Translations under genes and position numbers: made by a program
Part shown: in pieces, positions 1 through 46,577 of the stretch
Position numbering within the stretch: the stretch's first letter is position 1
Layout of the letters: every line of letters starts with the position of its first letter
The notes under the pieces: model-generated
The model's input: only the letters and a program-made list of their open reading frames with translations
Told to the model about the DNA's origin: nothing
Database searches by the model: none
Source: Planctomycetaceae bacterium
Lineage (GTDB): Bacteria; Planctomycetota; Planctomycetia; Pirellulales; Pirellulaceae
Direction: 5' to 3'
Length of the DNA: 46,577 nt
NCBI GenBank assembly: GCA_002724245.1
Contig: PBOG01000042.1
Coordinates: 1,974-48,550, forward strand

Positions 1-1343
1 GGGAGTTGCTGCGAATCGGAGGCATTGGCCTCGGTGGCCTGTCGATGGGTTCCTTGCTGGAATCGCGTGTTGCCGGTGCTGCGGCGCGGGGGTCGTTCGG
101 GCGCGCGAAGTCGGTGATCCTGTTCGGGTTGGTCGGCGGCACGCCGCAACATGAAAGCTGGGACCCGAAACCGGATGCACCGGCAGAAATACGGGGTGAT
201 TTCGGCCTGATCGATTCGGCGACGCCGGGTTTGCGGGTCGGCGAACTGATGCCGCAAACTTCGAAGATGACGGATAAGATTGCCGTCCTCAGGGCGGTGG
301 TAAGTGGGGATAACTCCCACTCCTCCAGCGGATATCAAATGATGACGGGAATACCGCATCAGCCCTTGAATCGCGAGAGTGCTTTACCGAAGCCGCCCAA
401 CGATTGGCCCAATATAGGTGCGGTGGTGCGAGCGCTGCAGGACGGACCTGGCAAGCTGCCCGCGGCGATTACCCTGCCAGAACATATCTGGAATGACGGT
501 AATTTTCCCTGGCCCGGGCAGGACGCCGGTTTTTTGGGTCGACGTTATGATCCCTGGCTCATTCACTGCCAGCCGCAAGAAGACCATTTTGATTTTCCTG
601 GGCTTGCGCGGGGCGCGGATCTGCCGAGTATCAGGTTGGACCAAAGACGTACCCTGTTGGACCAGATGAATGCTGCCTATCGGCGGCTCGAAGAGGGAGC
701 CGCGGTGGGAGGCTATAGTCTGCATGCACGCAAGGCAATGGATTTGCTGAGCGGATCGCAGGCCCGCGCTGCATTTGATCTTCGGCAGGAGCGGCCAGAG
801 ACGCGTGCGCGGTATGGAATGGGCCGTTTCGCGCAAAGCTGCCTGCTGGCACGACGACTCGTAGAATCGGGGGTGTCACTCGTTCAGGTGAACTGGACGC
901 GGATCAAGGGTTATGAGAATCAGGGCGGCTGGGATACCCACAAGAAGCATAGCGAATCACTGAAAACGTTGCTGATGCCGCGCATGGATCAGTGTTTTAC
1001 GGCGTTGCTGGAGGATCTTGAACAACGCGGTTTGCTGGACGAGACGCTGGTGGTCTGGTTGAGTGAGTTTGGTCATACACCGCGCATCAATGGCAACGCA
1101 GGGCGTGACCACTGGGGCCATGTGTATTCTCTAGCGTTGGCGGGAGGGGGGATTCGCGGTGGTACCGTGCACGGCGTGAGTGACGGGCACGCGGCGTATG
1201 CGGTGGACGGCATGGTTCGTCCACGCGACTTGATTGCGACGGTCTTTCATTGCCTGGGATATCCGCCAGACGCGGAGGTGCGCGATCCGTTGGGCCGTCC
1301 CCTGGCGATTAGCCGCGGGCGTGTGATCGATGAAATTCTCTGA
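1..1343 (+). CDS. DUF1501 domain-containing protein, 5'-truncated by window edge
   Basis: The reading frame is open from the first bases of the window (the codon at 3-5 reads Glu) and ends at TGA 1341-1343. The N-terminal residues LLRIGGIGLGG match the hydrophobic part of a DUF1501 Tat leader whose Arg pair would lie just upstream, so the true start is outside the window and the TTG at 6 is not a real start. Family marks are VGGTPQHESWDPKPDAP near residue 45, LVVWLSEFGHTPRIN, and GRDHWGH followed by a glycine-rich AGGGIRGG segment and a conserved end. DUF1501 proteins belong to the alkaline phosphatase/sulfatase fold group but have no established reaction; the leader implies export by the Tat route. 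A PSCyt1-type partner gene would be expected upstream. The next gene starts about 167 bases downstream on the same strand. Confidence 0.9.
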   Translation, partial: ELLRIGGIGLGGLSMGSLLESRVAGAAARGSFGRAKSVILFGLVGGTPQHESWDPKPDAPAEIRGDFGLIDSATPGLRVGELMPQTSKMTDKIAVLRAVVSGDNSHSSSGYQMMTGIPHQPLNRESALPKPPNDWPNIGAVVRALQDGPGKLPAAITLPEHIWNDGNFPWPGQDAGFLGRRYDPWLIHCQPQEDHFDFPGLARGADLPSIRLDQRRTLLDQMNAAYRRLEEGAAVGGYSLHARKAMDLLSGSQARAAFDLRQERPETRARYGMGRFAQSCLLARRLVESGVSLVQVNWTRIKGYENQGGWDTHKKHSESLKTLLMPRMDQCFTALLEDLEQRGLLDETLVVWLSEFGHTPRINGNAGRDHWGHVYSLALAGGGIRGGTVHGVSDGHAAYAVDGMVRPRDLIATVFHCLGYPPDAEVRDPLGRPLAISRGRVIDEIL

Positions 1344-1510
1344 CATGTTCGTGAATTCGTGGCCGGGGCTCTCGGAAGACGGATTTGACCGACTGTGTCT
1401 GTCGCTTTAGACTCGCCCGCAAGGCGCTTGAAATCATTTCTGGAAACCGGCCATAGGCGTACGGGACACCGTGCGGAGTTCCGGCCTGGGTGACGCTTGG
1501 GGGAAGTGCG

Positions 1511-2905
1511 ATGGATGGTAAAAGGCAGACAAGGCAGACGGATTCAGATCCGCAGGGCGCCAGTCTGGGGCGGCGTCAATTGATGGCCGGTGCTGGTGTA
1601 TCCGCGTTGGCACTGGGGGCTGGCAAGGAAGCTGCGGCCGCTTTCGCGGAGGGAAAATTCACCGGACCTCTGGTGGGACATGTCGACACCAACTCGGCGC
1701 GCGTCTGGGTTCGTCCTGGAACGCAATTGCAGAGCGTACGTGGCTGGGAGTGCGAGGTGCAAAGTGGAGGGCGGGTGGTCACGCGTGCTGAGGCGCGTTT
1801 GGATCCGGACCATGACTACACGGTGGTGTTTGACTTGGCTGGCTTGACAGCGGATACCGCGTATCGATTTGCAATTTCACCTTCGATGAAAGCCGGGCGA
1901 GTGCGGGCTGTGGGCGAGTTTCGCACCCCACCTGCCGCTGGCGATCCGGCGCGAGTAACACTTGGTGTAGGCTCTTGCGCCCCTTCCAAACCGAGCCATG
2001 TATGGACACGGATTGTCCAAGAGGACTGCCAGGGATTTATTTTCCTGGGCGATACCCCCTACGTGGATACGACAGATCTTTCGGTGGCGCGAGAGCGGCA
2101 TCGAACCTTCCTCGAACAGCCTGAGATCGCTCAGATGATCGCGAGTCGGCCCTGCTGGGGTACCTGGGATGATCACGATTTCGGTCTCAATGACGGCCAC
2201 GGGGATTTTCAAGGTAAGCATGTGGGCAGATTAGCGTTCACCGAATATCGGGCGAATGCGAGTTTCGGCCAGGATCCAACTGGGCGACCGCAGGGTGAAC
2301 GGTTCGGGCCGGCACGAGGAATTCATACCTCGTTCCGCTGGGGGCCGATTGAGGTGTTTTTGATCGATCCCCGCTGGTTCAGCAGGACCGAGGCCAGTTG
2401 GGCTGACCCAACGTTGCCTGGATGTATCGGGAAAGCACAGTGGGACTGGTTGCGCGCGTCGCTCAAAGGGAGTCACGCCCCTTTTAAGGCATTGGCTACC
2501 GGCATGATCTGGGATGACAAGAAGAACTCGGAAAAGGATGATTGGCACACCTATGCGCACGAGCGGGATGCGATTTTCGATTTTATTCGAGATCAGAAGA
2601 TAGACGGTTGTTTTCTTTTGGGTGGTGATATTCATGTGTCACGGGCACTGAACTACGGTCCGCGTTGTGGGTACGACCTATGGCAGTTCATTGTCAGTCC
2701 ATTGCACGATTCGACCATCGCGAGTCTTGATGTACCGCACCCGAATTTGGTTCACCATGCTCTGGAACCACATGTGTTTCTGAAGCTGGTCGCCGATACG
2801 ACGGTGCAGCCGGCGACCTTGTCGGCGACCTGGATCAACCGTGATGGCAAACGTATTTTCCAGGTTGAGACAAATTCGGACGAGCTTGCCGCGGCAGCGA
2901 AGTGA
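1511..2905 (+). CDS. phoD: PhoD-family alkaline phosphatase/phosphodiesterase, Tat-exported
   Basis: The product is about 464 aa. ATG 1511 is preferred over the in-frame GTG 1490 because GGGGGAAG lies just upstream at 1499-1506. Residues 19-46 form a Tat leader, with the Arg pair at 21-22, then an Ala-rich hydrophobic stretch. An N-terminal beta-sandwich of PhoD type follows (about 50-140), then the phosphatase domain with GSCAPSK near 154, GDTPY at 180-184, TWDDHDFG near 218-225 and GGDIHVSRA at 371-379. These are the metal-binding blocks of PhoD. Known family members hydrolyse phosphate mono- and diesters outside the cytoplasm with Ca/Fe cofactors. Two sulfatase genes follow on the same strand, suggesting joint removal of phosphate and sulfate esters. 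Substrate cannot be read from the sequence, and no Pho-box was identified. Confidence 0.9.
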   Translation: MDGKRQTRQTDSDPQGASLGRRQLMAGAGVSALALGAGKEAAAAFAEGKFTGPLVGHVDTNSARVWVRPGTQLQSVRGWECEVQSGGRVVTRAEARLDPDHDYTVVFDLAGLTADTAYRFAISPSMKAGRVRAVGEFRTPPAAGDPARVTLGVGSCAPSKPSHVWTRIVQEDCQGFIFLGDTPYVDTTDLSVARERHRTFLEQPEIAQMIASRPCWGTWDDHDFGLNDGHGDFQGKHVGRLAFTEYRANASFGQDPTGRPQGERFGPARGIHTSFRWGPIEVFLIDPRWFSRTEASWADPTLPGCIGKAQWDWLRASLKGSHAPFKALATGMIWDDKKNSEKDDWHTYAHERDAIFDFIRDQKIDGCFLLGGDIHVSRALNYGPRCGYDLWQFIVSPLHDSTIASLDVPHPNLVHHALEPHVFLKLVADTTVQPATLSATWINRDGKRIFQVETNSDELAAAAK

Positions 2906-2988
2906 GCCGACAACCTTTCGCCAGGGTGCCGCAGCGTGGAACCAACTGGCAGCGGGAACGGCGTGTGGCGAGGTTGGGCGAGGCCGAC

Positions 2989-2995
2989 AAAGGAG
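2989..2995 (+). promoter_or_regulatory. Ribosome binding site setting the start of the first sulfatase
   Basis: AAAGGAG lies five bases before ATG 3001. It decides in favour of 3001 over the GTG at 2902, which overlaps the end of the PhoD gene. A hydrophobic signal peptide begins directly at 3001. Confidence 0.7.
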
Positions 2996-3000
2996 CTGGG

Positions 3001-4359
3001 ATGACGGCCAGTTACAGGATGGCGTTCGCAATGGCCTGGATGCTGGCGGCAGTCGGCTACAGTGAGGACCAGCCGCGTTTCGTGGTAATTATGGCGGACG
3101 ATCTCGGGTATGGAGATCTTGGATGCTACGGCAGCCGGCGGATACGGACGCCTCGCCTGGATCGTCTGGCGGCTGGCGGAGTTCGTCTGACGGACTTTCA
3201 TTCCAGTGGTGCCGTTTGCAGTCCCACCCGGGCAGGCCTGATGACGGGCCGGTACCAGCAACGCGCGGGGATTCCAGCGGTAATTTTTGCGGATCCCAAG
3301 CGGTCAACCCATCCCCACGGACTACAGGAAGGAGAAACGACATTTGCCGAGGTGCTCGGGCAAAACGGGTATGCCACGGCTCTTTTTGGCAAATGGCACC
3401 TTGGATACTACCCCCAATATAACCCGGTGCGTCATGGCTTCGACGAGTTTCGCGGGTACGTCAGTGGGAATGTCGATTTTTTTTCCCACGTGGACCAGGC
3501 CGGTCGGCTTGATTGGTGGCGTGATGGCCAGCTTGAGGATGAAGCAGGGTATACCACCCACTTGATCACCCGACACGCGGTCCGTTTTATCGAGACGAAT
3601 TCCCAGGGTCCGTTTTGCCTGTATGTCGCCTACGAACCGCCGCATTATCCGTACCAGGGCCCCGGCGATGCGGCGATTCGAAAAGTGGGTGAGCCACGCG
3701 GAGCGGCGGAGCGACAGCAGACGGCCAAATCGAAGAGGCGGGCTTATCGTGAGATGGTAGAGGAAATGGACCGAGGCGTCGGTGAGTTGCTTGACACGTT
3801 GAGACGTTGCAACATTGAGAAAGAGACTTTGGTTCTCTTCTTCTCGGACAACGGGGCCACCCCGCTCGGTAGCAATGGGCCCTGGCGTGGGCATAAGGGG
3901 CAGTTGTGGGAAGGTGGTCATCGAGTTCCCTGCATCGCGTCTTGGCCTGGAAGGATTCCAGGCAACCAGACGTGTAACGCATTGGCCACGACGCTGGATG
4001 TAATGCCGACGTTGTTGGCTGCTGCCGGAATTCAATCGCCACAGACGCGTCCTTTGGACGGTTGTGATTTGACGAACGTCTTTGCCGGATCAGCTGAGCC
4101 TGCCAGACGACGCGTTTTCTGGGGGCATGGACGGGCGCGGGCGATGCGCGAGGGGCACTGGAAACTACTGCGGGGTGCTCGGAGGCAAACCCGCCCACAG
4201 TTGTTTGATTTAAGTCAAGATCCAGCGGAACGCGATGACCGGGCGTCCGCTGAACCGGTGAGGCTGGCGGGGATGCTTATGGCCTTGAAGGAATGGGAAC
4301 AGGCAACCAAACGCGGGGCCACGCCCCAACCTGACCAGGTACCGGCGATCCGGCGTTGA
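3001..4359 (+). CDS. Sulfatase (arylsulfatase family), exported
   Basis: The product is about 452 aa. The start at ATG 3001 is set by AAAGGAG five bases upstream. Residues 1-20 are a Sec-type signal peptide. The type I sulfatase marks are all visible: metal-binding MADDLGYGD (Asp 33-34), the CSPTR motif at 73-77 followed by GLMTGRYQQR, GKWHLGY near 132, and FSDNGA with Asp-Asn at 283-284. The Cys of CSPTR is the residue converted to formylglycine in this family, so activity depends on a maturase that is not encoded in this window. The C-terminal subdomain has the usual LFDLSQDPAERDD pattern. Type I sulfatases hydrolyse sulfate esters, often of algal or animal glycans. The gene lies 95 bases after the PhoD gene and 44 bases before a second sulfatase, so probably in one transcript. 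Confidence 0.93.
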   Translation: MTASYRMAFAMAWMLAAVGYSEDQPRFVVIMADDLGYGDLGCYGSRRIRTPRLDRLAAGGVRLTDFHSSGAVCSPTRAGLMTGRYQQRAGIPAVIFADPKRSTHPHGLQEGETTFAEVLGQNGYATALFGKWHLGYYPQYNPVRHGFDEFRGYVSGNVDFFSHVDQAGRLDWWRDGQLEDEAGYTTHLITRHAVRFIETNSQGPFCLYVAYEPPHYPYQGPGDAAIRKVGEPRGAAERQQTAKSKRRAYREMVEEMDRGVGELLDTLRRCNIEKETLVLFFSDNGATPLGSNGPWRGHKGQLWEGGHRVPCIASWPGRIPGNQTCNALATTLDVMPTLLAAAGIQSPQTRPLDGCDLTNVFAGSAEPARRRVFWGHGRARAMREGHWKLLRGARRQTRPQLFDLSQDPAERDDRASAEPVRLAGMLMALKEWEQATKRGATPQPDQVPAIRR

Positions 4360-4403
4360 GACCAAAATGATATGGCACCGACCCACAGAGAAGGGAGAAG
4401 AGG

Positions 4404-5984
4404 ATGCGTAGCCTGATTGGCCTGTTCGTATGGGTGCTGATGGGGACGATTGCCATAGCGGTACCTTCCAGGCCGAATGTCGTGTTGTTTGTTGTGGATG
4501 ACATGGGCGTGATGGACACTTCGGTGCCGTTTCTGACAGACCAACAGGGGAAGCCAGTCAAATATCCGCTCAACATGTTTTACCGGACTCCGCACATGGA
4601 GAGGCTGGCCGCGCAGGGGGTCCGTTTCAATACGTTTTACGCGATGAGTGTCTGTTCACCCACGCGGATTTCTATCATGACAGGTCAAAACGCGGCGCGA
4701 CATCTCACCACGAATTGGATTCGGCCAGATCGCGACAACCGTGGGACGTTCGGGCCATACCGCTGGAACTGGATGGGTTTATCAGCCCAGGCTGTGACCT
4801 TGCCGAGCCTGTTGCGGGATGCGGGCTATCGAACCATTCACGTTGGTAAAGGGCACTTTGGTCCACGCATCGCACCTGGATCGGATCCCAGCAACATCGG
4901 GTTTGACGTGAACATCGGCGGCAGTGCGATCGGGGCCCCCGGGAGCTATTACGGCAGGCAGAACTACGGTGCTGGGACCAAACGTGCCTCTCACGCGGTA
5001 CCTCACCTGGAGAAGTATCACGGGACAAGCACGTTTCTGACGGAGGCATTGACACGCGAAGCACAGTCTCAGATTAGCGCCGCCGTCACTGCCAAACAGC
5101 CCTTTTTCTTGTATATGTCTCATTATGCCGTTCACGCGCCGTTTCAATCGGACCCCCGGTTCGCAGCACATTATCGCGATTCCGGCAAATCGGCTCGGGC
5201 ACAGGCGTTTGCCACCATGGTCGAGGGTATGGACCGTTCGCTGGGTGACCTGCGGGCGCACCTAGTGCGTGAGGGTGTCGCTGAAAATACCTTGATTCTT
5301 TTTGTTGGTGATAATGGGTCAGATGCACCGTTGGGACCCGCGCACGCCGTAGCATGCGCCGCCCCATTACGGGGGAAAAAGGGCGCTCATTATGAAGGTG
5401 GAATGCGTGTTCCGTTCATTGCGGCGTGGGCAGAGGTAGTCGAGGGCAATCTACATCAGCAGCGACTGCCAATCGCCCGTGGCGTGCTACAGAAACAGCA
5501 AGCTGCTGTATATGACTTGTTTCCGACGATCCTGTCGGTCGCGAATGTAACGCCGCCGGCCGACTATGTGAGCGACGGCATTGGGTTGCAGAGATTGTTT
5601 TCCGGACAACCTGATCAGGGCCGGCCGGAAGTCTTTCTGATGCATTACCCTCACGGCCCACACCGGAGTAATTACTTCAGCTGCCTGCGGAACGGTGATT
5701 GGAAGGTGATTTATCACTACGTTCCGTCGGCCGCCTCGCACGGATCCCATTACCAGCTTTATCATCTGGGACGTGATCCATTCGAGTCGCAGAACCTTGT
5801 CGGGGCAGAGCCTGTTCAGTTAAGAAAAATGATGCGGGAGTTAAAGCAACGTTTGCAAGCCTGTGGGGCGGCTTACCCGATCCAAGGCAAAGGTGACCAG
5901 CGGCCGAGACTGCCGAAAATGCCACCGGAAACAGGGAAACAAGTATCTGCGCTGGGTGGTGCCAAGGCGAGCAAGGCATTGTGA
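4404..5984 (+). CDS. Sulfatase (second, divergent paralogue), exported
   Basis: The product is 526 aa. ATG 4404 follows AAGGGAG at 4391-4397 at good spacing. Residues 1-20 are a Sec signal peptide. Marks: FVVDDMG (Asp 32-33), CSPTR at 84-88 (formylglycine Cys) followed by SIMTGQNA, GKGHFGPR in place of the usual GKWHxG, and VGDNGSDAPLG near 303. Relative to the upstream sulfatase it has a longer middle section and a different loop after the active-site motif, so the two probably act on different sulfate positions or substrates. The Trp-to-Gly change in GKGHFG is unusual but keeps Lys and His. The C-terminus ends in a basic low-complexity tail (about residues 490-526). The cupin gene starts 45 bases downstream. 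Confidence 0.93.
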   Translation: MRSLIGLFVWVLMGTIAIAVPSRPNVVLFVVDDMGVMDTSVPFLTDQQGKPVKYPLNMFYRTPHMERLAAQGVRFNTFYAMSVCSPTRISIMTGQNAARHLTTNWIRPDRDNRGTFGPYRWNWMGLSAQAVTLPSLLRDAGYRTIHVGKGHFGPRIAPGSDPSNIGFDVNIGGSAIGAPGSYYGRQNYGAGTKRASHAVPHLEKYHGTSTFLTEALTREAQSQISAAVTAKQPFFLYMSHYAVHAPFQSDPRFAAHYRDSGKSARAQAFATMVEGMDRSLGDLRAHLVREGVAENTLILFVGDNGSDAPLGPAHAVACAAPLRGKKGAHYEGGMRVPFIAAWAEVVEGNLHQQRLPIARGVLQKQQAAVYDLFPTILSVANVTPPADYVSDGIGLQRLFSGQPDQGRPEVFLMHYPHGPHRSNYFSCLRNGDWKVIYHYVPSAASHGSHYQLYHLGRDPFESQNLVGAEPVQLRKMMRELKQRLQACGAAYPIQGKGDQRPRLPKMPPETGKQVSALGGAKASKAL

Positions 5985-6017
5985 TTGCCGCAGGGCAGCG
6001 GCCGCCGGCAGAAGTAT

Positions 6018-6022
6018 GGAGG
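6018..6022 (+). promoter_or_regulatory. Ribosome binding site setting the start of the cupin gene
   Basis: GGAGG sits a few bases before ATG 6030 and rules out the TTG at 5985, which directly abuts the preceding stop codon. Confidence 0.7.
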
Positions 6023-6029
6023 TGTAGCG

Positions 6030-6557
6030 ATGCCACTCAAGGTACGACGGGTTGTTACGGGCCACGATAGTGAAGGTCGAGCCGTCGTGCTGTCAGATGG
6101 CCCGCCCCCTCAGTGCGGAGTCGATCCCGAGGTGAACGTCGGGATCGCGGAGTTGTGGGCGACAAGCGAATTTCCCGCCAGCAATAAAGGCAACCAGGAG
6201 GCCGTTCCAGACCCATTGCCGATCGCTCCAGGGACGCGCGGCACGGTTTTTCGCCTTGTCGAATTTCCACCGGAGCAGGAGGACGTTCCCAACACGGAGG
6301 CGGTGCAAACGTATCTGCGGAATCAGGGTGCGGTCACACCAGAGCGGCCACGCCACCCGGGTATGCATAAGACGCACACCGTGGATTACGCGGTGGTTGT
6401 TTCAGGCAGGGTTGATCTGCTGCTTGACGAAGAGGAAGTAACGCTGCAGGCGGGGGACACCGTGGTGCAACGGGGGACGTTTCACGCGTGGGCGAACCGT
6501 TATGCCGAGCCCTGCTTGGTTGCATTCATTCTAGTAGCGGCAGACTCCACCACGTAG
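6030..6557 (+). CDS. Cupin-domain protein, predicted cytoplasmic
   Basis: The product is about 175 aa from ATG 6030. There is no signal peptide or membrane segment, unlike the other genes of this cluster. A cupin fold is visible in the C-terminal half: the first motif region HPGMHKTHTVDYAVVVSG gives His 113 and His 116 with Asp 119 where a Glu is more common, and the second motif GDTVVQRGTFHAWAN gives Gly 149, His 152 and Asn 156. Those residues usually hold a divalent metal. Similar small cupins occur as oxygenase- or isomerase-like enzymes and as sugar-binding proteins, so no reaction is assigned. It is the last gene of the plus-strand PhoD/sulfatase cluster and stops 42 bases before the convergent DUF1552 gene. 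Confidence 0.85.
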   Translation: MPLKVRRVVTGHDSEGRAVVLSDGPPPQCGVDPEVNVGIAELWATSEFPASNKGNQEAVPDPLPIAPGTRGTVFRLVEFPPEQEDVPNTEAVQTYLRNQGAVTPERPRHPGMHKTHTVDYAVVVSGRVDLLLDEEEVTLQAGDTVVQRGTFHAWANRYAEPCLVAFILVAADSTT

Positions 6558-6599
6558 TCGCGGAGTGCGTCGCGCTATCAAGATGGCAAGTCAATCCAG

Positions 6600-7916
6600 C
6601 TAAACCTCGGTGAGTCGGTCTTTGGCATCACCGAATTCGGGGAGTTGCAGGCCCATACGGTCCATCAGGGACAGGTACAGACCGCATAATCGCCGCTCTT
6701 CATCAGGTCGACCCTGGAAGTCAAGGACGCGTCCCGTCTCAAGCGTTCCACGCAATCCGCCAACCGTGAGCACCGGGAGTTTACTGTTGTCGTGCGCCTG
6801 GCCGGACCACATGTTGTTGACAAAGTACAGCAAGCTGTTGTCCAGTACAGTGGTTTCTCCTTCTGGCATCGCCTGCAGGCGTTGAGCCAGGTAAGCGAGC
6901 TGCTCGACATAGTAGGTAGAGATCCGCTCGTAGTCGATTTCCGTATCTTTATGGGATGCGAAATGATGCGAAATGCGGACATTAAGGAAAGGGTAGACGA
7001 GGCTGGAGATGTCCCGGCACATGAGCAGAGTACCGACCCGCGTTTTGTCTGTCTGGAACGCCATCGCGATAATGTCGCACATGAGCTTCATGTGTTCGCG
7101 GATGTCCTCGGGCATGCCGTTGTCGGGCCGCGGCATCGTGAAAATGGGTTGGCCCTTGTCGCGTGCGCGATGTTCCGCACGGTCTTTCAAGGCACGCATC
7201 CGTTCCACCCGCTTCTCGACGTCACGGACGCTGATCAGGAATTCGTCAAGTTTGGCGCGATCGGCGATGCTGACTTTGCGTTGTAGATCTTTGGCATCTT
7301 CGAGAACCCGGTCAAGGATACTCTGCGTGCGTCGACTTCCTTTGTTGTCAAAGAGGTTGTCGAATGCGAGCGAGGGATAGACCTCCATGGGAACTGGAGC
7401 GGTGATGTCACGCCAGGATATATGTGAGCTATAGGCCATCGAGAAGTTGGTTTCGTGGTAGCCTGTGACGGGTTGTTCACAGCCTAACACGATGCTTCCC
7501 TGCAATGTTTGTTCTTCCAGGTGGCGCGCCAACATCTGGTCAACGGAAATACCTCCCTTGAGTTCAGCACCTTTCTGCAGTGAAGCGCCCGATAGAATGT
7601 TGCCGGTCATGCCTGGGTGGATTCCCACGCCGGTTGCATTCTTGTTGAACAGGCCGGAAATAACGTTGAGTTTTTCTTTGAAGGCGTCCAGGGGCTTCAG
7701 GCAATTGCCCAATTGCATTTCTTTGCCAGAGCCTTTCGCGTACCATTCCGTCTGATGGACGCCATTGCCCATAAACAAAGCCGCGAACCGCTGGGGCGGC
7801 GCCGTGGCGGCATCCTTACCCCACACGGGGAGCGATTCGAGCCAAGGCAAAGACATCATCACTCCCGTACCCCGCAGAAACGTGCGGCGACTCACGAGGT
7901 CTTTGTGTTGTGGCAT
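6600..7916 (-). CDS. DUF1552 domain-containing protein, Tat-type leader
   Basis: The product is about 438 aa. ATG at 7916 (reverse strand) is chosen because GGAGAAG lies six bases upstream; an open frame continues to 7988 but has no ribosome site. The leader VSRRTFLRGTGVMMSLPWLE (Arg 10-11) is the typical DUF1552 twin-arginine leader. The body shows the family pattern: RFAALFMGNGV near the N-terminus, LSGASL, a helical central part with LDEFLISVRDVEKRV, and HHFASH and LLYFVNNMWSGQAHDNS toward the end. No catalytic function is known for the family. The DUF1592 gene lies 75 bases upstream on the same strand, which is the standard gene pair. Confidence 0.9.
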   Translation of the reverse strand: MPQHKDLVSRRTFLRGTGVMMSLPWLESLPVWGKDAATAPPQRFAALFMGNGVHQTEWYAKGSGKEMQLGNCLKPLDAFKEKLNVISGLFNKNATGVGIHPGMTGNILSGASLQKGAELKGGISVDQMLARHLEEQTLQGSIVLGCEQPVTGYHETNFSMAYSSHISWRDITAPVPMEVYPSLAFDNLFDNKGSRRTQSILDRVLEDAKDLQRKVSIADRAKLDEFLISVRDVEKRVERMRALKDRAEHRARDKGQPIFTMPRPDNGMPEDIREHMKLMCDIIAMAFQTDKTRVGTLLMCRDISSLVYPFLNVRISHHFASHKDTEIDYERISTYYVEQLAYLAQRLQAMPEGETTVLDNSLLYFVNNMWSGQAHDNSKLPVLTVGGLRGTLETGRVLDFQGRPDEERRLCGLYLSLMDRMGLQLPEFGDAKDRLTEV

Positions 7917-7991
7917 CGGTGTCTTCTCCGGTGTGGGGGAATCGGCACTATTGGCATCGTAACGAAGCGGAGTGGGCTTGGGCAACACTGG

Positions 7992-10889
7992 TTAGTTGCC
8001 AGACTGCGTTGCGGGGCGTTTTGTCAGAAACTGTCGACTGGTAACAATCACTTCAACCAGGCTGCTGAATTTCCCGTCGCTTGTCGCCAACGCCTCCGTC
8101 ATGCGGCCAAGTGTCGGGTCGTCTGACAGAAGGAGTGTGCGACCGAGTCCGTAAGCCAGCAGCTTCTTGCAAAAAGTGGCACGCAATTGTGTCTTGCGAT
8201 GTTTCTGGAGGTAGATGCGGAGTGCTGAGAGTCCCTCGCCAGCGCTACCGTCTGGAAACTCGGTGCGGGTTTCGACGGGGCGTCCCCCCAGGTCATGGGT
8301 CCGAAGTTCGCCGATAGGACCGTAGGCCTCAAATGCCAGGCCGGCGAAGTCAAATTTGTCGTGGCATGCTGCGCAGCTTTTTTGCTCTCGGTGCAGTTGC
8401 AACACCTCACGCAGCGTCTTGTCACCAAGTTCCGATTCGTCACGAGGGAGTTCGGGAACCGCCGGTGGCGGAGGCGGGATTCGTTCACCGAGAATTTGTT
8501 TGACGATCCAGTAGCCGCGTTTGACGGGACTGGTCCGCAGGCCAGGCGCGTGTTTGGTGAGAAAAACCGCCATTGGCAGCAGGCCGCCACGCCCGTACGG
8601 CAGCGCATCATCAATGCGGATCCAATCGGTTGCCGGGTTCTTCACTCCGGAATATGGGATGCCATAGTGCGCTGCCAGTCGTTTATCCACAAAGGTGTGG
8701 CTGGCGAAAAATATATCGTCGATCGGGCGGTCGCGACGAATCAGGTCCGTCAGGAAGTGTACCGGTTCCAGATACATAGAATCACGCAGGTCGTCCGTGA
8801 ATTGTGTGAAACGGGTGCGGTCTACGGCGACGTGGTTGCGGAACTGGTGAAAGCCGAGCCATTGGCCACCGAACTCGGTGGCCAAGGCCGTCGCGCGCGA
8901 ATCTTTAAGCATGCGGCGCGCCTGGTCGACCAGGATGGATGGAGTTTGGAGGTCGCCCTGCTCGGCCAGGCGGAGCAGCGCTGCGTCTGGCATACTCGAC
9001 CAGAGGAAATAGCTGAGCCGGTTGGCTATGGCATAGCTGGTCAGGCGGTGGTCGTCGGCAGCTGGCGCGCCAAGATCGACGCGGTAACAAAAGTGGGGTG
9101 AGACGAGAATACTGGTGGCGACGTCCCGGACGGCTTGTTCGTGATTGAGGCCACGTTGTTCGCGTAGCACGCGGTAAAAGTCGAGGAGACGCGCTTGTTC
9201 GGTTGATGTCACGGGGCGCCGCCAGGCCCGGTTGGCAAAACGAAGCAAAGCGGACAGATGGTGTGACTCGGCGGCAGCAACCAGGGTGGCATTCTCCTGG
9301 ATGCGTTTGGACATGGATTCAAAATAGTGCGCAATCTCGTTGATGGCTTCTTCGCTGAGTTGCCGTTCCCGCACGGCTGCAACGTACAGCTTGGAAAACT
9401 TCTCTATGGTGGCAGGCGATGTTGCCGTTCGATCTTCGCCCCGCAGAAAGTCAAACTCGGCGGCAGTAATGACCTCGCGCCCCTCGGCACGTTCAAAATA
9501 GATGTAGTCCTGGAACTGGCGTTCCAGCGCGTTGGTTACGAAATACAGTTCTTCCCACATCCGGTCGATCTCGGCCTGTTGGGTGGGGCTGAGCATCAGG
9601 TCATAGAGCGGCCGGTCATCACGGTAGTAGCCTACTTGCAAATGAAAACCAGCACCCAGGAGCCGGCCCTTGTTCTGGTCCTTGAAGGGAAGATTCATTC
9701 TCCCTCGCTCGGTGCGCACGAACGTGTCTGGGAAGATGTTGCAGAATCGTGCAATGGCGCCCCGCAGGTCCGCGTCTTGACGTTCATCATCCGTGATCGT
9801 GCCAGTGCGTCGTTGTTCCGCGATGAGACGATTCTTCCAGAGGACACCCGGTTGGGTGGTCGGATTGAGTTGAGGTATCAACACGGAGGGGAAGACGGCC
9901 ACGCGTTTGGCACGTTCCTTGATGATCCAATCCCGAAGGTGCTGGACGGCGAGGACGGGGCCTTTCGGTTGGTCCTTGGAGGGAGCCGGTAAAGCCCGCC
10001 ATTGTGAACGTAGTTCGGCGACGGGGCCGTGGTGGTTCTGGGCGCCCTCCAGTAATGCGTGCAGCGTGGTCAAGTATTTGGGACTGATGTCCTGGGAGTC
10101 GGCGATTTCCGTAAGCGTGGCTTGGGAGAGGCCGAGTGCGTTGGAGTGTTTGTACTTCCAAGCAGCCAGCAAGAAATCAGCATAGTCAGTGTTCTGGGCA
10201 CGATAAAAATCAACGATTCGGCGGACTGCGAATTTGTCGCGATCGGAGTAGGTAAGCGCTGGGTAGGGTGAGAAAGTGATGCCGGTGGGCAACAGTACGA
10301 GATGGTCAATTACGCGCTGGCCCGCAGCCAGGTATTTGTCGAGCAGAGCGGGGGACATGGCCAGGGACTCTCCCGAATTTGCAAATCCTGCTTCATTGGC
10401 CGGGTCCAAAGGGAATTGGTGAGTTGGGCGGATGTCGACACCCGTCAAATCGCGGATGGTGTAGTCATACTCAGCATTACTGAGCCTGCGAGCCAGGACG
10501 GGACCGGGGTCGCCCGCATTCAGATGTGCTTCATAGCGACGCAAAGCGAGAATCCATCGCACTACATTGGTGCGGACTGGTGGTGGGGGGCGTACGTCGG
10601 CATCGGCCGGTGGCATCTCGTTTGCGTCGAGTCGTTCGAGAATCAACTGCCAATGCCCGAGGTCTTTGCGGACTGCGTTAAGGCTAGAGAAACCGCTGAG
10701 GTCCAGTTTGGCTTTGGGGGCCTGCGCACCATGGCAGGAGGTGCAGTAGGTTTCCAGGAATGGTTTGATGACCGCCTGGAACTCGCGTTCCAAAGCGGGG
10801 AGATTTTGGGCCTCTTGCGCGGTGGCGGTCGTCGCGCTCAGCAGGTTGCAGCTGGCAAACAGGATCATCAACGAAAGAGTTTTACGCAT
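7992..10889 (-). CDS. DUF1592-family haem-binding surface protein (PSCyt/DUF1587/1595/1592/1588/1585)
   Basis: The product is about 965 aa from ATG 10889, which opens a Sec signal peptide (MRKTLSLMILFASC, ending near TATAQA). An open frame continues further upstream to 11249 but encodes no plausible leader. Domains in order: a cytochrome c-like segment with CTSCH at 49-53; DUF1587 (RRLSNAEYDYTIRDLTGVD); a long helical insertion; DUF1595; DUF1592 (LTSYAIANRLSYFLWSSMPD); DUF1588 with a second haem motif CAACH at 839-843 after a proline-rich IPPPPPAVPELP; and DUF1585 at the C-terminus (LLAYGLGRTLL). Two CxxCH sites suggest a c-type electron-transfer protein of the cell surface. The electron partner and substrate are unknown. 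It forms a unit with the DUF1552 gene 75 bases downstream. Confidence 0.9.
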   Translation of the reverse strand: MRKTLSLMILFASCNLLSATTATAQEAQNLPALEREFQAVIKPFLETYCTSCHGAQAPKAKLDLSGFSSLNAVRKDLGHWQLILERLDANEMPPADADVRPPPPVRTNVVRWILALRRYEAHLNAGDPGPVLARRLSNAEYDYTIRDLTGVDIRPTHQFPLDPANEAGFANSGESLAMSPALLDKYLAAGQRVIDHLVLLPTGITFSPYPALTYSDRDKFAVRRIVDFYRAQNTDYADFLLAAWKYKHSNALGLSQATLTEIADSQDISPKYLTTLHALLEGAQNHHGPVAELRSQWRALPAPSKDQPKGPVLAVQHLRDWIIKERAKRVAVFPSVLIPQLNPTTQPGVLWKNRLIAEQRRTGTITDDERQDADLRGAIARFCNIFPDTFVRTERGRMNLPFKDQNKGRLLGAGFHLQVGYYRDDRPLYDLMLSPTQQAEIDRMWEELYFVTNALERQFQDYIYFERAEGREVITAAEFDFLRGEDRTATSPATIEKFSKLYVAAVRERQLSEEAINEIAHYFESMSKRIQENATLVAAAESHHLSALLRFANRAWRRPVTSTEQARLLDFYRVLREQRGLNHEQAVRDVATSILVSPHFCYRVDLGAPAADDHRLTSYAIANRLSYFLWSSMPDAALLRLAEQGDLQTPSILVDQARRMLKDSRATALATEFGGQWLGFHQFRNHVAVDRTRFTQFTDDLRDSMYLEPVHFLTDLIRRDRPIDDIFFASHTFVDKRLAAHYGIPYSGVKNPATDWIRIDDALPYGRGGLLPMAVFLTKHAPGLRTSPVKRGYWIVKQILGERIPPPPPAVPELPRDESELGDKTLREVLQLHREQKSCAACHDKFDFAGLAFEAYGPIGELRTHDLGGRPVETRTEFPDGSAGEGLSALRIYLQKHRKTQLRATFCKKLLAYGLGRTLLLSDDPTLGRMTEALATSDGKFSSLVEVIVTSRQFLTKRPATQSGN

Positions 10890-10926
10890 GTGCAGCACGT
10901 TGTGGAAAAAAATGGGTCCTGGTCGA

Positions 10927-10935
10927 ATGATAGCA
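10927..10935 (-). promoter_or_regulatory. Possible extended -10 promoter element for the DUF1592-DUF1552 pair
   Basis: Read on the reverse strand, TGCTATCAT fits TGnTATAAT with one mismatch in the hexamer, about 40 bases before the start at 10889. No good -35 hexamer is seen, which is consistent with an extended -10 promoter but leaves the call weak. Confidence 0.3.
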
Positions 10936-11041
10936 CAGGCGAACCGTCGGAGGCCACAGCGGGCCGGATTCAGTGATTTTAGTGATGTGCGCTCGTGCGG
11001 CCTGGGAACGCCGGCAGATCCGCGGGGTGCGGCTGGTAGCG

Positions 11042-11075
11042 ACAAAGCAAGATTGCCCCTGATGGCCTGCTTTGT
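11042..11075. repeat. 8-bp inverted repeat upstream of the M81 gene
   Basis: ACAAAGCA (11042-11049) and TGCTTTGT (11068-11075) are perfect reverse complements separated by 18 bases, and a flanking G can pair with T. It could be an operator or an RNA hairpin in the leader of the M81 gene about 200 bases downstream. No T-run follows, so it is not a standard terminator. Confidence 0.4.
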
Positions 11076-11278
11076 TAGCGTGGATCGGCGAGGCCTGGCA
11101 CGTGCTACAACTGCCCAGCTGATTGCCGTAGTCCGGTGGGTGGCGTGCGGGCCAGGGGAACCGATGGTGGCGTGGGAACGACATAGCGTCGCTGGGCACC
11201 TGTGGGCCTGCCGCTGAAGATGTTGTTCGGTACACAGGGGAAACGCCACATGATCCTTAAGTAAATGGAGTTTGTCCG

Positions 11279-12754
11279 GTGCGTGTCCTCACGGGAGCCA
11301 TTAGTCACGAAACCAGTACGTTTACCCCTGTGGCGACGACGGAGGACAGTTTTTACGAACGTTTTGGGGTACGTGCTGGCGCCGACATGTTGGCCGCGTT
11401 TGACGGCACGAATACGCCTTTGGGTGGGTTCATTGAGGGCGCAGCGGCGCACGGCTTCGAACTGGTGCCTGCGCTCTACGCCGAGGCCCATCCTAGCGGG
11501 CCTGCTCCGCGAACCGTGTTGGACAGCATTCTGGCAGAGTTCCTCACGTATGCGGATGACGTTGAGGGCATCGACGGAGTCCTCCTGGAGATGCACGGCT
11601 CGATGGTGGTGGAGGGATTGCCGGATGCAGACGGACATATACTGTCCGTTATCCGCGAACACGTGGGCCCCACAGTTCCGATTGTCGTGCAACTGGATAT
11701 TCACTCGAATATTTCACAGCGAATGGTGCGCGAGGCCGATGTGCTGATCGGCCGTGAAACATTTCCAGAGGTGGATATGGCGGTTCGTGGACGCGAGTGC
11801 GCCGACGTTCTGGTTCGGATGGTTCGTGATCACCTGCGGCCAACCATGGCACTGGCCAGGATCCCCATGGCGTGGGGACTGAACCAGGTGACGGCGCACG
11901 CACCGATGCGGGAGGCCATTGCGAGACTGCATGCGTTGGAAGCGAATCCAGACGTGGTCTGTGGTTCGATTGCCACCTGTTTCCCGCTGGCGGATGTACC
12001 GGACATGGGCGCGTCGGTCTATGTCGTGACAGATAATGATGAGGCAGCCGCGCAACGTTACGCGGACAATCTGGCGGCGTGGATCTACGAACGGCGAGAG
12101 TCCTGGCAGGGTAGCATGCCCAGTACGCAAACCGCGCTGCGCGACGCGGAGGCGGCAGGGCGGTATCCAATCGTGTTGGCAGACCGGAATGACAATACCG
12201 GTGGTGGCGCGCCCGGCGACAGTACTGGACTGTTGCGGACGTTCGTGGAAGCGAAGCTGGAAGCGGCCTGTGTTTTGTACCTGGTTGATCCAGCAGCGGT
12301 TGCCTGCTGTGAGAGGGCAGGTGTCGGCGCGGTGTTTACGGTCTCGCTCGGTGGGAAGTCGTCTCCGTTGCAGGGGCGTCCCGTGTCGTTAGACGTTGAG
12401 GTACACGCGCTTTCCGATGGACGGTTTTGCTACGAAGGGCCAATGTACGCTGGTCTTGAGGGGTCGATGGGTCCCTCAGCGTACGTTCAGTCTGAAGGAA
12501 TCCACATTTTGCTGGTAACGACACGCGAGCAACCGTTCGACACCGCGTTTTCGCGGTCGCTCGGGCTCGATCCACGTGAGATGCGGTATATTGGCGTCAA
12601 GTCGGCAGCCCATTTTCGAGCGGGGTTCGAATCGTGGGCGGGGCAGATTGTCGTTGTGTCGGAAGCGAGTGTGCACAGTCCCGAGCACGTGACTTTTTCC
12701 TCCTTGGGACGCGAAGTCTTTCCCTTGACGAGTTGCGCAGATCAAAGCAGGTGA
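11279..12754 (+). CDS. M81 family metallopeptidase (MlrC-like)
   Basis: The product is 491 aa, the usual length for MlrC-type proteins. The start is GTG 11279 with GGAG at 11267-11270. The N-terminus MRVLTGAISHETSTFTP matches the family opening (HETNTF-like). Further marks are LLEMHGSMVVEG near residue 101-112, QLDIHSNIS with Asp 140 and His 142 (candidate zinc ligands), and DNTGGGAPGDS at 305-315. There is no signal peptide, so it probably acts in the cytoplasm. MlrC is known for hydrolysing linearised microcystin, but most M81 relatives act on unknown peptides or amides, so the substrate here is open. Its stop codon is only four bases from that of the convergent DUF4838 gene. Confidence 0.9.
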   Translation: MRVLTGAISHETSTFTPVATTEDSFYERFGVRAGADMLAAFDGTNTPLGGFIEGAAAHGFELVPALYAEAHPSGPAPRTVLDSILAEFLTYADDVEGIDGVLLEMHGSMVVEGLPDADGHILSVIREHVGPTVPIVVQLDIHSNISQRMVREADVLIGRETFPEVDMAVRGRECADVLVRMVRDHLRPTMALARIPMAWGLNQVTAHAPMREAIARLHALEANPDVVCGSIATCFPLADVPDMGASVYVVTDNDEAAAQRYADNLAAWIYERRESWQGSMPSTQTALRDAEAAGRYPIVLADRNDNTGGGAPGDSTGLLRTFVEAKLEAACVLYLVDPAAVACCERAGVGAVFTVSLGGKSSPLQGRPVSLDVEVHALSDGRFCYEGPMYAGLEGSMGPSAYVQSEGIHILLVTTREQPFDTAFSRSLGLDPREMRYIGVKSAAHFRAGFESWAGQIVVVSEASVHSPEHVTFSSLGREVFPLTSCADQSR

Positions 12755-12758
12755 AATG

Positions 12759-14588
12759 TTACCAGGGCTCGTCCGGTTTGAGACCAAAGCCGACCTTCAG
12801 GTATTGCCGCATGGTTTCGTTCGTGCTGGCCTCCTCCCAGTGTGTGATACCGTATTTTCTGCAGAGAGCGAAATACTGACGAAAGTGGGGGCGTGTGCGA
12901 CGCGCTACTTCGACAGGTAGTGGATCGTCTCCGGGAGGCCAGATCCATAGAAGCGCCTCGCTCAAGGCGGCCATGTGCGTGCCGATAGACGCTTTTTCGA
13001 GTCGTGTTCGCAGGGTCGCGTTGGGTGCTTCGGCGATAGCCTGTTCAAGCATCAGACTGCCCTCTCGGGCCAGTGCAGGGTCAATGCCGTAGTGTCGGGC
13101 GTGGCCGACCCAGCCATGCTGTATTCCCTTGTCTGTTGCTGCCGAGTGGATTCGGTCAATATAGCCCCGGATGCGCGGGCCGGCAGCTCCGTAATGCAGC
13201 CGCAGGAATTCGTTCATGAGGGCGTCGCTGTCGGCGCTGGGGTTCCAGAGCAGTCGGGCGGTGAGGTAATTCATCAGGTCGTTGAGGCCGGCATGGGGAG
13301 CGTTGAAGACGGACTGGGCAAACACGCCTGTCACGCCGTGCGTCGCAAAATAGCGCAGATTAGGGGCCAGGGTGAGCATGTTCGGAACCGGCATGTGGTA
13401 CATGGCGAAATCGGTGTTGTAGTACCAGAGATGGATACGCCTGGAGATACGACCCCAGCCTGCCAGATCACGACGAAACGCAACGCTGGCCGGGTAGTCG
13501 GACGTAGCGACAGGATCGGTGATGCTGCAGTCGTGGCTGGTCAATTGGATGTATACGTTGTCGCGGGCACGCAGCGTCCTGGGCGGCCGCTGGGAATAGG
13601 AATAAGCCAGTGTGCCAACCAATACGTCAGGGTGTTCTTTCGCGACGCGTGCGGCGACCGCATTGACGAACTGCAGCAGCGTGCCGGCGCCGGATTCTTC
13701 GCGTCGGTCGATCGCTTCGCAACGATCGCAGGTACATTTGTGTCCCCAGTCATTCTGGCTGACGGCGATACTCTGCTGGTCAGGATGCGCGGCAAGTTCG
13801 TCCAGGACCGACCGTGTTACGATCTGGAGAACGTCTGGATTGGTGAGGCAGAGCTGGGCGTCATATTGTTTTGCAATAGCGATGCCGTTGCGGAGGCCAA
13901 AATATTCTGGAAACGTTTTCGAATATTGGCTCCACGGCACTTGGCGGTAAAAACTGTGGCCGGCCAGTCCGATCGAAGTATTGCCACCAAGGCGGGCTTG
14001 CGGCGTCACCGTGTTACAACGCAAACGGGCAGCAAAAGCAGAATTCTGCGCGTTAATTTGATACGCCGGGTACCGATACGTAAAACGTGGTCGGTAACGT
14101 CGGTCGGTATCGGGAAACGGTTTGCCGGTTGGCAGTTTGGGCGCGTGGGTGTGGTCGACGGTGAGGAAACGAATCCCCAGGAAATCCTCGAGGAAAGTAT
14201 AGACGCCGTACAAAGTGCCACGCGTACCGCCGCCAACGATTGCGAGTTGACCTTGGCGTATGACAATCCGGTGCTCTTCTGCGGCCAGGTCGTCTGCCAC
14301 GACGCCCGGAAGGTTAGTTCGGAGCGGTGCGCTGTCGCCAATGTAAACCTGCTGCGGGAGAGGTCTGGTGGGTACCGTGACGATAGGCAACGTGACACTA
14401 GCCACCATTGCGAAACCTCGTTGGAATTCGAGGGCAGCGTAGCGGGTGTGCGCCAGCGCGTTCGCCGGAATAACAATTTCACAGGTTTGGAGTGCTGCGA
14501 CGGTCTGGCGGGCGGCTCCGCGTGCGAGGAGTGCGTTGCAGAAAAGAGCGCTCGTCGTGAGGCCAACTAGTAGTGGAATACGGTGCAT
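12759..14588 (-). CDS. DUF4838 domain-containing, glycosidase-like exported protein
   Basis: The product is about 609 aa from ATG 14588, which starts a signal peptide (MHRIPLLVGLTTSALFCNALLARG). The open frame extends upstream to 14855 with Cys/Arg/Pro-rich sequence unlike a leader, so the internal ATG is preferred, though its ribosome site is weak. The first about 180 residues resemble the non-catalytic N-terminal domain of alpha-glucuronidase-type glycosidases (EEHRIVIRQGQLAIVGG, TLYGVYTFLEDFLGIRFLT). The DUF4838 region follows with SVSQNDWGHKCTCDRC and the AYSYSQRPP segment, and ends in a helical domain. DUF4838 proteins are thought to be glycoside hydrolases on context and fold; activity is not shown. 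It is divergent from the DUF1592 gene at 14908. Confidence 0.85.
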   Translation of the reverse strand: MHRIPLLVGLTTSALFCNALLARGAARQTVAALQTCEIVIPANALAHTRYAALEFQRGFAMVASVTLPIVTVPTRPLPQQVYIGDSAPLRTNLPGVVADDLAAEEHRIVIRQGQLAIVGGGTRGTLYGVYTFLEDFLGIRFLTVDHTHAPKLPTGKPFPDTDRRYRPRFTYRYPAYQINAQNSAFAARLRCNTVTPQARLGGNTSIGLAGHSFYRQVPWSQYSKTFPEYFGLRNGIAIAKQYDAQLCLTNPDVLQIVTRSVLDELAAHPDQQSIAVSQNDWGHKCTCDRCEAIDRREESGAGTLLQFVNAVAARVAKEHPDVLVGTLAYSYSQRPPRTLRARDNVYIQLTSHDCSITDPVATSDYPASVAFRRDLAGWGRISRRIHLWYYNTDFAMYHMPVPNMLTLAPNLRYFATHGVTGVFAQSVFNAPHAGLNDLMNYLTARLLWNPSADSDALMNEFLRLHYGAAGPRIRGYIDRIHSAATDKGIQHGWVGHARHYGIDPALAREGSLMLEQAIAEAPNATLRTRLEKASIGTHMAALSEALLWIWPPGDDPLPVEVARRTRPHFRQYFALCRKYGITHWEEASTNETMRQYLKVGFGLKPDEPW

Positions 14589-14907
14589 ACGCTTGGATTG
14601 ACATGATGGGCAGGCTGTTTTCTCGCCGCTCGGCGCGGCGTGAATGCCCAACCTACCATGCTGGCGTCGTGGCCTGAACCGTTGCGGGGTAACTGGCGGT
14701 GGGCGGTGGCCGCAGTTGCAGCCGGCCTCACGCCCCGCGGCCGGCCGTCGGTCGACGGTTTTCACGCAGGTGTCAGGCGTGTTGCAGGGGCCTGTAAGGC
14801 TGCCGCGGTGCAGGTCGCTGGGTTCAGGGAACCGGCATTGATTCCCGCTGGACAAGCAAGGACACTAGGGGAACAAAAAATGCCCTGATTCGAACTGCGG
14901 GTAACTT
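14589..14907. other. Divergent intergenic region, DUF4838 gene / second DUF1592 gene
   Basis: About 320 GC-rich bases with several short palindromes (for example CCGTCG-gt-CGACGG near 14748-14761) but no supported gene. It presumably holds both promoters; no clear -10/-35 pair was found. Confidence 0.5.
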
Positions 14908-17535
14908 ATGACTTGTCGTCCTGGAACAAGACGCTGGCAGCTGGCTGGATTGGCGTGTGTCTTGGTAGGGGGGCTGGCCTCGGTACCTCTGCAGGCGGCG
15001 GAACGTTTTGATTTTCATTCGATCCGTAGGACTCCCGTTTTGCGTGGTGCGAATGGGCGGTTTGAAGGGGAGGCACATTTTCTGCCGCACGGAAATGCGC
15101 GCTTTCAAGGGCTGCGGGGGTATGGCCGGCAGTGGAGCGGCGATGCCCACTTCTTGTGGGATGGCGTGGCGGGCGAGGAGGCTCGGTTGCGATGGGTTCT
15201 GGGGAAGAGTTCCCGCTATCGGATGACGGTTCAACTGACCCGTGCCCCGGATTACGGTGTCTGTGAAATCCTGGTGGACAACAAGCCGGCGGGGGTCACA
15301 GTTGACCTCTTCTCGAGTCGTGTCGAGTTGGCGCCGCTGGTGACGCTGCCGGCCCTGTCTCTGGAGGCGGGGCCGCATGTGCTCACGTTGAAACTGATCG
15401 GAGCGAATCCGAAGGCGTCCTTGTTTAAAAACAAGGGCTACTTGCTCGGTGTGGATTACTTCCAGCTGGTGGACCTGAAGCCCACTCCGCGTGTTGCCGT
15501 AGCGGCAAGGGTGACGACGGTTGCGGCGTTGAAAACGGGTGCCGCGATGAAGTTGCTGAATCGCTACTGCGCGGAATGCCATGCAGGCGGCAAGGCGCCG
15601 GCGGGGTTGCGACTGGCAGACGTGGACAAGGGCGGCCTGGCGGGCATGCCACTGGACCAGATTGAAGGGATTGCCGATGCGTTAGCGTTTGGTACGATGC
15701 CGCCTGAGGAAGCGGAGCAGCCTCCGGCGAAAGTGCGGCGCCAGCTGGCACGGTTCTTCGAAGAACAGCTGGCGGAACGTACTGCGCAGTCGGAAAATGT
15801 CGTGCCCACGGTAATGCGGCGGATGACACGTTATGAGTACAACAACGCGGTCCGCGATTTGCTCGCGCTGGAGGGTGATGTCTACCCTTTACCGGAACGT
15901 ACGTTACGGGCATATCACGAGTATTACCGACCCGCGTCAGGTGTGTTTCCAGATCGTATTCGGGTGGGCAATCGCACCCTTGGAAAGAATCAGGTTGAGA
16001 AGGACTTGTTGGATGGTGTGTCTCCCTTTGCGATCGATTTGCAGGCTGAACACGGTTTCAATAACCGAGGCGATCAGCTGAGCCTTTCTCCGTTGTTGTT
16101 GGAAACCTTCCTGAAGCTCGGGAAATCGATTGTGGAGAGCCCCCAGTTCCACGCGTACTGTCGTTCCTATGGGAGTTTGTTTGTTGGTACCGACCCGAGG
16201 AACTCAGATCGCGATCTTGAAATGGGTCGCAGGCGGCTTAAATCGTTGTTGAGTCGTGCGTTTCGGCGCCCTGTTGATGCAGTAACCTGGGGCCGTTATT
16301 GCGCCTTTTTCGAGGCTCAGTACAAGCGTCATGGTTCGTTCACGAAAGCCATGAAGCGGACGGTCGCTGGCGTTCTGGCATCTCCGCATTTTCTTTACCT
16401 GGTGGAAACGGGCAATGCGACCGAGGTGGCGGTTCCGCTTTCCGACTATGAGTTGGCGACACGATTGTCGTTTTTTCTGTGGAACACGATTCCTGATGCA
16501 GAGTTAGGAGAATTGGCAGAGGCCGGGCGGTTGAGCAATCCGCAGGTCCTTAGGCAACAGGTCGAACGGATGCTGACGGATCAACGCAGCCGGGCATTGG
16601 CGGAGAACTTTGCCCGGCAATGGCTGAGGTTGGACCAGTTGATCACCGCGGTGCCGTCGATGGAAAGGTTTCCACACTACTATTCTCGGATTGGTTGCGA
16701 GCAATGGAAGTTTGGCCTGCAAATGATGGTGGAGCCACTTCTGTTGTTTGAAAGTGTCGTCGTAGAAGACCGGTCGATCATGTTGCTGGTGGATTCCAAA
16801 TACAGTTATCGGTCGGACGAGTTGCAAAGCTGGTACGAAGACGAGATTCCCCTGTCTGGGAAAGGGAATGTGAATCGTTTCGATACGTTTCACCAGGAAT
16901 TCAAACGCCGCAAATTGGCGACGCGTCGGCAAGGCGGGGTGATTACGACGGCGGCTACTATGACGATGACCTCGTCACCACTTCGTACACGTCCGATTAC
17001 ACGTGGCGCCTGGGTTGCGACAGTGATCTTGAATCGGCCGCCACCCCCGCCACCAGACACAGTCCCTGAGATTGAAGCAGACGATGATGTCATTGAGGCC
17101 AAAGGGATAACGCTGCGAGAACGACTTCAACAGCATCAGATCAATACCGCGTGCGTGAGTTGCCATGCGGCCATCGATCCGCTTGGATTCGCGCTGGAAC
17201 AGTATGACGCGGTCGGACGCTGGCGGGAGGCCTATCGTTCAGGCTTGCCGGTTGATGCCAGTGGAAGCCTGTTTGGTGAAGCGGAGTTTGCGAACATCGA
17301 GGAATTCAAGGACAGACTCCTAGAACGTCCGGAAATCTTTATGCGGGCCTTCACGGAGCACCTGCTCTCTTATGCGTTGGGGCGTTCACTCGAGCCAAGG
17401 GATCGCCCGACCATTAACGGGATGGTGAGGCGGATTGCGGCGGACCACGGCCGTTTCTCGACGGCGATCACGGAGGTCGTTACAAGTCGACCGTTCCGGT
17501 ACAAAAACGATGACCGACGAAGGAGTCAACCATGA
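14908..17535 (+). CDS. DUF1592-family haem-binding protein with N-terminal beta-sandwich domain
   Basis: The product is 875 aa from ATG 14908. A signal peptide covers residues 1-31. Residues about 32-190 are an extra domain: a jelly-roll-like pattern (YRMTVQLTRAPDYGVCEILV, LSLEAGPHVLTLKLIG, GYLLGVDYFQLVDL), as in carbohydrate-binding or glycan-decorating proteins. A cytochrome-like segment with CAECH at 221-225 follows, then DUF1587 (TRYEYNNAVRDLLAL) with an insertion, DUF1595, DUF1592 (LSDYELATRLSFFLWNTIPD), DUF1588 with NRPPPPPPDTVPEIE and CVSCH at 749-753, and DUF1585 (LLSYALGRSLE). It lacks the long helical insertion of the 7992-10889 paralogue. Its TGA overlaps the ATG of the DUF1552 gene by four bases, indicating translational coupling. 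Confidence 0.9.
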   Translation: MTCRPGTRRWQLAGLACVLVGGLASVPLQAAERFDFHSIRRTPVLRGANGRFEGEAHFLPHGNARFQGLRGYGRQWSGDAHFLWDGVAGEEARLRWVLGKSSRYRMTVQLTRAPDYGVCEILVDNKPAGVTVDLFSSRVELAPLVTLPALSLEAGPHVLTLKLIGANPKASLFKNKGYLLGVDYFQLVDLKPTPRVAVAARVTTVAALKTGAAMKLLNRYCAECHAGGKAPAGLRLADVDKGGLAGMPLDQIEGIADALAFGTMPPEEAEQPPAKVRRQLARFFEEQLAERTAQSENVVPTVMRRMTRYEYNNAVRDLLALEGDVYPLPERTLRAYHEYYRPASGVFPDRIRVGNRTLGKNQVEKDLLDGVSPFAIDLQAEHGFNNRGDQLSLSPLLLETFLKLGKSIVESPQFHAYCRSYGSLFVGTDPRNSDRDLEMGRRRLKSLLSRAFRRPVDAVTWGRYCAFFEAQYKRHGSFTKAMKRTVAGVLASPHFLYLVETGNATEVAVPLSDYELATRLSFFLWNTIPDAELGELAEAGRLSNPQVLRQQVERMLTDQRSRALAENFARQWLRLDQLITAVPSMERFPHYYSRIGCEQWKFGLQMMVEPLLLFESVVVEDRSIMLLVDSKYSYRSDELQSWYEDEIPLSGKGNVNRFDTFHQEFKRRKLATRRQGGVITTAATMTMTSSPLRTRPITRGAWVATVILNRPPPPPPDTVPEIEADDDVIEAKGITLRERLQQHQINTACVSCHAAIDPLGFALEQYDAVGRWREAYRSGLPVDASGSLFGEAEFANIEEFKDRLLERPEIFMRAFTEHLLSYALGRSLEPRDRPTINGMVRRIAADHGRFSTAITEVVTSRPFRYKNDDRRRSQP

Positions 17536-18821
17536 CGTTGCGACCGATTTCACGGCGCGCGCTGTTGCGCGGGAGCGGTGTCGCTATGGCGCTTCCGCTG
17601 TTGGATTGCATGGGGCAGCGAGTGCGAGGTGCGACAGTTGCCGCAGCGCCGAAGCGGGCTGCGTTCTTTTACGTTCCCAACGGTGTGGTGCAGTCGCAGT
17701 GGAAGATTCGGGAGACCGGCGGACAGTTCACCCTGAGTCCGACGTTGCAGCCGTTGGCGCGACATCAGAAGAAGGTCGCCGTGTTTTCCGGATACGATCG
17801 GATTAAGGTGTCGGGAACCGATGGGCACGCGCAGGCCAGTACCTGCTGGCTGAGCAGCGCCGCACACGACGCGTTGTCGCCGGCAGGCTATCCTCTAGAC
17901 CGGACACTCGATCAGGTGATTGCGGATACGACCGGCAAAGAGACACCGTTTCGCTCGTTGGAATTGAGTTGCAACCCCTATCGAGACAACAGGGAGTCTG
18001 TCTACTTCGACAATATTTCCTGGTACGGGTACGGGCATGTAGCCCGGTCGCTGCGCGATCCGCAGCGTGTGTTTCAGCGGTTGTTTGAGGTTCAGCCGGA
18101 AGCGGAGAGCCGCAGCGTTCTGGATCTTGTCCTGGCAGATGCAAAATCGTTCGGGCCGCGTCTGGGGCGTGCGGATCGTCGCAAGCTGGACGAATACATG
18201 CAAGCGGTGCGAACCGTGGAAGCACAAATTTCGCGTTTGCAGACGCGTCGTGACGTGGTTGAGCGGTTGCGGCCGGAGCGGCCCGCGACGCCCTGGCCGG
18301 AGATGCGCCGCGATGAATATATCCAGCTCATGGGCGATTTGATGATCCTGGCGTTGCGGACCGATTTAACACGGGTGACGACCATGATGGTCGCGCCTGA
18401 GCGTTGGGGGACGCCGCAAACAGTGGAAGGTGTGTTTACGCAACCGATTGTTCATCACAGCATGACACACGAGCAGGGGAATCCTGAGGTGAGCCGGAAA
18501 TTGGCGCTGCTGGATCGGTTCCACGTGGAGCAATTCGCCCAGTTGGTCGGCAAGATGGACGCCGTGGAGGAGGGGGCCGGCACGCTGCTGGACAGTCTCC
18601 TGTTTACCTTCGGGTCTGGTTTGAGCAGCGGCAAAACACACGTCTATTCCGATTTGCCGGTGGTCATTGCTGGGGGCGGACAGGGGGCGCTCACCACGGG
18701 CCGCCATCAAAGAGCGGCGGAGGGGACACCGGTAGGTAATCTTTGGTTGGCCGTCGCCCAGGCGATGGGCTGTCCAACAAGGCGGTTTGGCGACAGCAAT
18801 GCAATAGCGCCGCTGGCGTGA
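17532..18821 (+). CDS. DUF1552 domain-containing protein, Tat-type leader
   Basis: The product is 429 aa. ATG 17532 overlaps the upstream TGA (ATGA at 17532-17535), so translation is probably coupled to the DUF1592 gene. The leader ISRRALLRGSGVAMALPLLD contains the Arg pair at 7-8. Family features are AFFYVPNGVVQSQW, SGYDRIK, QASTCWLS, a central helical part (RKLDEYMQAVRTVEAQIS) and the C-terminal FGSGLSSGKTHVYSDLPVVIAGG segment. It is the partner of the preceding gene and a paralogue of the protein at 6600-7916. Its biochemical role is unknown; export with folded cofactor is suggested by the Tat-type leader. Confidence 0.9.
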   Translation: MTLRPISRRALLRGSGVAMALPLLDCMGQRVRGATVAAAPKRAAFFYVPNGVVQSQWKIRETGGQFTLSPTLQPLARHQKKVAVFSGYDRIKVSGTDGHAQASTCWLSSAAHDALSPAGYPLDRTLDQVIADTTGKETPFRSLELSCNPYRDNRESVYFDNISWYGYGHVARSLRDPQRVFQRLFEVQPEAESRSVLDLVLADAKSFGPRLGRADRRKLDEYMQAVRTVEAQISRLQTRRDVVERLRPERPATPWPEMRRDEYIQLMGDLMILALRTDLTRVTTMMVAPERWGTPQTVEGVFTQPIVHHSMTHEQGNPEVSRKLALLDRFHVEQFAQLVGKMDAVEEGAGTLLDSLLFTFGSGLSSGKTHVYSDLPVVIAGGGQGALTTGRHQRAAEGTPVGNLWLAVAQAMGCPTRRFGDSNAIAPLA

Positions 18822-18910
18822 CACGCGACCCGGCGGGTGGGGCGTCCTGGCTTATTTCGAGTATACTGCGCCATCGATAGCTGCATTATTTCAACAACGG
18901 CAGGTACGTC

Positions 18911-21900
18911 ATGCGACTCTGTTTGAGCTATGGTCTTCTTTCACTGGTGTTGGCAGGTCATGGAGCCCATCGTTGCCTGGGGCAGGAGCCGCATCGATTC
19001 GACCAGGTGGTCGCGCCAATTCTGGCCAACCACTGCCTGGAATGTCACCGCGGGGCGGACGCCAAAGGTGGACTCGATTTGTCCCAGCGGGATGAAGCCC
19101 TCCGGGGCGGTGAGAGCGGACCGGCATGGCGGCCAGGAAAACCACTGGAAAGCTTGTTGTGGGAACGGGTTGCAAGTGGGGAGATGCCTCCCAGGAAACC
19201 ACTCCCGGAGAAAACCAAGGAGGTGTTACGGAAATGGATCCAGGACGGTGCCCCCTGGGGAACGAATCCAATTGACCCGTTTCGTTTTACTAACGAGAGT
19301 CGCGCAGGGCTGGACTGGTGGTCATTGCAGCCATTGCGCGACCCGCGGGTCCCCGCCGTAAAGACCCGAGATCGGGTTCGGAATCCGGTCGACGCCTTTA
19401 TTCTGGCGAAATTGGAGGCGGAACAGCTGGGGTTCTCAGAAGACGCCAGCCCACGTCAGTTGATCAGGCGTCTGTATCTTGATTTGATTGGATTGCCGCC
19501 CACGCCAGAGGCGGTGGCGAAGTTTGTTGAGGATCCGAGCGATGTGGCCTACGCCGCAGTGGTAGATCGTTTACTGGATTCCAGTCACTACGGGGAACGC
19601 TGGGGCCGTCACTGGCTGGATGTCGCACGTTTTGGTGAGAGTGACGGTTTTGAACGGAACGGGCCACGTAATCATCTTTGGCACTACCGCGATTGGGTGA
19701 TTGACGCGTTCAACGCGGATATGCCTTATGACGAATTTGCCCGCCTGCAGATCGCGGGTGACGTGCTGCGGAACAATGCGCCAAGCGGCCTGGCGGCCGT
19801 GGGGTTCTGGGTTGCGGGCGTCCATAACACGGTGGTCGGTGGCAGCGAATTCATGAAGCGGGTGGCCCGTGAAGATGAATTGGAAGAAATGGTGGGAGCA
19901 CTGGGCCAGACGTTCGTCGGCCTTACTTTCAACTGTAGCCGCTGCCACGATCACAAATTTGACCCGATTCGCCAACGCGAGTATTACCGGCTTACCGCTG
20001 CTATTTCGGGGGTCAGGCATGGTGAAAAAGAGGCGGTGGAGACACGTTTTCGTGACCAGATATCCGCTCTTGAGAAGGAACTCGATGCGCTCAATGGCGT
20101 CGTGAACAGACTGGAGAAGAAGGCGCGTCAAACAGTCCTGGCGGTACGCAAGAAAGAAGGCCAGAAACGAACGGTGCCTCCGCGGCCTTATGCGCGGTGG
20201 GAGTTCGAGTCGGATCTTAAAGACAGTCTGGGTGCGCTGCACGGCACTGCGCATGGATCCGCACGGGTTGAGAATGGTGCCCTGGTGCTTGGTGAGGAAA
20301 GTTATGTTGAGACAGCGACGTTGCCGACGGATGTCAAAGAGAAGACGCTGGAATCCTGGGTGCTGTTGGCCAATTTGAAACAGCGCGGTGGCTCGGCGCT
20401 CACGCTTCAGACCCGCAGCGGACTCGTGTTTGACGCGATTGTGTTTGGTGAACGCGAGGCAGGACAGTGGATGGCCGGTAGTGATGGGTTTGTACGCACC
20501 AAATCGTTTGCTGCTCCCGTAGAGACGACAGGCACCAAAGAGCCGGTACATTTTGCCATCGTGTATCAGGCAGATGGCACGATCACCGGTTACCGGAACG
20601 GCGTGCCGTACGGGAAACCGTACAAGAGTTCCGGTCTTCAACGATACAAAGCGGGTGACAGTACTGTCCTTTTTGGCTTGCGGCACAAACCGCCGGTTGG
20701 CCCGAATCGGTATTTGAGCGGAAAGATCTTGCGTGCCCAGTTGCATCTGAAAGCCTTGTCTCCGGCAGCGATTGCCGCTTCGGCGGGCGTGGAAAGCGAC
20801 TATGTCGCTGAGGAGGAACTCGTGGCGGCGCTGGCGCCGGCCGAACGTGGGCAACGTCGTGAGTTGGTGAAGCGACGTGCGGCGCTAGTGAAGCGGAAGA
20901 CGGAACTGCAATCCAATAGCAAGGTCAAGTTCTATACCGTGGCCCCGGGGAATCCCGGGACGACGTATTTTCTTCCTCGCGGTGACGTCATGAAGCGAGG
21001 CGAGGTGATGACGCCCGGTGCGGTGCGCGCAGTTCAGGGAGTGACGGCTGATTTTGGGCTGGCTGCAGACTCGACCGATGCGGCGCGGCGCGTGCGTTTG
21101 GCATCTTGGATTGCGGGTGACAAGAATCCGTTGTTCCCGCGGGTGATGGTGAATCGGCTCTGGCATTACCACTTTGGGACCGGGATCGTGGAGACGCCGA
21201 ATGACTTTGGCTTCAACGGAGGACGCCCGAGTCACCCGGAGCTGCTCGATTGGCTGGCGATTACGCTGCGACAAGGCGGCTACCGCCTGAAATCGGTACA
21301 CCGTGTGATCGTAACGTCCTCAGCCTATCGGCAGGCATCGAAATTTCGTCAAACGGCCCATGAACGGGATGCGGGGAACCGTTTGCTGTGGAGAAAGTCG
21401 CCCCGACGCATTGAAGCCGAGGTCTTGCGTGATTCGATCCTGGCGGTTGCCGGCAAATTAAATCTACAGGCAGGTGGTCCGGGGTTTGTGGACGTCTCGA
21501 TCACTCCGAACAACGGTACGACGTATTATGAACCGCTCGACAAAGAGGACGACCAGTTGCACCGACGAACGGTGTATCGTTTCTGGCCACGGGGTGGCCG
21601 CAGCGCATTGTTGGACACGTTTGATTGTCCCGATCCGTCGTCCACAGCGCCGCGCCGCACCGTCACCACGACTCCGTTGCAGGCGTTGAGCCTCTTGAAC
21701 AATAGCTTTGTTTTGCGGATGGCAGGCCATTTGGGAGAACGGGTTGGGCGAGAGGCGGGGGCCAACGCCGGGGAACAAGTGCGACGTGCTTACGAACTGA
21801 CACTGGGCCGGCGACCGGACGCGGAAGAAGAGCTGTTGGCAATTAAACTGGTGGAGCGTCATGGAGCCGCGGCACTGGGTCGCGCGTTGTTTAACAGCAA

Positions 21901-21922
21901 CGAATTCGTGGTGTCGCAGTAG
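18911..21922 (+). CDS. PSCyt1/DUF1549/DUF1553 surface protein with internal LamG-like domain
   Basis: The product is 1003 aa with a Sec signal peptide at 1-24. The PSCyt1 cytochrome domain has CLECH at 42-46 and the usual MPPRKPLPEKTKEVLRKWI end. DUF1549 spans about 150-365 (NPVDAFILAKLEAEQLGF, HYGERWGRHWLDVARFGESD, CSRCHDHKFDPI with a second CxxCH at 342-346). A charged coiled-coil-like segment follows (about 375-415), then a LamG/concanavalin-like domain at about 425-610 (ARWEFESDLKDSLGALHG to the FLSGKIL region). A second charged helix leads into DUF1553 at about 720-990 (NPLFPRVMVNRLWHYHFGTG, DTFDCPDPSSTAPRRTVTTT). Such proteins are thought to be surface electron-transfer or carbohydrate-related proteins; no activity is proven. 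A DUF1501 gene follows after 49 bases. Confidence 0.92.
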   Translation: MRLCLSYGLLSLVLAGHGAHRCLGQEPHRFDQVVAPILANHCLECHRGADAKGGLDLSQRDEALRGGESGPAWRPGKPLESLLWERVASGEMPPRKPLPEKTKEVLRKWIQDGAPWGTNPIDPFRFTNESRAGLDWWSLQPLRDPRVPAVKTRDRVRNPVDAFILAKLEAEQLGFSEDASPRQLIRRLYLDLIGLPPTPEAVAKFVEDPSDVAYAAVVDRLLDSSHYGERWGRHWLDVARFGESDGFERNGPRNHLWHYRDWVIDAFNADMPYDEFARLQIAGDVLRNNAPSGLAAVGFWVAGVHNTVVGGSEFMKRVAREDELEEMVGALGQTFVGLTFNCSRCHDHKFDPIRQREYYRLTAAISGVRHGEKEAVETRFRDQISALEKELDALNGVVNRLEKKARQTVLAVRKKEGQKRTVPPRPYARWEFESDLKDSLGALHGTAHGSARVENGALVLGEESYVETATLPTDVKEKTLESWVLLANLKQRGGSALTLQTRSGLVFDAIVFGEREAGQWMAGSDGFVRTKSFAAPVETTGTKEPVHFAIVYQADGTITGYRNGVPYGKPYKSSGLQRYKAGDSTVLFGLRHKPPVGPNRYLSGKILRAQLHLKALSPAAIAASAGVESDYVAEEELVAALAPAERGQRRELVKRRAALVKRKTELQSNSKVKFYTVAPGNPGTTYFLPRGDVMKRGEVMTPGAVRAVQGVTADFGLAADSTDAARRVRLASWIAGDKNPLFPRVMVNRLWHYHFGTGIVETPNDFGFNGGRPSHPELLDWLAITLRQGGYRLKSVHRVIVTSSAYRQASKFRQTAHERDAGNRLLWRKSPRRIEAEVLRDSILAVAGKLNLQAGGPGFVDVSITPNNGTTYYEPLDKEDDQLHRRTVYRFWPRGGRSALLDTFDCPDPSSTAPRRTVTTTPLQALSLLNNSFVLRMAGHLGERVGREAGANAGEQVRRAYELTLGRRPDAEEELLAIKLVERHGAAALGRALFNSNEFVVSQ

Positions 21923-21971
21923 TTAGGCATGAGGAAGCCCTTTTGGGTATACATTTTTCTGGGAAGTGGCG

Positions 21972-23381
21972 ATGTATCAAGGCAAACGAAGGGATTTCTT
22001 TCATTGGGGTGCACAAGGGATCGCCGCTACGGCGTTGCTTTCCTTACTGGAAGGCGATGGTGTAGTTCAGGGAGCGACGACGACTCATCCTGTCCGGGCG
22101 AAGCGGGCGATCCATATTTGTTTGATTGGCGGCATGAGCCATGTTGACTCTTTTGATTACAAGCCCGAGTTGGTGAAGTACCACGGCAAACCGCTCGGTG
22201 CTAGTGAGAAGCCGGATATCTTTTTTGGCCAGGTTGGTTTGCTGCGGCAGCATGACTGGGAGTTCAAGCAACGCGGGAATAGCGGGCTGTGGATCTCGGA
22301 AATGTGGCCTCACATTGCGGAGCAGGCAGACGATTTGACACTGTTGCGGTCGATGGTGTCCGATTCTGCGAACCATACCCCCGCGTTGTTTGTGCAGAAC
22401 AGCGGTTTTCAATTTAACGGGTTTCCTTCGTTGGGGAGCTGGTTGTCGTATGGAATGGGGACCGAAACAGAGGCGTTACCGGCGTACGTGGTCCTACCTG
22501 ATTCTCGCGGGGGTCCGAACGGCGGGGCGTCGAACTGGACGAATGGTTTTCTTCCGGCCCAGCATCAGGGGGTCGTTTTGAGTGGCGGTGATCAGCCCGT
22601 GCGAGACCTGTTTCCAGCCAGAGCCATCGATCGTGTGGAGGAGGCCGAGACACGTGAGTTTCTGCGTCTTGTGAACCGGAAACATTTGGCCCAGGCGGGG
22701 CAGGATGCTGCGTTGGCGGCACGCGTGCGGAGCTATGAACTGGCGGCGCAGATGCAGATGTCGGTTCCGGAAGTCAGTGATCTTGCCGGTGAGACGGCAG
22801 CGACACGCGAAATGTACGGTGTGGATGATACGCAGACGGCAGACGCGGGGCGCCGGTGTTTGCTAGGCAGAAGGCTGTTGGAACGGGGTGTGCGGTTCGT
22901 CCAGATTTATTCGGGTGGGCCGATTGCTGGTAACCCTCGGGCCAGTTGGGACGCCCACGAGAGTGTGAAACAGAACCATTCTTTTGAGGCTGGCCGTATC
23001 GATAAACCGGTGGCAGCGCTGTTGCGAGATCTCAAACAACGTGGCATGCTCGCGGAAACACTGGTTCTCTTCACGACGGAGTTTGGACGGACGCCATTTG
23101 CGCAATCGGCGGCGAACCAGGTCGGTCCGGGACGTGACCATAACCGGTATGGGTTTTCTTGCTGGATGGCGGGTGCGGGTCTGAAACCCGGAACCTCGTA
23201 TGGAGCGACCGATGACATCGGCTGGAAGGCGGTGGAAAATCCGATGCCGTGGCATGATTTCCACGCGACCATTCTGCATTTGTTCGGAATCGACCATGAA
23301 AAACTTACATTTTATCACAATGGGATCCGGCGCCGGCTCACGAACGTTCATGGAGAGGTGGCGGATGAGATTTTTGCCTGA
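21972..23381 (+). CDS. DUF1501 domain-containing protein
   Basis: The product is about 469 aa. ATG 21972 is preferred to GTG 21966 because GGGAAG at 21961-21966 then sits five bases upstream. The leader GKRRDFFHWGAQGIAATALL holds an Arg pair. Family marks are IHICLIGGMSHVDSFDYKPE (usually FxxGGxSHxDxFDPKP), RSMVSDSANHTPALFVQNSG, LVLFTTEFGRTPFAQS, GPGRDHNRYGFSCWMAGAG and the end LTNVHGEVADEIFA. It forms the standard module with the preceding PSCyt1 protein. An SGNH hydrolase gene follows 60 bases later. A DUF1501 reaction has not been established. Confidence 0.92.
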   Translation: MYQGKRRDFFHWGAQGIAATALLSLLEGDGVVQGATTTHPVRAKRAIHICLIGGMSHVDSFDYKPELVKYHGKPLGASEKPDIFFGQVGLLRQHDWEFKQRGNSGLWISEMWPHIAEQADDLTLLRSMVSDSANHTPALFVQNSGFQFNGFPSLGSWLSYGMGTETEALPAYVVLPDSRGGPNGGASNWTNGFLPAQHQGVVLSGGDQPVRDLFPARAIDRVEEAETREFLRLVNRKHLAQAGQDAALAARVRSYELAAQMQMSVPEVSDLAGETAATREMYGVDDTQTADAGRRCLLGRRLLERGVRFVQIYSGGPIAGNPRASWDAHESVKQNHSFEAGRIDKPVAALLRDLKQRGMLAETLVLFTTEFGRTPFAQSAANQVGPGRDHNRYGFSCWMAGAGLKPGTSYGATDDIGWKAVENPMPWHDFHATILHLFGIDHEKLTFYHNGIRRRLTNVHGEVADEIFA

Positions 23382-23441
23382 TTTCTGCGCGTGATACGGC
23401 GGATTCAGCAATGGCACGGTAGTTTGTTCAGGAGAGATGGA

Positions 23442-24431
23442 ATGCAAAATGTTGCACGTGCACGAAGTCAACGTCGACGCGCGACGGCGTTGTGGGCGGT
23501 GGGAATGTTCCTGGTGGTTTCGTATGGAAATACTGCCGCCGCCGCTGCGTTTCCCCTGAAAAGCAAGAGAGTGCTGTTCCTGGGCGATTCGATTACGCAT
23601 GCCGGCGGCTACATAGCGTGGATTGAAACGCAATGCCGACTGCAAGGAATGGACCCACTCCCCGATTTCATCAATGTGGGGCTAAGTAGTGAAACGTGTA
23701 CTGGCTTGTCGGAGCCGGATCATCCGTTTCCGCGGCCGGACATTCATGAACGGCTCGATCGGGCGCTCCAACAGGTTCAGCCCGATGTGGTGGTTGCGTG
23801 TTACGGAATGAACGACGGGATCTATTATCCGTTCTCAGAGGGGCGGTTCAGAGCGTACCAGCAGGGGATCGGACGGTTAATTGAGAAGGGGCATGACGCG
23901 GGAGCGAAGCTTGTGTTGATGACGCCGCCTCCGTTTGATGCGGTTCCGCTGCGGCAGCAGAAGGGAAAACTCAAGCCAGCGGGGGAGGAGAAATACGCGT
24001 GGTTTGCGATTTATGAACATTACGACCGCGAGGTGATCTCGCGGTATGCGCGCTGGATTCTTGAACAAAAGGATCGTGTCGCGATGGTGGTTGACCTGCA
24101 TTCGCCATTGACCAGGCACCTTGTTGAACAACGGAAGCTAGATCCCCGTTACACGTTAGCTCCGGACGGTGTGCACCCCAATCCACTCGGTCAACGGATC
24201 ATTGGCGAGACCTTGTTGCGGGCCTGGGGAGTCGCCGAAATCAAAGAACCCGGCGCGAAGCTGTCGTCGATCATGCAACGGCGGATGGAGTTGTTGCACG
24301 ACGCGTGGTTGACCTCGGTGGGGCACAAAAGACCCGGAGTTAAAAAAGGGTTGCCAATGGAGGCCGCGAGGAAACAGGCGGCGTCGTTGCTGGAGCAGGC
24401 ATTGCCGTTGATTGCGGAACGCCTTGACTAA
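23442..24431 (+). CDS. SGNH/GDSL-family hydrolase, exported
   Basis: The product is about 329 aa from ATG 23442, with GGAGAG just upstream; the frame is open from 23391 but that stretch has no leader. The N-terminus is basic (SQRRRATALW) followed by a hydrophobic segment ending near residue 37, a long signal peptide or anchor. SGNH blocks are visible: FLGDSITHAGG with nucleophile Ser 50, NVGLSSETCTG (block II Gly), CYGMNDG with Asn 124, and DGVHPNPLGQRI with Asp 242 and His 245. The likely reaction is ester hydrolysis, for example deacetylation of a glycan. It is third in the plus-strand unit after the PSCyt1 and DUF1501 genes, which suggests action on the same material. Confidence 0.9.
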   Translation: MQNVARARSQRRRATALWAVGMFLVVSYGNTAAAAAFPLKSKRVLFLGDSITHAGGYIAWIETQCRLQGMDPLPDFINVGLSSETCTGLSEPDHPFPRPDIHERLDRALQQVQPDVVVACYGMNDGIYYPFSEGRFRAYQQGIGRLIEKGHDAGAKLVLMTPPPFDAVPLRQQKGKLKPAGEEKYAWFAIYEHYDREVISRYARWILEQKDRVAMVVDLHSPLTRHLVEQRKLDPRYTLAPDGVHPNPLGQRIIGETLLRAWGVAEIKEPGAKLSSIMQRRMELLHDAWLTSVGHKRPGVKKGLPMEAARKQAASLLEQALPLIAERLD

Positions 24432-24434
24432 AGC

Positions 24435-24465
24435 TCGCAACGGAACCTCGCAACGGAACCTTGCG
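24435..24465 (+). terminator. Tandem 13-bp repeat and short hairpin between convergent genes
   Basis: TCGCAACGGAACC occurs twice head to tail (24435-24447 and 24448-24460). The second copy with the following bases forms a small stem, CGCAA (24449-24453) with TTGCG (24461-24465), loop of seven. It lies just after the SGNH stop codon and before the end of the convergent DUF1501 gene. No T-run follows, so a terminator role is tentative. Confidence 0.3.
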
Positions 24466-24486
24466 GGAGCGCGTCCAGCAGCAGGC

Positions 24487-25833
24487 TCAGAGCAGTTCCG
24501 AAATTGCGGACGCGCCTGCTGGGAGCAAGTAATGCGGGCGGCCAGAATAGTCCGGGAACTGCAATGTGGCCGGTACGCCCAGGACGTGGAAGAGGGTTGC
24601 CATCAGGTCCTTGGGCTGGACCGGGCTGGAGGTCGGGAACTCGCCACGCGCTGAAGAGGTGCCGACAACTTGTCCCATCTGCAATCCGCCGCCAGCGAGA
24701 GCCAGGGTGGACAGCCCGGGCCAATGGTCGCGCCCCCCGAATGCGTTGATTTTTGGCGTGCGGCCAAAGTCGCCAGTCAAAACGAGGAGGATGTTCTTGT
24801 CCAGGCCACGTTCCGCAACGTCTTCCAGAAAAACAGCGAGCGCGTGATCGAGGGGAGGGCAGATTGCCTGGAGCTGTTGGCCCATGGGGGGGGCGGCTGG
24901 TTGGCTAGGACCGAGGTGCATGTCCCAGGCAAAAGGGGTTTTGGCCGGTTGGGGCGCCCAGCCATACGTTAAAGTCACAAAGCCGCAGCCGGCTTCACAG
25001 AGACGCCGTGCGGTAAGAAGTTGTTCACCCAGGCCGCCGCCATACCGGGCGCGGAGAGATGGGGTTTCCTGGGTCAGGTCGAATACGTCACGCGTTTTCC
25101 CAAGGATAAGGTCGGTTGCCTGTTGTTCGAATGCGTCCATGCCAGCCATCGCATCGGTTTGGTCCAGGTCCCGGCGCAGACGGTCCAGCTGGTGCAGCAG
25201 CCCGCGACGGTTTGCCAGGTGTTTGGGATCAACAGACAAGTTGAGGTTCCTTCGCGTACCACCCGCGACATCGAAGGGCGCGTTGGCGCGACCCAGCCAG
25301 AGCGGCTGGTCAAAGTCGAAACTCACGGTTGGTTTCAGCCGAACAAATGTCGGAATCCGTGTGCGAGGATGATTGGTGCCACGCACACGCGACGCGATGG
25401 CTCCGAAGGCAGGTTTGGTCTGTTGTTTGGAGCCGGCGGGGTTATCGTTGGCGGTGAGGACATAATGCGACGCGCCCAGATGGTCGGGATTGGTGTGGTG
25501 GAAAGAGCGTACGACCGCCATGCGATCGGCGCAGCCGGCAAGCCCGGGAAACAGCCCGCCGAATTCGACGCCGGGCAATCGTGTGGAGACCGCTCCGATC
25601 ATACTGCGGTAGTCAGCGGGCGCCTCCATCTTGGGGTCAAATGTCTCCAGATGGGGCGCACCACCCTGGAGCCAGACCCACACGACTGAGGTTTCAGGCG
25701 GGAACACTCGACCGGATGCCTGAGAACGCGCACGTAACAGATCCGAGAGGCCGATGCCCGCGGCGCCGAGGCTCCCTATCTGCATCGCGCTACGGCGGCT
25801 GATGTGCCGCGCTCCCGGGCGAACATGCTGCAT
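24487..25833 (-). CDS. DUF1501 domain-containing protein without adjacent cytochrome partner
   Basis: The product is 448 aa from ATG 25833. The leader HISRRSAMQIGSLGAAGIGL has the Arg pair at 13-14. Marks are WLQGGAPHLETFDPKMEAPA, RSFHHTNPDHLGASHYVLT, LLVLTGDFGRTPKIN, GRDHWPGLSTLALAGGGLQM and the PVQPKDLMATLFHVLGV end. It belongs to the same subtype as the truncated gene at the window start (GRDHW with a P.DL.AT..H.LG end), not the GRDHN subtype of the other DUF1501 genes here. No PSCyt1 gene lies next to it on its strand. The upstream neighbours are the palindrome and gene relic at 25941-26094. Confidence 0.9.
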   Translation of the reverse strand: MQHVRPGARHISRRSAMQIGSLGAAGIGLSDLLRARSQASGRVFPPETSVVWVWLQGGAPHLETFDPKMEAPADYRSMIGAVSTRLPGVEFGGLFPGLAGCADRMAVVRSFHHTNPDHLGASHYVLTANDNPAGSKQQTKPAFGAIASRVRGTNHPRTRIPTFVRLKPTVSFDFDQPLWLGRANAPFDVAGGTRRNLNLSVDPKHLANRRGLLHQLDRLRRDLDQTDAMAGMDAFEQQATDLILGKTRDVFDLTQETPSLRARYGGGLGEQLLTARRLCEAGCGFVTLTYGWAPQPAKTPFAWDMHLGPSQPAAPPMGQQLQAICPPLDHALAVFLEDVAERGLDKNILLVLTGDFGRTPKINAFGGRDHWPGLSTLALAGGGLQMGQVVGTSSARGEFPTSSPVQPKDLMATLFHVLGVPATLQFPDYSGRPHYLLPAGASAISELL

Positions 25834-25940
25834 GGCAGATTCTGGAAACGGAAGAGACTTGGCGACGGGAAACAGGGACGCGCCGGACGACAGACGCCTG
25901 AACGCCTGTCTGCAATGGTAGCTGCTGGGAAGTGGTGCGC

Positions 25941-25980
25941 CCAGGCAGAAGCCCCGCGTGGCAGCGGGGCTTCTGCCTGG
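25941..25980. repeat. Perfect 17-bp inverted repeat with 6-base loop
   Basis: CCAGGCAGAAGCCCCGC (25941-25957) and its exact reverse complement (25964-25980) flank the loop GTGGCA. It ends three bases from the stop codon of the relic reading frame at 25984. There is no T-run on either side, so it is not a classic intrinsic terminator, though it could stop transcription or protect RNA ends as a stable hairpin. Confidence 0.85.
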
Positions 25981-25983
25981 CGT

Positions 25984-26094
25984 TCAATCGATCTCCCAAC
26001 CCTTCCGGTAGACTGGGTGAATGAACTGGTCGGCATCGGGACAGTTGTGGGCTCGCATGTTTTCGCCGTCCCAGTCCAGGTGCTGTTGCGTTCC
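25984..26094 (-). pseudogene. C-terminal relic of a Gfo/Idh/MocA-type oxidoreductase (probable)
   Basis: The last about 36 codons before the stop at 25984 read HLDWDGENMRAHNC then DADQFIHPVYRKGWEID. This matches the typical end of planctomycete Gfo/Idh/MocA-family dehydrogenases (LxWDxxNxxxTNxPEAxxxxxxxYRxGW). Upstream of it no dehydrogenase sequence is recognisable in any frame: no Rossmann GxGxxG and no EKP motif. I infer a decayed or deleted gene of which only the 3' end remains. An annotation program might call a short hypothetical protein 26295-25984 here. The assignment rests on recall of the family ending, not on an alignment. Confidence 0.5.
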
Positions 26095-26410
26095 CGGGTT
26101 GGGAATCGAAGATCCGCCGTCGTCCAAGATACCACAGGCAGGCGACGGGCCGCCGCGTGCTGCAAAGACAACCTGGTCAGATGGCGGAATGTGAAAAGCT
26201 TCGTCGCACATTTCGGTGGCAGGCACGGTTGACCTGACGGCTCTTCGACGGACGACGGGTGGTAACCGGAAAGTCGCCCAGGAGAGTTGCCGCAACGCGA
26301 AAACTTTGCGTCAGGATTGTGTGTGCTTGCCAGGCCAGCCGAGAGGTGGCAGGGGGATTGGGGCAAGCATCTGGATGCGCCAGCAAACGCGACTTTCAGG
26401 TGCGCCGTGG

Positions 26411-27850
26411 TCAGAAGTGGCTTGGGGCCGCCGAGCGGAAGCCGTCCTTGCCGACGCTAGATTCTGCATGTTGTTTCACATGTTGCAGTACGCGGTGGTG
26501 AATGCGGTGAATGAGGAGATCCGACCACAATGTCCAGTAGGAATGGGGAAGCAATTCGAGTTGATACCAGGTCCTACCGATCAGTCGGGTTCCGCCATCT
26601 GCTGCGCGGTGGAGAATAAACTCGCCACGGGTACTGCGGAGTGCTCCATCCAAATGCGGTGGATGCAGGTCGTGGTAAGGACTGAGTTCAAACATGGGTG
26701 CGGGTTGCTGGGTCACATCAAATGCGAGCCGATACGGTGCATCCCACGCCGTGATGGGCTCTACAAAGACTCCGGTCGTAAAGATGCACCGACGTACAGC
26801 GCCGACGCCGGTACCGGAAATCTCGGCGCGGATTGGGCAGGCAATACCCCATCGGTAGTACCATGCCTGAGGTGGGGGCAAGTCCGGGAAATGGATGACG
26901 CAGTTCCAGACCTCGTCGATATCGGCTGCGACATGGATTTCCGTTTCCACGACCCATTCAGGCTCGGGGCGGGTGAGATGTTCGACTCCAGCGAGTCCGG
27001 GTAGCAGCAACAAAACCGCTGAGGTGCCGCGGATTGGCCGTCTGGACGTGTCGGCGAGAAGCTTTCCGATGGCACCCCCCAAAGCGCCCAACGGGAGGGC
27101 GAGTGGAGCCGCCATGGCGAGGCAGATGATTCCCTCCAGGGCGAACACCCACAGCGCGCCGCCGGCCAGGATGACTGAGAGCATTCCCAAATAAACACTC
27201 GTGGAGAGGCGGGTGGGGGCAGCGGTATTGGTGATGACGGATGCCACCGCACCCATCAAAATGGGTGTGCCCAGGAACAGCGAGCTGCCATAGGTGCCAA
27301 AGGTGTACACGCTGATGCCCAGCATTCCGAGCGCCAAAAGGAGTCCAACTGCCAGGCCAGCGAGCGCCGCGCGGTAATGAAGTACGGTGTGGCGGATCGG
27401 GGTGGATGGGGCATTCGCGGGAATAGACCGGCGATTGGGAAGCAGGGCCATGACCACCATGGTTACGAGGTTGACTGCTGGAATCAGGATCAAGAGACCG
27501 GGCCAGACACTGTAGCCAGCGCTGTAAGCGCGGCGGAGCGTCATGGTGACCGCAATCCACAGGAACGGAAGCGTCCAGAGGAACCAGGCCCAAGGCAGCC
27601 AATCGGGTGCCCCGCGAACCAGCTCCTCACGAGCTGCCAGGACTGGAGAAAAGAACTGCCATGGGGACATCGTCGTTCCGGCGACGAGGTACAGCACGCT
27701 GCGCTCGACGGTGTACTTGCCCAGCATGAGTGTGAGCCCTGAGACCGCGTAGTAGACGCGGGGCACATCTCGGGAAAAGCCGAACCACCCGAAAAATAGC
27801 CTGCGCATTGCGCCCAACAGACGAAGTGCCGGAGTGGAAACGGTAATCAT
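26411..27850 (-). CDS. Polytopic membrane protein with C-terminal SRPBCC domain
   Basis: The product is 479 aa from ATG 27850; an internal ATG at 27808 (Met 15) is also possible. About seven hydrophobic segments are visible (approximately 86-105, 112-137, 160-184, 189-207, 218-238, 240-262, 277-289). Residues 105-140 (RAYSAGYSVWPGLLILIP, then VMALLPNRR) resemble the end of DUF805-type membrane proteins. Residues about 300-475 form an SRPBCC (START-like) domain: VETEIHVAADIDEVWNCVIH, FEITAWD-like VEPITAWDAPYRLAFDV, and GGTRLIGRTWYQL. SRPBCC domains bind hydrophobic ligands in a deep pocket, so a membrane-tethered lipid- or ligand-binding role is plausible; no activity is assigned. It starts 63 bases after the chimeric gene on the same strand. 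Confidence 0.85.
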   Translation of the reverse strand: MITVSTPALRLLGAMRRLFFGWFGFSRDVPRVYYAVSGLTLMLGKYTVERSVLYLVAGTTMSPWQFFSPVLAAREELVRGAPDWLPWAWFLWTLPFLWIAVTMTLRRAYSAGYSVWPGLLILIPAVNLVTMVVMALLPNRRSIPANAPSTPIRHTVLHYRAALAGLAVGLLLALGMLGISVYTFGTYGSSLFLGTPILMGAVASVITNTAAPTRLSTSVYLGMLSVILAGGALWVFALEGIICLAMAAPLALPLGALGGAIGKLLADTSRRPIRGTSAVLLLLPGLAGVEHLTRPEPEWVVETEIHVAADIDEVWNCVIHFPDLPPPQAWYYRWGIACPIRAEISGTGVGAVRRCIFTTGVFVEPITAWDAPYRLAFDVTQQPAPMFELSPYHDLHPPHLDGALRSTRGEFILHRAADGGTRLIGRTWYQLELLPHSYWTLWSDLLIHRIHHRVLQHVKQHAESSVGKDGFRSAAPSHF

Positions 27851-27913
27851 GAGCGAGATACAGGTAGCGAGTAGGTAAAGGAACGTGTGGCCATTAGCTG
27901 TTGTCGCGCGGTA

Positions 27914-28891
27914 TCAGGCTAGTAGTTGTTCCACAACCCTGGCGTTCGAAACCGGCGAGTCGGTGAGCGTTTCGTCGCGCCCGTGGTGGTGATAGGTGAG
28001 CGCATCGTGGTCGAGGCCCAGTTGATGCAGGATGGTCGCGAACAGGTCCGGGACGCTGACGGGGTCCTCTGTGGCGCGGTAGCCGACGTCATCGGTAGCG
28101 CCATGGATGTGGCCTGGTCGAAATCCGCCTCCGGCGAGAAGTGCCGTGAATGCGTTGCCATTGTGATCCCGGCCCAGACCATTTTGCGACACGGGCAAAC
28201 GTCCAAATTCACCCGTCCAGAGTACGATCGTGTCTTCCAGTAAACCCCGTTGGGCGAGGTCCTGTAGGAAGCCTGAGGTCGGCAGGTCCGTTTGCGCCGA
28301 GATCGTGGCAATCTCGTTTTTGACGTTGGCGTGACTGTCCCAGGGGGCACCGTTGAGAAATACGTGGACGAAACGGTCGACCATCGTCCTGGCTGCGGTC
28401 GTATGGTCTGATGACGGTGGCGGCATTCGTCGGAGCGGCTGAAAAGCCCAGTGGGATCGGTCCCCAGGGTCGATGGGGGTAATGCTGGCGGGCTCGGCAG
28501 GAACAGGCGGTTCCGCGCTGTCCAGCCACCGGCGCAGCGTAGTCAACTGTGCGTCGGTAAGGGGTAGTTCACCTTCAGGGGGCATGCTGCGTGAGGCAAC
28601 TTTGCGGTAGAGAAGACTGCGCGCTGCGCTGCCCGGTACGATGGCGGGACCTTGCGTGCCACCCTGCATGAGGAGTGGAAGGGTTCGCAAGTCGAGGTCG
28701 CCTGCGCGTTTTTCCAGACCATGACAACTCATGCAGTGCGCGCGGAGTAGGGGACGTACGTCGCGTTCGAAATGGACCGGTGTCGGGTCGGGGGGGATTT
28801 CCCCTGCCAGCGGGGCAGAGTTAATGACCCAGAGCCAGAGCAGGCTGGCGCAAGAGAGGGTAATGCTGGGGAAGGCTTGAAAACCGTGCAT
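27914..28891 (-). pseudogene. Chimeric open frame: PSCyt1 domain joined to the C-terminal part of DUF1501
   Basis: The frame encodes about 325 aa from ATG 28891 with a signal peptide at 1-30. Residues 40-172 are a normal PSCyt1 cytochrome domain (CMSCH at 53-57, MPPEGELPLTDAQ, HWAFQPLRRMP, ending MVDRF). From residue 173 the sequence continues as the C-terminal third of a DUF1501 protein (RFVHVFLNGAPWDSHAN, GEFGRLPVSQNG, GRDHNGNAF, GATDDVGYRATEDPV). The DUF1549 and DUF1553 domains and the DUF1501 N-terminus with its leader are missing. The simplest reading is an in-frame deletion of roughly 3.2-3.8 kb that joined two neighbouring genes. The reading frame is intact, so a product may be made, but both parental proteins lack most of their domains. 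Confidence 0.85.
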
Positions 28892-29177
28892 CGCTCTATT
28901 GTAGCCGGTGGCCAGCGAATCGGGCGAGGTCACGTGGCTCGCAAAAGGATCGAGATCGTGCTTGCGGCCCGCCTGGTTAGCCACTCCGGTGGCTTTACAT
29001 CGCTAGCGCTCCCACCTGGCAAGATGGAGACGCCGGATATGTGACGTTGGCAATGGCCCTCCAGTTGGCGCGCATCTCCTGGGGAGAAGTAATAGTTGAC
29101 TTGGCGCCCGTGCGGTGGCTGTTCTGCAGGTCGTCTGCGCAGCCAAACGAGATCTCTTTGAAACCGATAATGCGGAG
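28892..29177. other. Intergenic region upstream of the chimeric gene
   Basis: About 290 bases between the CocE/NonD-type gene and the chimeric gene, both minus strand. No gene is supported. It may hold the original promoter of the PSCyt1-DUF1501 module, but no clear promoter hexamers were seen. Confidence 0.4.
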
Positions 29178-30992
29178 TCACCGAAGGAGCGGCAAGGTGA
29201 CATGGGAAGGACGATTCGCATCGTGGTAAATGGAGGCCTTGGCGGTGAGAACGTCGGCGTGAAACGGTCCTTTGCCGGTGTTGGTGTTCCGGTCATAGAT
29301 GGGGAAATAGCTGCCCTGGATGTGGACTTCCAGGCGATGGCCAGATGGAAGCGTGGCGGCACAATCACCGATGTCAATCGAGAGGCGGTAGACTTTGCCG
29401 GGTTCAACGGGGCTCCGGTGTAACGTGGACTCGCGTGCGGTGGCACGGAGGATGCCCGTGGCCAGTGGGTGGCGAAAGCCGTCGGGATGGATGTCGAGCA
29501 CCATCGCCACCAGGTCAAAATCAGGGGTGTTGGCGGAAGCGTAGACGACCGCCTGTAGGTTACCGGCGAGTGCGAGTGGTTCGGCGAGCGGTTGGGTTGT
29601 ATAGGCCAGAACGTCAGGCCGCGCAGCGGCAGCTTGCTGGTCGTATGGCCCGAACCCATCGAGGTAGGCGGCACCGTGAAAGGGTGCCGACGGGACCGGA
29701 TTGGCGGGGTCGGAAACCAATTGCGTCGGTGGGTTAGGGCCGTGCTGTGGCGTCTTGCGCAATGACCCTGCCTCGCCAGGACGCTGGTCTGTTTCGTGTG
29801 CATGCAGGTAAAAGGGGACGGGGTAGGTGGACGCCGGCGGCCAGGCAGAGGATTCCCTCCATTTGTTGATGCCCATCATGAAATATCGTACGCGAGGATA
29901 GGGGACGCTTTTCTGCTTCCCTTTGAACCAGCGGTCATACCAGATGAGATTCTCGGACACGATGTCGAGCTGTGCTTCCTTGCCAAAGACGACATCGCCG
30001 GCCCGATCACTTCCGGTGGCATGGTCCCAGGGACCCAGAATCAGTTGCTGGTTATCGCGTGCGTGTTGGCTGGCGGCCTGCGTCCGCATCCCATGGTAAG
30101 CACGTAAGGCACCTGCGCACATGAAATCGTAACAGCCAACGATGTGCTGTGCCGGGAAGTCCATGTCGGAGAAGTTGCGGGCGTCGGTGCCTTTCCAGAA
30201 GCCGTCTGGGGTAATGTGTTTGATCATACTCATCTGGAGCGGCGCCGGGTGGCCAACGACACGGTCCAGGCTCATCAAGGGGAGTGTCAAGTACCACTGG
30301 GGCCATCTGGGGGACGCCCCCGCGGAGGTTGGAGGTCCATAGACGTTGGCCCCAAACCCGGCCCGACCTAGCGCCAGGATATAGGCCCCGCCGCGGTAGA
30401 TGTTACTGTAGAAATACGGTACCGCTGCAGTGGGGGCCAGAGCGTCGAGTTGTACGCGTGTGCTGGCGGTGAGCCACTGAGAACTCCCCATGTAAGAGGC
30501 GCCCCACATACCCACACGACCGTTGCACCAAGGTTGTTCGCGAATCCAGGTGACGGCGTCAAAACCATCGGCAGCCTCGCCCCAGTAGAGATTGAATTCC
30601 CCTTCGGATCCATTGCGGCCACTGCTGTCTTGCGTGACTGCCACATAGCCGCGGGCGGCGATGCGGCGTGCCTGCTGCTCAAATCCCGCCGTACCGTAAG
30701 CCGTTTTTAGCAGCAGTACCGGGAGTGGAGTGGTGATGCCCCGTTGGCGATAAATTCGAGTCCGCAGACGGGTGCCATCCCGTGTCGGCATGGGCTCGAT
30801 GTCGACTGAGATATTGTCCTGGGAGATCGCCGTGTGCGTGGTTACCAGTGCGCCGCAGAGCAGTGCCCAGCTCCAGAACATCAACTGCCTGCAGTGAGGG
30901 CGATTGGCGGTACAGATCTGCGGTATTTCTTCGCCGCCGGGCTGCTGGTGGGAGTCTGTTGGCGTTCCCACTCGTGTATCTGAGCGTTGCAT
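29178..30992 (-). CDS. CocE/NonD-family hydrolase (X-Pro dipeptidyl-peptidase-like), exported
   Basis: The product is up to 604 aa. ATG 30992 gives the full frame; ATG 30881 (Met 38) starts directly at the hydrophobic leader MFWSWALLCGALVTTHTAIS, and neither has a strong ribosome site. An alpha/beta-hydrolase domain follows (about 60-345): EPMPTRDGTRLRTRIY, DSSGRNGSEGEF, the nucleophile in GMWGASYMGSS (Ser 166), GCYDFM (Asp 289) and LGPWDHATGS (His 324). The C-terminal about 230 residues form the beta-rich domain typical of CocE and PepX proteins (DFDLVAMVLDIHPDG, HRLEVHIQGSYFPIYDRN). Relatives cleave esters, amides or peptides; this one is probably periplasmic or secreted. It lies upstream of the chimeric gene on the same strand but 286 bases away. 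Confidence 0.9.
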   Translation of the reverse strand: MQRSDTRVGTPTDSHQQPGGEEIPQICTANRPHCRQLMFWSWALLCGALVTTHTAISQDNISVDIEPMPTRDGTRLRTRIYRQRGITTPLPVLLLKTAYGTAGFEQQARRIAARGYVAVTQDSSGRNGSEGEFNLYWGEAADGFDAVTWIREQPWCNGRVGMWGASYMGSSQWLTASTRVQLDALAPTAAVPYFYSNIYRGGAYILALGRAGFGANVYGPPTSAGASPRWPQWYLTLPLMSLDRVVGHPAPLQMSMIKHITPDGFWKGTDARNFSDMDFPAQHIVGCYDFMCAGALRAYHGMRTQAASQHARDNQQLILGPWDHATGSDRAGDVVFGKEAQLDIVSENLIWYDRWFKGKQKSVPYPRVRYFMMGINKWRESSAWPPASTYPVPFYLHAHETDQRPGEAGSLRKTPQHGPNPPTQLVSDPANPVPSAPFHGAAYLDGFGPYDQQAAAARPDVLAYTTQPLAEPLALAGNLQAVVYASANTPDFDLVAMVLDIHPDGFRHPLATGILRATARESTLHRSPVEPGKVYRLSIDIGDCAATLPSGHRLEVHIQGSYFPIYDRNTNTGKGPFHADVLTAKASIYHDANRPSHVTLPLLR

Positions 30993-31147
30993 GGGAAAAC
31001 CTGCGTGGGGAGGAGGCCCGATGATGGCTGGGAACAGCGGCTGGTGTACGCCAGAAGTGTGACGGCCCGTCGCAGCGGTGCGTGGGGTGGACTATAACGA
31101 CTGAAGCGGCGCCCAGCGAGTAGGCTGAGATTGAGTCACAAGAGAGG

Positions 31148-31810
31148 ATGTTGGAGATGGTGGAACGACCCCTGGACGCACCCGACTATCTAAATCCAGA
31201 GCTCCCTCCAGAGTTGCCCTGGGTGGATGTGCCGGTCGTTGATGCCAGCGCGGAATCACTGCAAGGCTACGGCCGCCTGGTTGATCAGGCCGATCATTGT
31301 GAGGTGGAGATCGTCCGCTGGCCGGCGCAGGGGTGGCGGCCGGTTGACCAGGACTCGGGGGACGAGGGGGGGACGACGGAGGGAATCTTCTTGAGTGAGT
31401 GGAAAGGCGACCTCCTGTACGGCCAGAACGAGGCAGTGGGGGGCCATTACATACTGGGATATGCGGTGTCACCCGAAGAATCGCGGGAGGAATCGTTGCG
31501 GCAACCCGAGCAAGTCCTGATGTGGCACGCCAATTACCACCCCGACGGCGGGCAGCTTTTTTTTCCACTGCAGCAAGCCTCGTTTCTGGTGCCGTTAGCG
31601 TTGCCCGGCGATGACGTGGCCCCGACCGATTTTGTGGCCTTCCGGTTTTCCGGAAGCCAGGGATTGTATATCCATCCTGGCGTGTGGCATGAAGGTGTCT
31701 ATCCCGCTTCAGGGCGTCAGCGGTTTTTCGACAAGCAGGGCGCCGTCCATGCGCGGGTATCGGTCGACTTTGCACGCGAGTTCAGCTGCCTGCTGCGCGT
31801 CCCCTTGTAG
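31148..31810 (+). CDS. Ureidoglycolate lyase-like protein
   Basis: The product is 220 aa (218 if Met 4 at ATG 31157 is used; AGAGAGG at 31140-31146 fits that start better). There is no leader, so it is cytoplasmic. The C-terminal half has the cupin-like signature of the ureidoglycolate lyase family: WHANYHPDGGQLFFP, PLALPGDDVAPTDFVAFRF and LYIHPGVWHEGVYP, supplying His and Glu residues of the active site. Ureidoglycolate lyase splits ureidoglycolate into glyoxylate and urea late in purine breakdown. No allantoin, uricase or urease gene lies in this window. Distant relatives of unknown function exist, so the exact reaction is uncertain. It is convergent with the large minus-strand operon ending at 31838. 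Confidence 0.75.
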   Translation: MLEMVERPLDAPDYLNPELPPELPWVDVPVVDASAESLQGYGRLVDQADHCEVEIVRWPAQGWRPVDQDSGDEGGTTEGIFLSEWKGDLLYGQNEAVGGHYILGYAVSPEESREESLRQPEQVLMWHANYHPDGGQLFFPLQQASFLVPLALPGDDVAPTDFVAFRFSGSQGLYIHPGVWHEGVYPASGRQRFFDKQGAVHARVSVDFAREFSCLLRVPL

Positions 31811-31821
31811 AACTAAATGCG

Positions 31822-31857
31822 CCCTGATGAATTGCCGTCAGGGGGACCGGCAAATTC
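31822..31857. terminator. Possible bidirectional terminator hairpin between convergent genes
   Basis: Two alternative stems occupy the short gap and the end of the DUF1501 gene: CCCTGA (31822-31827) with TCAGGG (31838-31843), and GAATTGCCG (31829-31837) with CGGCAAATTC (31848-31857) with one bulged base. No T-run follows on either strand, so the call is weak. Confidence 0.3.
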
Positions 31858-33247
31858 CCTGAATGACTTTGCCGTGGACGTCAGTTAGGCGGAAATCGCG
31901 GCCGGCGTAGCGGTACGTGAACGTTTCATGGTCGAAGCCCAGGAGGTGCAGCATGGTCGCGTGAATGTCGTGTACGTGAACGCGATCTTCGACGGCCTTC
32001 CACCCGGTTTCATCGGTGGCACCGTGAACGTGGCCGCCCCGGATCCCCCCGCCTGCCAGCCAGACGCTGAAGCCGTGATGATTGTGGTCCCGGCCGAGTT
32101 GTTTGCCTGAGTTGAGTAGCGGTCGGGGTAACTCCACAGTGGGAGTACGCCCAAATTCGCCACCGCAAAGGACCAGGGTTTCATCGAGTAGTCCGCGCTG
32201 TTTGAGGTCTTTAAGGAGTGCGCTGATGGGTTGATCGATCTGGCTCGCCAGCTGTCCGTGGATCTGAATATTGTCGTGGTTGTCCCAGGGTTGCCCACCG
32301 GAGTACCAGACTTGTACAAACCGGACGCCGCGTTCCACAAGACGACGGGCCAACAGCAAGGTACGGGCCTGGACGGTGCTTCCGTACATGTCGCGGATGT
32401 ATTGTGGCTCCTGCTCGATATCAAAGGCATCGGCTGCCTCGGATTGCATTCGGTAGGCCAGCTCAAACGATTCGATGCGTGCTTCCAGGTTAGGGTCGTG
32501 GCCACGAGCAGCAAGGTGTTCCTGGTTAGCGGCCAATAACAGATCGAGCTGCCGCCGCTGGTGTGTTGTTGTCAATGTCGTGTTGCGGATGTTTTCGATC
32601 AACTTCTCAATATTGGTGAACTGGGTATCGATGTGGGCGCCCTGGTAAATCCCGGGCAAGAAGGCAGATCGCCAATTCTCAGTTCCTTGAGTTGGCAGGC
32701 CGTGGGGGCAGAGTGCGACGAAGCCGGGGAGATTCTGGTTCTCGCTGCCGAGCCCATAGGTGACCCAGGAACCCATGCTGGGCCGCGGCAGACGCGCGTC
32801 CCCACAATTCCACAGCAGAAAAGACGGCTCGTGATTGGGGACGTCGGCATACATGGAACGGACGACGCAGATATCGTCGGCACACTCCGCGGTCCTGGCA
32901 AAGATCTCGCTGAAAGGGAGGCCACTCTCCCCGTATTGGGAAAACCGGTACGGAGACGGGAAAGCATTTCCGGTTGCGCGTTCTGTGGGCAAATTGTCCA
33001 CGGGTAAAGGACGTCCCTGGTAACGTTGCAACAGAGGTTTTGGATCAAAGGTGTCAACGTGGGAAGGACCGCCGTTGAGAAAGATGTGGATGGCCTGTTT
33101 CGCGGCGGCCCGTTGTGGAGGTGTTTTGGGCGCCAGGGGGGATGACGCCGCGGCGGACGTGTTCAGTAATGGTGCCAGACCGAGCGCTCCGATGCCCATG
33201 CCGCAACGGTTGAGGATTTGGCGCCGATTCCAGGTGGAGGGATTCAT
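31838..33247 (-). CDS. DUF1501 domain-containing protein, Tat-type leader
   Basis: The product is 469 aa from ATG 33247. The leader WNRRQILNRCGMGIGALGLA has the Arg pair at 8-9. All family marks are intact: IHIFLNGGPSHVDTFDPKP, RSMYADVPNHEPSFLLWNCG, GLGSENQNLPGFV, GVRFVQVWYSGGQPWDNHDN, CGGEFGRTPTVE, GRDHNHHGFSVWLAGGGI and a DFRLTDVHGKV end. It starts 16 bases after the stop of the PSCyt1 protein 33264-36035 and is the last gene of the five-gene minus-strand operon. This intact copy shows what the chimera at 27914 has lost. Confidence 0.92.
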   Translation of the reverse strand: MNPSTWNRRQILNRCGMGIGALGLAPLLNTSAAASSPLAPKTPPQRAAAKQAIHIFLNGGPSHVDTFDPKPLLQRYQGRPLPVDNLPTERATGNAFPSPYRFSQYGESGLPFSEIFARTAECADDICVVRSMYADVPNHEPSFLLWNCGDARLPRPSMGSWVTYGLGSENQNLPGFVALCPHGLPTQGTENWRSAFLPGIYQGAHIDTQFTNIEKLIENIRNTTLTTTHQRRQLDLLLAANQEHLAARGHDPNLEARIESFELAYRMQSEAADAFDIEQEPQYIRDMYGSTVQARTLLLARRLVERGVRFVQVWYSGGQPWDNHDNIQIHGQLASQIDQPISALLKDLKQRGLLDETLVLCGGEFGRTPTVELPRPLLNSGKQLGRDHNHHGFSVWLAGGGIRGGHVHGATDETGWKAVEDRVHVHDIHATMLHLLGFDHETFTYRYAGRDFRLTDVHGKVIQGICRSP

Positions 33248-33263
33248 AACGATTCCGAGTACG

Positions 33264-36035
33264 TCAATCGATAAAAAGAAACTCGTTGCTGATCAATAAC
33301 ATTTGCGCCAGATTGGGGAAATCCAGCGTGCCTTCCACGAGCCCCTGGTGGCAGCGTGCCGTTTCGTCCGGTGTGGGATGTCGGCCCAGCGTGACCTGGT
33401 AGAGGGATTGGATTACCGCTTCCGTGGAGTGTGCGCCAACACGCGTCGCAGCGTCCTGGGCGCGCAGGGCGACGCCGGCAGCCCGTTGTTGCACAAACGC
33501 GTTATTCATCAAGAACAAGGCTTGCTGGGGCGCGGTGGTGTTGGACCGAGTTGGACTATGCGTGTCAGGGCTGGGGAAATCAAACAACCGTAGGATGGTT
33601 GGAAGTCCGCTGCGATCGATTCGGCCATAGATGCTTCGTCGTGTATTGCCGGCCTCCAATAATTCGACGGGAGGCCCCTGCATCTGCAGGTCGAGTTGTC
33701 CGGCTACGGAAAGCATGGAGTCACGCAGGATCTCGAAGTCCAGGCGGCGACGGCGGTAACGCCACAGGAGCTGGTTTTCGCTGTCAACTTGGCGGGCGGC
33801 CGGCCGATCCCGGCTGGCTTGTTGCCACGTTTGTGACAAGAGAATCTGGCGGTGGAGCCGCTTGATCGACCAGCCGTGGTCGATCAAATCCGATGCCAGG
33901 TAGTCGAGCAAAAGGGGGTGGGTCGGTGGGGTGGCGCGGAGGCCAAAATTACTCACCGTGGCAACTAGTCCGCGACCAAAATGGTGTGCCCAGATGCGAT
34001 TGACTACGACACGGGCAGTAAGAGGATTACGGGGATGGGTAATGGCGTCAGCCAGTTCACGTCGACCGCTACCCCTGGTGAATGGAACGGAGAGTTCGGG
34101 CCCCAGTACGCGCGGCGCGGCGCGTCTCACCGCGCGGCCGACACGTTCCGGGTTGCCGCGGACAAAGATATGGGGTTCATGCACGCGTGGTGAATCGTAG
34201 AGCACATGGGCGCGCGGGGCGGCTCGGCCCGTTCCCGCAAGCCAGGCGTCGTAGTCAAGATAGGCCTGGGAAAGGGCGCGGTTCCATTCGGCGTCGAGAA
34301 GGTAGGCGTCAAGTGCTTCCCGTGGAGAGACGGCGAAGGGCGAACCCGGCCCGTAAAGTACGGATCGCAGCTGTTCCTTGCTGGGGTCCCGAAAGGTGGT
34401 GAAGTCAGGATCGGTTTGCAGTGCGGCGCGGGTTTCTCGGTGAATTGCCAGCAAGGCCTGACCGTATCGATCTGCGATGTCTCGCATGGTCGCTGGCGGA
34501 TTAGCTGCGATTTGGTCGAGAAGGAACTGGTTGAGTGGCTGGGGCGCCGCTGCGGTAAGACGCGCGAGCGTGGAGCGATATTGGCGGGAGAAGTCGGCAG
34601 CGGGAAGGGCACGCAGCGCGTGCCATGGTGCAAAGACGGGGTGAAAAGACCGTTTGGTGCCTTCGAGATACTCCACCCAGCGTTCGACGAACGTTTGCCG
34701 GAGTTCGCCCTTGGCGGCCGGCAGCGGAACCAGGAAGGTCTTCCGGCCGGCTAGAACTGCCCGCAGATATCTCGGGGTGTCGGCCCGTAACATCTCCAGG
34801 GTCGGTGGCAGATATTGTTGGATTTGTTTGTCGAGCGTGTCCCGTTTCTGTTGGTAGAGTGCGGAGTTGCCCTGGAACGTGATCGGCTGCGGAGTTGTGG
34901 AGCGGGTAAGGAGGTAGGGCAGGTCGGACGGCTCGACGGTATTGGAGAACACGCCGTACAACCCGTAATAGTCGGCCGTTGGGATGGGGTCGAACTTGTG
35001 GTCGTGACAGCGTGCGCAGCTGACGGTAAGGCCGAGGAACGTCCGCGTGACGACATCAATCCGGTCATCGATCACGTCATGCTGGTTGCCTGTGAACCGG
35101 CGGCCGAGCGTGAGAAAGCCGAGTGCGGCCAGAGCGCTGCGGTCCCCTCCTTTGGGAAGGAGTTGATCGCCGGCCAATTGTTCACGCACGAAACGGTCGT
35201 AAGGCATGTCGCAGTTCCAGGCGTTAACCACATAGTCGCGGTAGGTGTACGCATAGTAGTAGTTCTTTTGTTCCTGGAGACGCACGTAGCCTTTGGTGTC
35301 GGCGTACCTGGCAAGATCGAGCCAGTGCCGGGCCCAGCGCTCGCCGTATTGAGGCGATGCGAGTAAACGGTCCACGAGGCGGGCCATGGCCATGTCGGGG
35401 TGTGACTGGAATGCGCGCTGAAACCGATCGCGCGCCTGCGCCTCGGGTGGTAAACCAGTGAGGACGTAGTGAACACGGCGCATTAATGTGTGCGCGTCGG
35501 CGGGTGGCGAAAACGTCAACTGACGGGCCTTAAGTCGGGCAGCAATGAAGCGGTCAATGGGAGAGGCCTCGGTGCCGGGAGGTAGCACAGGTCTGGCAAA
35601 GGGCGTCGCGGCCCAATGTGAGTCCCAGGCGGCGCTGGGAGATACCGGGTTGTTTTCTCCAGGGGTCTTGGGCCAGGGGGCTCCGGCCAGAACCCATTGC
35701 TGCAAATCCCGCACTTCGTTCGCGGCAAGGCGGCGATTGGGTGGCATCTGCAGGTCGCCCTTGTACTGGATTGCCAGCAGTAAGGGGCTGGCATGTGTCT
35801 TGCGGAGGAGAACGGCAGGGCCTGCCAACGTTCCACCCGCGAGGAGGTGTTCCCTGGAATCCAGCCGCAGACCACTTTCCTGTTTGCCAGGCCCGTGACA
35901 GGGAATGCAATGGTTTACCAGGATCGGCCGTACGCGCCGCTCAAAGTGTTCGAGTTCGGGTTCCTGTGCGAAACTCGGAACGGCCGTTAGGCTGAGCAAG
36001 GCGATCAGTGAAAATAGAATAAAGCCAGAAGACAT
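33264..36035 (-). CDS. PSCyt1/DUF1549/DUF1553 surface protein without LamG domain
   Basis: The product is about 923 aa from ATG 36035, which opens a signal peptide (MSSGFILFSLIALLSLTAVP). The frame runs on to 36332 but that extension is basic and lacks a leader. PSCyt1 has CIPCH at 43-47 and MPPNRRLAANEV. DUF1549 follows (ASPIDRFIAARLK, QYGERWARHWLDLARYADTK, CARCHDHKFDPI). In place of a LamG domain the middle holds about 240 residues of mostly helical sequence (YQQKRDTLDKQIQQYLPP, RAALQTDPDFTTFRDPS). DUF1553 closes the protein (NPLTARVVVNRIWAHHFGRG, FDFPSPDTHSPTRSNTT). It is fourth in the operon, 121 bases after the HEAT gene. Confidence 0.92.
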   Translation of the reverse strand: MSSGFILFSLIALLSLTAVPSFAQEPELEHFERRVRPILVNHCIPCHGPGKQESGLRLDSREHLLAGGTLAGPAVLLRKTHASPLLLAIQYKGDLQMPPNRRLAANEVRDLQQWVLAGAPWPKTPGENNPVSPSAAWDSHWAATPFARPVLPPGTEASPIDRFIAARLKARQLTFSPPADAHTLMRRVHYVLTGLPPEAQARDRFQRAFQSHPDMAMARLVDRLLASPQYGERWARHWLDLARYADTKGYVRLQEQKNYYYAYTYRDYVVNAWNCDMPYDRFVREQLAGDQLLPKGGDRSALAALGFLTLGRRFTGNQHDVIDDRIDVVTRTFLGLTVSCARCHDHKFDPIPTADYYGLYGVFSNTVEPSDLPYLLTRSTTPQPITFQGNSALYQQKRDTLDKQIQQYLPPTLEMLRADTPRYLRAVLAGRKTFLVPLPAAKGELRQTFVERWVEYLEGTKRSFHPVFAPWHALRALPAADFSRQYRSTLARLTAAAPQPLNQFLLDQIAANPPATMRDIADRYGQALLAIHRETRAALQTDPDFTTFRDPSKEQLRSVLYGPGSPFAVSPREALDAYLLDAEWNRALSQAYLDYDAWLAGTGRAAPRAHVLYDSPRVHEPHIFVRGNPERVGRAVRRAAPRVLGPELSVPFTRGSGRRELADAITHPRNPLTARVVVNRIWAHHFGRGLVATVSNFGLRATPPTHPLLLDYLASDLIDHGWSIKRLHRQILLSQTWQQASRDRPAARQVDSENQLLWRYRRRRLDFEILRDSMLSVAGQLDLQMQGPPVELLEAGNTRRSIYGRIDRSGLPTILRLFDFPSPDTHSPTRSNTTAPQQALFLMNNAFVQQRAAGVALRAQDAATRVGAHSTEAVIQSLYQVTLGRHPTPDETARCHQGLVEGTLDFPNLAQMLLISNEFLFID

Positions 36036-36156
36036 CGCGTTACCTGAAATCAGTGAGAGAACGTATCGCACCGAAACGGAGTGTCCGGCCCATTGGCGGG
36101 TCGATATGCGTCTGATCCGGGGAGCCGTATTTGAATCCCATAAATGTGACGGCATC

Positions 36157-37335
36157 TCAATCTTGCGGCGGCGTGGCGCGGGTGTCGAGACGCTGTGCCA
36201 GACGCCGGGCGGCACGGCGAATGTAGTCAACCGGTTCCCGATCCGCCAGCTGGCGCAGAACGGGCAACACTGGCTGGGCTGGGGAACCCATGACAGCCAG
36301 CGCGGCAATGGCCGCGGCGCGGTGATCGGCACTGGGATGGAGGAGGCGTTTCACGCAAGGCTGAAGGAGTTCTGGTGATGCGATGCGATGTCGTGCGATG
36401 ACCGCCAAGGCGGCCAGTTGGCAGGCGTCTGCCGGATCCGACAGGCTCTGGAGAACCAAACGCCGCACAACTGGCGCAGCGGTAGCAGAGGTTGCCAGGG
36501 TGGTCAGGGCCGCCACCCGCTGCGGCACCTTCACCGCGAGGCAGCAGGTTTCCAGGGCCCTTTGGCCCGCGTCACCGCACGCCAGCAGTGCTTTCATCGC
36601 GGCGGGAAACAGCAGCGGGTCGTCGCTAGTGGACAAGGGGCGGATCTTGTGGAGAGCCGTGGGTGGTAATTGCGGAAACTTCGCCAGAGTCAGTAGGGCC
36701 GCGCGCTGGACCTGTGGTGTGGTTTTCTCGAGGAGTGTGAGAAGAACTGGCGTTGCTGGGGAGCCGATCGACGCCAGCCGGAATGATGCTTCTCGGGCTG
36801 CCATCCAGTCGGCGTCTGGTAACGCCGCGGCCAGGGCCTCAACGGCACGGAGATCCTGGCGTGTGGTCCATTGCGCGGCGGCGGCGCGCACCCGAACCAG
36901 GGGGTGGGGGTCTCTGCGCAGGCGTGTGACCGCTTTCTGGGTCAATGCGTTTTGGGGAAACAGCTGCGCCAAGACGTCGATTGCTGCGCCGCGGACGTCG
37001 GCGTCAGCATCGCGCGAACACGTCAACAGGTCGGGACAGAGCCTGGGATCGGCAACACCGATCGCGCCGAGTGTCTCGATCGCCTTCCAGCGTACATTGG
37101 CGTCATCGTGGTGCACCAGTTGGTGGACCTGTGGGAGCGCCGAGCGACCGGATCTTACCAGGTGTGCTACTGCCGTCTTCATCGCCGCTTCGTCGTAGAC
37201 GATGGCAGCCTGACGCAAGGCTGAGATGGCATCAGGCACCGAGGGTGTGGTCGCGTCACAGGCGGTGAGCTGGTGCGTCAGCAGACCGCAGCTCGTCGCG
37301 ACCGACAGGAATGCAGATAATCCAAAGTGTGGCAT
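36157..37335 (-). CDS. HEAT-repeat protein, probable lipoprotein or exported scaffold
   Basis: The product is 392 aa from ATG 37335, only three bases after the stop of the upstream DUF1501 gene, so translation is probably coupled. Residues 1-26 are a hydrophobic leader ending HQLTAC, where LTAC fits a lipobox with the Cys at 26, although the start of the leader has no basic residue. The rest is a run of about nine HEAT-like helical pairs (VRWKAIETLGAIGV, VRGAAIDVLAQLFP, VRVRAAAAQWTTRQ, HRAAAIAALAVMGSPAQ). HEAT repeats form protein-binding solenoids. Sitting between two PSCyt1-DUF1501 pairs, it could be a surface scaffold for their products, but that is inference. Confidence 0.85.
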   Translation of the reverse strand: MPHFGLSAFLSVATSCGLLTHQLTACDATTPSVPDAISALRQAAIVYDEAAMKTAVAHLVRSGRSALPQVHQLVHHDDANVRWKAIETLGAIGVADPRLCPDLLTCSRDADADVRGAAIDVLAQLFPQNALTQKAVTRLRRDPHPLVRVRAAAAQWTTRQDLRAVEALAAALPDADWMAAREASFRLASIGSPATPVLLTLLEKTTPQVQRAALLTLAKFPQLPPTALHKIRPLSTSDDPLLFPAAMKALLACGDAGQRALETCCLAVKVPQRVAALTTLATSATAAPVVRRLVLQSLSDPADACQLAALAVIARHRIASPELLQPCVKRLLHPSADHRAAAIAALAVMGSPAQPVLPVLRQLADREPVDYIRRAARRLAQRLDTRATPPQD

Positions 37336-37338
37336 TAG

Positions 37339-38835
37339 TCAGGTAATCATTTTGTCGACGACCCGTCCGGCGACGTTCGTCAAGCGGACATCAAGTCCGC
37401 CAAAACGGCGGGTGAGTCGCAGGTGGTCAAGGCCCAGCAGGTGGAGGAGCGTAGCGTGGAAATCGTTGACGTGAACTGGTTCGTCGACCGGGGCCCAGCC
37501 AAAATCATCGGTTTTGCCGATCACCTGTCCGCCCCGTACGCCACCACCCGCCAACCAGGCGCTGAAGGCGCCGGGGTGATGATCGCGTCCATCACCGCCC
37601 TGGGCTAGTGGGGTGCGGCCGAATTCTCCAGCAAAGACAATGAGGGTGGAATCGAACAGGCCGCGCTGTTTCAGGTCGGTGATCAAGGCCGCCAGTGGCT
37701 GGTCGGCCATGCGGGCGTTGTAGGTAAGCTCTTCGGTTAGCTTGCCGTGCTGGTCCCAGGACGCATGCATCAGGGTGACAAAACGAACTCCGCGTTCCAC
37801 CAGGCGTCTGGCCAGCAGACAATTGCGTGAAAAGGTCTGGTAGACGCCCGCACCACCGCCGTGGGCAGATTTGACATCGGTCGGTTCAGGACGCTCCATT
37901 CCATACGCGTCCAGAGTGGCTTGGGATTCATCCGTCAGGTCAAGTACATCCGGTGCTGCCTTTTGCATGCGGAATGCCAATTCATAGGATGCGATGCGAC
38001 TCTGGATCTCGGAGTCTCCGAATTGTTCGGCTCGGCGGCGATTGAGGCTGGTAATGGCCTGCAGGCTGGCCTTTTGCAGGTCTCGTGTGATTCCCGCGGG
38101 TGCGCGGAGATTGAGGACCGGTTCGCCCTGGCTACGGAAAACCACGCCCTGGTAGGAGGATGGTAGAAAACCGTTGGTCCAGTTCGTAGAACCTCCACTG
38201 GCGCCCCGGCCTGCGGAAAGCACGACGTACCCGGGGAGTTCTTGCGATTCCGATCCGAGTCCGTAGAGCGCCCAGGAGCCAAAACTCGGGCGGCCAAATC
38301 TCGGTACACCAGTGCTCAGCATGAGCTGCGCCGGATGGTGATTGAACGCTTCGGTGTTGAGTGTACGGATGAGTGCCATGTCATCCACATGCCGACCAAG
38401 GTGGGGTAGCAGGTCCGACAATTCCGTACCGCATTGCCCCTGCGGCGTAAAGGTGCGCCGACTCCCGAGGAGCGTGGCCGTCTTCTGGATAAAGGCAAAT
38501 CGCGCGTTTTCGGTGATGGATTCGGGAAGTTGCTGTCCGTTGCGGACCACCAGTTCCGGTTTGGGATCGAAAAGGTCAAGTTGGCTGGGACCACCCGCGG
38601 CGTAAACGAAGATGCAACTCTTGGCGCGTGGTGGAAAGTGCGGCTGCCGGGGCGTCAGCGCGTTCAGCGGAAGGGGCGGCTCTACTTGGGGTGGCGCCGC
38701 CGCCAGAAGTCCATCGGACTGAAGCAAGGCGGCCACGGCCGCGGCCCCCAACCCGCTGGAGGAGGATGTCAGGAAATCCCGGCGCGTGCGGGCAGTCAAT
38801 GGATTGGATGGTGTCGTCATACCGGTGCGTTTCAT
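37339..38835 (-). CDS. DUF1501 domain-containing protein, Tat-type leader
   Basis: The product is 498 aa. ATG 38835 overlaps the TGA of the upstream PSCyt1 gene by four bases; Met 6 (MTTPSNPL) is an alternative start. The leader TARTRRDFLTSSSSGLGAAA has the Arg pair at 18-19 and is followed by a Pro-rich linker. Marks: CIFVYAAGGPSQLDLFDPKP, RTLNTEAFNHHPAQLMLSTG, GVRFVTLMHASWDQHGK, LIVFAGEFGRTPLAQGG, GRDHHPGAFSAWLAGGGV and RLTNVAGRVVDKMI. It carries an extra Gly-rich loop (KSAHGGGAGVYQTF) before the RRLVERGVRF segment. Second gene of the operon starting at 42005. Confidence 0.92.
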   Translation of the reverse strand: MKRTGMTTPSNPLTARTRRDFLTSSSSGLGAAAVAALLQSDGLLAAAPPQVEPPLPLNALTPRQPHFPPRAKSCIFVYAAGGPSQLDLFDPKPELVVRNGQQLPESITENARFAFIQKTATLLGSRRTFTPQGQCGTELSDLLPHLGRHVDDMALIRTLNTEAFNHHPAQLMLSTGVPRFGRPSFGSWALYGLGSESQELPGYVVLSAGRGASGGSTNWTNGFLPSSYQGVVFRSQGEPVLNLRAPAGITRDLQKASLQAITSLNRRRAEQFGDSEIQSRIASYELAFRMQKAAPDVLDLTDESQATLDAYGMERPEPTDVKSAHGGGAGVYQTFSRNCLLARRLVERGVRFVTLMHASWDQHGKLTEELTYNARMADQPLAALITDLKQRGLFDSTLIVFAGEFGRTPLAQGGDGRDHHPGAFSAWLAGGGVRGGQVIGKTDDFGWAPVDEPVHVNDFHATLLHLLGLDHLRLTRRFGGLDVRLTNVAGRVVDKMIT

Positions 38836-41800
38836 TCCCGTGTGATGAATTCGTCAAGATTCATGAGCGTCCGCACGACCGTGAACCAGCTGGCCCATTC
38901 CGTGGATTGCGAATCACTTTGGGTTTCGCTGGTTCCCAGTAACGTTCGGGCAAGCGGTGGATCGCTGCCGTAGGTCTGACGCGAGTTCTCGAGCAGGGTT
39001 GTCATCGTGTCCAGTTCGAGCGATTCTGGACGCCGCGCCAGCGCGGTCACAAAGAGGTGCTCGATACGCTGGCTGTCCGTAGCGTTGGGCATTTCCAGGA
39101 TTTGTCCAGCCAAATGCTGCGCGCATTCCAGAAAGACTGGGTCATTCCAGAGCATCAGCGCTTGTAGTGGTGTATTCGAGCGTTCGCGGCGCGTGCAGCT
39201 GGTGTTGGAGTCAGGCGCGTCGAACAGGGACAGCATGGGGTAGGGGGCCGTCCGTTGGAAGAAGGTGTAGAAGCCGCGTCGGTAACGGTCACCGCCGCTA
39301 CTCACTTTCCAGGGGCCGCGATTAATTACGTCAACAAAGGCCAGTTCGAGTGTCCCCGGGGGCAGGGGAGGGAAGACACTGACGCCGTGGGTTGTTCGGT
39401 CGAGCAGTCCTGATGTCGAGAGCGACATGTCGCGAATCATTTCCGCGTCCACCCGCGTGCGACGCTGTCGCGCCAGCCACAGATTGTAGGGGTCCCGCTC
39501 TTGCAGGTCGGGCCGTTGGGCGGAGGACTGACGGTAGGTCCGCGAGGTCACCAGCTGGCGGTGTAGCCATTTCATTTGCCACTGGTGCCCAACGAAACGA
39601 GAGGCCAGCCAATCGAGCAGCTCGGGATGGGTCGGGGGATCACCCTGGGTGCCAAAGTCGTCGCTGGTGGCGACGAGTCCGCGCCCAAAATAGTGTTGCC
39701 AGACGCGGTTGACGGCGACGCGTGCCGTGAGTGGGTTGCGGGTGTCGAGAATCCAACGCGCCAGGTCGAGGCGGTCGGCTTGAGCACCACGTGCTGAGAG
39801 TGGAGGCAGGAATGAGGGAACGCCGGCCTGGACCTCGGTTCCTGGTTTCAGAAAGTCGCCGCGGAGGTGGACAAACGTCCGCCGGGGGGAGGCTGATGTG
39901 GCCAGTGCCATACCGGTGTCGGTTTCCACCTCGGGCGGTTTCATGGTGAGCTCGCGGATTTCACGACGCTGGTTGCGCAGATCGGCGTCGCGGTCGATCA
40001 GGTAATCGAGCATTGTTTCGGTTTCGGCGGCGCTGCGTTTTTCAGGAGCGATCGCTGCCAACGTGAGGAACTGCTGCAATCCGGGGCCTTGAGTGAGGTG
40101 GGTCACTTCCTCGTCGGTGAGACGGCGGTTGTAGATCGAGATCTCGTCGAGGTAACCCTGGAAGTAGCTGGTCCGTTTCCGGCTACCGATTCGAATCGGT
40201 TCGCTGGAAACAGTTGTGTCCGTGAGAGCATCGACTTGGACCTTGAGTTTCTGTGGTTTTCCGTCGACCAGAATCTCGACGCCCGCGGCCTTGCGCGAAC
40301 CGTTGTATCGGACCAGCACGTGGTGCCACTGCTTGGTTTTGATAACGGATGGTGTGGTGACCTTGATGCCGTTACTCGGCCATTCGTGCACCAGGTGCAG
40401 TTCCATCATTCCCTGGTGTGTCGTAAAGTCGAGGCCACGAAACGACTGGAATTCGTCCAGCTGGGTGACGATGCTGCCCGAGGGTTGCGTGGTGTGAATC
40501 CAGGCTGCGATCGTAAAGGCTCCCTGCCCACGGAAATGGCTCGGCTGGCCCAGGACCCAACGCGTGTTTTTGCCATTGAACTCGAACGCCTGGCCGATGC
40601 GGCCGTCGACCTGTTTGGGCACCCCGTCGCCCTCCCATGTAGCGTCTGCGAGGCCTCGGTCTGCGGTTTGGGAGGGGTCGCAGGACGCGTAGATGGACAA
40701 ACCTTTTTGAGGTGGCCTGGCAACGCCATCCGGAAAGCGTTTTTGCAGTTCCCGCGTGGTGGTCAGTAGACCATCCGCCAGCTTTTCACGAGCGTTTTCG
40801 TACGCGGTGCGCAGGGCGGTGACGCGGGCGTTATGGGCGGACAACGCCCGTTGGTATGTTGCGGTTTGGGATGCCGTGGGAGCCAGCGGGAAATCGGATT
40901 CATCCGAGTTGTTGAAAAATCCGTAGAGTTGGTAGTACTCGTTGTGGCTGATGGGGTCATATTTGTGGGAGTGGCACTGCGCGCATTTGACCGTCAGACC
41001 GAGCCACACCGTGCTGATGGTGTTCACGCGGTCGACGGCCTGCTTGACCCGATCTTCTTCTTTGTCGATTCCACCCTCCCGGTTGGTCAACGTATTTCGG
41101 TGGAAGCCGGTTGCCAGCCGAGTCTCTTCGGTGGCCCCAGGCAGAAGGTCGCCTGCCAGTTGCTGCTCGGTGAATTGGTCGTAGGGTAAATCGCGATTGA
41201 TGGCGTCCATGACCCAGTCGCGCCAATGGTATGCATGTGGTCGGGGCCGGTCCTTTTCGTAGCCGTCGGTATCGGCGTATCTCGCCAGGTCCAGCCAGAG
41301 GCGGCCTACGCGTTCACCAAAGTGAGGCGAGGCAAGGAGGGCGTCCACCATCTGGTGGTACCAGTCGAGGTCAGGGTGCGTCAGCCAGTGCTGCGACTGT
41401 GCGGAGGTCGGAGGTAACCCGAGTAGATCGAGGTGGACGCGGCGGACCAGAATGGGCCGCGAGGCCGTGGGGGATGGTTTGGTCTGTTCACGTCGGAGAC
41501 CGCGGAGAACAAAACGGTCCACTGGATTGAACGACCAGGCATCACCTGTCAGGTTCGGATGGCCAGCATGGGTGACGGGTTGAAAAGCCCAATGCGCGGC
41601 CGCCGTTTCACCTTCCGCCCAGCTGGCACCCCGGTCGATCCATTCCGTCAGTGTGGCGATTTCGGCAGGCGTCAGGCGAGCGCCGTCGGGGGGCATTCTG
41701 GTCGCAGGATCGTTGCTGCGAACGCGGCGCAGCAGTGTGCTGTTGGTCGGATTCCCTGGTCGCAGGGCAGGGCCCGAGTCGCCGCCCTGCAAGGCGGCAG

Positions 41801-42005
41801 CGCGCTTGTCGAGCCGCAATCCGGCTTCCTGTTTGTCCGGGCCATGGCAGGAATAGCAACGTCGCCGCAGAATCGGTTCGATGGCGGTTCGAAAACTGAG
41901 CTGCGGTGGCTGCGGAGCTTCGGCAACGGCAGTTCGCTGCGGAGATAGGGTTCCGCCGCAGATCAGCGCTGAAGTGACAGCGGTAATTAACAGGCGATGC
42001 GTCAT
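38832..42005 (-). CDS. PSCyt1/DUF1549/DUF1553 surface protein with internal LamG domain
   Basis: The product is 1057 aa from ATG 42005 with a signal peptide at 1-30. PSCyt1 has CYSCH at 50-54 and the RMPPDGARLTPAEIATLTEW end. DUF1549 follows (FNPVDRFVLRGLRREQ, HFGERVGRLWLDLARYADTD, GLTVKCAQCHSHKYDPIS with the second CxxCH). A LamG/concanavalin domain occupies about 440-625 (IGQAFEFNGKNTRWVLG, AFTIAAWIHTTQPSGSI, YFQGYLDEISIYNRRLTDEE). DUF1553 closes the protein (NPLTARVAVNRVWQHYFGRG, LFDAPDSNTSCTRRERSNTP). It is the first gene of the minus-strand operon; the region upstream carries the 21-bp tandem repeats. Confidence 0.93.
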   Translation of the reverse strand: MTHRLLITAVTSALICGGTLSPQRTAVAEAPQPPQLSFRTAIEPILRRRCYSCHGPDKQEAGLRLDKRAAALQGGDSGPALRPGNPTNSTLLRRVRSNDPATRMPPDGARLTPAEIATLTEWIDRGASWAEGETAAAHWAFQPVTHAGHPNLTGDAWSFNPVDRFVLRGLRREQTKPSPTASRPILVRRVHLDLLGLPPTSAQSQHWLTHPDLDWYHQMVDALLASPHFGERVGRLWLDLARYADTDGYEKDRPRPHAYHWRDWVMDAINRDLPYDQFTEQQLAGDLLPGATEETRLATGFHRNTLTNREGGIDKEEDRVKQAVDRVNTISTVWLGLTVKCAQCHSHKYDPISHNEYYQLYGFFNNSDESDFPLAPTASQTATYQRALSAHNARVTALRTAYENAREKLADGLLTTTRELQKRFPDGVARPPQKGLSIYASCDPSQTADRGLADATWEGDGVPKQVDGRIGQAFEFNGKNTRWVLGQPSHFRGQGAFTIAAWIHTTQPSGSIVTQLDEFQSFRGLDFTTHQGMMELHLVHEWPSNGIKVTTPSVIKTKQWHHVLVRYNGSRKAAGVEILVDGKPQKLKVQVDALTDTTVSSEPIRIGSRKRTSYFQGYLDEISIYNRRLTDEEVTHLTQGPGLQQFLTLAAIAPEKRSAAETETMLDYLIDRDADLRNQRREIRELTMKPPEVETDTGMALATSASPRRTFVHLRGDFLKPGTEVQAGVPSFLPPLSARGAQADRLDLARWILDTRNPLTARVAVNRVWQHYFGRGLVATSDDFGTQGDPPTHPELLDWLASRFVGHQWQMKWLHRQLVTSRTYRQSSAQRPDLQERDPYNLWLARQRRTRVDAEMIRDMSLSTSGLLDRTTHGVSVFPPLPPGTLELAFVDVINRGPWKVSSGGDRYRRGFYTFFQRTAPYPMLSLFDAPDSNTSCTRRERSNTPLQALMLWNDPVFLECAQHLAGQILEMPNATDSQRIEHLFVTALARRPESLELDTMTTLLENSRQTYGSDPPLARTLLGTSETQSDSQSTEWASWFTVVRTLMNLDEFITRE

Positions 42006-42305
42006 CGGAGAACGTTCCAGGTGGAGTCGGTGCCGCGTGGGGTGGTGCCGCGTGGTCTCTATCGTACCGTGTCTCCCGGGAAAGTCCCAACGTCTCCCGG
42101 GAAAGTCCCAACGTCTCTCGGGGAAGTCCCAACGTCTCCCAGCAAATTCCGAACAGGTTTACGAACTGGTGGCGGGTCTGCTGGGCGGGCGAAAGGGCCA
42201 GTGAGGCGGTTGACGGATTGGGGCCGGAAAGACAGGCTAAGCGGTCCGCGCGGCGCGTACCGCGGGGTGGGTGTTTTGGTGGCATGCGAACGAATGGCTG
42301 GATCC
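42006..42305. other. Divergent promoter region, PSCyt1 operon / ABC-F gene
   Basis: About 300 bases between divergent starts. The plus-strand frame of the ABC-F gene is open through this region up to 41997, but the encoded sequence is repeat-derived and basic, so it is taken as non-coding. It holds four tandem 21-bp units (42071-42154). Confidence 0.6.
42071..42154. repeat. Four tandem 21-bp repeats in a divergent promoter region
   Basis: Units are 42071-42091, 42092-42112, 42113-42133 and 42134-42154. The first two are identical, the third differs at two or three positions and the fourth is more diverged. Each of the first two contains the core CCCGGGAAAGTCCCAAC, with GGGA and TCCC as short inverted arms. 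The periodicity of two helical turns would place repeated sites on one face of the DNA, so they may be operator sites for the PSCyt1 operon, the ABC-F gene, or both. Confidence 0.9.
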
Positions 42306-44105
42306 ATGGCGTTGATTTCCCTCGAAGACCTTCACATCGGCTATCGGGGACCACCTCTCCTGGAGGGAGTGGACTGCCGTATCCGTGCGGGGGAGAAAAT
42401 TGGCTTGCTCGGGCGCAATGGCGCCGGAAAGACCACGTTGTTGCGGCTGCTTGAGGGAGCCGAGGAACCGGACGCAGGCAAGGTGACGATCGAGGAAGGA
42501 GTACGGGTGGCGTCGCTCCCGCAGGACGTACCGCGTGATCTGCGTGGTACGGTTGGGGAAGCGATCCGGCAGGGCGTTGCGGGGCTCGAGCTGGCGGACT
42601 GGGAGCAGACGGCGCGTGTGGAACGGCTGGCCGATCGGATGGAACTGGGGCTGGATGCGTCCTGTGACGTCCTGTCGTCTGGGATGAAACGACGCGTGCT
42701 GCTGGCCCGGTCTATGGTGGCTGAGCCCGACGTGCTGCTGCTCGATGAACCGACGAACCATCTTGACTTGCCGGCCATTGGCTGGCTGGAGGAATATCTT
42801 GTCCAATGGCCCGGGACGATCTTGTTTGTCACGCATGACCGCACGTTCCTGCAGAAGCTCGCAGGTCGCATCCTGGAGATCGATCGCGGACGTTTGTTCG
42901 ACTGGTCGTGCGATTACGGAACGTTTGTCAAACGAAAAGAAGCTGCGTTGGCGGAGGAAGAAAAGCAGAATGCATTGTTTGATAAAAAGCTGGCGCAGGA
43001 AGAGGCCTGGATACGGCAGGGGATCAAGGCGCGACGGACTCGCAACGAGGGACGCGTACGGGCACTCAAAGAATTGCGAAATCAAAGGCACGCACGGCGC
43101 GAACAAACTGGCCCGGCAAGGATTCGGATTCAGGAAGGGCAACGCAGTGGCCGGCTGGTCGCGGAGGTCGAGGACATTACGTTTGCCTACACGGATCAGC
43201 CGATCGTCACGGCGTTCAGCACCCAGATTATGCGGGGTGACAAGGTCGGCGTGATCGGTCCGAACGGCGTTGGGAAAACAACGCTGTTGCGGCTGCTCCT
43301 GGGAGAGCTGTCACCGCAGGAGGGGAACGTACGGTTGGGAGCCAATTTGCAGGTGGCCTACTTCGATCAGTTGCGCGAACAACTTGACGAAGAGACTAGC
43401 ATTGCGGACAACGTCGCGGACGGGTCGTCGTCGATCACCTTTGACGGCCGTGGGAAACACGTACTGGGTTATTTGCAGGAATTCCTGTTTACTCCGGAAA
43501 GATCCCGCCAGGAAGTTAAGTTCCTGTCGGGCGGAGAACGTAATCGACTCTTGTTGGCCAAGTTGTTCGCCAAGCCGTCCAATGTGCTGGTGCTTGACGA
43601 GCCGACGAATGACCTCGATACGGAGACGCTGGAACTCCTGGAGCAGCGGGTGGTCGAGTACCAGGGGGCGGTCTTGCTGGTAAGTCATGATCGCACGTTC
43701 CTGAATAATGTGGCGACCAGTACGATTGCCTTTGAAACCGGGGGGGTGCGTGAGTATGTAGGTGGTTATGACGATTGGGTGCGTCAGACTGCGTCCCAGC
43801 CTGGGAAAAAGGCCACGCCAAAACCCAAGCACAACAAGCCCGGGAAGACACGGGCCCGTGGGGACACGAAAAGGGGCGGCCTCAATTACCAGCAGCGTCA
43901 GGAGTTGGCGGCGTTGCCAGCACAGATCGAAGCCTGTGAGGCTGAGATGGCGAGTCTCTACGAGACGATGGCGGACGCCGAATTCTACAAGCAACCGGAT
44001 GATGTCGTGGCGGAGGAGACCGCGCGAATGAAGGAGTTCGAGGAGCAGCTGGCTGCGGCGTATGCCCGCTGGGAAGAACTTGAGTCGTTGGCGGACGGAC
44101 AGTGA
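42306..44105 (+). CDS. uup: ABC-F family ATPase (Uup-like)
   Basis: The product is 599 aa from ATG 42306 (MALISLEDLHIGYRG); Met at 42294 adds four residues. There are two nucleotide-binding domains and no membrane segments. NBD1: Walker A GRNGAGKTTL (near 36), a modified signature LSSGMKRRVLLAR instead of LSGG, Walker B LLLDEPTNHLD and switch THDRTF. NBD2: Walker A GPNGVGKTTL, LSGGERNRLLLA, VLVLDEPTNDLD and SHDRTF. Between them lies the basic, charged ABC-F linker (EEKQNALFDKKLAQEEAW, ARRTRNEGRVRALKEL). The C-terminal about 75 residues include a Lys/Arg-rich stretch and a coiled coil (LAALPAQIEACEAEMASLYE), the Uup-type DNA/ribosome-binding extension. Uup-like proteins act on ribosomes and affect transposon excision. 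It is convergent with the symporter gene, 36 bases away. Confidence 0.9.
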   Translation: MALISLEDLHIGYRGPPLLEGVDCRIRAGEKIGLLGRNGAGKTTLLRLLEGAEEPDAGKVTIEEGVRVASLPQDVPRDLRGTVGEAIRQGVAGLELADWEQTARVERLADRMELGLDASCDVLSSGMKRRVLLARSMVAEPDVLLLDEPTNHLDLPAIGWLEEYLVQWPGTILFVTHDRTFLQKLAGRILEIDRGRLFDWSCDYGTFVKRKEAALAEEEKQNALFDKKLAQEEAWIRQGIKARRTRNEGRVRALKELRNQRHARREQTGPARIRIQEGQRSGRLVAEVEDITFAYTDQPIVTAFSTQIMRGDKVGVIGPNGVGKTTLLRLLLGELSPQEGNVRLGANLQVAYFDQLREQLDEETSIADNVADGSSSITFDGRGKHVLGYLQEFLFTPERSRQEVKFLSGGERNRLLLAKLFAKPSNVLVLDEPTNDLDTETLELLEQRVVEYQGAVLLVSHDRTFLNNVATSTIAFETGGVREYVGGYDDWVRQTASQPGKKATPKPKHNKPGKTRARGDTKRGGLNYQQRQELAALPAQIEACEAEMASLYETMADAEFYKQPDDVVAEETARMKEFEEQLAAAYARWEELESLADGQ

Positions 44106-44141
44106 ATCAGATCTTTGACTCAACCCGATGATGCGCCAGCG

Positions 44142-45734
44142 TCATGGTGTCGGACGAGACGCTACGCGGGGGCTGAGCAGGAGCCCCGCCAGTTGTATGG
44201 GCCGTGGTGCCGGAGCGAGGTAGCTGGCCGCGATACCGACCAGGATGGCGGGGATGGTGGTGAACAGGCCATCCCACCAGGTGTTGGTGGCCAGCCCAGC
44301 CAGTGGACCCACGAACTGGAGTAGCTGTTCGTAGCTCACGGGATCCCACATCTCCAGCACTCTGGGGAATAGTCGGACGAGTGCAAAGGCGGTCAGGCCG
44401 GCCGCCAGGCCCAGCGCGGCACCCAGCGTGTTGACCCTGGGAACCAGCATGCCCAGCATTAATACCGCCAGCAAAAGGCCGAGGGTGGCGCCGGCGATCG
44501 ACAACAGGATGTCGAACACGGGTGAGTTGATTAACGAGAGCAGGCAAGCGATTGTCGTCACGGCGGCGCCGAAGAGCGTGGTCAGATAACGATTGACCGC
44601 GGTCCCCATTTCGCGGCCCCCCAGCCAGTCGGTGACCAACGTCGCGGTCATGCTGTTAATGCCACTATCCAGGCTACTCATCGAAGCCGCGAACAGGCCT
44701 GCCAGGATAATGCCGGTCATGCCGTAACCGCCGGCGTAATGAATCACAAAGTGCGGGAGCAATTGGTCCTTGCCAGCGCCGCTGGCGAGGTCGCGATAGA
44801 TTTCCGGATGTGACTGCTGGTAATAGACGTAAAGTGCTGTACCCACCAGGAAGAAGAGCGTACAGGAAACGAAAGTGAAGACACCTTTGACGATCAACAC
44901 CCGGCGTGCCTCGGCCACGGTATCCACGGTGACGTAACGCTGGAAGGCGCCGTAGGAGGCCAGTTGGCCTCCCATATAGACAAAAAAGCCATAGGCGCAG
45001 GCCGAATACAGGTTCCGCTGCCCGAGGCCTCCGTCGAGACGAAACATTTCGAATTTCCCATCGGTCGTACCGGTCGCAAAGAAGGTGCCCAGACCGCCGT
45101 CGATGTTGGCCACCAGCAGCGCAAACAAAAAGATCATTCCACCAAACAACGCAAAGGCCTGGATCGTGTCGGTCCAGATGACGGCTTTGACACCGCCCAG
45201 TGCGGTATAGAAGGTGGCCAGGATGCCGACGACGGAAATCACCAGCAGTGTTTGCCCGGTCGATTGATTTTCCAGGACGACATCCAGGATGCGCGCTACG
45301 GCAAGCAGCATGGTGCCCATCCAACCGGCCGAGTAGGCCATAAAGATCAGGCTGGCGAATCGCCGTACGGCGCGGGCGAAACGACGTTCCAGATATTCAT
45401 AGAGACTGACAAATTGGAAACTCTTGTAGAACGGAATGAACCAAATGCAGGTGATGGGGATGATGACGAAGGGAATGAAGAAGATGGCCAGCAACTGGTG
45501 GTAGTCTTCAAAGGCGCCCTCCGCGGGCAGCCCGACGAAGGAATTGGAACTGAAGGTCGTGGCGAAGAGGGACAAACCGACCGGAAGCCAGTGCATATTG
45601 CGGCCACCGAGGAAAAAGTCGTCGTTGTTTTTCTGTTTGTTAGAGAAAAAGAGTCCCAGCCCTACCACAAAAAGCAGGTAGCTGCAGCAGATCAACAGGT
45701 CGATGGTATGGATGTTTTGCACAGGGCGATCCAA
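44142..45734 (-). CDS. Sodium:solute symporter (SSS family)
   Basis: The product is about 530 aa with a TTG start at 45734; an in-frame TGA lies two codons upstream, so no longer start exists, and GTG 45722 is the only other early option. No clear ribosome site is seen. About 13 membrane helices are visible. SSS marks: LICCSYLLFVVGLGL in TM1, DDFFLGGRNMHWLPVGLSLFATTFSSNSFVGLPAEGA over loop 1 and TM2, FYTALGGVKAVIWTDTIQA, and SMSSLDSGINSMTATLVTDWL in TM8, whose Ser and Thr residues include Na+ ligand positions. Family members import sugars, sialic acid, amino acids, vitamins or carboxylates. The substrate cannot be read, but oligosaccharide breakdown products would fit the neighbouring genes. 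Confidence 0.92.
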   Translation of the reverse strand: MDRPVQNIHTIDLLICCSYLLFVVGLGLFFSNKQKNNDDFFLGGRNMHWLPVGLSLFATTFSSNSFVGLPAEGAFEDYHQLLAIFFIPFVIIPITCIWFIPFYKSFQFVSLYEYLERRFARAVRRFASLIFMAYSAGWMGTMLLAVARILDVVLENQSTGQTLLVISVVGILATFYTALGGVKAVIWTDTIQAFALFGGMIFLFALLVANIDGGLGTFFATGTTDGKFEMFRLDGGLGQRNLYSACAYGFFVYMGGQLASYGAFQRYVTVDTVAEARRVLIVKGVFTFVSCTLFFLVGTALYVYYQQSHPEIYRDLASGAGKDQLLPHFVIHYAGGYGMTGIILAGLFAASMSSLDSGINSMTATLVTDWLGGREMGTAVNRYLTTLFGAAVTTIACLLSLINSPVFDILLSIAGATLGLLLAVLMLGMLVPRVNTLGAALGLAAGLTAFALVRLFPRVLEMWDPVSYEQLLQFVGPLAGLATNTWWDGLFTTIPAILVGIAASYLAPAPRPIQLAGLLLSPRVASRPTP

Positions 45735-46574
45735 TGGTCAAGGGTGGCAAAACGCTCTGGGGGGGCCAGAACGCAAAGAGCAGGACTGGCGCCATGCCAG
45801 GAAAGGCCCCTCGTCTGTGTAGAGTAACATGCGGTGGGGCATTAGGTGTTCCAACAACCAGAAATCAGATGTCAGCCTTTGCAACCAGATCACGATTTCG
45901 GCCACGCAAACGCCATCTGGAACCGCTAAAACGGTCAACTCCAATAACAAGCAGATAACGTTTATCCCTCTTTGTCCGTTTAGCTATCGGATTGTTGTCT
46001 GCGTTTTGTAACATCGTTATCAACGTTCCCGTAGACCGAAAAATAACGAAAACAAAAATGCGTCCCCAGGAGCGTTTCGTCTCAGCCTGTTCCAGTCATA
46101 CGCGATGCAACAACCAGGGACGTCCCGCGTTGCGGATTCAACGTTTCCATTTCCCCAGCGGTTAGGAGAGTTGTGGTCCAGATATCGCCGGTACCGATCA
46201 ACGGAACTTGGCAGATTAGTTAGACGCAAATCGGCATCGTTGGACGTATGTCGAAGTTCAGCTGTAATCCGTTGTCAAGGTGGTCATCTATTGCAGGCTT
46301 TTCTGCCATAGCCCATCACGACTCCAACTCGGAGGATTTCGGCGAATTATGATGGCAAATGCACGGCAAAACGTGGTTGGTGTGAAGCGTAGACGTTGCG
46401 CGCCAGGAGTTCATCTTGAACGCCACCCCTGCCTTTGTCTCACGGGGTGCGGAATTCAAACAGCAAAGGTCGTGGAACGACGGTTTGTCACGCAATTGCC
46501 ATGCGCGTCTTCGTCGGCATGGTTTGGTGATCCCTGTTGACCAACTATCCGCAGTCAGCACAAGCAGGAACTAA
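45735..46574. other. Long stretch without a supported gene
   Basis: About 840 bases upstream of the symporter start. Only short open frames occur (up to about 86 codons), with no recognisable family or good ribosome site. The part from about 45840 to 46080 is visibly richer in A and T than the rest of the window (for example CCGAAAAATAACGAAAACA near 46036). It should contain the promoters of the symporter and of the gene that may start at 46575. Confidence 0.5.
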
Positions 46575-46577
46575 ATG
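46566..46577 (+). promoter_or_regulatory. Probable ribosome site and ATG of a gene continuing beyond the window
   Basis: AGGA at 46566-46569 lies five bases before an ATG formed by the last three bases (46575-46577). Spacing and the long gene-free region before it suggest a new plus-strand gene, but only its start codon is present. Confidence 0.35.

Follow-up and report, generated by a model that had tools for sequence, protein, structure and literature searches.

The locus described here raises the question whether a short frame joining the beginning of a planctomycete cytochrome gene to the end of its DUF1501 neighbor is a deletion scar, a retained new protein or an assembly artefact. The frame (P0001) occupies positions 28891..27914 on the minus strand of the window, i.e., the whole analyzed stretch of 46,577 nucleotides from a Planctomycetaceae bacterium (assembly GCA_002724245.1, contig PBOG01000042.1), and encodes 325 aa plus a stop, with no internal stop; an alternative GTG start at 28984 would give a length of 356 aa. 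We favor, with a probability of roughly 75%, a real deletion-born fusion that is probably a recent scar.

The fused frame and the intact locus in relatives

P0001 is a PSCyt1 domain fused in frame to the last third of a DUF1501 domain, and its sequence across the junction reads TMVDRFVHVFLNGAPW. A putative signal peptide is followed by PSCyt1 with the haem motif CMSCH, a linker and the DUF1501 part. With Pfam, PSCyt1 was matched at aa 53–107 over its entire 59-position profile, while the DUF1501 match at aa 173–323 covered only positions 245–389 of the 390 that make up the whole domain, leaving an incomplete DUF1501 protein. DUF1549 (PSCyt2) and DUF1553 (PSD1) were absent from P0001 in the same search, and NCBIfam gave no match for the four proteins searched.

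The sequence-only reading had proposed an in-frame deletion between a PSCyt1 gene and its DUF1501 neighbor, a view that a sister strain with both genes intact at this locus would favor. An intact pair was indeed found between the same neighbors, albeit in a congeneric species rather than a sister strain, on contig PAQH01000063.1 of the metagenome-assembled genome SP141 (L031). The left parent is an 878-aa PSCyt1-DUF1549-DUF1553 gene, the right parent a 479-aa DUF1501 gene, and the contig has the order and orientation of the window: Peptidase_S15, PSCyt1-DUF1549-DUF1553, DUF1501, membrane protein, ThuA, GFO/IDH/MocA and a second DUF1501-like gene. Two intact minus-strand genes serve as synteny anchors, namely the upstream Peptidase_S15/PepX_C gene (29178..30992; 84% aa identity to L031 138–1949) and a downstream putative membrane protein (26411..27850; 87% to L031 6383–7834). 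By blastn, window positions 28370–31123 aligned on L031 2768–6 (2754 bp) on one flank of the junction, and 26381–28382 on L031 7852–5851 (2002 bp) on the other, with an offset of 3095 bp between them. Both parents are recognizable, in order, with the intervening DNA gone: on the minus strand, the left part (28376..28891; P0001 aa 1–175) is 80% identical in amino acids to L031 2247–2771, the N-terminus of the PSCyt1-DUF1549-DUF1553 protein, and the right part (27914..28369; P0001 aa 173–325), the final third of DUF1501 together with the native stop, is 94% identical to L031 5858–6316. The left break falls approximately at the start of DUF1549, the match to which begins at aa 171 of the parent.

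Further intact copies were present in other relatives. A second, partly syntenic cluster of SP141 (PAQH01000025.1, L032) has the intact pair, with a 1237-aa frame between the end of the S15 gene and the pair. The two cluster copies of the SP141 draft are ~75% identical in nucleotides and represent either a true duplication or a mixed bin; in comparison, the window's own genome has a single match to the membrane-protein marker. Another genome of the window's genus (G002) has the coordinates of L031 and an identical DUF1501, and was counted with SP141 as one genome. In the congener G001 (L048), the DUF1501 gene of this cluster is intact, and the contig edge preserves the C-terminal 94 aa encoded by the DUF1553 gene, which are 51% identical to their L031 counterpart. 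The nearest intact pair found outside the genus was that of a family relative (G003, L061; 10383–7738 and 7709–6273). The membrane protein had no match in G003; its pair is homologous and may or may not occupy the same locus. Judged from this distribution, the unfused pair is ancestral and the fusion derived, since the pair is intact in L031, L032 and L061 and the DUF1501 of G001 is intact as well.

Scar or retained protein

The rival reading that survives best, which we nonetheless regard as improbable, accepts the deletion and holds that selection has retained the fusion as a small, exported haem protein whose C-terminal domain is new. Occurrence of the same short fusion in several independent genomes would, according to the earlier reading, point to such a selected protein. 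With the fusion protein as query, we searched 60 relatives, 392 genomes from the phylum (E cut-off 1e-40) and 241 from the family (1e-52). These three sets overlap, each includes the window's own genome, and every species is represented by one genome, sister strains lying outside the sample. Matches occurred in 91 of the 392 and 27 of the 241 genomes, and at most 37, 5 and 9 candidates per genome were scored among the relatives, the phylum and the family, respectively. Among the matches listed in the three sets, no gene combined PSCyt1 and DUF1501 apart from the window's own, which counts against a kept protein; DUF1501 alignments extended back to aa 142 at most and PSCyt1 alignments forward to aa 182. 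At equal similarity, a fused relative would score higher than a DUF1501 gene and should therefore rank near the top of its genome, although a distant one could have been missed.

Several candidates were rejected. Junction-spanning matches in L038 and L028 belong to a DUF1501 gene whose upstream part was aligned by chance, and the one in L034 consists of two separate segments. Among short DUF1501 frames, that of L058 (G003) has a run of unread bases inside and that of L059 (G007) is interrupted by a break of frame; the frames examined leave out L060 (G007), G050, G613 and others. In L059 (2571–4004), DUF1501 is divided between two frames (341 and 135 aa), by either a frameshift or a sequence error, and an intact PSCyt gene adjoins. 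In the own genome, eight PSCyt1 frames shorter than 700 aa besides the fusion came from 150 scored matches (210 candidates): three run off their contigs (L063, L068, L069), four, of 470–512 aa, carry apparent WD40 repeats after PSCyt1 (L064, L065, L066, L067), and the last has a pair of CXXCH motifs and a different tail. As far as they are readable, none of these eight is a DUF1501 fusion.

The expected properties of the product were considered next to those of the intact parent. The AF2 model of the parental DUF1501 (mean pLDDT 87.4) matched the alkaline phosphatase superfamily, with Z 19.0 for both 7cba_A (rmsd 3.1, 241 aligned) and 5too (rmsd 4.5, 281 aligned), and Z 16.8–19.0 for NPPs, PafA and sulfatases in the best 50 rows. 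With Foldseek, sulfatases were the top matches (E 6e-7), and the TM-scores of only 0.31–0.37 over the query in the best 50 rows confine the likeness to the core fold. Sequence searches for solved relatives of both intact parents gave none at E 0.01 and 0.1. Unlike members of this superfamily, the fusion has only about residues 327–479 of the 479-residue parent, i.e., a fragment without the N-terminal two thirds that a complete fold would need. It keeps W338, D339, H341, D396 and H397 of the parent, as well as all 23 C-part residues invariant among 37 aligned DUF1501 proteins, and is without the other 22 of the 45 invariant residues, all of which lie N-terminal of the junction. An active enzyme of the alkaline-phosphatase fold is unlikely to be formed, because the N-terminal part with these 22 residues, the twin arginine among them, is gone.

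The AF2 model of the fusion itself had a mean pLDDT of 58, with values of 50–66 over aa 231–250, a poor prediction that speaks against a kept protein; only C-part rows were supplied, so that the N part is effectively a single-sequence prediction whose low confidence means little. The PSCyt1 half carries the marks of a c-type cytochrome, namely CXXCH, a later conserved MPP and the full profile, and might form a haem protein, given that C53, C56, H57, M103, P104 and P105, invariant in 13 PSCyt1 rows including P0001, are all retained. The predicted product, if made at all, would be an exported single-haem protein with a fragment of an alkaline-phosphatase-like fold attached, probably without a selected function of its own. 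Retention of CXXCH and MPP is also what a kept protein would have, as is the open frame, whose ATG is shared and lies in a 76% identical stretch. Moreover, PSCyt1 has other C-terminal partners in the same genome, as seen in the frames with apparent WD40 repeats.

Substitution rates bear on both readings. By the Nei-Gojobori method, dN/dS between the window and L031 was 0.064 over the 151 codons of the C part and 0.235 over the 171 codons of the N part, against 0.026 and 0.225 for the matching parts of L031 and L032. After polarization with outgroups, with codons undecided by any outgroup left out, the ratio of nonsynonymous to synonymous changes in the C part was 5/16 on the window branch vs. 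2/11 on that of L031, and in the N part 12/17 vs. 14/11, whereas neutrality over the whole branch would predict 47.6 (C) and 49.1 (N) nonsynonymous changes. Both halves align to L031 without indels. Going by these counts, the fused frame shows no neutral-like decay, and a neutral scar must, for that reason, be young. If constraint ended at the deletion, the event would belong to the most recent 15% of the branch leading from the SP141 split, or 18% once two undecided C-part changes are counted, as one-sided 95% bounds with the two halves pooled; the single halves give 19–25% (C) and 22% (N), all with baseline ratios of 0.035 and 0.225 that we chose from the dN/dS results. In simulations, a stop-free frame of the length of P0001 persisted in 42% of 1000 runs when the neutral distance was 0.035 per site, compared to 1.2% when it was 0.2.

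Relaxed constraint is not clearly seen in either half, as a kept protein would have it, but a young scar predicts the same rates; the frame may be either a young scar or a constrained frame, and the rates fit both equally. At seven of the nine residues by which the C part differs from L031, L032 agrees with L031, which hints weakly at relaxation on the window branch. The fused frame is most likely a recent scar and not a new working protein. That it is still open would be explained by the one-in-three chance of such a deletion preserving the frame and by the recent date that the rates suggest.

Junction, missing DNA and a possible artefact

Read on the minus strand from 28380, the window has TCGACCGTTTCGTCC, where L031 has TCGACCATTTCTTGA in the left parent and GCGTCCGCTTCGTCC in the right parent. 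The longest stretch assignable to either parent is CCGTTTC (28370..28376, minus strand), corresponding to CCATTTC on the left and CCGCTTC on the right. The codons of R173-F174-V175 lie at 28375..28367, as had been stated before. The proposed nine bases of microhomology did not hold, in that the parents read VDHFLI and VRFVHV, so V fits the right parent only and R is unassignable. Given the L031 parents, the junction requires a minimum of one base change after the event, and the shared tract may thus be anywhere between 0 and 7 bp. The related claim that intact modules of the window carry DRFI or DRFV is right for the genes at 33264 (DRFI) and 38832 (DRFV), whereas the one at 18911 has DAFI.

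Microhomology as a proof of mechanism was rejected. The best 7-bp window of L031 at the junction matches at five of seven positions, equalled by 6.7% of 20,000 random pairs, and the longest exact run is 3 bp (24% of random pairs); identity at 9 of 15 positions was reached by 0.7%, in a window chosen after seeing the junction. A deletion via short homology is plausible, and the tract of 0–7 bp is weakly supported by these comparisons. RecA-independent joining or replication slippage at short similar sequences would probably account for the event.

About 3.1 kb is missing between the two remnants, slightly less than the 3.2–3.8 kb estimated earlier from the intact pairs of the window. As synteny shows, a single deletion of this size in the lineage of the window genome removed most of both genes, ending at the DUF1549 start of one and two thirds into the adjacent other, and joined the remainders in frame. 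Translation would then reach the DUF1501 gene's own stop, which lies 63 bp short of the next gene, and this ending in frame has probably spared the intact downstream gene polar effects. The deleted 3071 bases had 46 matches of 65–84% identity in the own genome, the top-scoring one being 676 bp at 67%. The only close match of the 878-aa parent there was the window fragment 1–175 (80%), with the next best long copy 42% identical. Neither nucleotide nor protein queries found an orthologue of the missing 3.1 kb elsewhere in the window's assembly. The loss would be tolerable because the genome (G000, 7.8 Mb) contains no fewer than 127 DUF1501 matches above the cut-off, drawn from 361 first-look candidates and covering nearly the full profile, and at least 150 scored PSCyt1 matches.

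The same assembly is a draft of 287 contigs (rated 98.8% complete, 3.29% contamination), and the junction lies inside a gene family with very many paralogues. Both leave room for an assembly or binning artefact hiding an intact pair in the real genome. We consider this very unlikely. The L031 parents share no exact run longer than 3 bp at the junction, far below the word lengths with which assemblers work, both flanks keep the L031 order at similar divergence (dS 0.42–0.75 in seven comparisons), and the missing 3.1 kb was found on no other contig. The reverse scenario, in which the short fusion came first and an insertion or rearrangement later produced the intact pair, can practically be dismissed, the halves of the fusion being parts of two standard adjacent genes that are intact in three related clusters, with the many nearly full-length DUF1501 matches of the window's genome pointing the same way.

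Relation to known fusions and erosion of the cluster

The fusion is of a kind already described. Deletion-born gene fusions have been reported across bacteria (Kaul, Rossine, Brinda and Baym, 2026, preprint, PMC12803068), where a deletion ending inside one or both genes gives a chimeric open reading frame and the split state is ancestral, both as in the window. Two fusions of the M. bovis complex described there lost the catalytic motifs of their parents, and one, acrR-glcD, came from a 2 kb deletion. Those cases stem from deeply sampled isolates, whereas the present fusion is in a single draft planctomycete genome and, unlike them, joins two adjacent genes of one module; the strings "Planctomycet" and "microhomology" do not appear in the text of the preprint. 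Both parents belong to planctomycete-specific cytochrome modules, of whose PSCyt genes nothing was said to be known functionally, with a role in carbohydrate metabolism suggested (PMC5615132). DUF1501 has no occurrence in the main text of that paper, while its pairing is seen in the window and the other loci; from the PSCyt1-DUF1549-DUF1553/DUF1501 pair, the fusion retains only PSCyt1 and the last third of DUF1501. Searches of the mostly freely accessible literature on PSCyt/DUF1501 modules, planctomycete domains, deletion-born fusions and short-repeat deletion did not turn up this fusion.

It documents a deletion-made fusion beyond the deeply sampled species from which such events have been catalogued, together with the intact ancestral locus and with further deletions adjoining. 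If the frame were selected, a new domain combination would have arisen in one step within a family of more than 100 paralogues, a natural and catchable birth of a two-domain protein from an expanded planctomycete module. As a scar, the fusion shows how cytochrome/DUF1501 modules erode and cautions that a short PSCyt1-DUF1501 frame is not necessarily a stable family.

Erosion is also visible beyond the membrane protein, where 577 bp in the window, compared to ~2.5 kb in L031, separate it from an intact second DUF1501-like gene (24487..25833, minus strand; 93% aa identity to L031 10336–11697). The interval holds remnants of ThuA and GFO/IDH/MocA genes (25987..26399, minus strand) that are intact in L031: ThuA pieces from within aa 213–288, which lie in two frames, and the C-terminal 34 aa of GFO/IDH. 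Two deletions of ~0.6 and ~1.3 kb (in L031 coordinates) formed these remnants and, together with the one behind the fusion, make at least three in the cluster in this lineage. By these comparisons, the gene cluster around the fusion is eroding. The ThuA piece, at ~70% identity and with gaps at 17 of 197 alignment columns, looks older than the fusion. The membrane protein between the two eroded sites has a relative, P0002, with weak, sub-cut-off matches to Polyketide_cyc2 and DUF805.
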